Positions 1 to 37,735 of a stretch of 37,735 bases of DNA are shown here, in pieces. Source of the DNA: Candidatus Hebobacteria bacterium (GTDB lineage Bacteria; Armatimonadota; Hebobacteria; Hebobacterales; Hebobacteraceae). The notes below the pieces were generated by a model, which saw only the letters and a program-made list of their open reading frames with translations, did no database searches and was not told the origin of the DNA. Where the stretch lies: positions 1 through 37,735 of the forward strand of contig JALGXV010000004.1 in the NCBI GenBank assembly GCA_029821885.1, in the 5' to 3' direction. Numbering within the stretch: position 1 is the stretch's first letter; each line of letters opens with the position of its first letter. The position numbers and the translations under genes were made by a program.

Positions 1-192
1 CGCACCCCGGGGCAGCCGCACCGGCTGCAACCCAACCAGTACCGCCAAACCAAGGAAAAATCCCCCCTCCCACAATAGCGATACCTCCACCCCCTGCTCC
101 CACCGCCTCACCAATAGCCACAACAAAATAACCCAGCCCCATACTCCCACTGCGAGCATGTAGGCTGAGTATCCCTTAGAGCTGCGACCCAT
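1..192 (-). CDS. Membrane-protein N-terminus (partial, runs off left edge)
   Basis: The minus strand is open from an ATG at 192-190 to base 1, giving 64 codons with no stop, so the gene continues beyond the window. The translation is clearly membrane-like. A helix spans about residues 9-28 (YSAYMLAV...VILLWLL), a short basic loop (VRRWEQG) follows, and a second helix spans about residues 39-56. The peptide then reaches VRLPRGA. Two short helices followed by an LPxG-type turn resemble the membrane sensor region of some HD-GYP or GGDEF signalling proteins. That is a family-level impression only, since no catalytic domain is inside the window. The SD upstream of the ATG is weak, so the start could lie slightly elsewhere. 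It lies on the same strand as the conserved hypothetical ending at 504, separated by a 311-bp gap. Confidence 0.7.
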   Translation of the reverse strand, partial: MGRSSKGYSAYMLAVGVWGWVILLWLLVRRWEQGVEVSLLWEGGFFLGLAVLVGLQPVRLPRGA

Positions 193-256
193 GGCTGTAT
201 CTTCTGCTGCGAGAGCTACTGTGACGGAAGACAATGCGAGCCGGGGGCCGGTTTTT

Positions 257-276
257 CCTACGGCTTACGCCGTAAG
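257..276 (-). other. Hairpin with GTAA tetraloop in the leader of the partial membrane gene
   Basis: On the minus strand CTTACGGC pairs with GCCGTAGG (8 bp, one G-U) around the GNRA-type loop GTAA. It lies between the stop of a small peptide ORF (283-360) and the ATG at 192. No U-tract follows on the minus strand, so it is not a convincing terminator. It may be leader structure. Apart from this hairpin and the small ORF I see nothing interpretable in 193-503. Confidence 0.35.
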
Positions 277-282
277 GTTAGA

Positions 283-360
283 CTACGGCCAAGCTAGTCT
301 GGCGCCACCAGCCAAGACCATCGACAGGAGCGCCAGCAAAACCGACGTCCACTTGCCCAC
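283..360 (-). CDS. Small hydrophobic peptide ORF (25 aa) with strong SD
   Basis: GTG at 360-358 opens a 25-codon frame ending in TAG at 285-283. It is preceded by GGGAGGTG (373-366) with a 5-nt spacer, one of the better SD sequences in the window. The peptide is a short basic start (MGKW), a run of Leu/Val/Ala/Met (residues 5-19) and a small tail ending LAWP. It looks like a single transmembrane segment or a free-standing signal peptide. It sits 90 nt upstream of the partial membrane gene and in the same frame, separated from it by stop codons. It could be a translated leader peptide, a small membrane protein or the remnant of a longer gene. No function is assigned. Confidence 0.35.
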   Translation of the reverse strand: MGKWTSVLLALLSMVLAGGARLAWP

Positions 361-503
361 AGGAACACCTCCCGGAGCTCAGTACTCTGCCGGCCTTCCG
401 CTAATAGCGGCAGGCTAGACCTCTCCGCTCGGTGCGAGAGTAAGGATCCGCTCGTGGTCCCCGGCTCGCCTTCGCTCAGTTGTGGGCCCGAGTCGTTCGC
501 GGA

Positions 504-1169
504 CTAGATAGACAGGGACGGCAGGCGCCGGTTGACAGCATCCAAGGTAGCGCAGACGGCCGCCCGCCACGGATCGTCCCGAACGATCGCCGAGCCAATT
601 ACGTCCAGCTCTCCCCTTTCATCGTGCATGCGTATGGTCACGGCGAAGAAGGGTCTGCCGCTGATCTCGGCTCGGGAGAAGTCGCGCAACTCCATCCCCA
701 CTTCGCCGTCGCCAATCCTGGCAGCTCGGAGGAACTCCTGCACGGCCTCGATCGTCGCACGCGCAAGCAACTCCTCCTGGTCAACGTCTCCCGCCAGTGC
801 CGAAGCGACGCCGATATACGTCTCGTCGCCGCGCCCCACTGAGACCCGGGCACGGGCTGACGTGCGATCGATGGAATAGTCGATGCCAAGGAACTTCAGC
901 CGCACTTCCTGCCGAGGCGTCTCTTCGCGTCCGCGCGTCTGCGCGATGCTGATCTTCCGGTGATCGACGCGGATGCCAAACTCGGAGAAAAGCGCGGACT
1001 CAATGTCGCGCGACATCTGCTTGGGATGCCGAGCGCTGTCGGCGAGCACGTGTACCTCCACTATCTCGCCTTCCTGCTCGGTCACAACCCGGGCCGAAAC
1101 CACGCCGCGAAGGCGTGAAAGGGTACCTTCGATGTCCGCGACAGCGCCCCGGTTCTGCAGGTCGGCCAT
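504..1169 (-). CDS. Conserved hypothetical protein
   Basis: A 221-aa soluble protein with ATG at 1169 and a good SD (AGGAGGGTG) just upstream. The N-terminal 65 residues read as a small alpha/beta unit (IEGTLSRLRGVVSARVV, then EVHVLAD...HPKQMSRDIESALFSEFGIRVDHRKISIAQ). I associate this pattern with uncharacterised proteins of Firmicutes and neighbouring phyla. The remainder (from about residue 70) contains two similar beta-rich halves (LKFLGIDYSIDRTSARARVSV and GRPFFAVTIRMHDERGELDVIGSAIV), each followed by a helix, suggesting a duplicated fold. No catalytic motif, signal peptide or membrane helix is visible. Transcription probably starts near 1307 from a strong promoter, leaving a leader of about 138 nt. 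No function is assigned. Confidence 0.8.
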   Translation of the reverse strand: MADLQNRGAVADIEGTLSRLRGVVSARVVTEQEGEIVEVHVLADSARHPKQMSRDIESALFSEFGIRVDHRKISIAQTRGREETPRQEVRLKFLGIDYSIDRTSARARVSVGRGDETYIGVASALAGDVDQEELLARATIEAVQEFLRAARIGDGEVGMELRDFSRAEISGRPFFAVTIRMHDERGELDVIGSAIVRDDPWRAAVCATLDAVNRRLPSLSI

Positions 1170-1194
1170 ACGGCCACCCTCCTACCTACCTTAT

Positions 1195-1216
1195 ATGCCT
1201 GGATTGGGCCAGGCAT
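1195..1216. repeat. Inverted repeat ATGCCTGG-N6-CCAGGCAT
   Basis: Two 8-bp arms (1195-1202 and 1209-1216) are perfectly complementary around ATTGGG. The element lies in the 5' leader of the 504-1169 gene, about 25 nt upstream of its start codon and close to its SD. In RNA it would form a stable hairpin. In DNA it could be an operator half-site pair. Confidence 0.45.
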
Positions 1217-1265
1217 TCCACATGATGTGACATGATAAGACCCGCAGGGGGCTGACGGGTGTCAC

Positions 1266-1279
1266 CACAGCTAGCTGTG
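1266..1279. repeat. Perfect 14-bp palindrome CACAGCTAGCTGTG
   Basis: A perfect palindrome with no spacer, located about 30-40 bp downstream of the predicted transcription start of the 504-1169 gene. With no loop it would not make a good hairpin, so a dimeric-regulator site is the more natural reading. No regulator is assigned. Confidence 0.35.
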
Positions 1280-1313
1280 TTTCCAGCGAAGCTCCTACGG
1301 CGCTTCCACATGC

Positions 1314-1342
1314 ATAATAGCAAGTGGTAGCACGGCTGTCAA
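1314..1342 (-). promoter_or_regulatory. Sigma70-type promoter for the 504-1169 gene
   Basis: On the minus strand TTGACA (1342-1337), a 17-nt spacer and TATTAT (1319-1314) are preceded by TGC, giving an extended -10. The start point would be near 1307. The 138-nt leader contains the 14-bp palindrome, an ACCCG/CGGGT stem (1240-1260) and the ATGCCTGG inverted repeat. Confidence 0.75.
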
Positions 1343-1347
1343 GGACG

Positions 1348-1367
1348 GCGCTGGGGCGGCCCAGCGC
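1348..1367 (+). other. GC-rich hairpin upstream of the 1433 gene
   Basis: GCGCTGGG (1348-1355) pairs with CCCAGCGC (1360-1367) around GCGG. It is followed by a second small stem (GGAGG/CCTCC). It sits 65 nt before the ATG at 1433 and has no U-tract. Function unknown. Confidence 0.3.
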
Positions 1368-1432
1368 ACGGGAGGAAACCCTCCGCGCCTGGGTAAGATA
1401 GCAGGGAGACTTCGCGCCGAGAACGGAAGGAC

Positions 1433-2260
1433 ATGCTGCCAACGATACGACTTGGGAACCATGACGTGACCCGCCTAATCTGTGGCGGAAACCCCATCAG
1501 CGGCATCTCCCACTACAGCTCCGAGATGGACCGGGACATGCTGTACTACTACACGATGCCGCGCCTCCAGGAACTTCTCGACGAGTGCTGGCGTCAAGGC
1601 ATCAACACGGTCCAGACCCGCGGCGACCGGCACACTATGCGCATGTACCTGGAGCACCGGGAGAACGGCGGCCGGATGCAGTGGATCGCCCAGACCGCGT
1701 CGGAGTTCGCTGACATCCACGCCAACATCGACCAGATCTGCGATTTCGAGCCGATCGCCATCTACCACCACGGCACCCACACGGACAACTCCTGGCACGA
1801 GGGGAAGATCGATCAGGTCGCAGACTACCTCAAGTCGATACACGACCGCGGCGTGGCCGCCGGAATCGGCACGCACATTCCAGAGGTGGTGGCCTACGCG
1901 GAGGAGCACAGCTGGGAAACGGACTTCTATATGTGCTGCTTCTACAACCTTGCGCGCGGGTACAAGGCCGCCCCCGCGGTGGAGAGGCATGCGTATGAGG
2001 AGGAGAGGTACCCGGAAGGCGATCCCGACCGGATGACGGCGGTGATGCGGGAAGTCAAGAAGCCCTGTCTGGGTTTCAAGCTCATGGCCGCGAACCGGAA
2101 GTGCGGCACTCCCGAATCCGTCCGCGCCGCTTTCGAATACGCTTTCGCCAACATCAAGCCCACCGACGGCGTCGTCGTGGGCATGTTCCCGAAGTACAGC
2201 AACCAGCCGGCCGAGAACGCAAAGCACGTCGCAGAGATAGTTGGCGCGAAGGTGGGTTGA
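1433..2260 (+). CDS. Aldo/keto-reductase-like TIM-barrel protein
   Basis: A 275-aa soluble protein starting MLPTIRLGNHDVTRLICGGNP, the opening strand pattern of aldo/keto-reductase-like barrels. The SD is GGAAGGA with short spacing. Later segments fit barrel strands: QGINTVQTR, GRMQWIAQT, EPIAIYHHGTH, GVAAGIGTHIPEV, TDFYMCCFYN, CLGFKLMAA and TDGVVVGMF. It is shorter than typical NADPH-dependent members (about 320 aa), and I do not see the usual Asp-Tyr-Lys-His tetrad clearly. It may be one of the barrel proteins of this superfamily common in environmental Planctomycetes and Armatimonadota without proven reductase activity. Its stop codon overlaps the -35 of the promoter for the next operon. 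Confidence 0.75.
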   Translation: MLPTIRLGNHDVTRLICGGNPISGISHYSSEMDRDMLYYYTMPRLQELLDECWRQGINTVQTRGDRHTMRMYLEHRENGGRMQWIAQTASEFADIHANIDQICDFEPIAIYHHGTHTDNSWHEGKIDQVADYLKSIHDRGVAAGIGTHIPEVVAYAEEHSWETDFYMCCFYNLARGYKAAPAVERHAYEEERYPEGDPDRMTAVMREVKKPCLGFKLMAANRKCGTPESVRAAFEYAFANIKPTDGVVVGMFPKYSNQPAENAKHVAEIVGAKVG

Positions 2261-2285
2261 CAGGCAAGCCGTCCGATGGTATCCT
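2257..2285 (+). promoter_or_regulatory. Extended -10 promoter of the attenuator/methyltransferase operon
   Basis: TTGACA (2257-2262), a 17-nt spacer and TATCCT (2280-2285) are preceded by TGG (extended -10). The -35 overlaps the stop codon of the upstream gene. Initiation is expected near 2292-2293, only about 6-7 nt before the ATG of a leader peptide at 2299. Confidence 0.65.
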
Positions 2286-2298
2286 CTGCCCCACTATC

Positions 2299-2406
2299 AT
2301 GCTGAGCAGCAGGCACATTACGAGCTACGACTTCCGCGCCCGAGCCATGTCTGTGTGTGTCCTCGCGCGCGCCATTGCCGCCATGCCTGCTGGTCTCGAC
2401 TCATGA
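2299..2406 (+). CDS. Putative regulatory leader peptide (35 aa)
   Basis: ATG at 2299 opens a 35-codon frame ending TGA at 2404-2406. It lies only about 6 nt downstream of the predicted transcription start and has no SD, so translation would be nearly leaderless. The peptide contains an Arg-Ala-Arg triplet (residues 13-15, in FRARAM) and a second Ala-Arg-Ala (23-25). Arg/Lys-X-Arg/Lys motifs are known macrolide-dependent stalling sequences in erm leader peptides. Codons 32-34 (GGT CTC G, 2392-2398) form the arm of an antiterminator pairing with 2436-2442. A ribosome at the stop codon would mask that arm, whereas one stalled near residues 13-17 would leave it free. Function is inferred from this geometry. 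Confidence 0.5.
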   Translation: MLSSRHITSYDFRARAMSVCVLARAIAAMPAGLDS

Positions 2407-2443
2407 TCTAGTTCAACGAATAACCAAGTCGTTTCCGAGACCA
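2391..2443 (+). promoter_or_regulatory. Antiterminator pairing competing with the downstream terminator
   Basis: TGGTCTCG (2391-2398) is fully complementary to CGAGACCA (2436-2443), 8 bp. The second arm includes GACCA (2439-2443), the first five bases of the terminator's 5' stem, so the two structures exclude each other. The first arm lies within the last codons of the leader peptide. Confidence 0.5.
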
Positions 2444-2479
2444 CAGGCAATCCAAAGAAGCCTGTGGTCTTCGCTTTTT
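2439..2479 (+). terminator. Intrinsic terminator/attenuator before the GNAT-methyltransferase gene
   Basis: GACCACAGGC (2439-2448) pairs perfectly with GCCTGTGGTC (2460-2469), with an 11-nt loop. The tail TTCGCTTTTT (2470-2479) follows. It sits downstream of its own promoter and leader ORF and immediately upstream of the SD (AGGAGGGG, 2481-2488). That position indicates attenuation rather than ordinary end-of-gene termination. Confidence 0.7.
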
Positions 2480-2493
2480 CAGGAGGGGAAGCC

Positions 2494-3759
2494 ATGCCGG
2501 AAGCACAGGTGCGACTCAGGCCGATAGCCGAGGCCGATCTGTCGGACTACGTCGAGTGGCTCAACGACGCTGAGGTGACGCAGTTCACGCATCTCGAGTC
2601 AGGAGGCGTCACGCTGGAGGGAGAGCGGGAGTGGTTCCAGCGCGTCACCGATCCGGATTCCAGGACGCGGAACTGGGCCATCGAGGCGGAGGGCCGGCAT
2701 ATCGGCAACTGCGCCCTCATGCCGGACGAATCCGGCGAAATCGCCGGCTTCGGGATCATCATCGGGGACAAGAGCCAGTGGGGAAAGGGATACGGCACGG
2801 CCGCGCTGCGAGAGGTGCTGCGGATTGGCTTTGAGGAGATGGGTCTCCAGCGCGTCCACCTGACCGCGTTTGCAGGCAATGCCCGCGGCATCAGGTGCTA
2901 CGAGAAGTGCGGCCTTCGGCGCGAGGGAGTGCGCCGCCGCCACTTCCTCAAGCGTGGGAGGTGGGAGGACGTCGTCTGCATGGGGATCCTGCGGCATGAG
3001 TGGGAGGCAACTGAGTTGGGCCTAACTCCTGGCGTAGAATGGCAGAATTGCCTAGATGCCCTTTCCCCGCAGCCAGGGGAGGTGGTCGTTGACGCTGGCT
3101 GCGGCGATGGACTGCCCGCATTGTTCATCGCCTCTCGCGTCGCGCCTTCCGGCCGCGTCATCGGGATTGAAGTGAATGAGGAGAGGGCTGAGAGAGCGAT
3201 CGAGCGCATTGCCGCGCGCGGTATGCAAGCCATCGCCTCGGTCCAACGCGGCGATATCCGGTCGCTGCCATTGCCTGCTGACAGCGTGGACGCCTGGTTC
3301 TGCCGCGAGACACTTGAGTACTTGGAGGACCCGATGCTCGCCCTTTCGGAGGCGATCCGCGTGGTCCGGCCAGGGGGGCGTGTGGTGGCGAATGAGGCCG
3401 ACTGGGACACACTCGCATACAACGCGACTGACAAGGCTGCCGAGCGCAAGTTCGTTGCGGTACACACGGATCACGGCGGCGGCCCGAGTGTCGACGGCCG
3501 CACTGGACGGAAGTTGCTCTCGTTGTTTCGAGAGGCTGGCTTGGCCGACGTCCGACTTGAGGTGCATGCGAATTGGAGCGACAAGTACTCGCCCGACGAG
3601 GACTATGTCTGCTGGCCCCTCAGGGAGGGGCACGTGCGCCGAGGCTGCATAACGCAGGAAGAGCTAGATGCCTGGCATGCCGACATGTCGGCGCAAGCGC
3701 AGCGAGGGCGGTACTTCCATTGCTTCAACTACTTCATCTGCGTCGGCAGAGCCAGATAG
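2494..3759 (+). CDS. GNAT acetyltransferase / SAM methyltransferase fusion
   Basis: ATG at 2494 follows AGGAGGGG with a 5-nt gap. An earlier in-frame start would sit inside the terminator and is rejected. The 421-aa product has two domains. Residues 1-170 are a RimJ/RimL-type GNAT: VRLRPIAEADLSDYVEWLND at the start, the acetyl-CoA loop QWGKGYGT (95-102), and the late NARGIRCYEKCGLRREG segment. Residues about 177-421 are a class I methyltransferase with motif I VVVDAGCGDG (197-206), an acidic residue ending the next strand (GIEVNEERAERA), and RVVRPGGRVV. GNATs acetylate amines on proteins or small molecules, and the fused methyltransferase suggests two-step modification of one substrate. The substrate is unknown. 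It heads an array of methyltransferases and is placed behind an attenuator. Confidence 0.88.
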   Translation: MPEAQVRLRPIAEADLSDYVEWLNDAEVTQFTHLESGGVTLEGEREWFQRVTDPDSRTRNWAIEAEGRHIGNCALMPDESGEIAGFGIIIGDKSQWGKGYGTAALREVLRIGFEEMGLQRVHLTAFAGNARGIRCYEKCGLRREGVRRRHFLKRGRWEDVVCMGILRHEWEATELGLTPGVEWQNCLDALSPQPGEVVVDAGCGDGLPALFIASRVAPSGRVIGIEVNEERAERAIERIAARGMQAIASVQRGDIRSLPLPADSVDAWFCRETLEYLEDPMLALSEAIRVVRPGGRVVANEADWDTLAYNATDKAAERKFVAVHTDHGGGPSVDGRTGRKLLSLFREAGLADVRLEVHANWSDKYSPDEDYVCWPLREGHVRRGCITQEELDAWHADMSAQAQRGRYFHCFNYFICVGRAR

Positions 3760-3818
3760 AGAGATATCGGCGCGTGAGCATCTATTCGCTTCGGACCACA
3801 AGCGAAGGGAGCCCGGCG

Positions 3819-4727
3819 ATGGACGCCAACCTTATGGACACTAACCTGGTCGAGAGACTCACCGACGGCATCTTCAGCAAGGCGCTGCAGGTGCGGCGGA
3901 TGATCCAGCGCGGCGCCACCGACCTGATGCACCTTCCGCTGGCCGAGATCGTCGCTCTCAGCGAACGCGTGGAGGCGCTGCTCACTCCACAGCAACTCGC
4001 CGAAGGCCTTGAGACCGTTGGCCGTCAGCGCTGGCACAAGCCCACCGTGGAGATGAGCGTCCGGGACGGCTACGCAGAATGGTCGAAGCAGTACGACGAG
4101 GAGCCCAACCCGCTGATAGCGTTGGAGGAGCCCGTCGTCCTCGAGCTGGTCGGCGATGTAGAGGGCAAGGACGTCCTCGACGCCGCCTGCGGCACGGGCC
4201 GCTATGCGCTCCTGTTCGCTGGGGCTGGCGCTCGCGTGTGTGGCGTCGACGGCAGCGAAGAGATGCTCACCCACGCCCGCAAGAAGACCGCCGACGGCGA
4301 CCTAACGCTCGATCTGCGGAATGCTGATCTGCACACTCTCCCATTCGAGGACGAGTCCTTCGACCTCGTGCTCAGCGCGCTGGCACTGTGCCATGTGCCA
4401 GACCTCAGTCCGGTGATGGCGGAGTTCGCCCGCGTCCTTCGTCCCGGCGGCCGTGTCGTCATCTCGGACTTCCATCCCTTCTGCCTGCTGATCGGCTGGC
4501 GGACCTGTTTCGACCGGCCCGAGGCCAGGTACTGGATCGAGAATCACTTCAACTTGACCGAGGAATACGTTCGCTCGCTGCTTGCGAGCGACTTTGAGGT
4601 GACCGATCTGCGCGAATCCGTCGTGGATGAGCGCGTCGCCGGCATCCTATCCGATCACGACATCGAGCGTTTCCGCGGCTGGCCCGCAGCGCTGGTTGTG
4701 GCGGCTACTCTGAAGGAGGGAGAGTGA
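3819..4727 (+). CDS. Class I SAM-dependent methyltransferase
   Basis: The start is ATG 3819 with GAAGGGA upstream. The frame is open further 5', but that extension is Arg-rich shadow sequence over the previous gene. The product is 302 aa. About 100 N-terminal residues are helical (ERLTDGIFSKALQVRRMIQRG) and precede a Methyltransf_11/25-type core. Motif I is VLDAACGTGRYA (119-130), then VCGVDGSEEMLTHARKK, NADLHTLPFEDESFDLVLSALALCHVPD, and the post-core strand RVLRPGGRVVISDFHPF. The core resembles small-molecule methyltransferases rather than rRNA Erm or tRNA enzymes. It is 59 nt downstream of the fusion gene and 1 nt upstream of the next, so probably co-transcribed. Confidence 0.88.
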   Translation: MDANLMDTNLVERLTDGIFSKALQVRRMIQRGATDLMHLPLAEIVALSERVEALLTPQQLAEGLETVGRQRWHKPTVEMSVRDGYAEWSKQYDEEPNPLIALEEPVVLELVGDVEGKDVLDAACGTGRYALLFAGAGARVCGVDGSEEMLTHARKKTADGDLTLDLRNADLHTLPFEDESFDLVLSALALCHVPDLSPVMAEFARVLRPGGRVVISDFHPFCLLIGWRTCFDRPEARYWIENHFNLTEEYVRSLLASDFEVTDLRESVVDERVAGILSDHDIERFRGWPAALVVAATLKEGE

Positions 4728-4728
4728 G

Positions 4729-5508
4729 ATGAAGCCCACCGTCAACCTATACGGAGACGAATGGAGCGCGGAGATCTACGACTATCAGGTGCAGAGCCTC
4801 GAGGATCTGCCGTTGTGGCAGTCGCTCGCGGAATCCGCGGGAGGGCCGGTGCTCGAACTCGCCTGTGGCACCGGACGGCTCGTATTGCCTCTCGCCCGCG
4901 CCGGCTTCTGCGTAACCGGCCTCGACGCGTCTCGATTCATGCTCGCAGTGGCTCGCCGGAAGCTCGCGCAGGAGGATCACGAAGTGCGCGCCCGGTGTCG
5001 TCTCGTCGAAGGCAATATGAGTGGTTTCACCTTTGAGGAGGGGTTCGACCTGATCTACGTTCCGGCCCGCTCCCTCCAGATACTGCTCACTCGCGATGAG
5101 CAGCGGAGCTGCCTTGAGTGCTGCGCGCGGCATCTGCTGCCGGAAGGGCTACTCGCGATCGATGTCTTCAATCCGATGCTCTCAAAGCTTCAAGCGCGGC
5201 GGGTAGAGGAGGGGCCAGACGAGTTCTCGGGCACTGACGGGACGCCTGTCAAATGGTCGGCCGTCACGGAATACGACCTTGCCGCGCACCGGCTGAGCTC
5301 GGCGTGGCGATATGGGCACGGCAACGCAGGGGGCGCGGCCGCGGCGAATGAGTACTCGCTGGAGATGCGCTACTTCTTCCGCTTCGAGATGGAGTGGATG
5401 CTGGAAGCATGTGGGTTCGCGGTCGAGGCACTGTATGGCAACTTCGACCGAAGCGAATTCGCGGCCGACAGCCCGGAGATGATCTTCGTGGCCAGGAAGA
5501 CGCCATGA
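4729..5508 (+). CDS. Class I SAM-dependent methyltransferase, paralogue A
   Basis: A 259-aa protein whose ATG lies 1 nt after the preceding TGA, with GAAGGAGGG ahead of it. It begins NLYGDEWSAEIYDYQ, typical of the Methyltransf_25 group. Motif I is VLELACGTGR (41-50), followed by VTGLDASRFMLAVARRKL, then LVEGNMSGF and FDLIYVPARSLQILLTRDEQ. The C-terminus ends SPEMIFVARK. The next gene shares the same order of blocks (AxAR...LLTREDQ...YDR...ERMIFVARK), so the two are clearly related, probably from a tandem duplication. The acceptor substrate is unknown. Confidence 0.88.
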   Translation: MKPTVNLYGDEWSAEIYDYQVQSLEDLPLWQSLAESAGGPVLELACGTGRLVLPLARAGFCVTGLDASRFMLAVARRKLAQEDHEVRARCRLVEGNMSGFTFEEGFDLIYVPARSLQILLTRDEQRSCLECCARHLLPEGLLAIDVFNPMLSKLQARRVEEGPDEFSGTDGTPVKWSAVTEYDLAAHRLSSAWRYGHGNAGGAAAANEYSLEMRYFFRFEMEWMLEACGFAVEALYGNFDRSEFAADSPEMIFVARKTP

Positions 5509-6302
5509 CAGAGGAGATGCCGCGCCGAAGGCAGTCGCTGAGGCGCTTCTTCAACGACATTACCCCTCTGGTATATGACCTGCAGTTCGCCCCGGACGCA
5601 CCTGATGTGGCGTTCTGGGTCGAGCTGTGTCGCGAATGCCGTGGCCCGGTGCTCGAGCTTGGCTGCGGTACGGGACGAGTCAGCATTCCGCTTGCTCGTG
5701 CTGGACTCGAAGTGGTTGGCGTCGACCTGGCGGAGCCTATGCTCGCGGTTGCACGGCAGCGGCTTGAGGCCGAGCGCATCGAGGTCCGCCGACGCGTTCA
5801 GCTGGCGCGAGCAGACATGCGCGACTTCAGAACGGACACCACGTTCGCCTGCGCCATCATACCCGCGAGCACTTTCGCTGTACTGCTCACGCGGGAGGAC
5901 CAGGAGAGAGCACTGGGCAACATCCACGCCTGTCTTAGAGGCGAGGGACGCCTTGGTTTCGACGTGCGCATCTTCGACGAATGGATACAGAGCGGCCGGC
6001 TCCCGCCGATGCGGCGCGCGTCGCCCGACGGACGGGTCGATTTCACGGAAGAGAGAAGCTTCGAGTTCGATCCATCCACGCGGGTGAGCAGGGCGACCAT
6101 CACCTACACCTTCCATACACCAGACTACCTGGGCTCAGTGACGGAGACCATAGAGGGTCTCGTGCTGTCACAGGCAGACGTGGAGGACGTTCTGGCGAGC
6201 ACTGGTTTTGTCGTCACAGCCGTCTGGGGGGACTACGACCGGGCGCCACTGGAGCCGGAGAGTGAACGGATGATCTTCGTTGCGCGGAAGGAGCAGCCAT
6301 GA
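5505..6302 (+). CDS. Class I SAM-dependent methyltransferase, paralogue B
   Basis: ATG 5505-5507 overlaps the previous stop (ATGA), indicating translational coupling. I rejected the upstream extension of the frame because it runs inside the previous gene. The product is 265 aa. Motif I is VLELGCGTGR (49-58), then VVGVDLAEPMLAVARQRL, LARADMRDF, and ASTFAVLLTREDQERAL. The C-terminus is WGDYDRAPL...SERMIFVARK. The overall length and block order match paralogue A. The segment TPLVYDLQFAPDAPDVAFWVEL near the N-terminus is probably the substrate-side lid and differs from paralogue A, which may mean a different acceptor. Confidence 0.88.
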   Translation: MTEEMPRRRQSLRRFFNDITPLVYDLQFAPDAPDVAFWVELCRECRGPVLELGCGTGRVSIPLARAGLEVVGVDLAEPMLAVARQRLEAERIEVRRRVQLARADMRDFRTDTTFACAIIPASTFAVLLTREDQERALGNIHACLRGEGRLGFDVRIFDEWIQSGRLPPMRRASPDGRVDFTEERSFEFDPSTRVSRATITYTFHTPDYLGSVTETIEGLVLSQADVEDVLASTGFVVTAVWGDYDRAPLEPESERMIFVARKEQP

Positions 6303-7042
6303 GCGAATCGGACTTCGATGACAGCCAGGCCTACTTTGCCGCCATCGCCGAGAGCTATGACCGGCTTCAGCCGGTGGTCGTCGGTCCGGCCTACCAGGCC
6401 GGGCTGGACTTCATGCTCGAGCTCATCCCACACGGACCCGACGATGCCTTCGTGTGTGTGGAGCTTGGCTGTGGGACGGCCGTGCTGGCGGAGGGTGTGC
6501 TGGAGCGATTTCCGGCGGCCAGGTGCATCGCGATGGACAATGAGCCGGCAATGCTCGAGATTGCCGGAAAGAAGCTGGCCGCCCATGGCGACCGGGCCGA
6601 GGTCCGCATGGCCGAGGCGGCGACGGCGGAGATGCCTGAGTGCGAAGTCGTCTTGTCATCCTTCGTGCTGCACCACGTGCCGCCCGAGGACCTGCCGGGG
6701 TTGTTGGGCCGCACGGCGGCCGCGCTCACGTCTGGCGGCTGTGCCATCATACTCGACACGATGGAGGCAGGGCCGCGCTGGGGCGAACAGATAGGAGCGG
6801 CCAGCGGCCACCTGTACCGAGCACACGTGCAGGCGGCGATCGCATCGGGCCGCGCCACACAGGACGAGATCGACGGCCGGTGGGCGTTCAAACGGAAGAT
6901 GAAAGAGGAGGGGCGAGATGTCGAGCACTCCCACTCGGCCGGAGACATCATGGCAGCGATGTCTGTGGCGGGATTTGACGAAGTGGGGCTTGTTTGGCGA
7001 CAGTTTGCGTTCACGATCGTGATGGCGTTCCTGCGGCCATAG
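6299..7042 (+). CDS. Class I SAM-dependent methyltransferase
   Basis: A 247-aa protein whose ATG 6299 overlaps the preceding TGA (ATGA), so it is coupled. It begins AYFAAIAESYDRLQP. Motif I is CVELGCGTAVLAEGVL (about 54-69), a slightly divergent version (GCGTA instead of GCGTG). Then come CIAMDNEPAMLEIAGKKL, VVLSSFVLHHVPPEDL and GGCAIILDTME. It is less similar to the two paralogues upstream than they are to each other. It is the last gene of the run; 228 bp and a new promoter separate it from the MscS gene. Confidence 0.87.
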   Translation: MSESDFDDSQAYFAAIAESYDRLQPVVVGPAYQAGLDFMLELIPHGPDDAFVCVELGCGTAVLAEGVLERFPAARCIAMDNEPAMLEIAGKKLAAHGDRAEVRMAEAATAEMPECEVVLSSFVLHHVPPEDLPGLLGRTAAALTSGGCAIILDTMEAGPRWGEQIGAASGHLYRAHVQAAIASGRATQDEIDGRWAFKRKMKEEGRDVEHSHSAGDIMAAMSVAGFDEVGLVWRQFAFTIVMAFLRP

Positions 7043-7086
7043 AGGCCCTGTGTGCGCATCTTGACTGCAGCATTGCGGGTCCGTTC

Positions 7087-7115
7087 TTGACCGTTATATG
7101 GAGGTGTGATAGAGT
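7087..7115 (+). promoter_or_regulatory. Extended -10 promoter for the MscS gene
   Basis: TTGACC (7087-7092), a 17-nt spacer and TAGAGT (7110-7115) preceded by TGA. Initiation near 7122 gives a leader of about 148 nt. That leader contains a 9-bp hairpin (7186-7194 with 7199-7207, one G-U) without a convincing U-tract. Confidence 0.55.
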
Positions 7116-7269
7116 ACGAGGGTAGCTCAGAGAAGCGTTCCTCGTTCCCGTCGCTTCAGCAATCGCAGTCCTTTTGGGCGAGATGGCCCGGCCTCCGTAG
7201 GCTGGGCGTTTGCTTCCTCCCCAGTCCCAGCTGATTCGATGATCTCAAGCTCAGGGGGTCAAGCCGGCG

Positions 7270-8433
7270 ATGTCTGAGTGGCTCCATACCGAGAACGCCC
7301 AAGACGTCTTCGTCAGCGTCGGCATCGCGCTTGTGGCGGTGATTCTCTCGGCCTTCGTCCGAGTGATCCTGACGCCGTTGCTTCGCGGGTTGACGCGCAG
7401 AACCGACACTGAGCTCGATGACGTGATCGTGGCCGCGCTCCGTCGGCCTGCTGCCTGGGTCGTGCTCCTCGTCGGATTCTGGCTTGCGCTGCGCAATCCG
7501 GAATACTGGACCGTCACCACTTACCCCTATGTGGACAAGGTGGCGGGAATCCTGGGCGTGCTGCTACTGGTCCACGCGGGCCTTAGCGTCTTCAACGCGG
7601 TCGCAGAGCGCTACAGCGAGGCCGCCGCGGAGAAGTCGGAGCGCCCCCGCGAGATTCGCTCGCGAGCGCTTGTAGGCCGCAAGGTCGTCAACATCACCAT
7701 CCTCGTCATCGGCACACTGATCATCCTTAGCCAGCTGAATGTCAAGATCGGCCCTCTGCTCGGCGCCCTGGGCATCGGCGGCCTGGCCGTGGCCCTGGCG
7801 CTGCAGGACACCCTCGCGAATCTCTTCGCCGGGATATACATGATGGTCGATCGGCCGCTGACGGTAGGCGACTTCATCAAGCTCGAATCCGGCGAGGAGG
7901 GCTTCGTCGAGGAGATCGGGTGGCGCAACACAAAGGTGCGCATGTGGGCCAACAACATCGTCGTCATCCCGAACTCCAAGCTGTCGCAGAGCGTGTTGAC
8001 GAACTACTATCTCCCCCAACAGGAGTTGTCGGTGTACGTCCGGTGCGGCGTCGCCTATGACAGCGACCTGGAGCACGTTGAACGGGTGTGCATCGAGGTG
8101 GGCAAGGAAGTGATGGATCGCGTGCCCGGCTGCCAGACGGAATGGACGCCGGCGGTCAGATTCAAGGAGTTCGCCGATTTCAGCATCAACTTCATGGTTG
8201 TCCTGCGCGTGAAGGACTTCGCGTCGCAGTACCTTCTGGCTCACGAGTACATGAAGGCCCTCCATCGGCGCTTCAACGAGGAGGGGATTGAGATTCCGTT
8301 CCCGATTCGCACCGTCATTATGCGCAGGCCTGGGAGGAAGGCCGAAGCGGTCGCAGCCATCCGGGGAACAGACAGCCCATCGCCAGGGCCTGAGGTGGGC
8401 GAGGGTGAGGGGCCGGGTACCGGGGGCGGCTAG
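7270..8433 (+). CDS. Small-conductance mechanosensitive channel (MscS family)
   Basis: A 387-aa inner-membrane protein. About five hydrophobic helices occupy residues 10-190: VFVSVGIALVAVIL, AWVVLLVGFWLAL, VAGILGVLLLVHAGLSVF, VNITILVIGTLIIL, and the pore helix. The pore helix and beta domain carry the family signature GALGIGGLAVALALQDTLANLFAG...MVDRPLTVGDFIKL, then VEEIGWRNTKVRMWANNIVVIPNSKL. It releases solutes on hypo-osmotic shock. The last 20 residues are a Pro/Gly/Glu-rich tail (GPEVGEGEGPGTGGG), probably disordered. ATG 7270 has CAGGGGG upstream with long spacing. It is monocistronic as far as can be seen. Confidence 0.93.
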   Translation: MSEWLHTENAQDVFVSVGIALVAVILSAFVRVILTPLLRGLTRRTDTELDDVIVAALRRPAAWVVLLVGFWLALRNPEYWTVTTYPYVDKVAGILGVLLLVHAGLSVFNAVAERYSEAAAEKSERPREIRSRALVGRKVVNITILVIGTLIILSQLNVKIGPLLGALGIGGLAVALALQDTLANLFAGIYMMVDRPLTVGDFIKLESGEEGFVEEIGWRNTKVRMWANNIVVIPNSKLSQSVLTNYYLPQQELSVYVRCGVAYDSDLEHVERVCIEVGKEVMDRVPGCQTEWTPAVRFKEFADFSINFMVVLRVKDFASQYLLAHEYMKALHRRFNEEGIEIPFPIRTVIMRRPGRKAEAVAAIRGTDSPSPGPEVGEGEGPGTGGG

Positions 8434-8589
8434 CCGCGGGCATAGCGCGTCCGGGCCGGTGGACGGCCTGGGCAGCACTCGATGTGTGCGCGGGTGTGCA
8501 TCGGGCGACAGTGACGCCGCTATCATGTGAGTAGGTCTACGGCTGATGCCGACCACAAGCGACCAACCACCCATTCCCGTGAGGTGCTT

Positions 8590-9714
8590 ATGAAGAAGGA
8601 AACTGCAAAGAAGAAGCCCGTGTTCGCGGTGCTTGGGGCCGGCCACGGGGGCCTTGCGATGGCTGGATACCTCGGGCTGAGCGGCTTCGAGGTGCGCTTG
8701 TTCAACCGCACACCGGCGCGGCTGGAACCGATCCGACGCCGTGGCGCCATCGAGGTAATCGCCCACGACGGCGAGGAGCTACCCCGCGGCACCGGACCGC
8801 TCAAGCTTGCCACCTCCGACATGAAGGAGGCCATCAGCGGCGCCGACATCATCCTGCTGGTCGTTCCGGCAACCGGACACGCCCCGCTCGCAGAGGCGAT
8901 GGCGCCGCATCTTGCTGACGGGCAGATAGTCGTTCTCAACCCGGGGCGCACGGGCGGGGCCATCGAGGTCCACCACATCTTGCGAGAGAAAGGCGTGGAG
9001 GCCGACGTCATCATCGCCGAAGCGCAAACTTTCCTCTACGCGAGCCGCGCCGTCAATCCGGCTCAGGTGCAGATATTCCGCGTGAAGAACAGCGTGCCCG
9101 TGGCCGCCATCCCGGCCTACCGCACCCCGGAAGTGATCAAGGCCCTGTCGCCCGCTTTCACGCAGTTCATCCCAGGAGACAATGTCATCAAGACGGGGAT
9201 GGATAACATCGGCGCCGTGTTCCATCCGGCCGTCACCGTGCTCAACGCGGGCCGGATTGAGAGCACGCGCGGCGATTTCGAGTACTACGTGGACGGCATC
9301 ACACCATCGGTCGCCAAGCTTCTGGAGGAGATCGACGGGGAGCGAGTGGCGGTCGGCGCGGCCATGGGCTTCAACTGCATGACCGCACGCGAATGGCTGT
9401 ATATCGCCTACGACGCGGCCGGGCAGACGCTGCACGATGCAATCCACGCGAACCGCGGCTACTACGGGATCAAGGCCCCGCCGCACATCCATCACCGCTA
9501 TATCACCGAGGACGTTCCCATGAGCCTCGTGGCGATCGCGTCTATCGGCGAGATGCTCGGCTCTCCCTGCCCCGCGATCTGCAGCATCATCCACATGGCC
9601 AACATCATGCATGAATGCGACTACTGGGAGACCGGCCGCACGGCCGAGAAGCTCGGCCTGTCCGGGCTCGGCCTTCAGGAGATACGCCGGCTGGTGCTGG
9701 AAGGCAAGGTCTAA
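8590..9714 (+). CDS. NAD/NADP octopine/nopaline dehydrogenase family protein
   Basis: A 374-aa protein. ATG 8590 follows GAGGTG; an upstream in-frame start is poorly supported. The N-terminus has the dinucleotide loop VLGAGHGGLAMAGYL (15-29) and the strand VRLFNRTPARLE, followed by GADIILLVVPATGHAPLAEAM. These are typical of the 6-phosphogluconate-dehydrogenase-like N-domain of octopine dehydrogenases. The C-domain contains NIGAVFHPAVTVLNAGRIE, the family's His-bearing substrate segment. Known members reduce the imine of an amino acid with a 2-oxo acid, or act in reverse. The actual substrate is unknown. It lies 5 nt upstream of the B12-binding gene, so the pair probably acts in one pathway. 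Confidence 0.88.
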   Translation: MKKETAKKKPVFAVLGAGHGGLAMAGYLGLSGFEVRLFNRTPARLEPIRRRGAIEVIAHDGEELPRGTGPLKLATSDMKEAISGADIILLVVPATGHAPLAEAMAPHLADGQIVVLNPGRTGGAIEVHHILREKGVEADVIIAEAQTFLYASRAVNPAQVQIFRVKNSVPVAAIPAYRTPEVIKALSPAFTQFIPGDNVIKTGMDNIGAVFHPAVTVLNAGRIESTRGDFEYYVDGITPSVAKLLEEIDGERVAVGAAMGFNCMTAREWLYIAYDAAGQTLHDAIHANRGYYGIKAPPHIHHRYITEDVPMSLVAIASIGEMLGSPCPAICSIIHMANIMHECDYWETGRTAEKLGLSGLGLQEIRRLVLEGKV

Positions 9715-9719
9715 GCCAA

Positions 9720-11390
9720 ATGCCGAAGGTCATCGCCGGCTCCCTCGGCAACTGCGTACATGTCGCCGGGGCCCTCAGCTTCCTGGCCCTGGCCGAACGG
9801 GCCGGTTACGAGACGGAGTTCCTCGGCGCGGCCGTGCCTGTCGATGCCTTCGTGGAGGCCATTCGCGAGCACGATCCCGACCTGGTCGGGGTCAGCTACC
9901 GCCTTACCCCCGAGGTCGCCCGCACCCTCATCGCAGACCTGAGGCAGCGACTGGAGGAGGCCGGGCTGGCCGACCGGCGATTCGTGTTTGCGGGCACACC
10001 TCCCGTCTGCGCTGTTGCAGAGGAGTTCAAGTGGTTCGAGCGTTGCTTCACCGGGTTCGAGGAGCCGGAGGAGACGTGGGGCTACCTGAAGGGCGAGCCG
10101 CCGCCTCACGAGGCCGAAGACTGGGGGACAACCCAGGTCGCCCGCCTCGAGAAGAAGAAGCCCTATCCGCTCTTGCGGCATCACTTCGGCTTGCCGCGCC
10201 TCGAAGATACCATCGCCGGCATCGGGGAAATCGCGGACGCGCGCGTCGTGGACGTCATCTCGATCGGCCCAGATCAGAACGCCCAGGAGTCGTTCTTCCG
10301 GCCGGAGGAGATGGACCCATCGATGGATGGCGCGGGCGGCGTGCCGGTACGAACGCGGGACGACCTAGTCCGCATATACGAGGCCAGTCGAACCGGCAAC
10401 TACCCGTTGCTGCGCATATACTCGGGCACGCGCGACCTGGTCAAGTGGGCCGAGCTGGCCACGGAGACCATCAACAACGCCTGGGGAGCGATCCCGCTGT
10501 GCTGGTACAACGTGCTCGACGGGCGGTCGAAGCGGACGCCCGAGGAGTCCATCGCCGAGAACCAGGCCGCCATGCGCTGGTATGGGGAGCACAGCATCCC
10601 GGTGGAGGTGAACGAGGCCCATCACTGGAGCATGCGCGACTCCCACGATACGCTGGCGGTGGTGATGGCCTACCTGGCCGCCTACAATGCCCGCGCCATG
10701 GGTGTGAGGCACTACATCGCGCAGTACATGTTCAACTCGCCGCCCACCACCTATGGCAACATGGACCTGGCGAAGATGCTCGCCAAGCGAGAGATGATCG
10801 AGGGCCTGCACGGCGAGAACTTCGTCTCGATGCGGCAGGTCCGCGCGGGGCTGCTGCACTTCTCGCCCGACCTCCAGGTGGCGAAGGGGCAACTCGCGGC
10901 CTCGACCGTGCTCGCGCTGGGGCTCCGACCTCACATCATCCATGTGGTCGGATTCTGCGAGGGCGACCACGCGGCGCGGGCCGAAGACGTGATCGAGAGC
11001 TGTGAGATCGTCCGCGGAGTGCTCCGCAACTGCCTCTTCGGCATGCCAGACATGGCCGTCGACCCGGCGGTCGCAGAACGGAAAGACAGGCTGGTCGCCG
11101 AGGCGCATGTGCTCATCGAAGCGCTGAAGGCGCTCGCGCCGGAGGAAGAGGACCCGCTCGCCAGCCCGAAGGTGCTCGCCGAAGCGATCAAGCTCGGCCT
11201 GCTCGACGCGCCTCACCTGAAGGGGAACCCCCACGCCGCCGGCCTGCTGCAGACGCGCCCTGTGAACGGCGCCATCGAGCCGATCGATCCGAAGACGAAA
11301 CGGGTGCTCGCTGAGGCCGAGCGGCTGCGCGCGCTGCCAGGCCTTCCTCCCGGTGCTCTTCTGCCAGCGGAGGGCAATCCCGGCTGCTAG
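9720..11390 (+). CDS. Cobalamin (B12)-binding-domain protein, large uncharacterised
   Basis: A 556-aa protein. ATG 9720 is 5 nt after the upstream stop; I rejected an earlier in-frame ATG inside the previous gene. Residues 1-140 resemble a B12-binding Rossmann domain: SLGNCVHVAGALSFLALAERAGYETEFLG, then DLVGVSYRLTPE and FVFAGTPP. The usual base-off motif DxHxxG appears as CVHVAG, keeping His14 and Gly17 but with Cys for Asp. The later GG is AGT. Residues 200-480 form a large barrel-like domain with HYIAQYMFNSPPTTYGNMDLAKML and RPHIIHVVGFCEGDHAA, reminiscent of B12-dependent mutase large subunits. I recognise the overall type from uncharacterised cobalamin-binding proteins but not a reaction. 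It is converging on the ClC gene. Confidence 0.8.
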   Translation: MPKVIAGSLGNCVHVAGALSFLALAERAGYETEFLGAAVPVDAFVEAIREHDPDLVGVSYRLTPEVARTLIADLRQRLEEAGLADRRFVFAGTPPVCAVAEEFKWFERCFTGFEEPEETWGYLKGEPPPHEAEDWGTTQVARLEKKKPYPLLRHHFGLPRLEDTIAGIGEIADARVVDVISIGPDQNAQESFFRPEEMDPSMDGAGGVPVRTRDDLVRIYEASRTGNYPLLRIYSGTRDLVKWAELATETINNAWGAIPLCWYNVLDGRSKRTPEESIAENQAAMRWYGEHSIPVEVNEAHHWSMRDSHDTLAVVMAYLAAYNARAMGVRHYIAQYMFNSPPTTYGNMDLAKMLAKREMIEGLHGENFVSMRQVRAGLLHFSPDLQVAKGQLAASTVLALGLRPHIIHVVGFCEGDHAARAEDVIESCEIVRGVLRNCLFGMPDMAVDPAVAERKDRLVAEAHVLIEALKALAPEEEDPLASPKVLAEAIKLGLLDAPHLKGNPHAAGLLQTRPVNGAIEPIDPKTKRVLAEAERLRALPGLPPGALLPAEGNPGC

Positions 11391-11421
11391 CGGACCAGAC
11401 CTCGGGGCCGCCGCGCGTAGG

Positions 11422-13461
11422 CTACTCCTCGCGTCGCTGGGCGAACAGATCTCGCAGTGCCTCAAGTTGGCCCGGCTCCGCCAGGGCCACCACTCTGTCA
11501 CCCGGGCGAAGCACTGTGTCGCCCCGGGGGATCAGAGTGCGGCCGCCGCGCCGCACGGCCACGAGCAATGTGTCCGGCGGCAGAGAGAGCGACCGCACTT
11601 CCGTGTTTGCAAGCGGCGAATCTTCCTGTACTTCGGCTTCGAACATGCGCGCCCCACCGACTGACTCCCGCAGCCGGTCGAGCCGGGCGGCGACCTCCGG
11701 CCGCTCTCGCCGCGCTCGATGGTAGGCCGCGATGATATCGCGGCGGCGGAGCATGCCAATGATTCGGCCGGGCTCGTCGGGATCGACCACCGGCAGAGCC
11801 GCCACATCGCGGCTTGTCAATCGCTGGAGGGCGAGCGTCAGGCTCTCGTCTGCCGAGCAGGTGACGGGGTCAGGAGTCATGATCTCACCGGCCATCGCGT
11901 CCGGCGATCCGTGGAGCACCGCGCTCTCAGCATCCGACCGTGAGACAATGCCTACGAGGACCCCTCGTCGATCCACCACTGGAATGCTCGCCGCATCGCC
12001 GCGCGCGAACATCGCCAGAAGCTCCTGGACAGTGGCGCTCTGTGGCATGGCGGCTATGTCTGCGACCATGGCATCCCGCACGGCTATCGCATCAAGCAGG
12101 TCGGGCTCGGCCCCGAAGACATCGACGCCGCGCCGGGCCAGCCTACGGGTGTAGATGGACTCCCGGCCCAGAAACTCCGAAAGCAGAGAACTCACGACAC
12201 ATGCGACCATCAGTGGGCCTATGATCCGGTAGTCGCCCGTCATCTCGAAGAGGATGACGATCGCCGTCATCGGCGCGTGCGCGACGCCCGCGAAGAGCGC
12301 TCCCATCCCAACAAGCCCATAGGCGCCCGCGGGTGCGGTGACATCTGGCCAGGCCGCGTTGACAACACGCCCGAACACTCCGCCCAACATGGCCCCCGCG
12401 AACAGCGAGGGAGCGAAGACGCCGCCTGATCCACCCGACCCGAGGCTGAGCGATGTGGCCACGATCTTGACAAGGACCAAGGTAGCCATGATGCCAAGGG
12501 CGATCCACCCTGTCAGGGCGGCCTCCGTCACATCGTAGCCGATCCCGAATACGTGTGGAAACCGGACGCCGATCACACCCACCGCTAGCCCACCGATCGC
12601 CGGCTTCAGATACTCGGGCAGGCGCCAGTTCTCGAACAGATCGTCGGCCGCATAGAGGGCCCAGATGAAGCTCCGGGCTGTGACAGCGGCTACTACGCCA
12701 AGTGCCAGGTAGAGCGGGAACTCCCATGCGCTCACCAGGAAATAGCGAGGGGCGCTGATCACGGCCGCGTCCCCCAGATACGTGTGAGCGATGACAACCG
12801 CTGAAACCGATGAGATCACGACGAAGCCGAAGGAGCGGGTGCTGAAGTTGCGCAGGATCACCTCCAGGGCGAACAGCACCCCAGCGACGGGCGCGTTGAA
12901 CGTGGCGGAGATGCCACCCGCCGCGCCGCAGGCCACGAGCAGGCGCGTTCGCTCGGCCGGGAGGCCGAGTCGTTGCGCGAGCAGCGAGCCAAGGCCGGAG
13001 CCGATCTGCACCGCCGGTCCGTGCTGCCCGGCCGAGCCGCCTGAGCCGATCGTGAGGGCCGCTGCTAGCCCCTTGATCAGCGAGACCCGGCCTCGAATGC
13101 GCCCGCCCTGATGGGCCACCGCCAGCATGATCTCCGGAACGCCGTGGCCCCGCGCCTCCCGCGCCACGAAGTACACGAGGGGTGCGACCGACAGCCCACC
13201 GAGGGCAGGCAGCAGGATGACAGCATAGGGGCTGAGTTGCCGCAGCTTCCCCGCCAGCAGAACGAAGAACACATACTCCGACTTCGCGAGCAGCCAGTGG
13301 AAGCAGACGGCGCCGTAGCCAGCGGCGATGCCAACCACAACGGCCATCACCACCAGAGCGGTTGCCGCGGGCGACCGCCAATAGCGCGCGACACGCGTCA
13401 GGCGCGATCTGGCGCCGATCTGCGTCGGAGTGCCTGCTGCCTTGTGCGGTTCGGACATCAT
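11422..13461 (-). CDS. ClC-type chloride channel/transporter with CBS pair and TrkA-C domain
   Basis: A 679-aa inner-membrane protein. The ClC core spans about residues 30-440 and shows GHGVPEIMLAVAHQGG (105-120), GSGGSAGQHGPAVQIGS (139-155), and GSGGSGGVFAPSLFAGAMLGG. Two CBS domains follow (about 460-580: DAMVADIAAMPQSATVQEL and EIMTPDPVTCSADESL), then a TrkA-C/RCK-C unit (about 605-670: VRSLSLPPDTLLVAVRRGG...LRPGDRVVALAEP). The signature expected to read GREGP reads GQHGP here, so the gating glutamate is His147. This would alter or abolish proton-coupled gating. Start ATG 13461 (a second ATG follows) with GAGGTC about 10 nt away. The CBS/RCK tail suggests nucleotide or ion control. Confidence 0.92.
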   Translation of the reverse strand: MMSEPHKAAGTPTQIGARSRLTRVARYWRSPAATALVVMAVVVGIAAGYGAVCFHWLLAKSEYVFFVLLAGKLRQLSPYAVILLPALGGLSVAPLVYFVAREARGHGVPEIMLAVAHQGGRIRGRVSLIKGLAAALTIGSGGSAGQHGPAVQIGSGLGSLLAQRLGLPAERTRLLVACGAAGGISATFNAPVAGVLFALEVILRNFSTRSFGFVVISSVSAVVIAHTYLGDAAVISAPRYFLVSAWEFPLYLALGVVAAVTARSFIWALYAADDLFENWRLPEYLKPAIGGLAVGVIGVRFPHVFGIGYDVTEAALTGWIALGIMATLVLVKIVATSLSLGSGGSGGVFAPSLFAGAMLGGVFGRVVNAAWPDVTAPAGAYGLVGMGALFAGVAHAPMTAIVILFEMTGDYRIIGPLMVACVVSSLLSEFLGRESIYTRRLARRGVDVFGAEPDLLDAIAVRDAMVADIAAMPQSATVQELLAMFARGDAASIPVVDRRGVLVGIVSRSDAESAVLHGSPDAMAGEIMTPDPVTCSADESLTLALQRLTSRDVAALPVVDPDEPGRIIGMLRRRDIIAAYHRARRERPEVAARLDRLRESVGGARMFEAEVQEDSPLANTEVRSLSLPPDTLLVAVRRGGRTLIPRGDTVLRPGDRVVALAEPGQLEALRDLFAQRREE

Positions 13462-13587
13462 CGTGCCATGACCTCAGCAGGCGACAAATCAAGGACTGGC
13501 CGGAGGCACCGACGCCGCCAGCCGAGAGATCGGGAACCAGCGCTCTCGCGCGTCCCATGCGCACGCGGGAGCGGGAGTCGCCCCGGT

Positions 13588-14361
13588 CTATGAGATGCCG
13601 AAGAGCGCCTCGGCATTCCCGCGGTTGACTCTCTCCCGGAGCTCTTCCGGCGCGCCAACTGCCTCGAACAGCCCGTCATAGAAGTCGCAGTACGGCTTGA
13701 CGTCTGGCTCTCTCTCGAAATACCCCACATCGCTGGCAAACATCAACTTCGTCAAGCTCGGCTCGTCCAGCACGCCGTTCGGCGCGAACATTTCCCGCCA
13801 CATCGTCAGCGAACGGAAGATGGCCGTGCCGCCGCCGAGATCCGCGTAGACGTTTGGTGTCGACCAGGCGATTTTCCAGGCCTCCTCCCACCAAGGATTC
13901 CCATAGTGGGCCATGATGATCTTCAGGTCAGGATGGCGGCGGCTCAAGCAGTCGACCGCCGCCGGCCGCATGAGCGCGATGTCGGTCGGACGAGACGGCG
14001 CCGCGAAGGAGCGGCCGAGGTAGCCCGTATGGAACACAGCCACTTTCCCTCGTTCGGATATGGCCGCATAGAGCGGATCATAGCGCGTGTCTCCATAGGA
14101 GAAGCGCGGGTCGATGAACTTGATGGCGGCGGCGCCGCCATCAAGGTAGTCGCGCAACTCGGCAACGGTGACCGTGTCGATGTCCACGCGGGCGATGGGG
14201 ATGACGAAGTCGGGCATTCTCTCGTGCGCGGCGAAGGCCGCTTCGGCTTCTTCTATCAAGGCGATGCGCTCAATGCCGAGCGCGCGACACTCCTCCACAT
14301 ACGCCCGTGGGTCGACCGTCAGCTTCGAGATGTCTCCGTGAACATGTGCGTCGATCCGCAT
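13588..14361 (-). CDS. Amidohydrolase family 2 (TIM-barrel metal-dependent hydrolase)
   Basis: A 257-aa protein. ATG 14361 has GGAAGGAG 8 nt upstream, and I rejected the 18-residue longer frame. It opens MRIDAHVHGD, with the metal-binding HxH on the first strand (His5, His7). Further ligand-bearing strands are VAVFHTGYLG, LKIIMAHYGNPWWEEAW and LMFASDVGYFE, the final Asp being the catalytic-type residue of this superfamily. Family members include decarboxylases (ACMSD-like) and lactonases, and the substrate cannot be told. It lies 50 nt downstream of the MFS gene and may share its transcript. Confidence 0.88.
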   Translation of the reverse strand: MRIDAHVHGDISKLTVDPRAYVEECRALGIERIALIEEAEAAFAAHERMPDFVIPIARVDIDTVTVAELRDYLDGGAAAIKFIDPRFSYGDTRYDPLYAAISERGKVAVFHTGYLGRSFAAPSRPTDIALMRPAAVDCLSRRHPDLKIIMAHYGNPWWEEAWKIAWSTPNVYADLGGGTAIFRSLTMWREMFAPNGVLDEPSLTKLMFASDVGYFEREPDVKPYCDFYDGLFEAVGAPEELRERVNRGNAEALFGIS

Positions 14362-14411
14362 AGCACGACTCCTTCCGGCGGAGAGCGGCGCGCCCGTCCG
14401 GTCCCGCCCAG

Positions 14412-15683
14412 TCACTCAGTTCGCCGCAGTTCCGGGGCCTTCCACCAGGCCACCACTGCCGCGGTGAGGCAGATACCGGCTCCTATGGCTACGGCTAACC
14501 GCTCTGTGAACCACTCGGCGAACATACTCACTTGGAGATCCCCGAGCCAGGATGTTCCTGCGAAGAGGAAGCTGCGCAGGCTCATGACCCTTCCCCGCAG
14601 CTCATCCGGCGACATCTTCTGAAGTATCGTGTTGGCCGTAACATTGAAGCCCATGCCTCCCATGCCCGCCACGGCCAGCGCTCCGATCGCGATCGCATAT
14701 GTTGGTGACCCGGCAAACAGCAACAATCCGATGGGAAGGAGGAATGCCGCGACGGTCGTCAGCCAGCCAAGGCGTCGCCTATGGCCGGCCGAGGTCAGGA
14801 ACACCGCGGCCGCCAATCCACCCACCGCGTACGCCGTATGCATGAGACCGTAACCCAAGGGCCCCGCGGCGAACGTGTCACGCGCGAAGACCGGGAGCAG
14901 CACCGCGTAGGACAGACCGTACAGGCTACTGATGGCGATGAGTACCAGTAGCGTCAGCGGCACGGCGTTGCGCCTTACCCATGAGATGCCTTCTCCCATC
15001 TCTCTCAGGAAGGCCGCGCGCGTGCGCACCACAGGTGGTCGTGGGGCAATCACGAGGAGCGCCACCAGCACCGCGATGAACGTAACCCCGTTGATGAGGA
15101 AACACGCGGCCATCCCGACGACTTCGATAAGCACGCCGCCGATGGCCGGCCCCACGATCCTTCCGGTCATGAACGCGGAAGAGTTCAGCGACACGGCGTT
15201 CAGTGTGTCGTCCTTCGTGACAAACTCCAGGACCATCGCGTGCCGTGTCGGCATATCGAACGCCCAGACGGTTCCGAAGAAGGCCGCCAGCACCATCACG
15301 TGCCAGACCTGAATGGCGCCGGTGTAGATGAGCGCGGCCAGCACGAACGCTTGCACCATCGCCAGACTCTGGGTGACGAGCAGGATGTTCCGCTTGGGGA
15401 GCCGGTCGGCCACCACGCCGGCCGGCAGCGATAGCAGGAGCATGGGAATCGTGCCGCAGGCTGCCACCAGGCCGAGATAGATGGGCCGGTCTGTCAACTC
15501 ATAGACCAGCCACCCCTGCGCGGCCCTCTGCATCCAACGCCCGACCAGGGAAATGAGCAGACCGCACCAGAAGAGGCGGAAATCGCGGTGGCGCAGGGAA
15601 CGCAGCGCCGCCGGCCAACGCCTCCCGCGGCTGACTTCAGTTCGTCGAGGTGGGCCGGGCTCGCGGTCCTGCTCCGTTATCAG
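14412..15683 (-). CDS. MFS transporter (EntS/MFS_3-like) with unclear, non-standard start
   Basis: A 12-helix major-facilitator protein. The first ATG in frame (15533) lies inside helix 1 and cannot be the true start. Upstream codons continue convincing family sequence (ALRSLRHRDFRLFWCGLLISLVGRW). The frame is open to a TAG at 15798-15800 but holds no ATG, GTG or TTG. A promoter predicts mRNA from about 15704, and GGAGGAG (15690-15684) is followed in frame by CTG, ATA and ACG, so initiation at one of these rare codons is the simplest reading. I place the start at CTG 15683 (423 aa, normal length). Other motifs are VADRLPKRNILLVTQ, GGVLIEVVGM and GRVMSLRSF. It probably exports a small hydrophobic or siderophore-like molecule. 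Confidence 0.8.
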   Translation of the reverse strand: MITEQDREPGPPRRTEVSRGRRWPAALRSLRHRDFRLFWCGLLISLVGRWMQRAAQGWLVYELTDRPIYLGLVAACGTIPMLLLSLPAGVVADRLPKRNILLVTQSLAMVQAFVLAALIYTGAIQVWHVMVLAAFFGTVWAFDMPTRHAMVLEFVTKDDTLNAVSLNSSAFMTGRIVGPAIGGVLIEVVGMAACFLINGVTFIAVLVALLVIAPRPPVVRTRAAFLREMGEGISWVRRNAVPLTLLVLIAISSLYGLSYAVLLPVFARDTFAAGPLGYGLMHTAYAVGGLAAAVFLTSAGHRRRLGWLTTVAAFLLPIGLLLFAGSPTYAIAIGALAVAGMGGMGFNVTANTILQKMSPDELRGRVMSLRSFLFAGTSWLGDLQVSMFAEWFTERLAVAIGAGICLTAAVVAWWKAPELRRTE

Positions 15684-15710
15684 CTCCTCCAGTAACTCAG
15701 ATAGGCCTAC

Positions 15711-15739
15711 AGTGTAGGGGACGGCTGGCCCGGTGGCAA
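15711..15739 (-). promoter_or_regulatory. Promoter for the MFS gene
   Basis: Minus-strand TTGCCA (15739-15734), a 17-nt spacer and TACACT (15716-15711). Initiation near 15704 leaves about 14 nt before GGAGGAG (15690-15684). It limits how far upstream the MFS start codon can lie. Confidence 0.5.
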
Positions 15740-15797
15740 GCGTGAGATGCAGGCAGGTGGCCCTACTCAGATTGCCGGATTCGACGGCGGAGGAAGG

Positions 15798-16547
15798 CTA
15801 GTAGTAGATCTTGTAGATGGCCCCTATCGCGTTCAGCGTGTTGTCCGGGTTCCGCTTGTCATCCTGATAGAGGTAATAGAACTCGAGCACCGTGCCTGCT
15901 CGCTGCACCGTGTCGCTTCGAAGCAACGGGGCCCCCTCGAAGGGCAGCTGGATGCCTACATCGTAAGTGACGCGGTCCCATCCCTCATAGCGAGAGTCGT
16001 TGAAGACCTCTACCTCCGCATAGAGGCTGAAAACGCGCCGCCGCGATCGGAACTCCCGCTCTACGGTGAGGCGGTTCCGGTACCGAGTGGAGAAATCCTC
16101 CCCATCGATCCAACGCAGGTCCACGCGATTGCGGTCGCTCACGATGATGTTGTGCGGAAGGTAGAAGCGGGGGGTCAGCTCGATAATGCCTCGGTGCTCC
16201 CCATTCAGATCTTCCTCGTCGCCGAGGCTGCGGATATGCCGGTAGCCCAGCCCGAGCAGCAGATACTGCCGCTCCCGCTCCTCCGGGGTCTCGGCCTCCC
16301 ATCGCTGAAATGTATCGAGGTCGAGTCTGAGGGTGGCACCCACCTCCAGTTCGCCGTGCTCTGTGTCTAGATCGTCTACGAGGGCCACAACAAGGAGGAG
16401 CTGGGTATCCGGGTTGACAGGGAGGAACCAGTTCATCTCCGGCCAGGCCTGCCAGCCCGCGGCCATGGCACCCGGAGCACCCAGCCACAAGAGCAAGACA
16501 AGGGCACAGAGCCAGATCACAAATGCGTGTTTCCCAGAGATGGCCAC
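15798..16547 (-). CDS. DUF2490-like outer-membrane beta-barrel protein
   Basis: A 249-aa protein starting at GTG 16547. The N-terminus is a signal peptide (VIWLCALVLLLWLGAPGAMA, cleavage around residue 29). The remainder alternates polar and hydrophobic residues in amphipathic strands. Recognisable blocks are GLGYRHIR, ELTPRFYLPHNIIVSDRNRVDLRWIDGEDFSTRYRNRLTVEREF, and a C-terminal strand GAIYKIYY ending in an aromatic. Length and the strand-rich, Arg/Tyr-patterned RYRNRL segment resemble DUF2490 barrels of the bacterial outer membrane. It follows the ModA-like lipoprotein by 86 nt. Its role is unknown; a passive outer-membrane partner of the adjacent binding lipoproteins is possible. Confidence 0.7.
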   Translation of the reverse strand: MAISGKHAFVIWLCALVLLLWLGAPGAMAAGWQAWPEMNWFLPVNPDTQLLLVVALVDDLDTEHGELEVGATLRLDLDTFQRWEAETPEERERQYLLLGLGYRHIRSLGDEEDLNGEHRGIIELTPRFYLPHNIIVSDRNRVDLRWIDGEDFSTRYRNRLTVEREFRSRRRVFSLYAEVEVFNDSRYEGWDRVTYDVGIQLPFEGAPLLRSDTVQRAGTVLEFYYLYQDDKRNPDNTLNAIGAIYKIYY

Positions 16548-16633
16548 GGTCTCTCATCTTCCGAGGAGGCCACCAGATCACCTCCCACCGGCGGCCCGCC
16601 ACTTGTGCCCCAGCGGGCACTCTGTCGGAGAGC

Positions 16634-17509
16634 CTACCGGCTGGGCGACGGCTTCAGCCCCGCCTCGGAGAGCGCCTCCCGGCCCTGAGGCGAGAGCAGG
16701 AAATCCACGAACTCGCGCGCGGGCCCGGCTTCCGCGGCCCCCATCAGCGGGGCCGCCTTGTACTCGATCGGCCGGTAGGTATCCGCAGGGAGCTGCCCGA
16801 TCACCCTGAGGGTCTTCGGGACGGTGCTGTCGCCGCCGCTTTCGTCGGACCAGCAGCCCTGGAAGACGAACGCCAGGTCTGCCTCACCCGCGACCAGCCC
16901 TCCGAGCAGCATCGCGTCCGCCTGCGGGTGCACAACCTTCGGCGCAACAATCTCCCACAGGCCAAGCTGGCGGAGGGATTGCTCGGTCCGGTCGCCGAGG
17001 CTGCTCTTCGCTGGGTCCTCGACGTAGATCCTCGCCACTTCGGGGGCCGCCACATTTTCCAGCCGCGCCACGCTCGGCACACCCTCGGCCGCCGCCACGA
17101 GCGCGATCCCATATGTGTTGAGTGCAATCGTCTCGACGTCAGACGCCACGACCACGCCGTCGGCGATGAGCGACTGCATCTCGAGCTCGCCCGTGGTGAT
17201 GGCCACCGCAGCACCGCCCTGGGCGCCGGGCACCTTGGACAGCATGGCCATCGGCTTCTCCACCAAGGTCTGGACTTCCACGCCCGGGTGCGTGATCTGG
17301 TAGGCCGCGACGACCTGCAGTACGGGCCCGCTCAGCACACAGGGCACGTAGACAGTAAGCGCGACGGGCCGCGGCGAGGCGACCTCGGGAGGCTCCCCGC
17401 CACAGCCCGACAGCAGAAGACAGGCGGCGACGATGCTGCTAGTCCGAAGACTCAGTCTCGGGTTCAGCGGTTCCCGCTCCCTCCTCGGCAGCCTCCTTCG
17501 GTGGTACAA
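16634..17509 (-). CDS. ModA-like solute-binding lipoprotein
   Basis: A 291-aa predicted lipoprotein, lipobox LLLSGC at residues 31-36. The body resembles molybdate/tungstate-type binding proteins: LTVYVPCVLSGPVLQVVAAYQITHPG at the start, and LWEIVAPKVVHPQADAMLLGGLVAGEADLAFVFQGC in the second lobe. ModA's usual SER/Thr oxyanion contacts are not obvious and PCVLSG replaces AASL, so the ligand may differ. Start TTG 17509 has GGGAG 6 nt upstream and overlaps the upstream gene by 71 nt. An in-frame CTG at 17467 preceded by GAGGAGGGAG would give a tidier signal peptide. No permease or ATPase is adjacent. Confidence 0.72.
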   Translation of the reverse strand: MYHRRRLPRREREPLNPRLSLRTSSIVAACLLLSGCGGEPPEVASPRPVALTVYVPCVLSGPVLQVVAAYQITHPGVEVQTLVEKPMAMLSKVPGAQGGAAVAITTGELEMQSLIADGVVVASDVETIALNTYGIALVAAAEGVPSVARLENVAAPEVARIYVEDPAKSSLGDRTEQSLRQLGLWEIVAPKVVHPQADAMLLGGLVAGEADLAFVFQGCWSDESGGDSTVPKTLRVIGQLPADTYRPIEYKAAPLMGAAEAGPAREFVDFLLSPQGREALSEAGLKPSPSR

Positions 17510-17990
17510 GAGTCGCTCCCACCTTGTCCAGCTCCTGCTGGATCACGGTCAGCAGGTCGTCACGAGTCCAGGTGACGTCCATCCGCCTGAGGAAGTTGAC
17601 AGTCTCGGTCTCGTCTCCTCGCCTGATCTGGTGCTCGGTGCTGCCGTTGACGAAGACACCGGCGCAGCTGAGCCCGGTGGTCATCCACTTCTTTCGGCCT
17701 TCCGAAGACTGCATGTCGTAGACGGCCACCGTCACCGTCTCCGGGTTGGCTTCCCCAATGGCCAAGACGTAGTCAGCGATGAATTGGTGGCTCGGGTTGA
17801 GTGGGTAGTAGGCCTCGATGACCACCGGCACGTCAGGCACAGCGGCGGTCTCAGATGGAGCTCCCGCCCCTTCGCCCGGAGTGGCGCTCCCCGTCTCTTG
17901 CTGCTGATCGCTGCCACGACACCCGCAGAAGGCGCCACAGCACGCCAGCAGGACTACCAGTCCAAGTACGACGATCTTGTGGCTCGACAC
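17439..17990 (-). CDS. Thioredoxin-fold-like lipoprotein
   Basis: A 183-aa protein from GTG 17990, with GAGGAG 5 nt upstream. A lipoprotein signal peptide (IVVLGLVVLLACCGAFCGC, several Cys candidates) leads into a low-complexity Gly/Ala/Pro/Glu linker to about residue 55. The domain 55-155 (VPVVIEAYYPLNPSHQFIADYVLAIGE, ETVTVAVYDMQSSEGRKKW, GVFVNGSTEH) has the strand order of a thioredoxin fold. It lacks a CxxC redox pair and keeps only a lone Cys before GVFVNG. The C-terminus is Glu-rich and overlaps the next gene. It sits between MoeB-like and ModA-like genes, so a surface role in metal or sulfur handling is possible but unproven. Confidence 0.65.
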   Translation of the reverse strand: MSSHKIVVLGLVVLLACCGAFCGCRGSDQQQETGSATPGEGAGAPSETAAVPDVPVVIEAYYPLNPSHQFIADYVLAIGEANPETVTVAVYDMQSSEGRKKWMTTGLSCAGVFVNGSTEHQIRRGDETETVNFLRRMDVTWTRDDLLTVIQQELDKVGATLVPPKEAAEEGAGTAEPETESSD

Positions 17991-18044
17991 ACTTCTCCTC
18001 CCAGAAGAAGAGTTACCAAGTTACGATTCGACGTCCGCGTCCGT

Positions 18045-18809
18045 TCACCCGTCGCCGCGGCCCCCACAGGCCGGGCAATCCGGCCGCTTTGTGACGGGGT
18101 AGACTGCGAACTCCATGTCTTCCCCGCTCCAGACGAGGAGCCGGTTCTTCAGATTCTCACCGACACCTGCCAGGTACTTGACGGCCTCCATCGCCTGCAG
18201 GCAGCCGATCATCCCCGGAGTGGCGCCCAACACGGGAAAGACTTCCGGGGGCGGGGCGCTCGGGAAGATACATCTCAAGCACGGAGTCTCGGGGGAGTGT
18301 ATGAAGCTGAGCTTCCCCTCCAGTCCCCAGACGCTTGCGTGCACGAACGGTATGCCCCGCCGGATTGCGCACTCGTTGAGGATGTAGCGCGTCGGGAAGT
18401 TATCCATGCAATCTACAATGAGGTGGGAGTCTCCCACCAGCTCACCGACGTTCTCTACCTCGATGCGGCTGCTCACGGCCTCGACTTCGATGCTTGGGTT
18501 CAACTCATCCAAGGTCATCTTACCCGACTCGGCCTTATTCACTCCGATCCTGGCGTCGTTGTGTAGTATCTGCCGGTTCAGATTGGACAGCTCCGGGCTA
18601 TCGGAGTCGCACAGACGGATGTGGCCCACCCCCGCAACGGCCAGATACATCGAAGCCGGCGACCCCAGTCCGCCCGCACCGGCCACGAAGACCCGGGCGG
18701 CCTTGAGCCGTTCCTGGCCGGATTCCCCCCAGCCAGCGATCATCATCTGGCGATGATATCGCTCCTTGTCCTGCTCGCTCAGAGCGATGGGATCAGAGAT
18801 GCTCGCCAC
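18045..18809 (-). CDS. MoeB/ThiF/HesA family E1-like adenylyltransferase
   Basis: A 254-aa protein; GTG 18809 has AAAGGA upstream, preferred over TTG 18833. It carries the E1 N-terminal signature RYHRQMMIAGWGESGQERL, the nucleotide loop FVAGAGGLGSP (41-51), SNLNRQILH (75-83) and VDCMDNFPTR (132-141). Two zinc-binding CxxC pairs are at C177/C180 (CLRC) and C245/C248 (CPAC). Relatives adenylate the Gly-Gly end of a sulfur carrier (MoaD or ThiS) for molybdopterin or thiamin synthesis. No rhodanese domain is attached and no carrier gene lies nearby. The adjoining ModA-like gene favours a molybdenum-cofactor link. Confidence 0.9.
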   Translation of the reverse strand: MASISDPIALSEQDKERYHRQMMIAGWGESGQERLKAARVFVAGAGGLGSPASMYLAVAGVGHIRLCDSDSPELSNLNRQILHNDARIGVNKAESGKMTLDELNPSIEVEAVSSRIEVENVGELVGDSHLIVDCMDNFPTRYILNECAIRRGIPFVHASVWGLEGKLSFIHSPETPCLRCIFPSAPPPEVFPVLGATPGMIGCLQAMEAVKYLAGVGENLKNRLLVWSGEDMEFAVYPVTKRPDCPACGGRGDG

Positions 18810-18873
18810 TTCTTCGCGTCCTTTCCGCACCAACTTCTACGCTTCTGCCTGAGCAACCTTGTCCAAACCACGA

Positions 18874-18896
18874 GGCCCGCCGCGCCGCGGCGGGCC
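18874..18896 (-). terminator. GC-rich hairpin after the SLH-porin gene
   Basis: A 10-bp perfect stem (GGCCCGCCGC/GCGGCGGGCC) with a 3-nt loop, starting 31 nt after the porin stop. The following minus-strand bases (TCGTGGTTTGG) are only weakly U-rich. A terminator is plausible but not certain. Confidence 0.5.
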
Positions 18897-18926
18897 CCTC
18901 GCCCGGAGGTCGTACGGGGCTCCTCC

Positions 18927-20312
18927 CTAGTACTTGAGCTGCAGCTGCAGATAGGTCCTCTCACCTGCCCAGGTTGCCCGCTCCGAGAACCCGTCGTCCG
19001 GCCGTCGCATCGCGTGCACGAGAGTCAGGCGTGTCGCCGGATCGAGCTGATACCAGTAGCCAAGCGTCCATCGCTTGAAGATACTGTCCGTGACATCCGT
19101 GTCGGGATCGTATTGATCGTACTTCACGAACAGCAGATTGGGAGCCTTCCGGGAGATTGGGTGACCGACCTGCGCGTACCAGCCGCCAACATCCGCGCCG
19201 CGGTCCCTGCCCGTGACGGCCTCCCCCATGAACTCCGTGCCGCCGGCCCACTTGAAGCGAGCGCTCAGGCCATAGCGGTCCTGGTCAGTCGCCTCCTCCC
19301 CCTCGCCCCTCTCGCCGATGTATCCGGAGAGGGCCACCGAACCATTCGGGACGGGGAAGTCCACGCGGGCCATTAGGTTCTTTCGATCGTTGTCATCGTT
19401 GGAGTTGATGCCGGTGCCATTGAAGATGCCGACGTCGAGTCGGGGGCTGCGAGGACTCGCCTCGTAGGCCCACTGCACGCCTATGTCCCGCTGGTGGGGG
19501 AAGAGCACGTCCATGAACAGGGCCCGCTCTCCGCTCCACAGGTTGGGTACCGCCTCCAGCAGCTCGTAGCCCCAGGGCACCTTCGCCTGACCGATGCGCA
19601 GGGCCGATTCGTCGGTCTTGTAGTCCGCATAGAGCGTGCGAAGCTGCGTCTTGGAGGTAGGCCCCCTGCCAACTTCCCTCGCATCCAACTGGAATTCGAT
19701 GCGGTAGGACCAGAGGTCGGTGACTGGCCCGCGGATGTTGAACCGGGCCCTGCGCACCTGGAACTCGTGGGTGTCGGTCGCATCGTCCGCGGTATAGCGG
19801 AGCTGGAAGTAGCCGTCGAGCTTGTGCTTCTTCTGCTCCGCCTCCACCGTGGCCAGGCGCGTCTGGACGTCTTGCATAGCGGACTCCAGATCCTCCACCC
19901 GGACGCCCATGGTGACGAGCTCGGCGCGGAACTCCGCGATGAGCTTCTCCACGCGGGCGAGGTCGAGATGGGTGACCGGTGTCGGCGCGGCCGGCTCTTC
20001 GGTGGGTTCGGCCTTGGCTATCTGGTGCAGGGCCTCCCCCTGCTCCTGATAGGCCTGGGCGATCCCCTCCACTGCCCGCAGGGTCAGGGCGGCCGCCTCG
20101 TAGCGAGACAATCGCTCGCCGGCCCAATCGCCGATGGGCCCCTTTGGGTGTCCGCTCAGCAGCCCCGCCTGGCCGAGCGCGTCCAGCTCCCGGTACTGCC
20201 AGTCGTCCGGCCCCATGCTCGCCGCCTCGCCGCAGGCGGCCGCCGCGCCGAGTGCCATCAGCGCCACAACGCCCCATGTCACCCCGCACCGCCCCAGCAA
20301 CCCTCTAGCCAT
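18927..20312 (-). CDS. SLH-domain outer-membrane porin (OmpM-like)
   Basis: A 461-aa protein. ATG 20312 is preceded by GGAGG with an 8-nt gap; a 22-residue longer frame is rejected. After a signal peptide (TWGVVALMALGAAAACGEA), residues about 34-85 form one SLH domain (WQYRELDALGQAGLLSG...RLSRYEAAALTLRAV). Residues about 105-160 form a coiled coil (RVEKLIAEFRAELV...MQDVQTRLATVEAEQKK). The remainder is a beta barrel (FQLRYTADD, EFQVRRARFNIRG, YRIEFQLDA, ending LQLQLKY). This order matches OmpM/Slp-type porins, in which the SLH domain holds the outer membrane to the wall. The barrel also resembles phosphate-selective porin O/P, a family label that does not establish selectivity. Confidence 0.9.
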   Translation of the reverse strand: MARGLLGRCGVTWGVVALMALGAAAACGEAASMGPDDWQYRELDALGQAGLLSGHPKGPIGDWAGERLSRYEAAALTLRAVEGIAQAYQEQGEALHQIAKAEPTEEPAAPTPVTHLDLARVEKLIAEFRAELVTMGVRVEDLESAMQDVQTRLATVEAEQKKHKLDGYFQLRYTADDATDTHEFQVRRARFNIRGPVTDLWSYRIEFQLDAREVGRGPTSKTQLRTLYADYKTDESALRIGQAKVPWGYELLEAVPNLWSGERALFMDVLFPHQRDIGVQWAYEASPRSPRLDVGIFNGTGINSNDDNDRKNLMARVDFPVPNGSVALSGYIGERGEGEEATDQDRYGLSARFKWAGGTEFMGEAVTGRDRGADVGGWYAQVGHPISRKAPNLLFVKYDQYDPDTDVTDSIFKRWTLGYWYQLDPATRLTLVHAMRRPDDGFSERATWAGERTYLQLQLKY

Positions 20313-20449
20313 ATCAGATCCTCCACTCTCCGCGGCCCAGTGCTGCGCTCCGGCTGTTCGCAGAGCGAACGGTGCCATGATTACTCGCTACGAGTGAATC
20401 CTAGGTGAAGGAAGCCGAAACCTTCTGTGACGGAGACTTCACCAGGAGA

Positions 20450-20474
20450 ACGGGCCGGCTCTCGGCCGGCCCGT
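20450..20474 (-). terminator. Probable terminator after the sugar isomerase gene
   Basis: ACGGGCCGGC and GCCGGCCCGT form a 10-bp perfect stem with a 5-nt loop, 35 nt past the stop of the isomerase gene. The minus-strand tail is TTCTCC, a weak U-tract. Confidence 0.55.
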
Positions 20475-20508
20475 CGCTCTCGGCATACGGCCCAACAATG
20501 TCTGCAGG

Positions 20509-21474
20509 CTAGGCCCACCAGACCTTCGGCGGTGGCTCGGAGATCGTCACGTCCTTCAAGAAGGCGACGGCCTTCCGGAAGCCCTCGTCGATGCTCATCA
20601 GGCTGTCCTCGTGCTCTATGCTGAGCACGTAGTCATAGCCGCCCAGACGCAATTCCGAGATCATCGCCTTCCACACCTCGGCCCCGTGGCCGTAGCCAAC
20701 CGTGCGGAAGATCCAGGCGCGTGCGATCTCGTTCGTATAGGACTTGGTGTCGAGCACGCCATTGCGAGAGGTGTTGATGGTGTCCACCTTCACATCCTTC
20801 GCGTGCACGTGGTAGATGGCCGAGCCGAGCTCGCGGATGGCCGCCACCGGGTCGATTCCCTGCCAGAAGAGGTGGCTTGGATCGAAGTTCGCGCCGATCG
20901 CCTCGCCGCAGGCCTCCCGGAGCTTCAGGAGCGTTTCTGAATTGTAGACACAGAACCCGGGGTGCATCTCGAAGCAGATCTTCGTGATTCCGTGCTTCGC
21001 CGCGTAGGCGGCCTCCTTCGACCAGTACGGAATGAGTTTCTCCTCCCACTGCCACTTCACGACCTCGGCGAAGTCGGTCGGCCACGGACACGTCACCCAG
21101 TTCGGGTACTGGGAGGCGTCACTGTCGCCCGGACAGCCGGAGAAAGTGACGACACGCTCGACTCCAAGCGCCTCCGCCAGGCGCACCGTCTTGCGCCAGT
21201 CGCTGTGGAACCTTCTCGCCACTGATGCTTGGGGATGGACCGGGTTGCCGTGGCAGCTCAGGGCGGAGATGATCAGGCCGCGCTTCTCCACCGCTCTCAG
21301 GAACCGCTTCTGCGCGGCTTCGTCTTTCAGCAGCGCCGCTGCGTCGCAGTGCGCATTGCCAGGATATCCGCCGGTTCCGATCTCGACCGATTCACAGCCG
21401 ACCTCGGCGACGTGATCGAGCATCTTCTCGAAGGACATGTCGCCGTATAGCACGGTAAAGACTCCGACCTTCAT
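20509..21474 (-). CDS. Sugar phosphate isomerase/epimerase (xylose-isomerase-like TIM barrel)
   Basis: A 321-aa protein. ATG 21474 is preceded by GAGGAGG. It opens KVGVFTVLYGDMSFEKMLDHVAEVGCESVEIGTGG, the usual first strands of the AP_endonuc_2/xylose-isomerase-like family. Metal-binding positions fit the family: ICFEMHPGF (Glu), ANFDPSHLFWQG (Asp/His), YHVHAKDVK (His) and LSIEHED (Glu). Such enzymes isomerise or epimerise sugars and inositols. It lies 42 nt downstream of a Gfo/Idh/MocA dehydrogenase, a pairing common in inositol and rare-sugar catabolism, and the two are likely co-transcribed. Confidence 0.9.
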   Translation of the reverse strand: MKVGVFTVLYGDMSFEKMLDHVAEVGCESVEIGTGGYPGNAHCDAAALLKDEAAQKRFLRAVEKRGLIISALSCHGNPVHPQASVARRFHSDWRKTVRLAEALGVERVVTFSGCPGDSDASQYPNWVTCPWPTDFAEVVKWQWEEKLIPYWSKEAAYAAKHGITKICFEMHPGFCVYNSETLLKLREACGEAIGANFDPSHLFWQGIDPVAAIRELGSAIYHVHAKDVKVDTINTSRNGVLDTKSYTNEIARAWIFRTVGYGHGAEVWKAMISELRLGGYDYVLSIEHEDSLMSIDEGFRKAVAFLKDVTISEPPPKVWWA

Positions 21475-21516
21475 GACATCCTCCTCGCCGATTTCGTTCG
21501 ATCTCTCAGAAACCAG

Positions 21517-22671
21517 CTAGTAGTCCACTTCGACCCACCGACCCTCGCGAGCGCTCCTCACGGCGGCCTCCACAATGGCGACGGCACGGTGTCCATCCAC
21601 AAAGGTTGGGAAGTCGTCGACACTCGACTCTCCTGCTATTCTGCGATACACGTTGAGGAACAGGTTCTTGAACGCGTCGGGGTATCCCTCGGGGTGGCCG
21701 CCGGGGTAGTGGGCGTAGGGCTGGGCCTGCTCGCTGAGGATGGATGGATCCTTGACATAGGACTCATTGGCCCTGTCTCGGTAACCCGCCCAGAGCTCGT
21801 TCGGGCGCTCCAGGTCGGCCGAGATGGCACAGGTCGAGCCGTCGATCTCGTAGACGAGCCGGTTCTTCCTGCCCGCGGACACCTGGGAGACAGTGAACGC
21901 CCCGCGCGCTCCGTTGTCCAGCCGAAACAGGACACTCGCGAAGTCCTCGCTCTCAATCTGGACCTCCTCGTAGTCCTCCGGCTTCAGGGTCTTCCCGGCG
22001 AAGGCCTCCACGGCCGCCTTTGGGCGCTTGCGAACCTTGTGAGTGGTCTGGAAGTCGGCCATCACCTCCGTGATGGTGTGACCCGTGATGAAAGTGACCA
22101 GGTCGCAGAAGTGTGACCCGATGTCGCCCACCGCACAGCTCTCACCGGAGACCTCCTGATCGAGCCGCCAACTGTAGTCCGTCTCGTGCAGAAGCCAGTC
22201 CTGGAGGTAGGAGCCGTGAATGGCGTAGACGTCGCCGGCCTTGCCAGCGTCGCAGATCGCCTTCGCCTGCTGGGACAAGGGGTAGAAACGATAGTTGAAG
22301 CAGACTGCGTTGAGGAGCCCCTTCTCCTGAGCCAATGCGACGAGCCGACGCGACTCAGCGGTTGTCCGCGTGAGCGGCTTCTCCGAAACGCAGTGCTTGC
22401 CGCTCTCGAGGATGGCTTGGTTCACCTCGAAGTGGAGGTTGTTTGGTGAGGCGTTGTGAACGACCTCGACGTCGGGATTCGCCAACAGCTTGCGGTAGTC
22501 GCTGTAGGCGCGGGGTACGCCGAGCGCGGCCGCCTTCTGTTCGGTTCGCTCCGGGTTCCTCCCGCAGAGCGCGACGACCTCGACGAAGCCGAGACGCTTG
22601 AGGGCCTCGACGTGCGCCGGCCCGATGAATCCTGTGCCTATGACGGCCGCCTTGACGGTGCGCATAGCCAC
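21517..22671 (-). CDS. Gfo/Idh/MocA family oxidoreductase
   Basis: A 384-aa NAD(P)-dependent dehydrogenase. The start is GTG 22671 (AGGAGA upstream), with an in-frame ATG two codons later as alternative. The Rossmann loop is VIGTGFIGPAH (10-20). The family's catalytic-strand motif appears as CVSEKPL, followed by FNYRFYPLSQQAKAI. The expected His-bearing helix appears as CAVGDIGSHFCDLVTFITGH. Members oxidise or reduce hydroxyls on sugars, inositols and glycosides. It is placed between a SurA-like gene and a sugar isomerase on one strand. Confidence 0.92.
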   Translation of the reverse strand: MAMRTVKAAVIGTGFIGPAHVEALKRLGFVEVVALCGRNPERTEQKAAALGVPRAYSDYRKLLANPDVEVVHNASPNNLHFEVNQAILESGKHCVSEKPLTRTTAESRRLVALAQEKGLLNAVCFNYRFYPLSQQAKAICDAGKAGDVYAIHGSYLQDWLLHETDYSWRLDQEVSGESCAVGDIGSHFCDLVTFITGHTITEVMADFQTTHKVRKRPKAAVEAFAGKTLKPEDYEEVQIESEDFASVLFRLDNGARGAFTVSQVSAGRKNRLVYEIDGSTCAISADLERPNELWAGYRDRANESYVKDPSILSEQAQPYAHYPGGHPEGYPDAFKNLFLNVYRRIAGESSVDDFPTFVDGHRAVAIVEAAVRSAREGRWVEVDY

Positions 22672-22728
22672 GTAACTCTCCTCTCGACCGATCTATCGAT
22701 AACGAGCAACCCGGGCGTCAGCCACGGG

Positions 22729-23796
22729 TCACTCGGGTGTCGCCTCCGATGTCGCTTCCGGCTCCGCGTCCGGTATCGAATCCGGCGTCGCGTCGGGTAT
22801 CGTCTCCGGCGTCGCGTCGCGTGTTCGCACCGCGATCTGCGCTCTCCCCAGTTGGTCGCGTATCCAGTTCGGCCACACGATTTGCTCCAGTTTCTGCTTC
22901 TCGAGTTGCTCGCGCACCACATCCCGCACATCGTCCAGGGTGAACTGCCGAGGGTCGAGCTTCTTCTCCACGCGTAGCAGGTAGTAGGAGCCTCGTATCT
23001 CCACCGGCCCTGCGACTTGATTCAAGGGAGCCGCGAAGAGAGCGGCTTCAAACTCCGGGGGCAGCGACTGCTGGCTCCTCTCATAGTATTGGATGTCTCC
23101 GGCGATCGTTCTCTCCTGTGGCGTCGGCGCCGTCTCCTTCGCCACCTCCTGGAAGCTCCGCCCCCTGCGAATCTCGGCCAGCGCCGCCTCCGCTAAGGAC
23201 CTGTCGAGGAACCGCATGGCGCGGAATCCTACCATCTCTCCCCGGCGGTACAACTCCTGGTTGCTCCGATAGGCTCGCTCGATCTCGCGATCGTCCACGT
23301 ATACCTGGTCCGAAAGGACCTTATCCATGAGCGCGTAGGAGCGGGCCTTGGCGTAGAGCCAGTCGAGCGTGACCCGCTTCGCCCGCAGGAAGCTCTCCAG
23401 CGCTGCCTCAGACCGTACGCCCAGTTCCGTCCGAATCACCGCGGCCTTCCGGCTGATATCCTCCTCGGTCAGCTCGATGCCCCGCCGCTCGGCCTCCTGC
23501 TGCAGCAGGAGTTCTGCAACCAGGTCCTGTAGGATGTATGGGCCGTGCCAGGCCGCTGCCGTCTTCTCCACGAGCTCCAGGGGGATCTCTTGCCCGTTGA
23601 CCACCCAGCCGCTCACCCCTGAGAAGACCTCCAGTTCTGGTCGAGGCGGCACTTCGCCAACGACGCCAACGCGGGCGCGGCTCTCGGCGCTCTCAGCCCC
23701 ATCAGAATTCGGCTCGACTTCCGCGGCGTGCAGCGTATAGCCGAAGAGCAGGATGAAGAGGCAGGCAGCAACTCCGGTCACCATCGCGCTTCGCAT
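22729..23796 (-). CDS. SurA-like periplasmic peptidyl-prolyl isomerase (PpiC domain)
   Basis: A 355-aa protein. ATG 23796 is 7 nt after AGGAGCC. A signal peptide (AACLFILLFGYTLHA) precedes a SurA-N-like helical region (VNGQEIPLELVEKTAA...LLLQQEAERRGIELTEEDI). A parvulin/PpiC domain occupies about residues 185-290 (VGFRAMRFLDRSLAEAALAEIRRGRSFQEVAKE, then GDIQYYERSQQSLPPEFEAALF, GPVEIRGSYYLLRVEKKL). The role is folding of secreted or outer-membrane proteins, consistent with the barrels encoded nearby. The C-terminal 30 residues are a degenerate Pro/Asp/Glu/Thr repeat (ATPETIPD, ATPDSIPD, AEPEATSE, ATPE), likely disordered. Confidence 0.87.
   Translation of the reverse strand: MRSAMVTGVAACLFILLFGYTLHAAEVEPNSDGAESAESRARVGVVGEVPPRPELEVFSGVSGWVVNGQEIPLELVEKTAAAWHGPYILQDLVAELLLQQEAERRGIELTEEDISRKAAVIRTELGVRSEAALESFLRAKRVTLDWLYAKARSYALMDKVLSDQVYVDDREIERAYRSNQELYRRGEMVGFRAMRFLDRSLAEAALAEIRRGRSFQEVAKETAPTPQERTIAGDIQYYERSQQSLPPEFEAALFAAPLNQVAGPVEIRGSYYLLRVEKKLDPRQFTLDDVRDVVREQLEKQKLEQIVWPNWIRDQLGRAQIAVRTRDATPETIPDATPDSIPDAEPEATSEATPE
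22772..22819. repeat. 24-bp tandem duplication in the SurA-like gene
   Basis: Two adjacent 24-bp units (22772-22795 and 22796-22819) differ at two bases and encode the octapeptides ATPETIPD and ATPDSIPD. More diverged copies continue to the gene end. Slipped-strand expansion is likely. Confidence 0.75.
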
Positions 23797-23871
23797 GGGA
23801 ACGGCTCCTATCAGGTATGGCTTCGCCAGCGGCCGAGTAATACCAATTCAACCGGCAGCCTCGAACTCCTG

Positions 23872-24420
23872 TCACCGGGCCGGGGACAACCATGCATCCG
23901 CCGCGAGAAGCCCGCAGACAGCGGCGGCGTTCTGAACCTCTCCTCGGCGCACCATCTCCACCGCGTCTGACAGCGCCACCGGGACCGCCCGGATGTTCTC
24001 GTCCGGCTCCCCCGACGCCGCCACGCCTCGAAGGCCGCGCGCGAGGAAGATATGTATCAGCTCCGTGCTGAACCCCGGGCTCGTGTACGTCGAGAACAGG
24101 TGCACGAGCTCTCCCGGTGCCTGACCGACTTCCTCCGCCAGCTCTCGGCGCGCGCAGCTCTCCGGCTCCTCCCCCTGTTCCAGCACTCCTGCGGGGAGTT
24201 CCCACAGCACCTTTCCCGCAGCCTGACGATACTGCCGAATCATGATCACCCGGCCGTCATCCAGCAGAGGCACCACGGCCACCGCCCCCGGGTGATGGAC
24301 GATCTCCCTCATCGCCGCACGACCATCGGGCAGCTCGACTTCGTCTACCGTTACGGAGATGAATCGGCCGGCAAAGGCCGCGCGCGAAGCTATGAGTCTT
24401 TCTCTGAGTTGTTCGTCCAC
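23872..24420 (-). CDS. Nudix hydrolase, ADP-ribose pyrophosphatase-like
   Basis: A 182-aa protein with GTG 24420 and GAGG 7 nt upstream, overlapping the end of the DUF3866 gene by 31 nt. The Nudix box is nearly canonical at residues 78-100 (G78, E84, REL 92-94, E96-E97, G99). Flanking strands VVPLLDDGRVIMIRQYRQAAGKVLWELPAG and the downstream TSPGFSTELIHIFLARGL are the ADP-ribose-pyrophosphatase pattern. It probably hydrolyses ADP-ribose or similar nucleoside diphosphates to AMP plus a phosphorylated sugar. It is the last gene of a three-gene operon. Confidence 0.92.
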   Translation of the reverse strand: MDEQLRERLIASRAAFAGRFISVTVDEVELPDGRAAMREIVHHPGAVAVVPLLDDGRVIMIRQYRQAAGKVLWELPAGVLEQGEEPESCARRELAEEVGQAPGELVHLFSTYTSPGFSTELIHIFLARGLRGVAASGEPDENIRAVPVALSDAVEMVRRGEVQNAAAVCGLLAADAWLSPAR

Positions 24421-25511
24421 GTGATCGCCTCGACGGCCACGGCGCCGGCCGCCCCGGCGGCCAGGAAGAACTCCGGATCCTCATCGACGCGGCGGCCCAT
24501 CGTTGTCACCTCCACCCCATGCTGGGCCAGCACCTGCAACCCGATCTCCCCCTTCGCCACCAGCACTTCATGTCGCTCCGTGATACCTGCATCATCGAGC
24601 TGCCTATGCACCAACTCCAGCCTATCGGAATCCATGGCCGGCACCGCAACGACCGCTTGCACGAGAGCGACCTGGCCCAGGGCGACCAGGCTCTGTCTGC
24701 TGACGCCGCGGTGGCGCTCCCTGGGATCGGCGAAGCTCACTCTGGGCACAGCAATTGGCGTGCCTCCGAGCACTCCGACGGCGTTGATCTGGTCTCCCTG
24801 CGCGATCGAACTGAATCCCCACTCGGTCTCGGTGCCGACGTTGCCGGGGCCCTGTGCAACGATGGCAGTATCGGCGCCCAGCGCCGCCCTCGCGGCGAGC
24901 AGGCCCGTGTAGAGATTCACAGCCTCGTAGTCTCCGCCGAAGGCCTGCCCGACGGTGATGGCAGCATCGATCAGCCCTAACTCCCTCAGCCGAGCGGCCA
25001 GCTTGCTGAAGGCATATGGGAGGGCGGCCGTGTCGGTCATTATGTACGCCACCCGTGCTTCGGGCGACAGACCCTTGACTGCCGCCGCAGCGGGCGCGAT
25101 CTGGCTGTGCAGGCCGGCGACGACAACCGGCATCCGGGCCAGGTCCTCACAAGACTCCAGGGCCTGACGGTAGGGGCTGTCCTCCTCCTCGACTGCACGG
25201 CAACGGAACTGCAGCGGCGTATAGCGGAGCTTCACGATCCGACCAACCTGCTCCGCTCGCTTCTTCTCCGCCCCTCTCTTCATCACGAAATGGTATCCCC
25301 CCGTTCCCAGCTTCGCCCGCACGGCGGTGGTGTTGAGAAGAACCTGCTCGCCAACCTGGACCTCACCCAGGAGCTGGGTGTAATTGACGGCGTGCTCCTC
25401 GCCCGCCTCCAGCTTCACCTTCAGCTCCTGTGCGCCCGGCCTCGTCGCAGTTACGCTGGACACCAGGCCGACGTCTGTCTGCATGAGGCTGTTGCCGGAC
25501 CCCCTACTCAT
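24390..25511 (-). CDS. DUF3866 family protein
   Basis: A 373-aa protein. ATG 25511 overlaps the upstream TAG by 8 nt; I rejected the 80-residue longer frame inside the isomerase gene. The N-terminus VSSVTATRPGAQELKVKLEAGEEHAVNYTQLLGEVQVGEQVLLNTTAVRAKLGTGGYHFVM is the DUF3866 pattern. The remainder has Rossmann-like strands (MPVVVAGLHSQIAPAAAAVKG, VAYIMTDTAALPYAFSKLA, TAIVAQGPGNVGTETEWGFS). The domain's activity is unknown. It is found in Firmicutes, Actinobacteria and related lineages, often near Nudix enzymes, as here. Confidence 0.88.
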   Translation of the reverse strand: MSRGSGNSLMQTDVGLVSSVTATRPGAQELKVKLEAGEEHAVNYTQLLGEVQVGEQVLLNTTAVRAKLGTGGYHFVMKRGAEKKRAEQVGRIVKLRYTPLQFRCRAVEEEDSPYRQALESCEDLARMPVVVAGLHSQIAPAAAAVKGLSPEARVAYIMTDTAALPYAFSKLAARLRELGLIDAAITVGQAFGGDYEAVNLYTGLLAARAALGADTAIVAQGPGNVGTETEWGFSSIAQGDQINAVGVLGGTPIAVPRVSFADPRERHRGVSRQSLVALGQVALVQAVVAVPAMDSDRLELVHRQLDDAGITERHEVLVAKGEIGLQVLAQHGVEVTTMGRRVDEDPEFFLAAGAAGAVAVEAITWTNNSEKDS

Positions 25512-26496
25512 CCCCGCTCCCTGCTTCCGGTCCAGGCCGTCTGAGGGCCTGCCGAGCCCAGCGCGCACTCCGCGCCACAAGCTCTTCTTCCGCGGCCAGG
25601 ATCTCGGCCTCAGGAGCGCCGCGGTCTGTGAGGAGCGACGGCTCGCGGGGCAGCCCGCGATCCCGCACGAGGCGCAACGTCCTGCCGAGCGCCTGCGCCG
25701 ACACCTCCGGGACCCGCCGCAGGTACTCGTCGTCGAGGGCCGGCACGGCATGCTTGCCGATATAGGCCTCTATGTTCAGGTTCGCCTCAGGGGCCTCCCG
25801 CGACAGCACCTCGAGCACTGCCCCCAGATCCACTACGCCCTCCCCGAGGGCGCATCCGACCAGGCAGAAGCCATCAGCTCGCGCGGCGACTTGGTAGTCC
25901 TTCAAGTGAACCGTTCGCACCAGCGGGCCAAAGGCCCGCGCGGATTCCAGTGGATCATCGAGCAGGGCGAGCGAGTTGCCTGTATCGAAGCAGATGCCGA
26001 CCCACTGGCTGTCGATCAGCTCCAGCAGGCTGAGCAGTTCGTCGGTGGTGAGGTCCTGGTGGTTCTCTATCGCGAGACCGATGCCGTATCGATCGCACAC
26101 CGGCAGCACCTGGCGGATCTCGGCGGCGGCCTCCGAGATGACGCGCTCCATTTCCTGGCTCGTGGCCGGACGAGGTCTGCCGACGAAGGTGCGAACCACC
26201 GGTGATGCGAGCACGTGTGCGGCTCGCACCATGCTCTCCAGGTGCTCGGGGTTGGTGCCGCCCGTGCCAAGCTCCATGTACAGGCCGTGATCCTCGGCCT
26301 TGCGGCGCAGCTCGCTTACATACCCGTATTCGAGGCTGTCGAGATGCCGCGCGTCGGCCAGGTGGACGCCGTCCAGGTCGAGATCGGCGGCCTTCTGGAG
26401 GAAGTGGTCGACGCCCATCGCCGCGTTCTCGCGAGGGACGTAGTCCCAGAGACCGGCGGCATGGCGGTAGCTATAGGTGTCCAGCCCGAGCCTCAA
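25504..26496 (-). CDS. Sugar phosphate isomerase/epimerase (xylose-isomerase-like TIM barrel)
   Basis: A 330-aa protein from TTG 26496, with GGGGGTGAGG directly upstream and a strong promoter about 20 nt further on. It starts RLGLDTYSYRHA. Metal-site strands include YMELGTGG, LAIENHQDLTTDELL (Glu/His), GICFDTGNSLALLDD (Asp) and RTVHLKDYQV (His). The final NIEAYIGKH segment carries the last acidic ligand. It differs from the other isomerase in the window in length and motif wording, so the two are not recent duplicates. It heads the operon with DUF3866 and Nudix, suggesting a sugar- or ADP-sugar-related pathway. Confidence 0.88.
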   Translation of the reverse strand: MRLGLDTYSYRHAAGLWDYVPRENAAMGVDHFLQKAADLDLDGVHLADARHLDSLEYGYVSELRRKAEDHGLYMELGTGGTNPEHLESMVRAAHVLASPVVRTFVGRPRPATSQEMERVISEAAAEIRQVLPVCDRYGIGLAIENHQDLTTDELLSLLELIDSQWVGICFDTGNSLALLDDPLESARAFGPLVRTVHLKDYQVAARADGFCLVGCALGEGVVDLGAVLEVLSREAPEANLNIEAYIGKHAVPALDDEYLRRVPEVSAQALGRTLRLVRDRGLPREPSLLTDRGAPEAEILAAEEELVARSARWARQALRRPGPEAGSGDE

Positions 26497-26523
26497 GCCT
26501 CACCCCCTTGGGGTCGTCGGCTC

Positions 26524-26553
26524 AGTATAGCCAGGGCCTTCGCGCAGTGTCAA
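26524..26553 (-). promoter_or_regulatory. Promoter of the isomerase-DUF3866-Nudix operon
   Basis: Minus-strand TTGACA (26553-26548), an 18-nt spacer and TATACT (26529-26524). Initiation near 26517 gives a leader of about 20 nt containing the SD. Confidence 0.8.
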
Positions 26554-26696
26554 CGGCACAGCCGTTCCGCTGTCCGGATGGAACTGCAGCCAGCTCCCGT
26601 TGGCGGCACGCGTCTTCCCATCGCCGGGCTGCGTGCACAGCCGGCGCGGGGAGCGGCGTCTCCTCATCCGCTGAGCCGACCAGACCTGCCCTCACA

Positions 26697-26725
26697 TTGA
26701 CACGGGTCACTCCCTCTGCTATATT
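26697..26725 (+). promoter_or_regulatory. Promoter of the secreted barrel-like gene
   Basis: TTGACA (26697-26702), a 17-nt spacer and TATATT (26720-26725), with TGC just upstream of the -10. Initiation near 26732 leaves a 55-nt leader ending in GAGGAGGG (26773-26780). Confidence 0.85.
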
Positions 26726-26786
26726 GCCTCTCGCTTGCCCTGCACGGACTTCCGGCAAGCACACCCTTGGGCGAGGAGGGATCATC

Positions 26787-27491
26787 GTGAAGCACCGCGC
26801 AGTGTCTGTTGCTCTCGGCCTTCTGCTGGTTGCGCTGGGTGCCGGCGTCGCGAGTGCTGGCGACATTGTCACCGTGCCCACGGCGAACCAGCTGAAGGCG
26901 GGCGAGATCGATCTGGCCGGCTACTACATCTTCGTCGACAACGACGCGCTGGTCGACGCGATCCAGCCGCTGGACATCACCTCCGTCCGCGCTCAGACGT
27001 TCTACATGGGCCTGACGGACGAGGTGGAGCTCGACATTCACCGCTACGATGTTGACAAAGTGGGGAAGGAGTCGATCTACAACTTGAACGTCCTCGTGCT
27101 GAAGGAGGATGCGAAGTGGCCGAACGTGGTCATCGGCGGCCGCGACCTGACGAAGGTATACGGACATGCTTCCTACTACCTGTGCTCCGCGAAGACGCTC
27201 AACCCGCCTGTGGCCGGGCCACCGACAGGACCGATCTACCGCCTTCACCTGAGCGTGGGAACCGAGGACAACACGCTCTTCGCAGAGGGGCGGCACGAAG
27301 GGCTGTTCGGCGGCGTCCAGATCCTGTTCCGGCCCAGCGATCCTGCCGTCGGGTTGATAGTGCTCTATGACGCGACCGACATCATCACCGGCCTGACCTA
27401 TGTCCCCAAGCCCAACTGGCCCACCTTCAAGGGCGGCACCTTCGGCGGACATTGGTGGGTCGGCCTCAGCTACACATTCAACGCCAAGTAG
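26787..27491 (+). CDS. Secreted, probable outer-membrane barrel protein
   Basis: A 234-aa protein from GTG 26787, 6 nt after GAGGAGGG. The frame is open far upstream, but that part is shadow sequence. A signal peptide (RAVSVALGLLLVALGAGVASA) is cleaved around residue 24. The mature part is strand-rich: GDIVTVPTANQLKAGEIDLAGYYIFVD, QTFYMGLTDEVELDIHRYD, YRLHLSVGTEDNTLFAEGRHEG, VGLIVLYDATDIITGLTYV, HWWVGLSYTFNAK. The alternation and the aromatic terminal strand (GLSYTFNAK) fit a small outer-membrane beta-barrel. I do not recognise a named family. Its very strong promoter, SD and terminator suggest abundant expression as a single gene. Confidence 0.75.
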   Translation: MKHRAVSVALGLLLVALGAGVASAGDIVTVPTANQLKAGEIDLAGYYIFVDNDALVDAIQPLDITSVRAQTFYMGLTDEVELDIHRYDVDKVGKESIYNLNVLVLKEDAKWPNVVIGGRDLTKVYGHASYYLCSAKTLNPPVAGPPTGPIYRLHLSVGTEDNTLFAEGRHEGLFGGVQILFRPSDPAVGLIVLYDATDIITGLTYVPKPNWPTFKGGTFGGHWWVGLSYTFNAK

Positions 27492-27535
27492 CTGCAACGC
27501 ATTCCACGTGGCTGCGTGAGGGCGCAGGTGTAGAG

Positions 27536-27577
27536 GAATCGACCCCGCCACAGGGTGGGGTCGATTCTGCTTTCTCC
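27536..27577 (+). terminator. Strong intrinsic terminator
   Basis: GAATCGACCCCGCC (27536-27549) pairs with 27554-27567 (14 bp, one G-U) around the tetraloop ACAG, followed by TGCTTTCTCC. It ends the barrel gene and may also stop transcripts of the converging permease gene. Confidence 0.75.
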
Positions 27578-27597
27578 TCTGCACCTGACCGGAGATC

Positions 27598-28044
27598 TCA
27601 GCGGGCCAGCATCATGCGGACCCCGATGCCCACTAGAGCCATGCCCAGCAGCAGGCTCATCGACCGCAGGCTGGCGGTGGGCATCATACGAGCGGCCACG
27701 GCCACCATGAAGAGGGCGAACAGCGTACGCAGAGTGGCCTGCGGGAGTCGGTGGGCGATGTTGGTGCCCAGCACCGCCGCCGGGATCGACCCCACGCAGA
27801 TCGCCAGGGCGATCCACACGTTGACATTCCCCTCCCGCCAGTAGCCGATCCCGCCCACGAGCGCAGTTGGCACCATGACGGCCAGAGATACGCCTTGGGC
27901 CATGTGCTGCCCGAATCCGGCGAGCACGACCAGGGTCGGCACCATGATGATACCCCCCCCGACGCCGAAGAGGGCGCTGAAGACGCCCACCCCAAGTCCG
28001 AGCAAGGTGAACTTACCGTAGGTGAGCAAGGAGGCTGGCTTCAC
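27598..28044 (-). CDS. TauE/SafE family permease, half-size
   Basis: A 148-aa membrane protein from GTG 28044, with AAGGAGA 7 nt upstream. Four hydrophobic helices are seen. The first holds the family motif GLGVGVFSALFGVGGGIIMVPTLVVL, and the third has AICVGSIPAAVLGTNIAHRLP. Full-length TauE/SafE permeases have about 250 residues with two such repeats, so this is a single-repeat form presumably working as a dimer. Relatives move sulfite, sulfoacetate or other small organic anions, and the substrate is unknown. It is driven by its own strong promoter and faces the barrel gene. Confidence 0.88.
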   Translation of the reverse strand: MKPASLLTYGKFTLLGLGVGVFSALFGVGGGIIMVPTLVVLAGFGQHMAQGVSLAVMVPTALVGGIGYWREGNVNVWIALAICVGSIPAAVLGTNIAHRLPQATLRTLFALFMVAVAARMMPTASLRSMSLLLGMALVGIGVRMMLAR

Positions 28045-28117
28045 GGTGGGTCTCCTTCCTGGCTGAGTTACTCCGGCCCGGGTCGCGGTTGCCTGTGAGA
28101 CTTCCGGGGCCGGGCGG

Positions 28118-28147
28118 AGTATAGCAACTGCGCGGAGGCAATGTCAA
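28118..28147 (-). promoter_or_regulatory. Promoter of the TauE/SafE gene
   Basis: Minus-strand TTGACA (28147-28142), an 18-nt spacer and TATACT (28123-28118) preceded by TGC. Initiation near 28111 gives a 66-nt leader. Confidence 0.8.
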
Positions 28148-28209
28148 CGCGGCCGCCGCCGAAGCGCGGCCCTCCTCCTGGGTCGGAAGGAGGGGCGTTC
28201 TCGTCGGCT

Positions 28210-28281
28210 GTCATGTTGAGCCCAGCGAAGCCTCCTGGTGACACATCAATCCGGCCGAGGTCCTTCGCTGGCGCTCACGAC
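28210..28281. repeat. Imperfect palindromic intergenic element (REP-like)
   Basis: The left arm (28210-28230, containing GTCATG.TGAGC and CCAGCGAAG) and the right arm (28263-28281, CTTCGCTGGCGCTCACGAC) are complementary with a few mismatches and a 32-nt centre. The arms resemble the GTCAT-CTGAGC-GCGAAG palindrome dispersed between genes in many bacterial genomes. The surrounding 28148-28440 has no gene. It also holds a small GTCCCA/TGGGAC stem at 28348-28362. Confidence 0.5.
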
Positions 28282-28460
28282 GGCGTCTCCCCAGCGGAAT
28301 CTGAGACACCCAGGATCTGGCCTCATTTTGCGGCCGGGGGGGAGCGCGTCCCAGGGTGGGACAGGAACAAGAAGGAGGTCGAAGGCTCGGGTCGAAGCAG
28401 ATGCTGACCGACAAGGGGCTTTCTTCGCAGGGAAGGCCCTCGAAACGGGAGGAATCGAGC

Positions 28461-28715
28461 ATGGGCAAGGTGCTTTCCATCCTCATCGGGCTGATACTGC
28501 TGGCTCTGGGCATTTGGGGCGTGGTGGCCTGGAGCGCTCAGGTGCTGGTCTTCCTTCAGGCGGCCGTTGCGCTCATGGCGATTGTGGTGGGCCTCGGCAT
28601 CTTCGTCTTCGGCGTAAGCGAACTAAGGGCCGGAGGGGAGGAGCCACCCGTGCTTGACACAACGGCCTCCTCGGGGGAGTCGTCAGACGAGGGCCCGGGC
28701 GAGCAGTCGAGCTAG
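28461..28715 (+). CDS. Small two-helix membrane protein, unknown
   Basis: An 84-aa protein. ATG 28461 follows GGGAGGA with an 8-nt gap. Two hydrophobic helices (VLSILIGLILLALGIWGVVAW and VLVFLQAAVALMAIVVGLGIFVFGVSEL) are separated by a short turn. A hydrophilic Glu/Ser-rich tail (SSGESSDEGPGEQSS) follows. The clear SD and the helical-hairpin pattern support a real gene. No function can be read. Confidence 0.75.
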   Translation: MGKVLSILIGLILLALGIWGVVAWSAQVLVFLQAAVALMAIVVGLGIFVFGVSELRAGGEEPPVLDTTASSGESSDEGPGEQSS

Positions 28716-28739
28716 GTCCGGACATCTGTGGTGTGACGA

Positions 28740-28772
28740 GAAGCGGCGAGCGGGTCATCCGCTCGCCGCTTC
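28740..28772. terminator. Bidirectional hairpin between convergent genes
   Basis: A 14-bp perfect stem (28740-28753 with 28759-28772) around GTCAT separates the small membrane gene (plus) from rplT (minus). Neither flank has a strong U-tract. It probably serves as terminator for both. Confidence 0.55.
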
Positions 28773-28804
28773 CTCAAGCTGCAGGTAGGGTCCGAGCTAC
28801 GGCC

Positions 28805-29164
28805 CTACGCCTCGAGTGTCTTCCTCGCAGTGTCGACGATCTGGTCGAACGTCTCGCCGTCCCGAACGGCAAGCTCCGCTAGACTCCTGCGGTCAAGCCC
28901 GATCTCGGCGCCTCGCAGGCCCTTCATGAACTGGCTGTAGCTGAGGCCGCGCTGGCGCACAGCCGCGTTGATGCGAGCGATCCACAGGCGGCGGAACTCC
29001 CGCTTCCGGACGCGGCGGTCGCGGTAGGCATACCGCTTGGCCCGCATCAGCGTTTCCTTCGCCGAGCGGAAGAGCCGATGGCGGCCACCGACGAAGCCGC
29101 CGGCCTCTCTCAAGACGGCCTTGTGGCGTCGGTGCGCGACCTTTCCTCTCTTGATTCGTGCCAT
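28805..29164 (-). CDS. rplT: 50S ribosomal protein L20
   Basis: A 119-aa protein of normal length. It begins MARIKRGKVAHRRHKAVLREAGGFVGGRHRLFRSAKE and continues with RDRRVRKREFRRLWIARINAAVRQRGLSYSQFM, all standard L20 sequence. It binds 23S rRNA early in large-subunit assembly and in many bacteria represses its own operon. ATG 29164 lies 23 nt downstream of rpmI. The order infC-rpmI-rplT is the usual one. Confidence 0.98.
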   Translation of the reverse strand: MARIKRGKVAHRRHKAVLREAGGFVGGRHRLFRSAKETLMRAKRYAYRDRRVRKREFRRLWIARINAAVRQRGLSYSQFMKGLRGAEIGLDRRSLAELAVRDGETFDQIVDTARKTLEA

Positions 29165-29187
29165 ATCGAGACTCCAGGGGCTGAGGC

Positions 29188-29430
29188 TCAGCTAGACGGG
29201 GGCACCAGCCGGTCGAAAGCGCGCCGATCGGCGGCCGAAACCTCGCCGGGCTTGCGCAGTCTGCGCTGTCGCGCAGAGCGCTTGCGCGTGAGTAGATGGC
29301 CCTTGAAGGCGTGTCGAATGCGCAGCTTGCCGCTGGCGGTCCGCTTAACCCGCTTCGCCGCTGTCTTGTGTGTCTTCAACCTGACGCGGCCGCTCTGCGA
29401 CCTGTTCTTCCTGGACCTGCTCTTGGGCAT
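29188..29430 (-). CDS. rpmI: 50S ribosomal protein L35 (N-terminally extended)
   Basis: An 80-aa protein. The L35 core starts at LKTHKTAAKRVKRTASGKLRIRHAFKGHLL, normally only 2-4 residues from the N-terminus. ATG 29430, with AAGGAGA 12 nt upstream, adds a basic 17-residue extension (PKSRSRKNRSQSGR). An in-frame TTG at 29379 would give an ordinary L35, but has no clear SD. Either start lies inside infC, so the genes overlap by 86 nt or 35 nt. The C-terminus GEVSAADRRAFDRLVPPSS is also slightly long. Confidence 0.93.
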   Translation of the reverse strand: MPKSRSRKNRSQSGRVRLKTHKTAAKRVKRTASGKLRIRHAFKGHLLTRKRSARQRRLRKPGEVSAADRRAFDRLVPPSS

Positions 29431-30013
29431 CGGGCGTCGCCGTCTCCTTCTTCGGCTTGGGTGGCTCGGGGGGCGCCTTCTTCTCCTTGACGGGCCTCGC
29501 ACCCGGCTTGGGCGCGAGCATCATGTTCATCAGCCGTCCCTCGCGCCTCGGCTCCCCTTCTACGTGCGCCACGTCGGAGAGCATCTCCCTGATCCGGTTG
29601 AACAAGTCCGTGCCAAGCTGCGGCCGGCTCATCTCTCGGCCGCGGAACCTCACGCTGATGCGGACCTTGCTGCCCTCGCCAAGCAGCTCGCGCAGCTTCC
29701 GGATCTTGACGTCCAGATCGTGCTGGCTGATCTGCGGCGTCTTCATGCGCAGCATCCGCACCTCGGTGGCCTTGCTCTTCTTCCGCGTCTCTCGCTCCCG
29801 CTTGGCCTGCTCGTACTTGTGCTTCCCATAGTCCATGATACGGCAGACCGGCGGCTGCGCATTGGGCGCCACCTCGATGAGGTCGAACTGCCTTTCCCGG
29901 GCGATCCGGAGTGCGTCCTGGGATGGCATGATCCCCAACTGCACCCCGTTCTCGTCGATCAGGCGCACCTCGCGAGCGCGGATACGCTCGTTCACACGGA
30001 CTTGTCGTTCGAT
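29345..30013 (-). CDS. infC: Translation initiation factor IF-3
   Basis: A 222-aa protein. The IF3 N-domain begins RVNERIRAREVRLIDENGVQLG, followed by FDLIEVAPNAQPPVCRIMDYGKHKYEQ. The C-domain carries HDLDVKIRKLRELLGEGSKVRISVRFRGRE and GRLMNMMLAPKPG. I place the start at ATC 30013. The perfect extended SD GGAGGTGAT (30029-30021) ends 7 nt before it, and homologous IF3 begins at nearly this residue. AUU/AUC starts on infC are the known basis of its autoregulation. GTG codons upstream (30067, 30034, 30025) would either precede or overlap the SD. A 45-residue Pro/Lys/Glu tail after the core overlaps rpmI by 86 nt. Confidence 0.95.
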   Translation of the reverse strand: MERQVRVNERIRAREVRLIDENGVQLGIMPSQDALRIARERQFDLIEVAPNAQPPVCRIMDYGKHKYEQAKRERETRKKSKATEVRMLRMKTPQISQHDLDVKIRKLRELLGEGSKVRISVRFRGREMSRPQLGTDLFNRIREMLSDVAHVEGEPRREGRLMNMMLAPKPGARPVKEKKAPPEPPKPKKETATPDAQEQVQEEQVAERPRQVEDTQDSGEAG

Positions 30014-30098
30014 CTTCCCTATCACCTCCGCCACTGCGAACAAAATCGACGCGCCCGCCCGTCCCACACGGCGACCTCGGGCCCGCCCTGGCCGCCGC

Positions 30099-30128
30099 AG
30101 TATAGCAGAATGAGGCCCGTTCTGTCAA
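30099..30128 (-). promoter_or_regulatory. Promoter of the infC operon
   Basis: Minus-strand TTGACA (30128-30123), an 18-nt spacer and TATACT (30104-30099) preceded by TGC. Initiation near 30092 leaves about 79 nt before the AUC start. Confidence 0.85.
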
Positions 30129-30214
30129 CGCGCGTGCCCCCGGGCGCCGCCCGCCGCCGCGCACCCACGCCTCCGGGGCTGCCGCGCGCGGCCCGCCGGC
30201 CCGCTCCCGACGAC

Positions 30215-31087
30215 CTACCCCTTGATTGCACCGAGCTGGACGCCCCGCACGATGTGTCGCTGAGCGGCGACGAAGAGGATGATCAGCGGGACGATGTTCA
30301 TCACGCTGGCTGCCATGATGAGATTGGTCTGCCGCCCGTACACACTGTCGAAGTAGAGCATGCCGATCGGCAACGTCCGGAGGTGCTCGCTCTTGACAAG
30401 AATGAGGGGCCAGAAGAAGGAGCCGTAGTTACCGAGGAAAGTGAAGATGGCGAGGGTCACCAGTCCCGCGCGGCAGAGTGGCATGATGACGTCCCAGAAG
30501 ATCTGCCACGGCGTGGCTCCGTCGATCTCGGCCGCCTCGTCGAGGGAGGGAGGAATGGTCAGCATGAACTGCCGAAGCAGGAACGTGCCGAAGGCACCGA
30601 ACGCCGCCGGAACGACCAGGCCGACGTAGCTGTCCAACAGGTGCAACTTGACCATCACCGTGTAGTTGGGGATCATGACCACCACACCCGGTATCATCAG
30701 CGTCGCCAGGTACAGCCTGAAGACGATATCGCGGCCCCGCCATCGGAGCCTCGCGAAGGCGTAGGCGGCCATGGCACTGGTCAGGCACTGGAGGAACGTG
30801 ACCCATGCGGCCACGAAGATGCTGTTGAAGTAGTAGCGGGCGAAGGGAACCTGTTCGAAGACCCTGAGGTAGTTGTCGAAGCGCCACACGGAGGGGAACG
30901 GGTTGAACTGCTCGACCTCCTGCAGGGGCTTGAAGCTCGCCAGCACCATCCACGAGAACGGCACCAGCATCGTCGCCGCCATGATTGTCAACGCGATGTG
31001 ACTCGCCGTGAACCGACCGCGCCGATACCACCAGGACGAGGGGCCAGCTTGCGGCTTCCGCTCCGCGACCTTCCCGATCGCGCTCAC
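30215..31087 (-). CDS. Carbohydrate ABC transporter permease (MalG-like)
   Basis: A 290-aa inner-membrane protein from GTG 31087, with six predicted helices (IALTIMAATMLVPFSWMVLASF first). The EAA loop that docks the ATPase is EAAEIDGATPWQIFWDVIMPLCRAG. ATLMIPGVVVMIPNYTVMVKL and the closing VQLGAIKG are typical of MalG/UgpE-type permeases. It is 34 nt downstream of its MalF-like partner. No ATP-binding subunit is encoded here; MalG-type systems often share one (MsmX-like) encoded elsewhere. Confidence 0.95.
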   Translation of the reverse strand: MSAIGKVAERKPQAGPSSWWYRRGRFTASHIALTIMAATMLVPFSWMVLASFKPLQEVEQFNPFPSVWRFDNYLRVFEQVPFARYYFNSIFVAAWVTFLQCLTSAMAAYAFARLRWRGRDIVFRLYLATLMIPGVVVMIPNYTVMVKLHLLDSYVGLVVPAAFGAFGTFLLRQFMLTIPPSLDEAAEIDGATPWQIFWDVIMPLCRAGLVTLAIFTFLGNYGSFFWPLILVKSEHLRTLPIGMLYFDSVYGRQTNLIMAASVMNIVPLIILFVAAQRHIVRGVQLGAIKG

Positions 31088-31121
31088 CGGCTCAGTTCCC
31101 TGCTGCCCGCACGCTGGCTCA

Positions 31122-32108
31122 TCAGTAGTTGAGCTCCTTGCTGCCGAGGCGCCAGTTGACCATCGTGATCACGAAGATGGCCGTGAACAGCAGCCACGAG
31201 ATGGCCGCCGCGTACCCGACCATGAGCTCCTCGAACGCCTTCGTGTAGATGTAGTAGGCGACGGTCGTGGTCGTGCCGGCCGGTCCTCCCTGTGTCATGA
31301 CCCGCGCCTGCTCGAAGCCGCCCTGCAGGCCGCCGATGAAGCTCATGACGACGATGAAGAACGTCGTCGGGGCAAGCTGCGGCCAGGTGACGTTGCGGAA
31401 CACCGCCCATTTGCCCGCGCCGTCCAACTGCGCCGCCTCCGTGAGCTCGGGCGGGATGTTGCTCAGCCCGGCAAGATAGAGCAGCATGTTGTTGCCGCCG
31501 ATGGCGATCCAGATGCCCATGATGATGAGCGCGTCGCGGGCGCCCATCCCCCACTGGGCGGCCGAGGATCGCACCTCTTCCGCCTCCAGCCCAACCAGGT
31601 TCTTGGTCGAGAGCAGCCAGGTGGGAGCGCTCACGCCGGCCCCGCCCAGGGCGCGGACGACTTCGTTGACGCGGAAAGTGTCGATGCACCAGTTGATCGC
31701 CGCGTTGAGAGCGCCGAACTCGGGGTTGTAGAGCGCCTTCCACAGCAGCATGAGCGCCACGCCGCTCGTGAAAGTGGGCAGGTAGAAGAGGGTGCGGTAG
31801 ACCACGATGCCGCGAAGCCGTTGGCTCAAGAGAATGGCGAGGAACAGCGAGCCGGCTATCGCGACCGGCATCCCGAGCATCAGATACACGGTATTCATCG
31901 AGTACAGCCAGAAGTCCTTATCGACGAACAGTTCGAGGAAGTTGCCCAGCGCGATCCAGCGGAAGGGGATGGTCCGGTGCAGGTGCCAGTTCGATATGGA
32001 GATGGCCAGCGAGAACAAGACTGGACCCGCGGTGAAGACGCCGAAGCCGACGAAGTTCGGCAGCAGGAAGCCCAGCGCGGCCCGGAACTCGTGCCTGCGG
32101 GCCTTCAC
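31122..32108 (-). CDS. Carbohydrate ABC transporter permease (MalF-like)
   Basis: A 328-aa inner-membrane protein. GTG 32108 overlaps the stop of the binding-protein gene (GTGA), with AAGGAG upstream; I rejected the 79-residue longer frame. Features are the first helix ALGFLLPNFVGFGVFTAGPVLFSL, the middle YRTLFYLPTFTSGVALMLLWKALYNP, and the EAA loop EAAQLDGAGKWAVFRNVTWPQLAP. A roughly 45-residue segment (ALNAAINWC...EEVRSSAAQWG) between the YNPEFG turn and the helix before the EAA loop is longer than usual. It probably forms an extra periplasmic loop. Confidence 0.95.
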   Translation of the reverse strand: MKARRHEFRAALGFLLPNFVGFGVFTAGPVLFSLAISISNWHLHRTIPFRWIALGNFLELFVDKDFWLYSMNTVYLMLGMPVAIAGSLFLAILLSQRLRGIVVYRTLFYLPTFTSGVALMLLWKALYNPEFGALNAAINWCIDTFRVNEVVRALGGAGVSAPTWLLSTKNLVGLEAEEVRSSAAQWGMGARDALIIMGIWIAIGGNNMLLYLAGLSNIPPELTEAAQLDGAGKWAVFRNVTWPQLAPTTFFIVVMSFIGGLQGGFEQARVMTQGGPAGTTTTVAYYIYTKAFEELMVGYAAAISWLLFTAIFVITMVNWRLGSKELNY

Positions 32109-33460
32109 TCCGGCCGCTCCTTCCCCGTCAGCCGGTAGTACTTGATCCGCAGCGACGGGTCCCTCTCCAGCGTCTTGGCCATCTCCTTGTGGATTTCCCG
32201 GGCGGCATCGCGGAGCGCGTCGGCGGCCGACTTCTGGTCGTTCTTCACCAGGTCCAACTGCTTCGTCAGGATGCGATTCGCCGCCTGGCCATTGACGAAG
32301 GGACTCCAGACGTCCGCCTCGCCGTACCGGATGACATCGCGCCACACCTCGTTGTAGTCTTCCTCCGGGTGCTCAGGATTCTGTAGGAACTCGGGCGTGT
32401 AGTTGTAGCGCATCACTGCAGCGACGGCGTCGGCCTGACGGTTGATGAGGTCGTTGTAGTCTTTTCCAGCTTCATACACGAGGAAGTCGAGCGCCTGCTC
32501 GCGTCTGGGGCTGTACCGGTTCACCACAGTCGCGCGGCCATAGGCGCGGTAGGCGGTGTCGCTCATGCGCGGAATCTCGACGACGCCCAGATTCAGCCCC
32601 TCGTAGTCGCGCAGGGTGCACAGCCACCAGCGGCCGCCCAAGGCCATGGCGCCCTTACCCGCCCCGAAGTAGGTGATCGTCCCCGAGCCCCATCCGCCCG
32701 CCGTGGCCATAGTGGCCTCGTCCACGGGAGTCGGCATCACATGGTGGACGTACATCAGGTCGTGCATGAACTGGATGGCCTCGATGGCCTCGGGGCTGTC
32801 CACGGCGGACCGGGTGCCATTCTCGGCGTAGAGCTGTCCGCCAAACAGCATGATGAACTGCGGCCACTGCCACCAGTCGCAGAGGAACCCGAACTGCTTG
32901 ATTCGTCCCCTCTCATCCCTGAGGGTCAGCCGCTGGGCGACCTCTATGAACTCTTCCCAGGTCCAGGGCCCCTCCGGATACGGCTCACCCGCGGCGTCGA
33001 AGAGATCCTTGTTGACCCATATCGCGTCCACGGCGACATTCGCGGGGAAGCCGTACACCCGCCCCTCCCGAATGCCTGTCGGCAGGATCGCCGGCCACAC
33101 GTCCTTCTCCATGTCGATCGCGCGCTTGGCCAGCTCTTCCGTGACGTCCCAGGCCACGCCGGACCTCACAAAGGCGTCCAGTTCCGATGGGCTGTAGGCG
33201 TCGAAGAGATCGGGGCCCACGCCGGCCAGGCACTGGAGCATCACCTTCTCCATCCCGGCCTGGTTGGCCCTCGGGTCCAGACGGAGGTCGTAGTTCGGGT
33301 GAAGGTCGTTGAAGAGGGAGATCTGCTCGCGGCGGGCGGGGTTGTCGTCGCTGACCCAAACGAGGGGTATCTTGCCCTCAGGGGGGGCTGGCTGAATCTG
33401 CCAGGCCACGACCGACAGCAGCACCAGAACACAGAACGTGATTAGGAAGAACGCCTTCAT
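32105..33460 (-). CDS. Sugar ABC transporter substrate-binding protein
   Basis: A 451-aa protein. ATG 33460 follows CAGGTCGG; a 23-residue longer frame is rejected. The N-terminal hydrophobic segment (FFLITFCVLVLLSVVAW) has no lipobox Cys after it, so the protein is either cleaved by signal peptidase I or anchored by this helix. Family 1 binding-protein features follow: IPLVWVSDDNPARREQISLFNDLHP, ANQAGMEKVMLQCLAGVGPDLFDAYSPSELDAFVRSG, WTWEEFIEVAQRLT and GKGAMALGGRWWLCTLRDYE. Several Trp residues could form a sugar-stacking site. It heads the transporter operon. Confidence 0.92.
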   Translation of the reverse strand: MKAFFLITFCVLVLLSVVAWQIQPAPPEGKIPLVWVSDDNPARREQISLFNDLHPNYDLRLDPRANQAGMEKVMLQCLAGVGPDLFDAYSPSELDAFVRSGVAWDVTEELAKRAIDMEKDVWPAILPTGIREGRVYGFPANVAVDAIWVNKDLFDAAGEPYPEGPWTWEEFIEVAQRLTLRDERGRIKQFGFLCDWWQWPQFIMLFGGQLYAENGTRSAVDSPEAIEAIQFMHDLMYVHHVMPTPVDEATMATAGGWGSGTITYFGAGKGAMALGGRWWLCTLRDYEGLNLGVVEIPRMSDTAYRAYGRATVVNRYSPRREQALDFLVYEAGKDYNDLINRQADAVAAVMRYNYTPEFLQNPEHPEEDYNEVWRDVIRYGEADVWSPFVNGQAANRILTKQLDLVKNDQKSAADALRDAAREIHKEMAKTLERDPSLRIKYYRLTGKERPE

Positions 33461-33599
33461 GGGCCGACCTGCGGGCAACCTACATGCTGCAGCGCATCCG
33501 AGGCGACGATCTCTCCATTCCTGCCACAAGCACGCCTTGTGTGTTCGGCTCGAGTCGGGCTGACCCTTCTGGTGGCGCCGATCATGGGCTCCACACCCT

Positions 33600-34352
33600 T
33601 CAGCACAGCAGTTGGTCGCTGACCACAGTCGGACACCAGAACTTCTCTATGTAGCTCACTACCAGTCGTGTGCCCTCGTCGTGGCTGACGTAAGGCGGGC
33701 GCGCGGGGTTGTACATCGCGTCCGTCAGATCCCTCACAAGTACAATGTCCACGCCCCAGTTCACCATTTGCTTGATGCCGAAGCTCCGGTTCAACACGCA
33801 CATGTTCGTGTGCACGCCCATGATGAGAGTCTGCTCGATCCCCTCGCGGCGAAGGAAGCTGTAGACTTCCAGACCGTCGTCCGAGACTCCGTCGAGGTCA
33901 TCATCGATCGCCAGCGCAGGATGCTGACGAGTCCACACCGTACTCCACGACGTCTCCCCGGTGTCTGAGCCTTCGTCGGAATCGTCGATTGGCAAGGGCG
34001 GATCGGGGCGATCGGCCGAGGCGGGAGGATCGATGCGGGCGACTGTCTGCATGCGCTGCCGCGCCGGGGTCCCGGCATAGAAGTCCATGGTCTCCGAGGG
34101 GGCATGGATGATGTGGGCGCCCCTCTCCCGCGCAGCCGCAAGCACCTCGTTCATCTTCGGGACCATCTCATCCACGCGCTCCGCGGCGCCTCTGCACCAG
34201 TGCGCATCCCACACGTCGCACACGATGACGGCCGTTCGCACCGCCGGCACGACTCGCTCCCGTTCCACAACCTGCCACCAGCTTCTCCCCCTGCTGTCCC
34301 GTGCGAGGTCCTGACTCCGCAGCAGGAGCTGGAACATTGCCTGCGAGCTCAT
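33600..34352 (-). CDS. Isochorismatase-like cysteine hydrolase
   Basis: A 250-aa protein whose ATG 34352 is 1 nt after the preceding TGA, so it is coupled. Core strands and likely catalytic residues are visible: AVIVCDVWDAHWC (Asp46 at the usual nucleophile-activating position) and GVHTNMCVLNRSFG (Cys185, nucleophile). HIIHAPSETMDFYAG between them also fits the fold. A long acidic insertion (DDSDEGSDTGETSW, DDDLDGVSDDG) is unusual for isochorismatase or nicotinamidase. The family hydrolyses amides or vinyl ethers; the substrate is unknown. Confidence 0.85.
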   Translation of the reverse strand: MSSQAMFQLLLRSQDLARDSRGRSWWQVVERERVVPAVRTAVIVCDVWDAHWCRGAAERVDEMVPKMNEVLAAARERGAHIIHAPSETMDFYAGTPARQRMQTVARIDPPASADRPDPPLPIDDSDEGSDTGETSWSTVWTRQHPALAIDDDLDGVSDDGLEVYSFLRREGIEQTLIMGVHTNMCVLNRSFGIKQMVNWGVDIVLVRDLTDAMYNPARPPYVSHDEGTRLVVSYIEKFWCPTVVSDQLLC

Positions 34353-34353
34353 C

Positions 34354-35352
34354 TCACGTGCTTTCCAGCAGCGCACACGCCAGGATCTTCTGCGCCACCG
34401 CCATCGTCTTCACGGCATCCCCGAAGTGTGAACTCGGCTGCCCTCCTCCCTGCTTCACGCACTCGATGAACTCGCGGTTCTTCGCCTGGAAGCCAGCGTG
34501 CACGAAGAACTCGTCACTGCCCGCGACCTCGCGGGAGTCATACTCAACTCCCTTCGTGTCGCCGTCGGCATACAGGCGCCCCTTGCCCTCGTGTTCGGCC
34601 TCAGCGCAGATGCCCGGGGAGTGCATCTCCACCCGGAAGGTTCGGCGGCCGCTGGCCCACGTCGTCATGAGCACGCCGGTCGAGCCGCTGTCGAACCGAA
34701 GCACGGCCGCGACGTGATTGACGTCAGGCACGCCGACGCTGTTCGTCGCGCTCTGGATCTCAACGACATCGCCGCCGCACATCCAGCGGAGCGTGTCCAC
34801 GGCATGGATGCCGTCATCGGTGAGGCGGTCCCTCGCTTCGAGGTAAGGCCGGATCTCGCACTTGTAGAACGAGCAGACCGCGTGGAAGATCGGCCCGCGC
34901 TCCCGGCACTTGTCCCTGAGCAACACGAGCATCGGGCTCTTCCTGCGCTGGAATCCAACCTGCGTGATGCACTGCTTCTTCTCCGAGAGTTCCGCCAGGC
35001 GGCGCGCCTGGTGCATCGTGATCCCCATCGGCTTCTCGATGAACAGGTTGAGCCCCTGACTCAGGCACCAGATCCATACGTCGTACATGAGGTGCGGCTG
35101 CCCAATGGCGTAGACCGCGTCCGGCGCGACCTCCTCAATCATCTTCCGGCAGTCGGTGTATCGCTTCTCCACGCCATATCGGTCGGCCGTCGCGTCGAGC
35201 CTTCCCTTGTCGAGATCACAGATGGCGGCGATCTCGACGTCCTCGAAGGATGCGAGCGATGGGTAATGCACCTGATTCGCCATCTCCCCGGCGCCGATCA
35301 TCGCCACCCGCACCGGGCGGGCCCGCTCCGAACTCTCCGACGTCGCCCCCAT
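34354..35352 (-). CDS. Gfo/Idh/MocA family oxidoreductase
   Basis: A 332-aa NAD(P)-dependent dehydrogenase. ATG 35352 follows GGAGG; the 51-residue longer frame is rejected. The Rossmann loop is VAMIGAGEMANQVHYPSL (16-33). The catalytic strand motif is FIEKPMGITM, then VGFQRRKSPMLVLL. The His/Asp helix is RLTDDGIHAVDTLRWMCGGDV. It is distinct from the other family member in the window. It is coupled to an isochorismatase-like hydrolase, suggesting a short catabolic pathway for a modified sugar or amide. Confidence 0.92.
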   Translation of the reverse strand: MGATSESSERARPVRVAMIGAGEMANQVHYPSLASFEDVEIAAICDLDKGRLDATADRYGVEKRYTDCRKMIEEVAPDAVYAIGQPHLMYDVWIWCLSQGLNLFIEKPMGITMHQARRLAELSEKKQCITQVGFQRRKSPMLVLLRDKCRERGPIFHAVCSFYKCEIRPYLEARDRLTDDGIHAVDTLRWMCGGDVVEIQSATNSVGVPDVNHVAAVLRFDSGSTGVLMTTWASGRRTFRVEMHSPGICAEAEHEGKGRLYADGDTKGVEYDSREVAGSDEFFVHAGFQAKNREFIECVKQGGGQPSSHFGDAVKTMAVAQKILACALLEST

Positions 35353-35417
35353 CTCCCACCTCCTCCCTGTCACCGCGGCGAATCGCCAGGCGCTTCGCCC
35401 CGCGCAAATGACGAGGC

Positions 35418-35436
35418 GGGAGGCGGATAACCTCCC
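35418..35436 (-). terminator. Possible weak terminator after phoU
   Basis: GGGAGG and CCTCCC form a 6-bp stem with a 7-nt loop, 35 nt past the phoU stop. The minus-strand tail is not clearly U-rich, so this is tentative. Confidence 0.25.
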
Positions 35437-35470
35437 TCCTTCATACAAGGCCTCAGCGAACGCTCCGCGC

Positions 35471-36196
35471 TCATTCCTGGGCCGGCCCTGAGTCCCCCTC
35501 CGCACCCGCGCGCGGCGGAGGCTCAGCCAGGTGGCTCGGCGCCAGCACCTCCAGCCGGCCGGTCTCCATGTAGGCCACCCGCTCCGCGATATTCACCACG
35601 TGGTCGGCCACCCGCTCCAGGTATCGGGCGACGAGCAGCAGCGAGACCGCCTGCTGGACGATTTCCGGTCGCTCAATCATCACCTGTGCGAGCTGGCCGC
35701 GGAGCTTGTGCCACAGCCCGTCTACCTCGTCATCCTTCTCGATCACCTGCCGCACGAGTTCCAGGTCCCGGGCCACCAGCGCCTCGAGGGCCTGTCGCAG
35801 CATCCCGCGCACGATCTCCACCATGCGGGGGATGTCCTCCAGCGGCTTGTAGTACTCGGTCTCCGCGAGGTCGATTGCGGCTCTGGCGATATCCACCGAG
35901 TAGTCGCCGACACGCTCGACGTCGGCGATCACCTTCATGACCGTCCCGATGGTGCGCAGGTCCCGAGACATGGGCTGCTGGAGCGCGAGCAGGCGCATGC
36001 ATTCCTGCTCAATCTGCAGGTCCATCTGGTCGGCGGTATCGTCGGCCGCGATGGTCTCGCGGGCCAGGTTCACGTCATGCTGGCAGAGCGCGCGGCCGGC
36101 CATCTCGAGCATGCTCTCGACGAAGGTCCCCATCTCGAGCAGGTGCCGCTCCAACTGCTCCAGCTGCTCCTCAAATGCCTGGCGCGTGCGCCGCAT
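35471..36196 (-). CDS. phoU: Phosphate-system regulatory protein PhoU
   Basis: A 241-aa all-helical protein made of two PhoU repeats. Each carries the family's E/DxxxD-type metal-binding segments: VIADVERVGDYSVDIARAA in the first, ARYLERVADHVVNIAERVAYMETG in the second. The C-terminal 20 residues (EPPPRAGAEGDSGPAQE) are an acidic tail beyond the fold. PhoU links Pst transport to PhoR signalling and limits phosphate uptake. It is 11 nt downstream of pstB. ATG 36196 is the only good start. Confidence 0.96.
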   Translation of the reverse strand: MRRTRQAFEEQLEQLERHLLEMGTFVESMLEMAGRALCQHDVNLARETIAADDTADQMDLQIEQECMRLLALQQPMSRDLRTIGTVMKVIADVERVGDYSVDIARAAIDLAETEYYKPLEDIPRMVEIVRGMLRQALEALVARDLELVRQVIEKDDEVDGLWHKLRGQLAQVMIERPEIVQQAVSLLLVARYLERVADHVVNIAERVAYMETGRLEVLAPSHLAEPPPRAGAEGDSGPAQE

Positions 36197-36207
36197 GCGG
36201 CATCTCC

Positions 36208-37002
36208 CTATCCGAACCGACCTCGCACGTAATCGTCAGTGCGCTGGTCCTTTGGATTCTCGAATATCTGCACGGTGTCCTCATACTCTATCAGGTCCCC
36301 GAGGAGGAAGAAACCCGTGTATTGCGATACCCGCGAGGCTTGATACATGTTGTGGGTGACTATTACTATGGTGTAGTTCTCCATCAGCTCGATCATGAGC
36401 TCTTCGATCTTGAAGGTGGCGGTGGGATCGAGCGCGCTGCAGGGCTCATCCATCAGCAATACCTCAGGCTCCACCGCGAGCACACGTGCGATGGACAGCC
36501 GCTGCTGCTGCCCGCCGGAGAGATCGAGTGCGGACTTCCGCAGTGTATCCTTCACCTCATCCCAGAGGGCCGCTCCCCTCAGACTCTTCTCCACCACCTC
36601 GTCGAGCCCGGAGCGCTCCGGGATGCCGTGCAGCCGCGGCCCGTAGGCCACGTTGTCGTAGATCGACATCGGGAACGGGTTCGGGGTCTGGAACACCATG
36701 CCGACACGTTTCCTCAACGCCGCCACGTCGGTCGTGCGGTCGTACACGTTCGCGCCGTCGATGAGCACCTCGCCCGTGATCCGGGCGCTCTGGATCAGGT
36801 CGTTCATACGGTTGAAACAGCGCAGGAAGGAGGACTTGCCGCACCCGGAGGGCCCGATCAGAGCGGTAATGCGCCGCGCGGGGATGTGCACGCTGATGTT
36901 CTTGAGAGCGTGAAAGCTGTCGTAGTACAAGCTGAGATCGTGCGTCTCTAGCTTGATCTCGCCCTCGGGCTTCTTGATTGCGAGATTGGCGTCGCTCGAC
37001 AA
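36208..37002 (-). CDS. pstB: Phosphate ABC transporter ATP-binding protein
   Basis: A 264-aa protein from TTG 37002 (AGGTGG upstream), 4 nt after pstA. Walker A is [13 protein letters not shown], the PstB-specific FNRMNDLI follows, the Q-loop is [21 protein letters not shown], the signature is [13 protein letters not shown], Walker B is [13 protein letters not shown], and the switch His is in IVIVTHNM. It powers high-affinity phosphate uptake at the inner membrane. Confidence 0.98.
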
Positions 37003-37006
37003 CGTG

Positions 37007-37735
37007 TCACCACCTGCGGGCGCGCCGCAGTCTGGCGCGGAAGACTGCGGCGACCAGATTCATCGCCAGGACGAGGCCGACGAGGACGGCCGCGGTTGCC
37101 CACTTCTCGGCTTCCTCGACGTGCGGGAATTCGGTGGCATCGACGAAGAGCTTGTAGGTGAGAGCCACGAACGGATCGTTGAGAGAGCGTGGGAAGGGAT
37201 GGGTGAGGCCGTAGAAGGCGCCGGTGAAAAGGATGGGCGCGGTCTCCCCGGCCGCTCGTCCTACAGACAGAATCAGTCCCGTGATGATCCCCGGCAGCGC
37301 GTTCGGCAGCACCACCTTCCTGACTGTCTGCCAGCGGGTTGCGCCGAGGGCAAACGATGCCTCACGGAGGCGGCGCGGCACCTGGCGCAAGGCCTCCTCT
37401 GAGGCCGTGATGACGAGAGGCAGCACCAGCAGTGCCATCGTGCAGGCCGCGGCCAGCAGGCAGCGGCCGAGTTGGAGAAGGGTGACGAAGAGCGCCAGAC
37501 CGAAGAGGCCGTACACGACAGAAGGGACACCGGCCAGGTTCACGATCGCGAGGCGGATCAGGCGCACCAGCGTGCCGGCCCGGGCGTACTCGCTGAGGTA
37601 GACCGCGGCCGCAATGCCGACCGGCGCGGATATCAGTGCCGTGAGGGCCACCAGGGCTGCGGTCCCGGCGATCGCGGGGAGCAGTCCCTCCTCCACCGAT
37701 GAGATCAGCTCCCAGCTCAGCCCCTTTCCGCCCTT
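37007..37735 (-). CDS. pstA: Phosphate ABC transporter permease PstA (partial, 5' end outside window)
   Basis: The frame is open from 37735 through the stop at 37007-37009, giving 242 residues. A GTG at 37696 is probably internal, since upstream codons continue with family-like sequence ([10 protein letters not shown]). PstA motifs include [52 protein letters not shown], and the EAA loop [29 protein letters not shown], followed by [14 protein letters not shown]. With pstB and phoU it forms a pst operon; pstC and pstS presumably lie to the right. Confidence 0.96.

Follow-up and report, generated by a model that had tools for sequence, protein, structure and literature searches.

An operon that begins with a fused acetyltransferase-methyltransferase gene lies near the start of a 37,735-nucleotide stretch of contig JALGXV010000004.1, here called the window, from a Candidatus Hebobacteria bacterium whose nearest named relative is Candidatus Hebobacterum abditum. 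Between the operon and its promoter are a short open reading frame (ORF) and an intrinsic terminator. Whether these parts work together as a switch, and what such a switch would sense, is the question addressed here.

Leader anatomy at 2257-2493

The promoter (2257-2285, plus strand) combines TTGACA (2257-2262) and TATCCT (2280-2285) at a spacing of 17, carries an extended -10 TG and is predicted to start transcription at about 2292-2293. It was the only sigma-70-like site between 1500 and 5000, for which shuffles averaged 0.5. On the same strand, the leader ORF (2299-2406) has 35 codons, encodes MLSSRHITSYDFRARAMSVCVLARAIAAMPAGLDS followed by a stop, and is predicted to be effectively leaderless; its stop lies 19 nt past the start of the arm-2 core. 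The terminator stem is formed by GACCACAGGC (2439-2448) and GCCTGTGGTC (2460-2469), and a T5 run follows at 2475-2479 (plus strand). The Shine-Dalgarno (SD) sequence of the first structural gene, AGGAGGGG, occupies 2481-2488 (plus strand). A simple terminator scan missed this terminator because it considered loops of at most 8, whereas the loop here is 11. The promoter, the 35-codon ORF, the terminator and an 8-bp alternative pairing had been proposed in an earlier note on this DNA, and each was found in its place.

Four RNA arms, all on the plus strand, could be assigned. Arm 1 (2304-2315, GAGCAGCAGGCA, core CAGCAGGCA at 2307-2315) pairs in the OFF state with arm 2, its partner sequence being TGCCTGCTG..CTC. 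Arm 2 (2384-2398, TGCCTGcTGGTCTCG) comprises the final codons of the leader ORF and can pair with arm 1 or arm 3. Arm 3 (2436-2449, CGAGACCACAGGCA) pairs with arm 2 as the antiterminator or with arm 4 as the terminator, and arm 4 (2460-2473, GCCTGTGGTCttcg) is the terminator 3' arm. The 8-bp pairing of the earlier note, TGGTCTCG (2391-2398) with CGAGACCA (2436-2443), is the first block of a longer helix. A second block joins TGCCTG (2384-2389) to CAGGCA (2444-2449), so that the bases pair as claimed but the full antiterminator (2384-2398 with 2436-2449) has 14 bp with one bulged C between the blocks. It therefore sequesters the terminator's 5' arm completely, and not by half as had been supposed. 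This full antiterminator, arm 1 and the existence of a multi-gene family were all absent from the earlier note, which also did not bring out the importance of a near-leaderless start.

The pairing of arms 2 and 3 reached -26.0 kcal/mol, and none of 300 leader shuffles did equally well. The minimum-energy fold of the free RNA was exactly 1:2 plus 3:4, that is, OFF, and the predicted fold became 2:3 once the 5' part was removed and arm 4 was not yet made. As predicted from these pairings, arm 1 completes a trp-type 1:2 / 2:3 / 3:4 switch. In the free RNA, the leader start codon also pairs with the stop-codon region (2296-2301 with 2402-2407), and a similar start-to-stop pairing was predicted for leaders of genomes G002 and G003 and for those of methyltransferase family a (MTa). 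Upstream, an ORF of 275 codons (1433-2260) ends with a stop codon that overlaps the -35 box of the attenuator promoter. This ORF had no Pfam or NCBIfam match and adjoins the operon in G001 as well.

Downstream genes and recurrence of the cassette

The first structural gene (2494-3759) encodes a fused GNAT (Acetyltransf_3) and class I SAM methyltransferase. Four methyltransferase genes follow on the plus strand, at 3819-4727, 4729-5508, 5505-6302 and 6299-7042, of which the last two each overlap the end of the preceding gene. In what the earlier note called a GNAT-methyltransferase operon, the leading GNAT and methyltransferase are one fused protein, followed by four methyltransferases to 7042. 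Five consecutive methyltransferase domains or genes (2494-7042) therefore stand in one operon behind a single attenuator. For the GNAT domain of the fused protein, the nearest solved structures included SpeG-type and AAC(6')-type enzymes, and its resemblance to SpeG and AAC(6')-Ib scored below the family cut-offs. Because none of the operon GNAT and methyltransferase proteins passed a curated NCBIfam cut-off among the matches listed, we infer antibiotic modification from the type of enzyme and the mode of control. The operon methyltransferases are not recognised rRNA methylases. PADLOC matches (mad2) were set aside, as they probably reflect no more than the shared methyltransferase fold. G001, G003, G008 and G012, together with a second locus in G002, retain the operon content, with genes gained, lost or differently fused. 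G010 and G012 have the GNAT joined to a YpeA-like GNAT instead (L073, 1661-2704; L074, 1623-2627); in G000 and G002, a YpeA-like GNAT of similar kind is a separate gene with an attenuator to itself.

The same succession of promoter, short ORF, arm 2, arm 3 and arm 4 stood upstream of orthologues of the GNAT-methyltransferase (89, 83 and 65% identical) and, in other genomes, of shorter GNAT orthologues. Since a search of the window's own genome with the leader DNA returned only the leader itself and chance matches, the class was searched with patterns and with a covariance model, which was built on 11 leaders and run over 14 genomes of the class and 291 of the phylum. Seventeen complete leaders were found, in eight genomes of one Armatimonadota class. 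A further copy in G002 is partly N-masked, and one in G004 is cut by a contig end. The genes behind the 17 leaders encode GNAT (8), MTa (2), methyltransferase family b (MTb, 3), YpeA-like GNAT (3) and an AP_endonuc_2-type TIM-barrel protein (1). The GNAT orthologue is preceded by the cassette in all eight genomes and other genes are so in four of them; the latter cassettes are confined to G000, G001, G002 and G003, members of a single family. A search by promoter geometry without the arms recovered two further members, and TTGACN-17-TANNNT also stands upstream of related leaders. In the phylum scan of 291 genomes there was no full-length match outside the class; the sole match there, in G028, covered the terminator half only and was rejected. 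Extra matches to looser palindrome patterns proved on reading to be chance palindromes or coding sequence.

The cassette is kept from the same genus to other families while the spacer between the leader stop and arm 3 diverges. Between G000 and G001, identity was 58% in this spacer, 100% in arm 2 and 97% in the terminator, and arm 2 was the best-conserved part of the leader. At the level of sequence, recurrence in 17 complete leaders of eight class genomes confirmed that the arrangement is beyond chance. A plain intergenic terminator whose pairings are due to chance, with the operon promoter lying elsewhere, is accordingly hard to credit. It is true, by reasoning only, that any terminator 3' arm repeats what an antiterminator arm needs; but this would leave unexplained why the whole cassette, promoter included, is found repeatedly upstream of non-homologous genes and why arm 2 is the most conserved element.

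Six SD-led leaders were left out of the count of 17, as they apparently form a separate family. These leaders have TTGACA-17-TATAxT, a strong SD (AAAGGAG) that folds back on the last part of the leader ORF, together with a terminator of the CCAC(A/G)GGC..CTGTGG type. They occur in L097 (1400-1650, G002), in L098/L099 and L066/L070 (G001/G000 in each pair) and in L094 (G003), upstream of rsgA in one genome and of secreted proteins in others. L198 matched the SD-leader pattern, and no such cassette was present in the stretch read.

Leader ORF and competing pairings

The leader ORF starts 9-13 nt past the -10 box in 16 of the 17 leaders (exactly 9 in 11 of them), which leaves no room for an SD sequence; the leader of G008 is SD-led. 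The 16 leaders are thus predicted to be effectively leaderless, the transcription start itself being a prediction. The ORFs have 30-37 codons, all 17 are open to arm 2, and their stops fall 16-33 nt past the start of arm 2, between arms 2 and 3. From dinucleotide shuffles, the chance of such an ORF end is about 0.15 for each leader, and the product is about 1e-14 before allowing for relatedness, as the leaders are not all independent. This bears on the possibility that the element is a ligand riboswitch or responds to a protein-dependent antiterminator, the ORF being incidental. The core arm-3 sequence, CCACAGGC, is identical before unrelated genes, as such a reading would have it. The consistently open ORF speaks against it, as does the lack, by inspection, of a conserved aptamer-like core outside the arms and of any Rfam match, either at the gathering threshold or at E values up to 5, and we regard it as improbable.

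Arm 2 lies in phase 2 of the leader frame in 13 leaders, in phase 0 in G007_GNAT and G002_GNATb, and in phase 1 in G000_GNATb and G001_GNATb. As all three frames are used, it is the RNA that is conserved and not the peptide. Close leader pairs of equal length differed by 15 nonsynonymous and 4 synonymous codon changes, a ratio that we take to be about that expected without selection on the peptide. No amino acid reached 1.6-fold enrichment in the pooled leaders over shuffled leaders, and Arg made up 14.0% of residues against 12.9% in the shuffles. Given the three frames, the neutral-looking drift and the lack of strong enrichment, the leader ORF appears to serve as a ruler for ribosome position whatever its own sequence.

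These results also bear on two proposals about the signal. The earlier note had pointed to an Arg-X-Arg motif, RAR, which is indeed present at residues 13-15 of the leader peptide, and had proposed stalling by a ribosome-targeting compound or a shortage of tRNA. Sequence-specific arrest of an Arg-X-Arg nascent peptide, occurring only with particular drugs such as macrolides, would fit RAR in G000 and G001, RVR in G007 and the Arg-rich leaders before GNATb. Yet beyond the window leader RAR occurs only in the same-genus genome, most other leaders have no R-X-R, and R/K-X-R/K occurs in a minority of leaders. With Arg not enriched over shuffles, nonsynonymous changes prevailing and arm 2 in three frames, such arrest is unlikely. 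An attenuator of the his, trp or cys type, sensing starvation for an amino acid or charged tRNA, would share its topology with trp, but the leaders have no codon run or strongly enriched amino acid and the downstream genes are not for amino-acid biosynthesis, which makes it very improbable.

The matching of arms 2 and 3 was better than in leader shuffles (p<=0.05) in 16 of the 17 leaders, the exception being G002_TIM. Counting of 2:3 pairs revealed two-sided changes at 3 pairs and a covariation of 0.070, compared with 0.032 in shuffled leaders. Changes are matched across arms 2, 3 and 4 in the GNAT (GGUCUC/GAGACC/GGUCUUC), MTa (GGUCG/CGACC/GGUCG) and GNATb (GUGGC/GCCAC/GUGGC) leaders, the pattern expected if one arm pairs with two others in turn. 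The pairing of arms 1 and 2 gave p=0.036 at the window leader and p<0.05 in 8 of the 15 leaders tested from the leaderless group; arm 1 is absent from G008, whose leader has an SD-like site. The mutually exclusive 1:2, 2:3 and 3:4 pairings were thus found across the family, with 2:3 significant in 16 of 17 leaders and 1:2 in about half. Conservation of both the leader ORF and the alternative pairing in relatives, which the earlier note had asked for, supports its central proposal that transcription is attenuated through a translated leader, the position of the ribosome selecting the structure.

To model the switch, the RNA was folded with a simulated ribosome at each codon. With arm 4 unmade, early ribosome positions favoured 2:3, and 2:3 was lost in most leaders when the ribosome stood in the last 8-10 codons, whereas the RNA without a ribosome folded to the terminator (0.70-1.00). 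G002_GNATb barely switched. The dependence of switching on the stall position is, in this sense, a computed property. In the fully equilibrated RNA, 3:4 is often preferred over 2:3, which would require the switch to act co-transcriptionally, as known attenuators do. The window leader and several GNAT leaders have good U-tracts (T runs of 4-8 in G000, G001, G007, G008 and G012). Those of the MTa, MTb and GNATb leaders are weak, and termination is therefore uncertain there; these members may terminate poorly or may use a translational step. In L092, L093, L085, L138, L111 and L075, a CATTTC tail replaces the long U-run a few nt past the terminator stem.

Matches to TTGAC-18-TANNNT followed by ATG at 8-13 nt numbered 16-19 per genome, against 0-2 for the reversed pattern (G000, G001, G002, G010 and G012), and several of these sites precede full-length genes. 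It suggests that leaderless starts are common in the class.

Proposed mechanism and comparison with known systems

The anatomy of the cassette, its conservation, its competing pairings and a leader ORF in register with arm 2 are evident in the leaders themselves. Their best explanation, which we consider likely, is a ribosome-mediated transcription attenuator of trp-type topology that most likely senses elongation slowed by ribosome-targeting antibiotics. Transcription would begin a few nt upstream of the leader AUG, so that the RNA would be near-leaderless and ribosomes would enter at its 5' end. A ribosome that translates to the stop would cover arm 2, 3:4 would form and transcription would terminate; if no ribosome is loaded, 1:2 and 3:4 would form and transcription would terminate too. 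When a ribosome is held within about the first 23 codons, arm 1 would be occupied or isolated. Arm 2 would then capture arm 3 before arm 4 is made, and the polymerase would enter the GNAT-methyltransferase operon. Because the leader peptide is not conserved, general slowing of elongation is the most likely signal; the inducers are probably ribosome-targeting antibiotics, and the induced enzymes probably modify ribosome-targeting compounds. More tentatively, and with limited confidence, the class may possess a regulon of its own, in which near-leaderless, peptide-agnostic leader ORFs measure elongation speed, intact 70S ribosomes load independently of SD-led initiation, and mix-and-match acetyl- and methyltransferase operons are switched on against ribosome-targeting compounds.

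In the E. coli trp attenuator, arms 1:2, 2:3 and 3:4 alternate, a ribosome at the leader stop covers arm 2, and an untranslated leader also terminates. The Armatimonadota cassette has the same arms, the same masking of arm 2 at the stop and the same predicted termination when untranslated. Unlike trp, its leaders have no run of codons for a single amino acid, are near-leaderless and control acetyl- and methyltransferases. Leaderless mRNAs are for the most part initiated by 70S particles, close to the 5' end (PMC9031893). Leaderless transcripts are common in mycobacteria, for which Cys-rich small upstream ORFs have been put forward as attenuators (PMC4633059). What the two cases share is a sensor in the form of a small upstream ORF and a lineage that translates leaderless mRNAs, the latter being a prediction in our case; the mycobacterial ORFs sense cysteine through poly-Cys, whereas the Armatimonadota leaders have no Cys enrichment.

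The closest functional parallels are resistance genes. The ARE-ABCF genes vmlR and cplR are controlled by antibiotic-induced, ribosome-mediated attenuators (PMC9226507, PMC10201436), and there, as proposed here, the translation status of an upstream ORF (uORF) sets premature termination before a resistance gene, although the resistance role of our genes is putative. Their uORFs have a conserved consensus of 3-4 codons, whereas those described here have 30-37 codons with no conserved peptide, in another phylum and before other genes. The yxjB (tlrB) leader of B. subtilis controls a tylosin-induced 23S rRNA methyltransferase (PMC6851288), so that drug-stalled leader-peptide attenuation of a methyltransferase would be shared, with drug induction presumed in our case. 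The yxjB leader differs in its NusG-dependent pausing and tylosin-dependent stalling, and our methyltransferases are not recognised rRNA methylases. At the toiL uORF of E. coli topAI-yjhQ, several classes of ribosome-targeting drugs stall ribosomes at different places (PMC12121999). One uORF answering several such classes is what we would expect of the Armatimonadota leader, but toiL acts on translation and Rho, and the Armatimonadota leader would act on an intrinsic terminator.

A literature search returned no report that joins Armatimonadota, attenuation and a leader peptide. The cassette would bring an uncultured phylum into the known range of resistance-like genes under ribosome-mediated attenuation, and its acetyl- and methyltransferases are flagged as candidate antibiotic-modifying enzymes by their regulation and not by sequence similarity. 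As a natural family in which the RNA arms are conserved and the peptide drifts, it would allow peptide-specific and peptide-agnostic drug sensing to be separated. Antibiotic-responsive uORF attenuation is already well described for ARE-ABCF genes, yxjB and toiL, and the Armatimonadota cassette is a well-supported variant of it.
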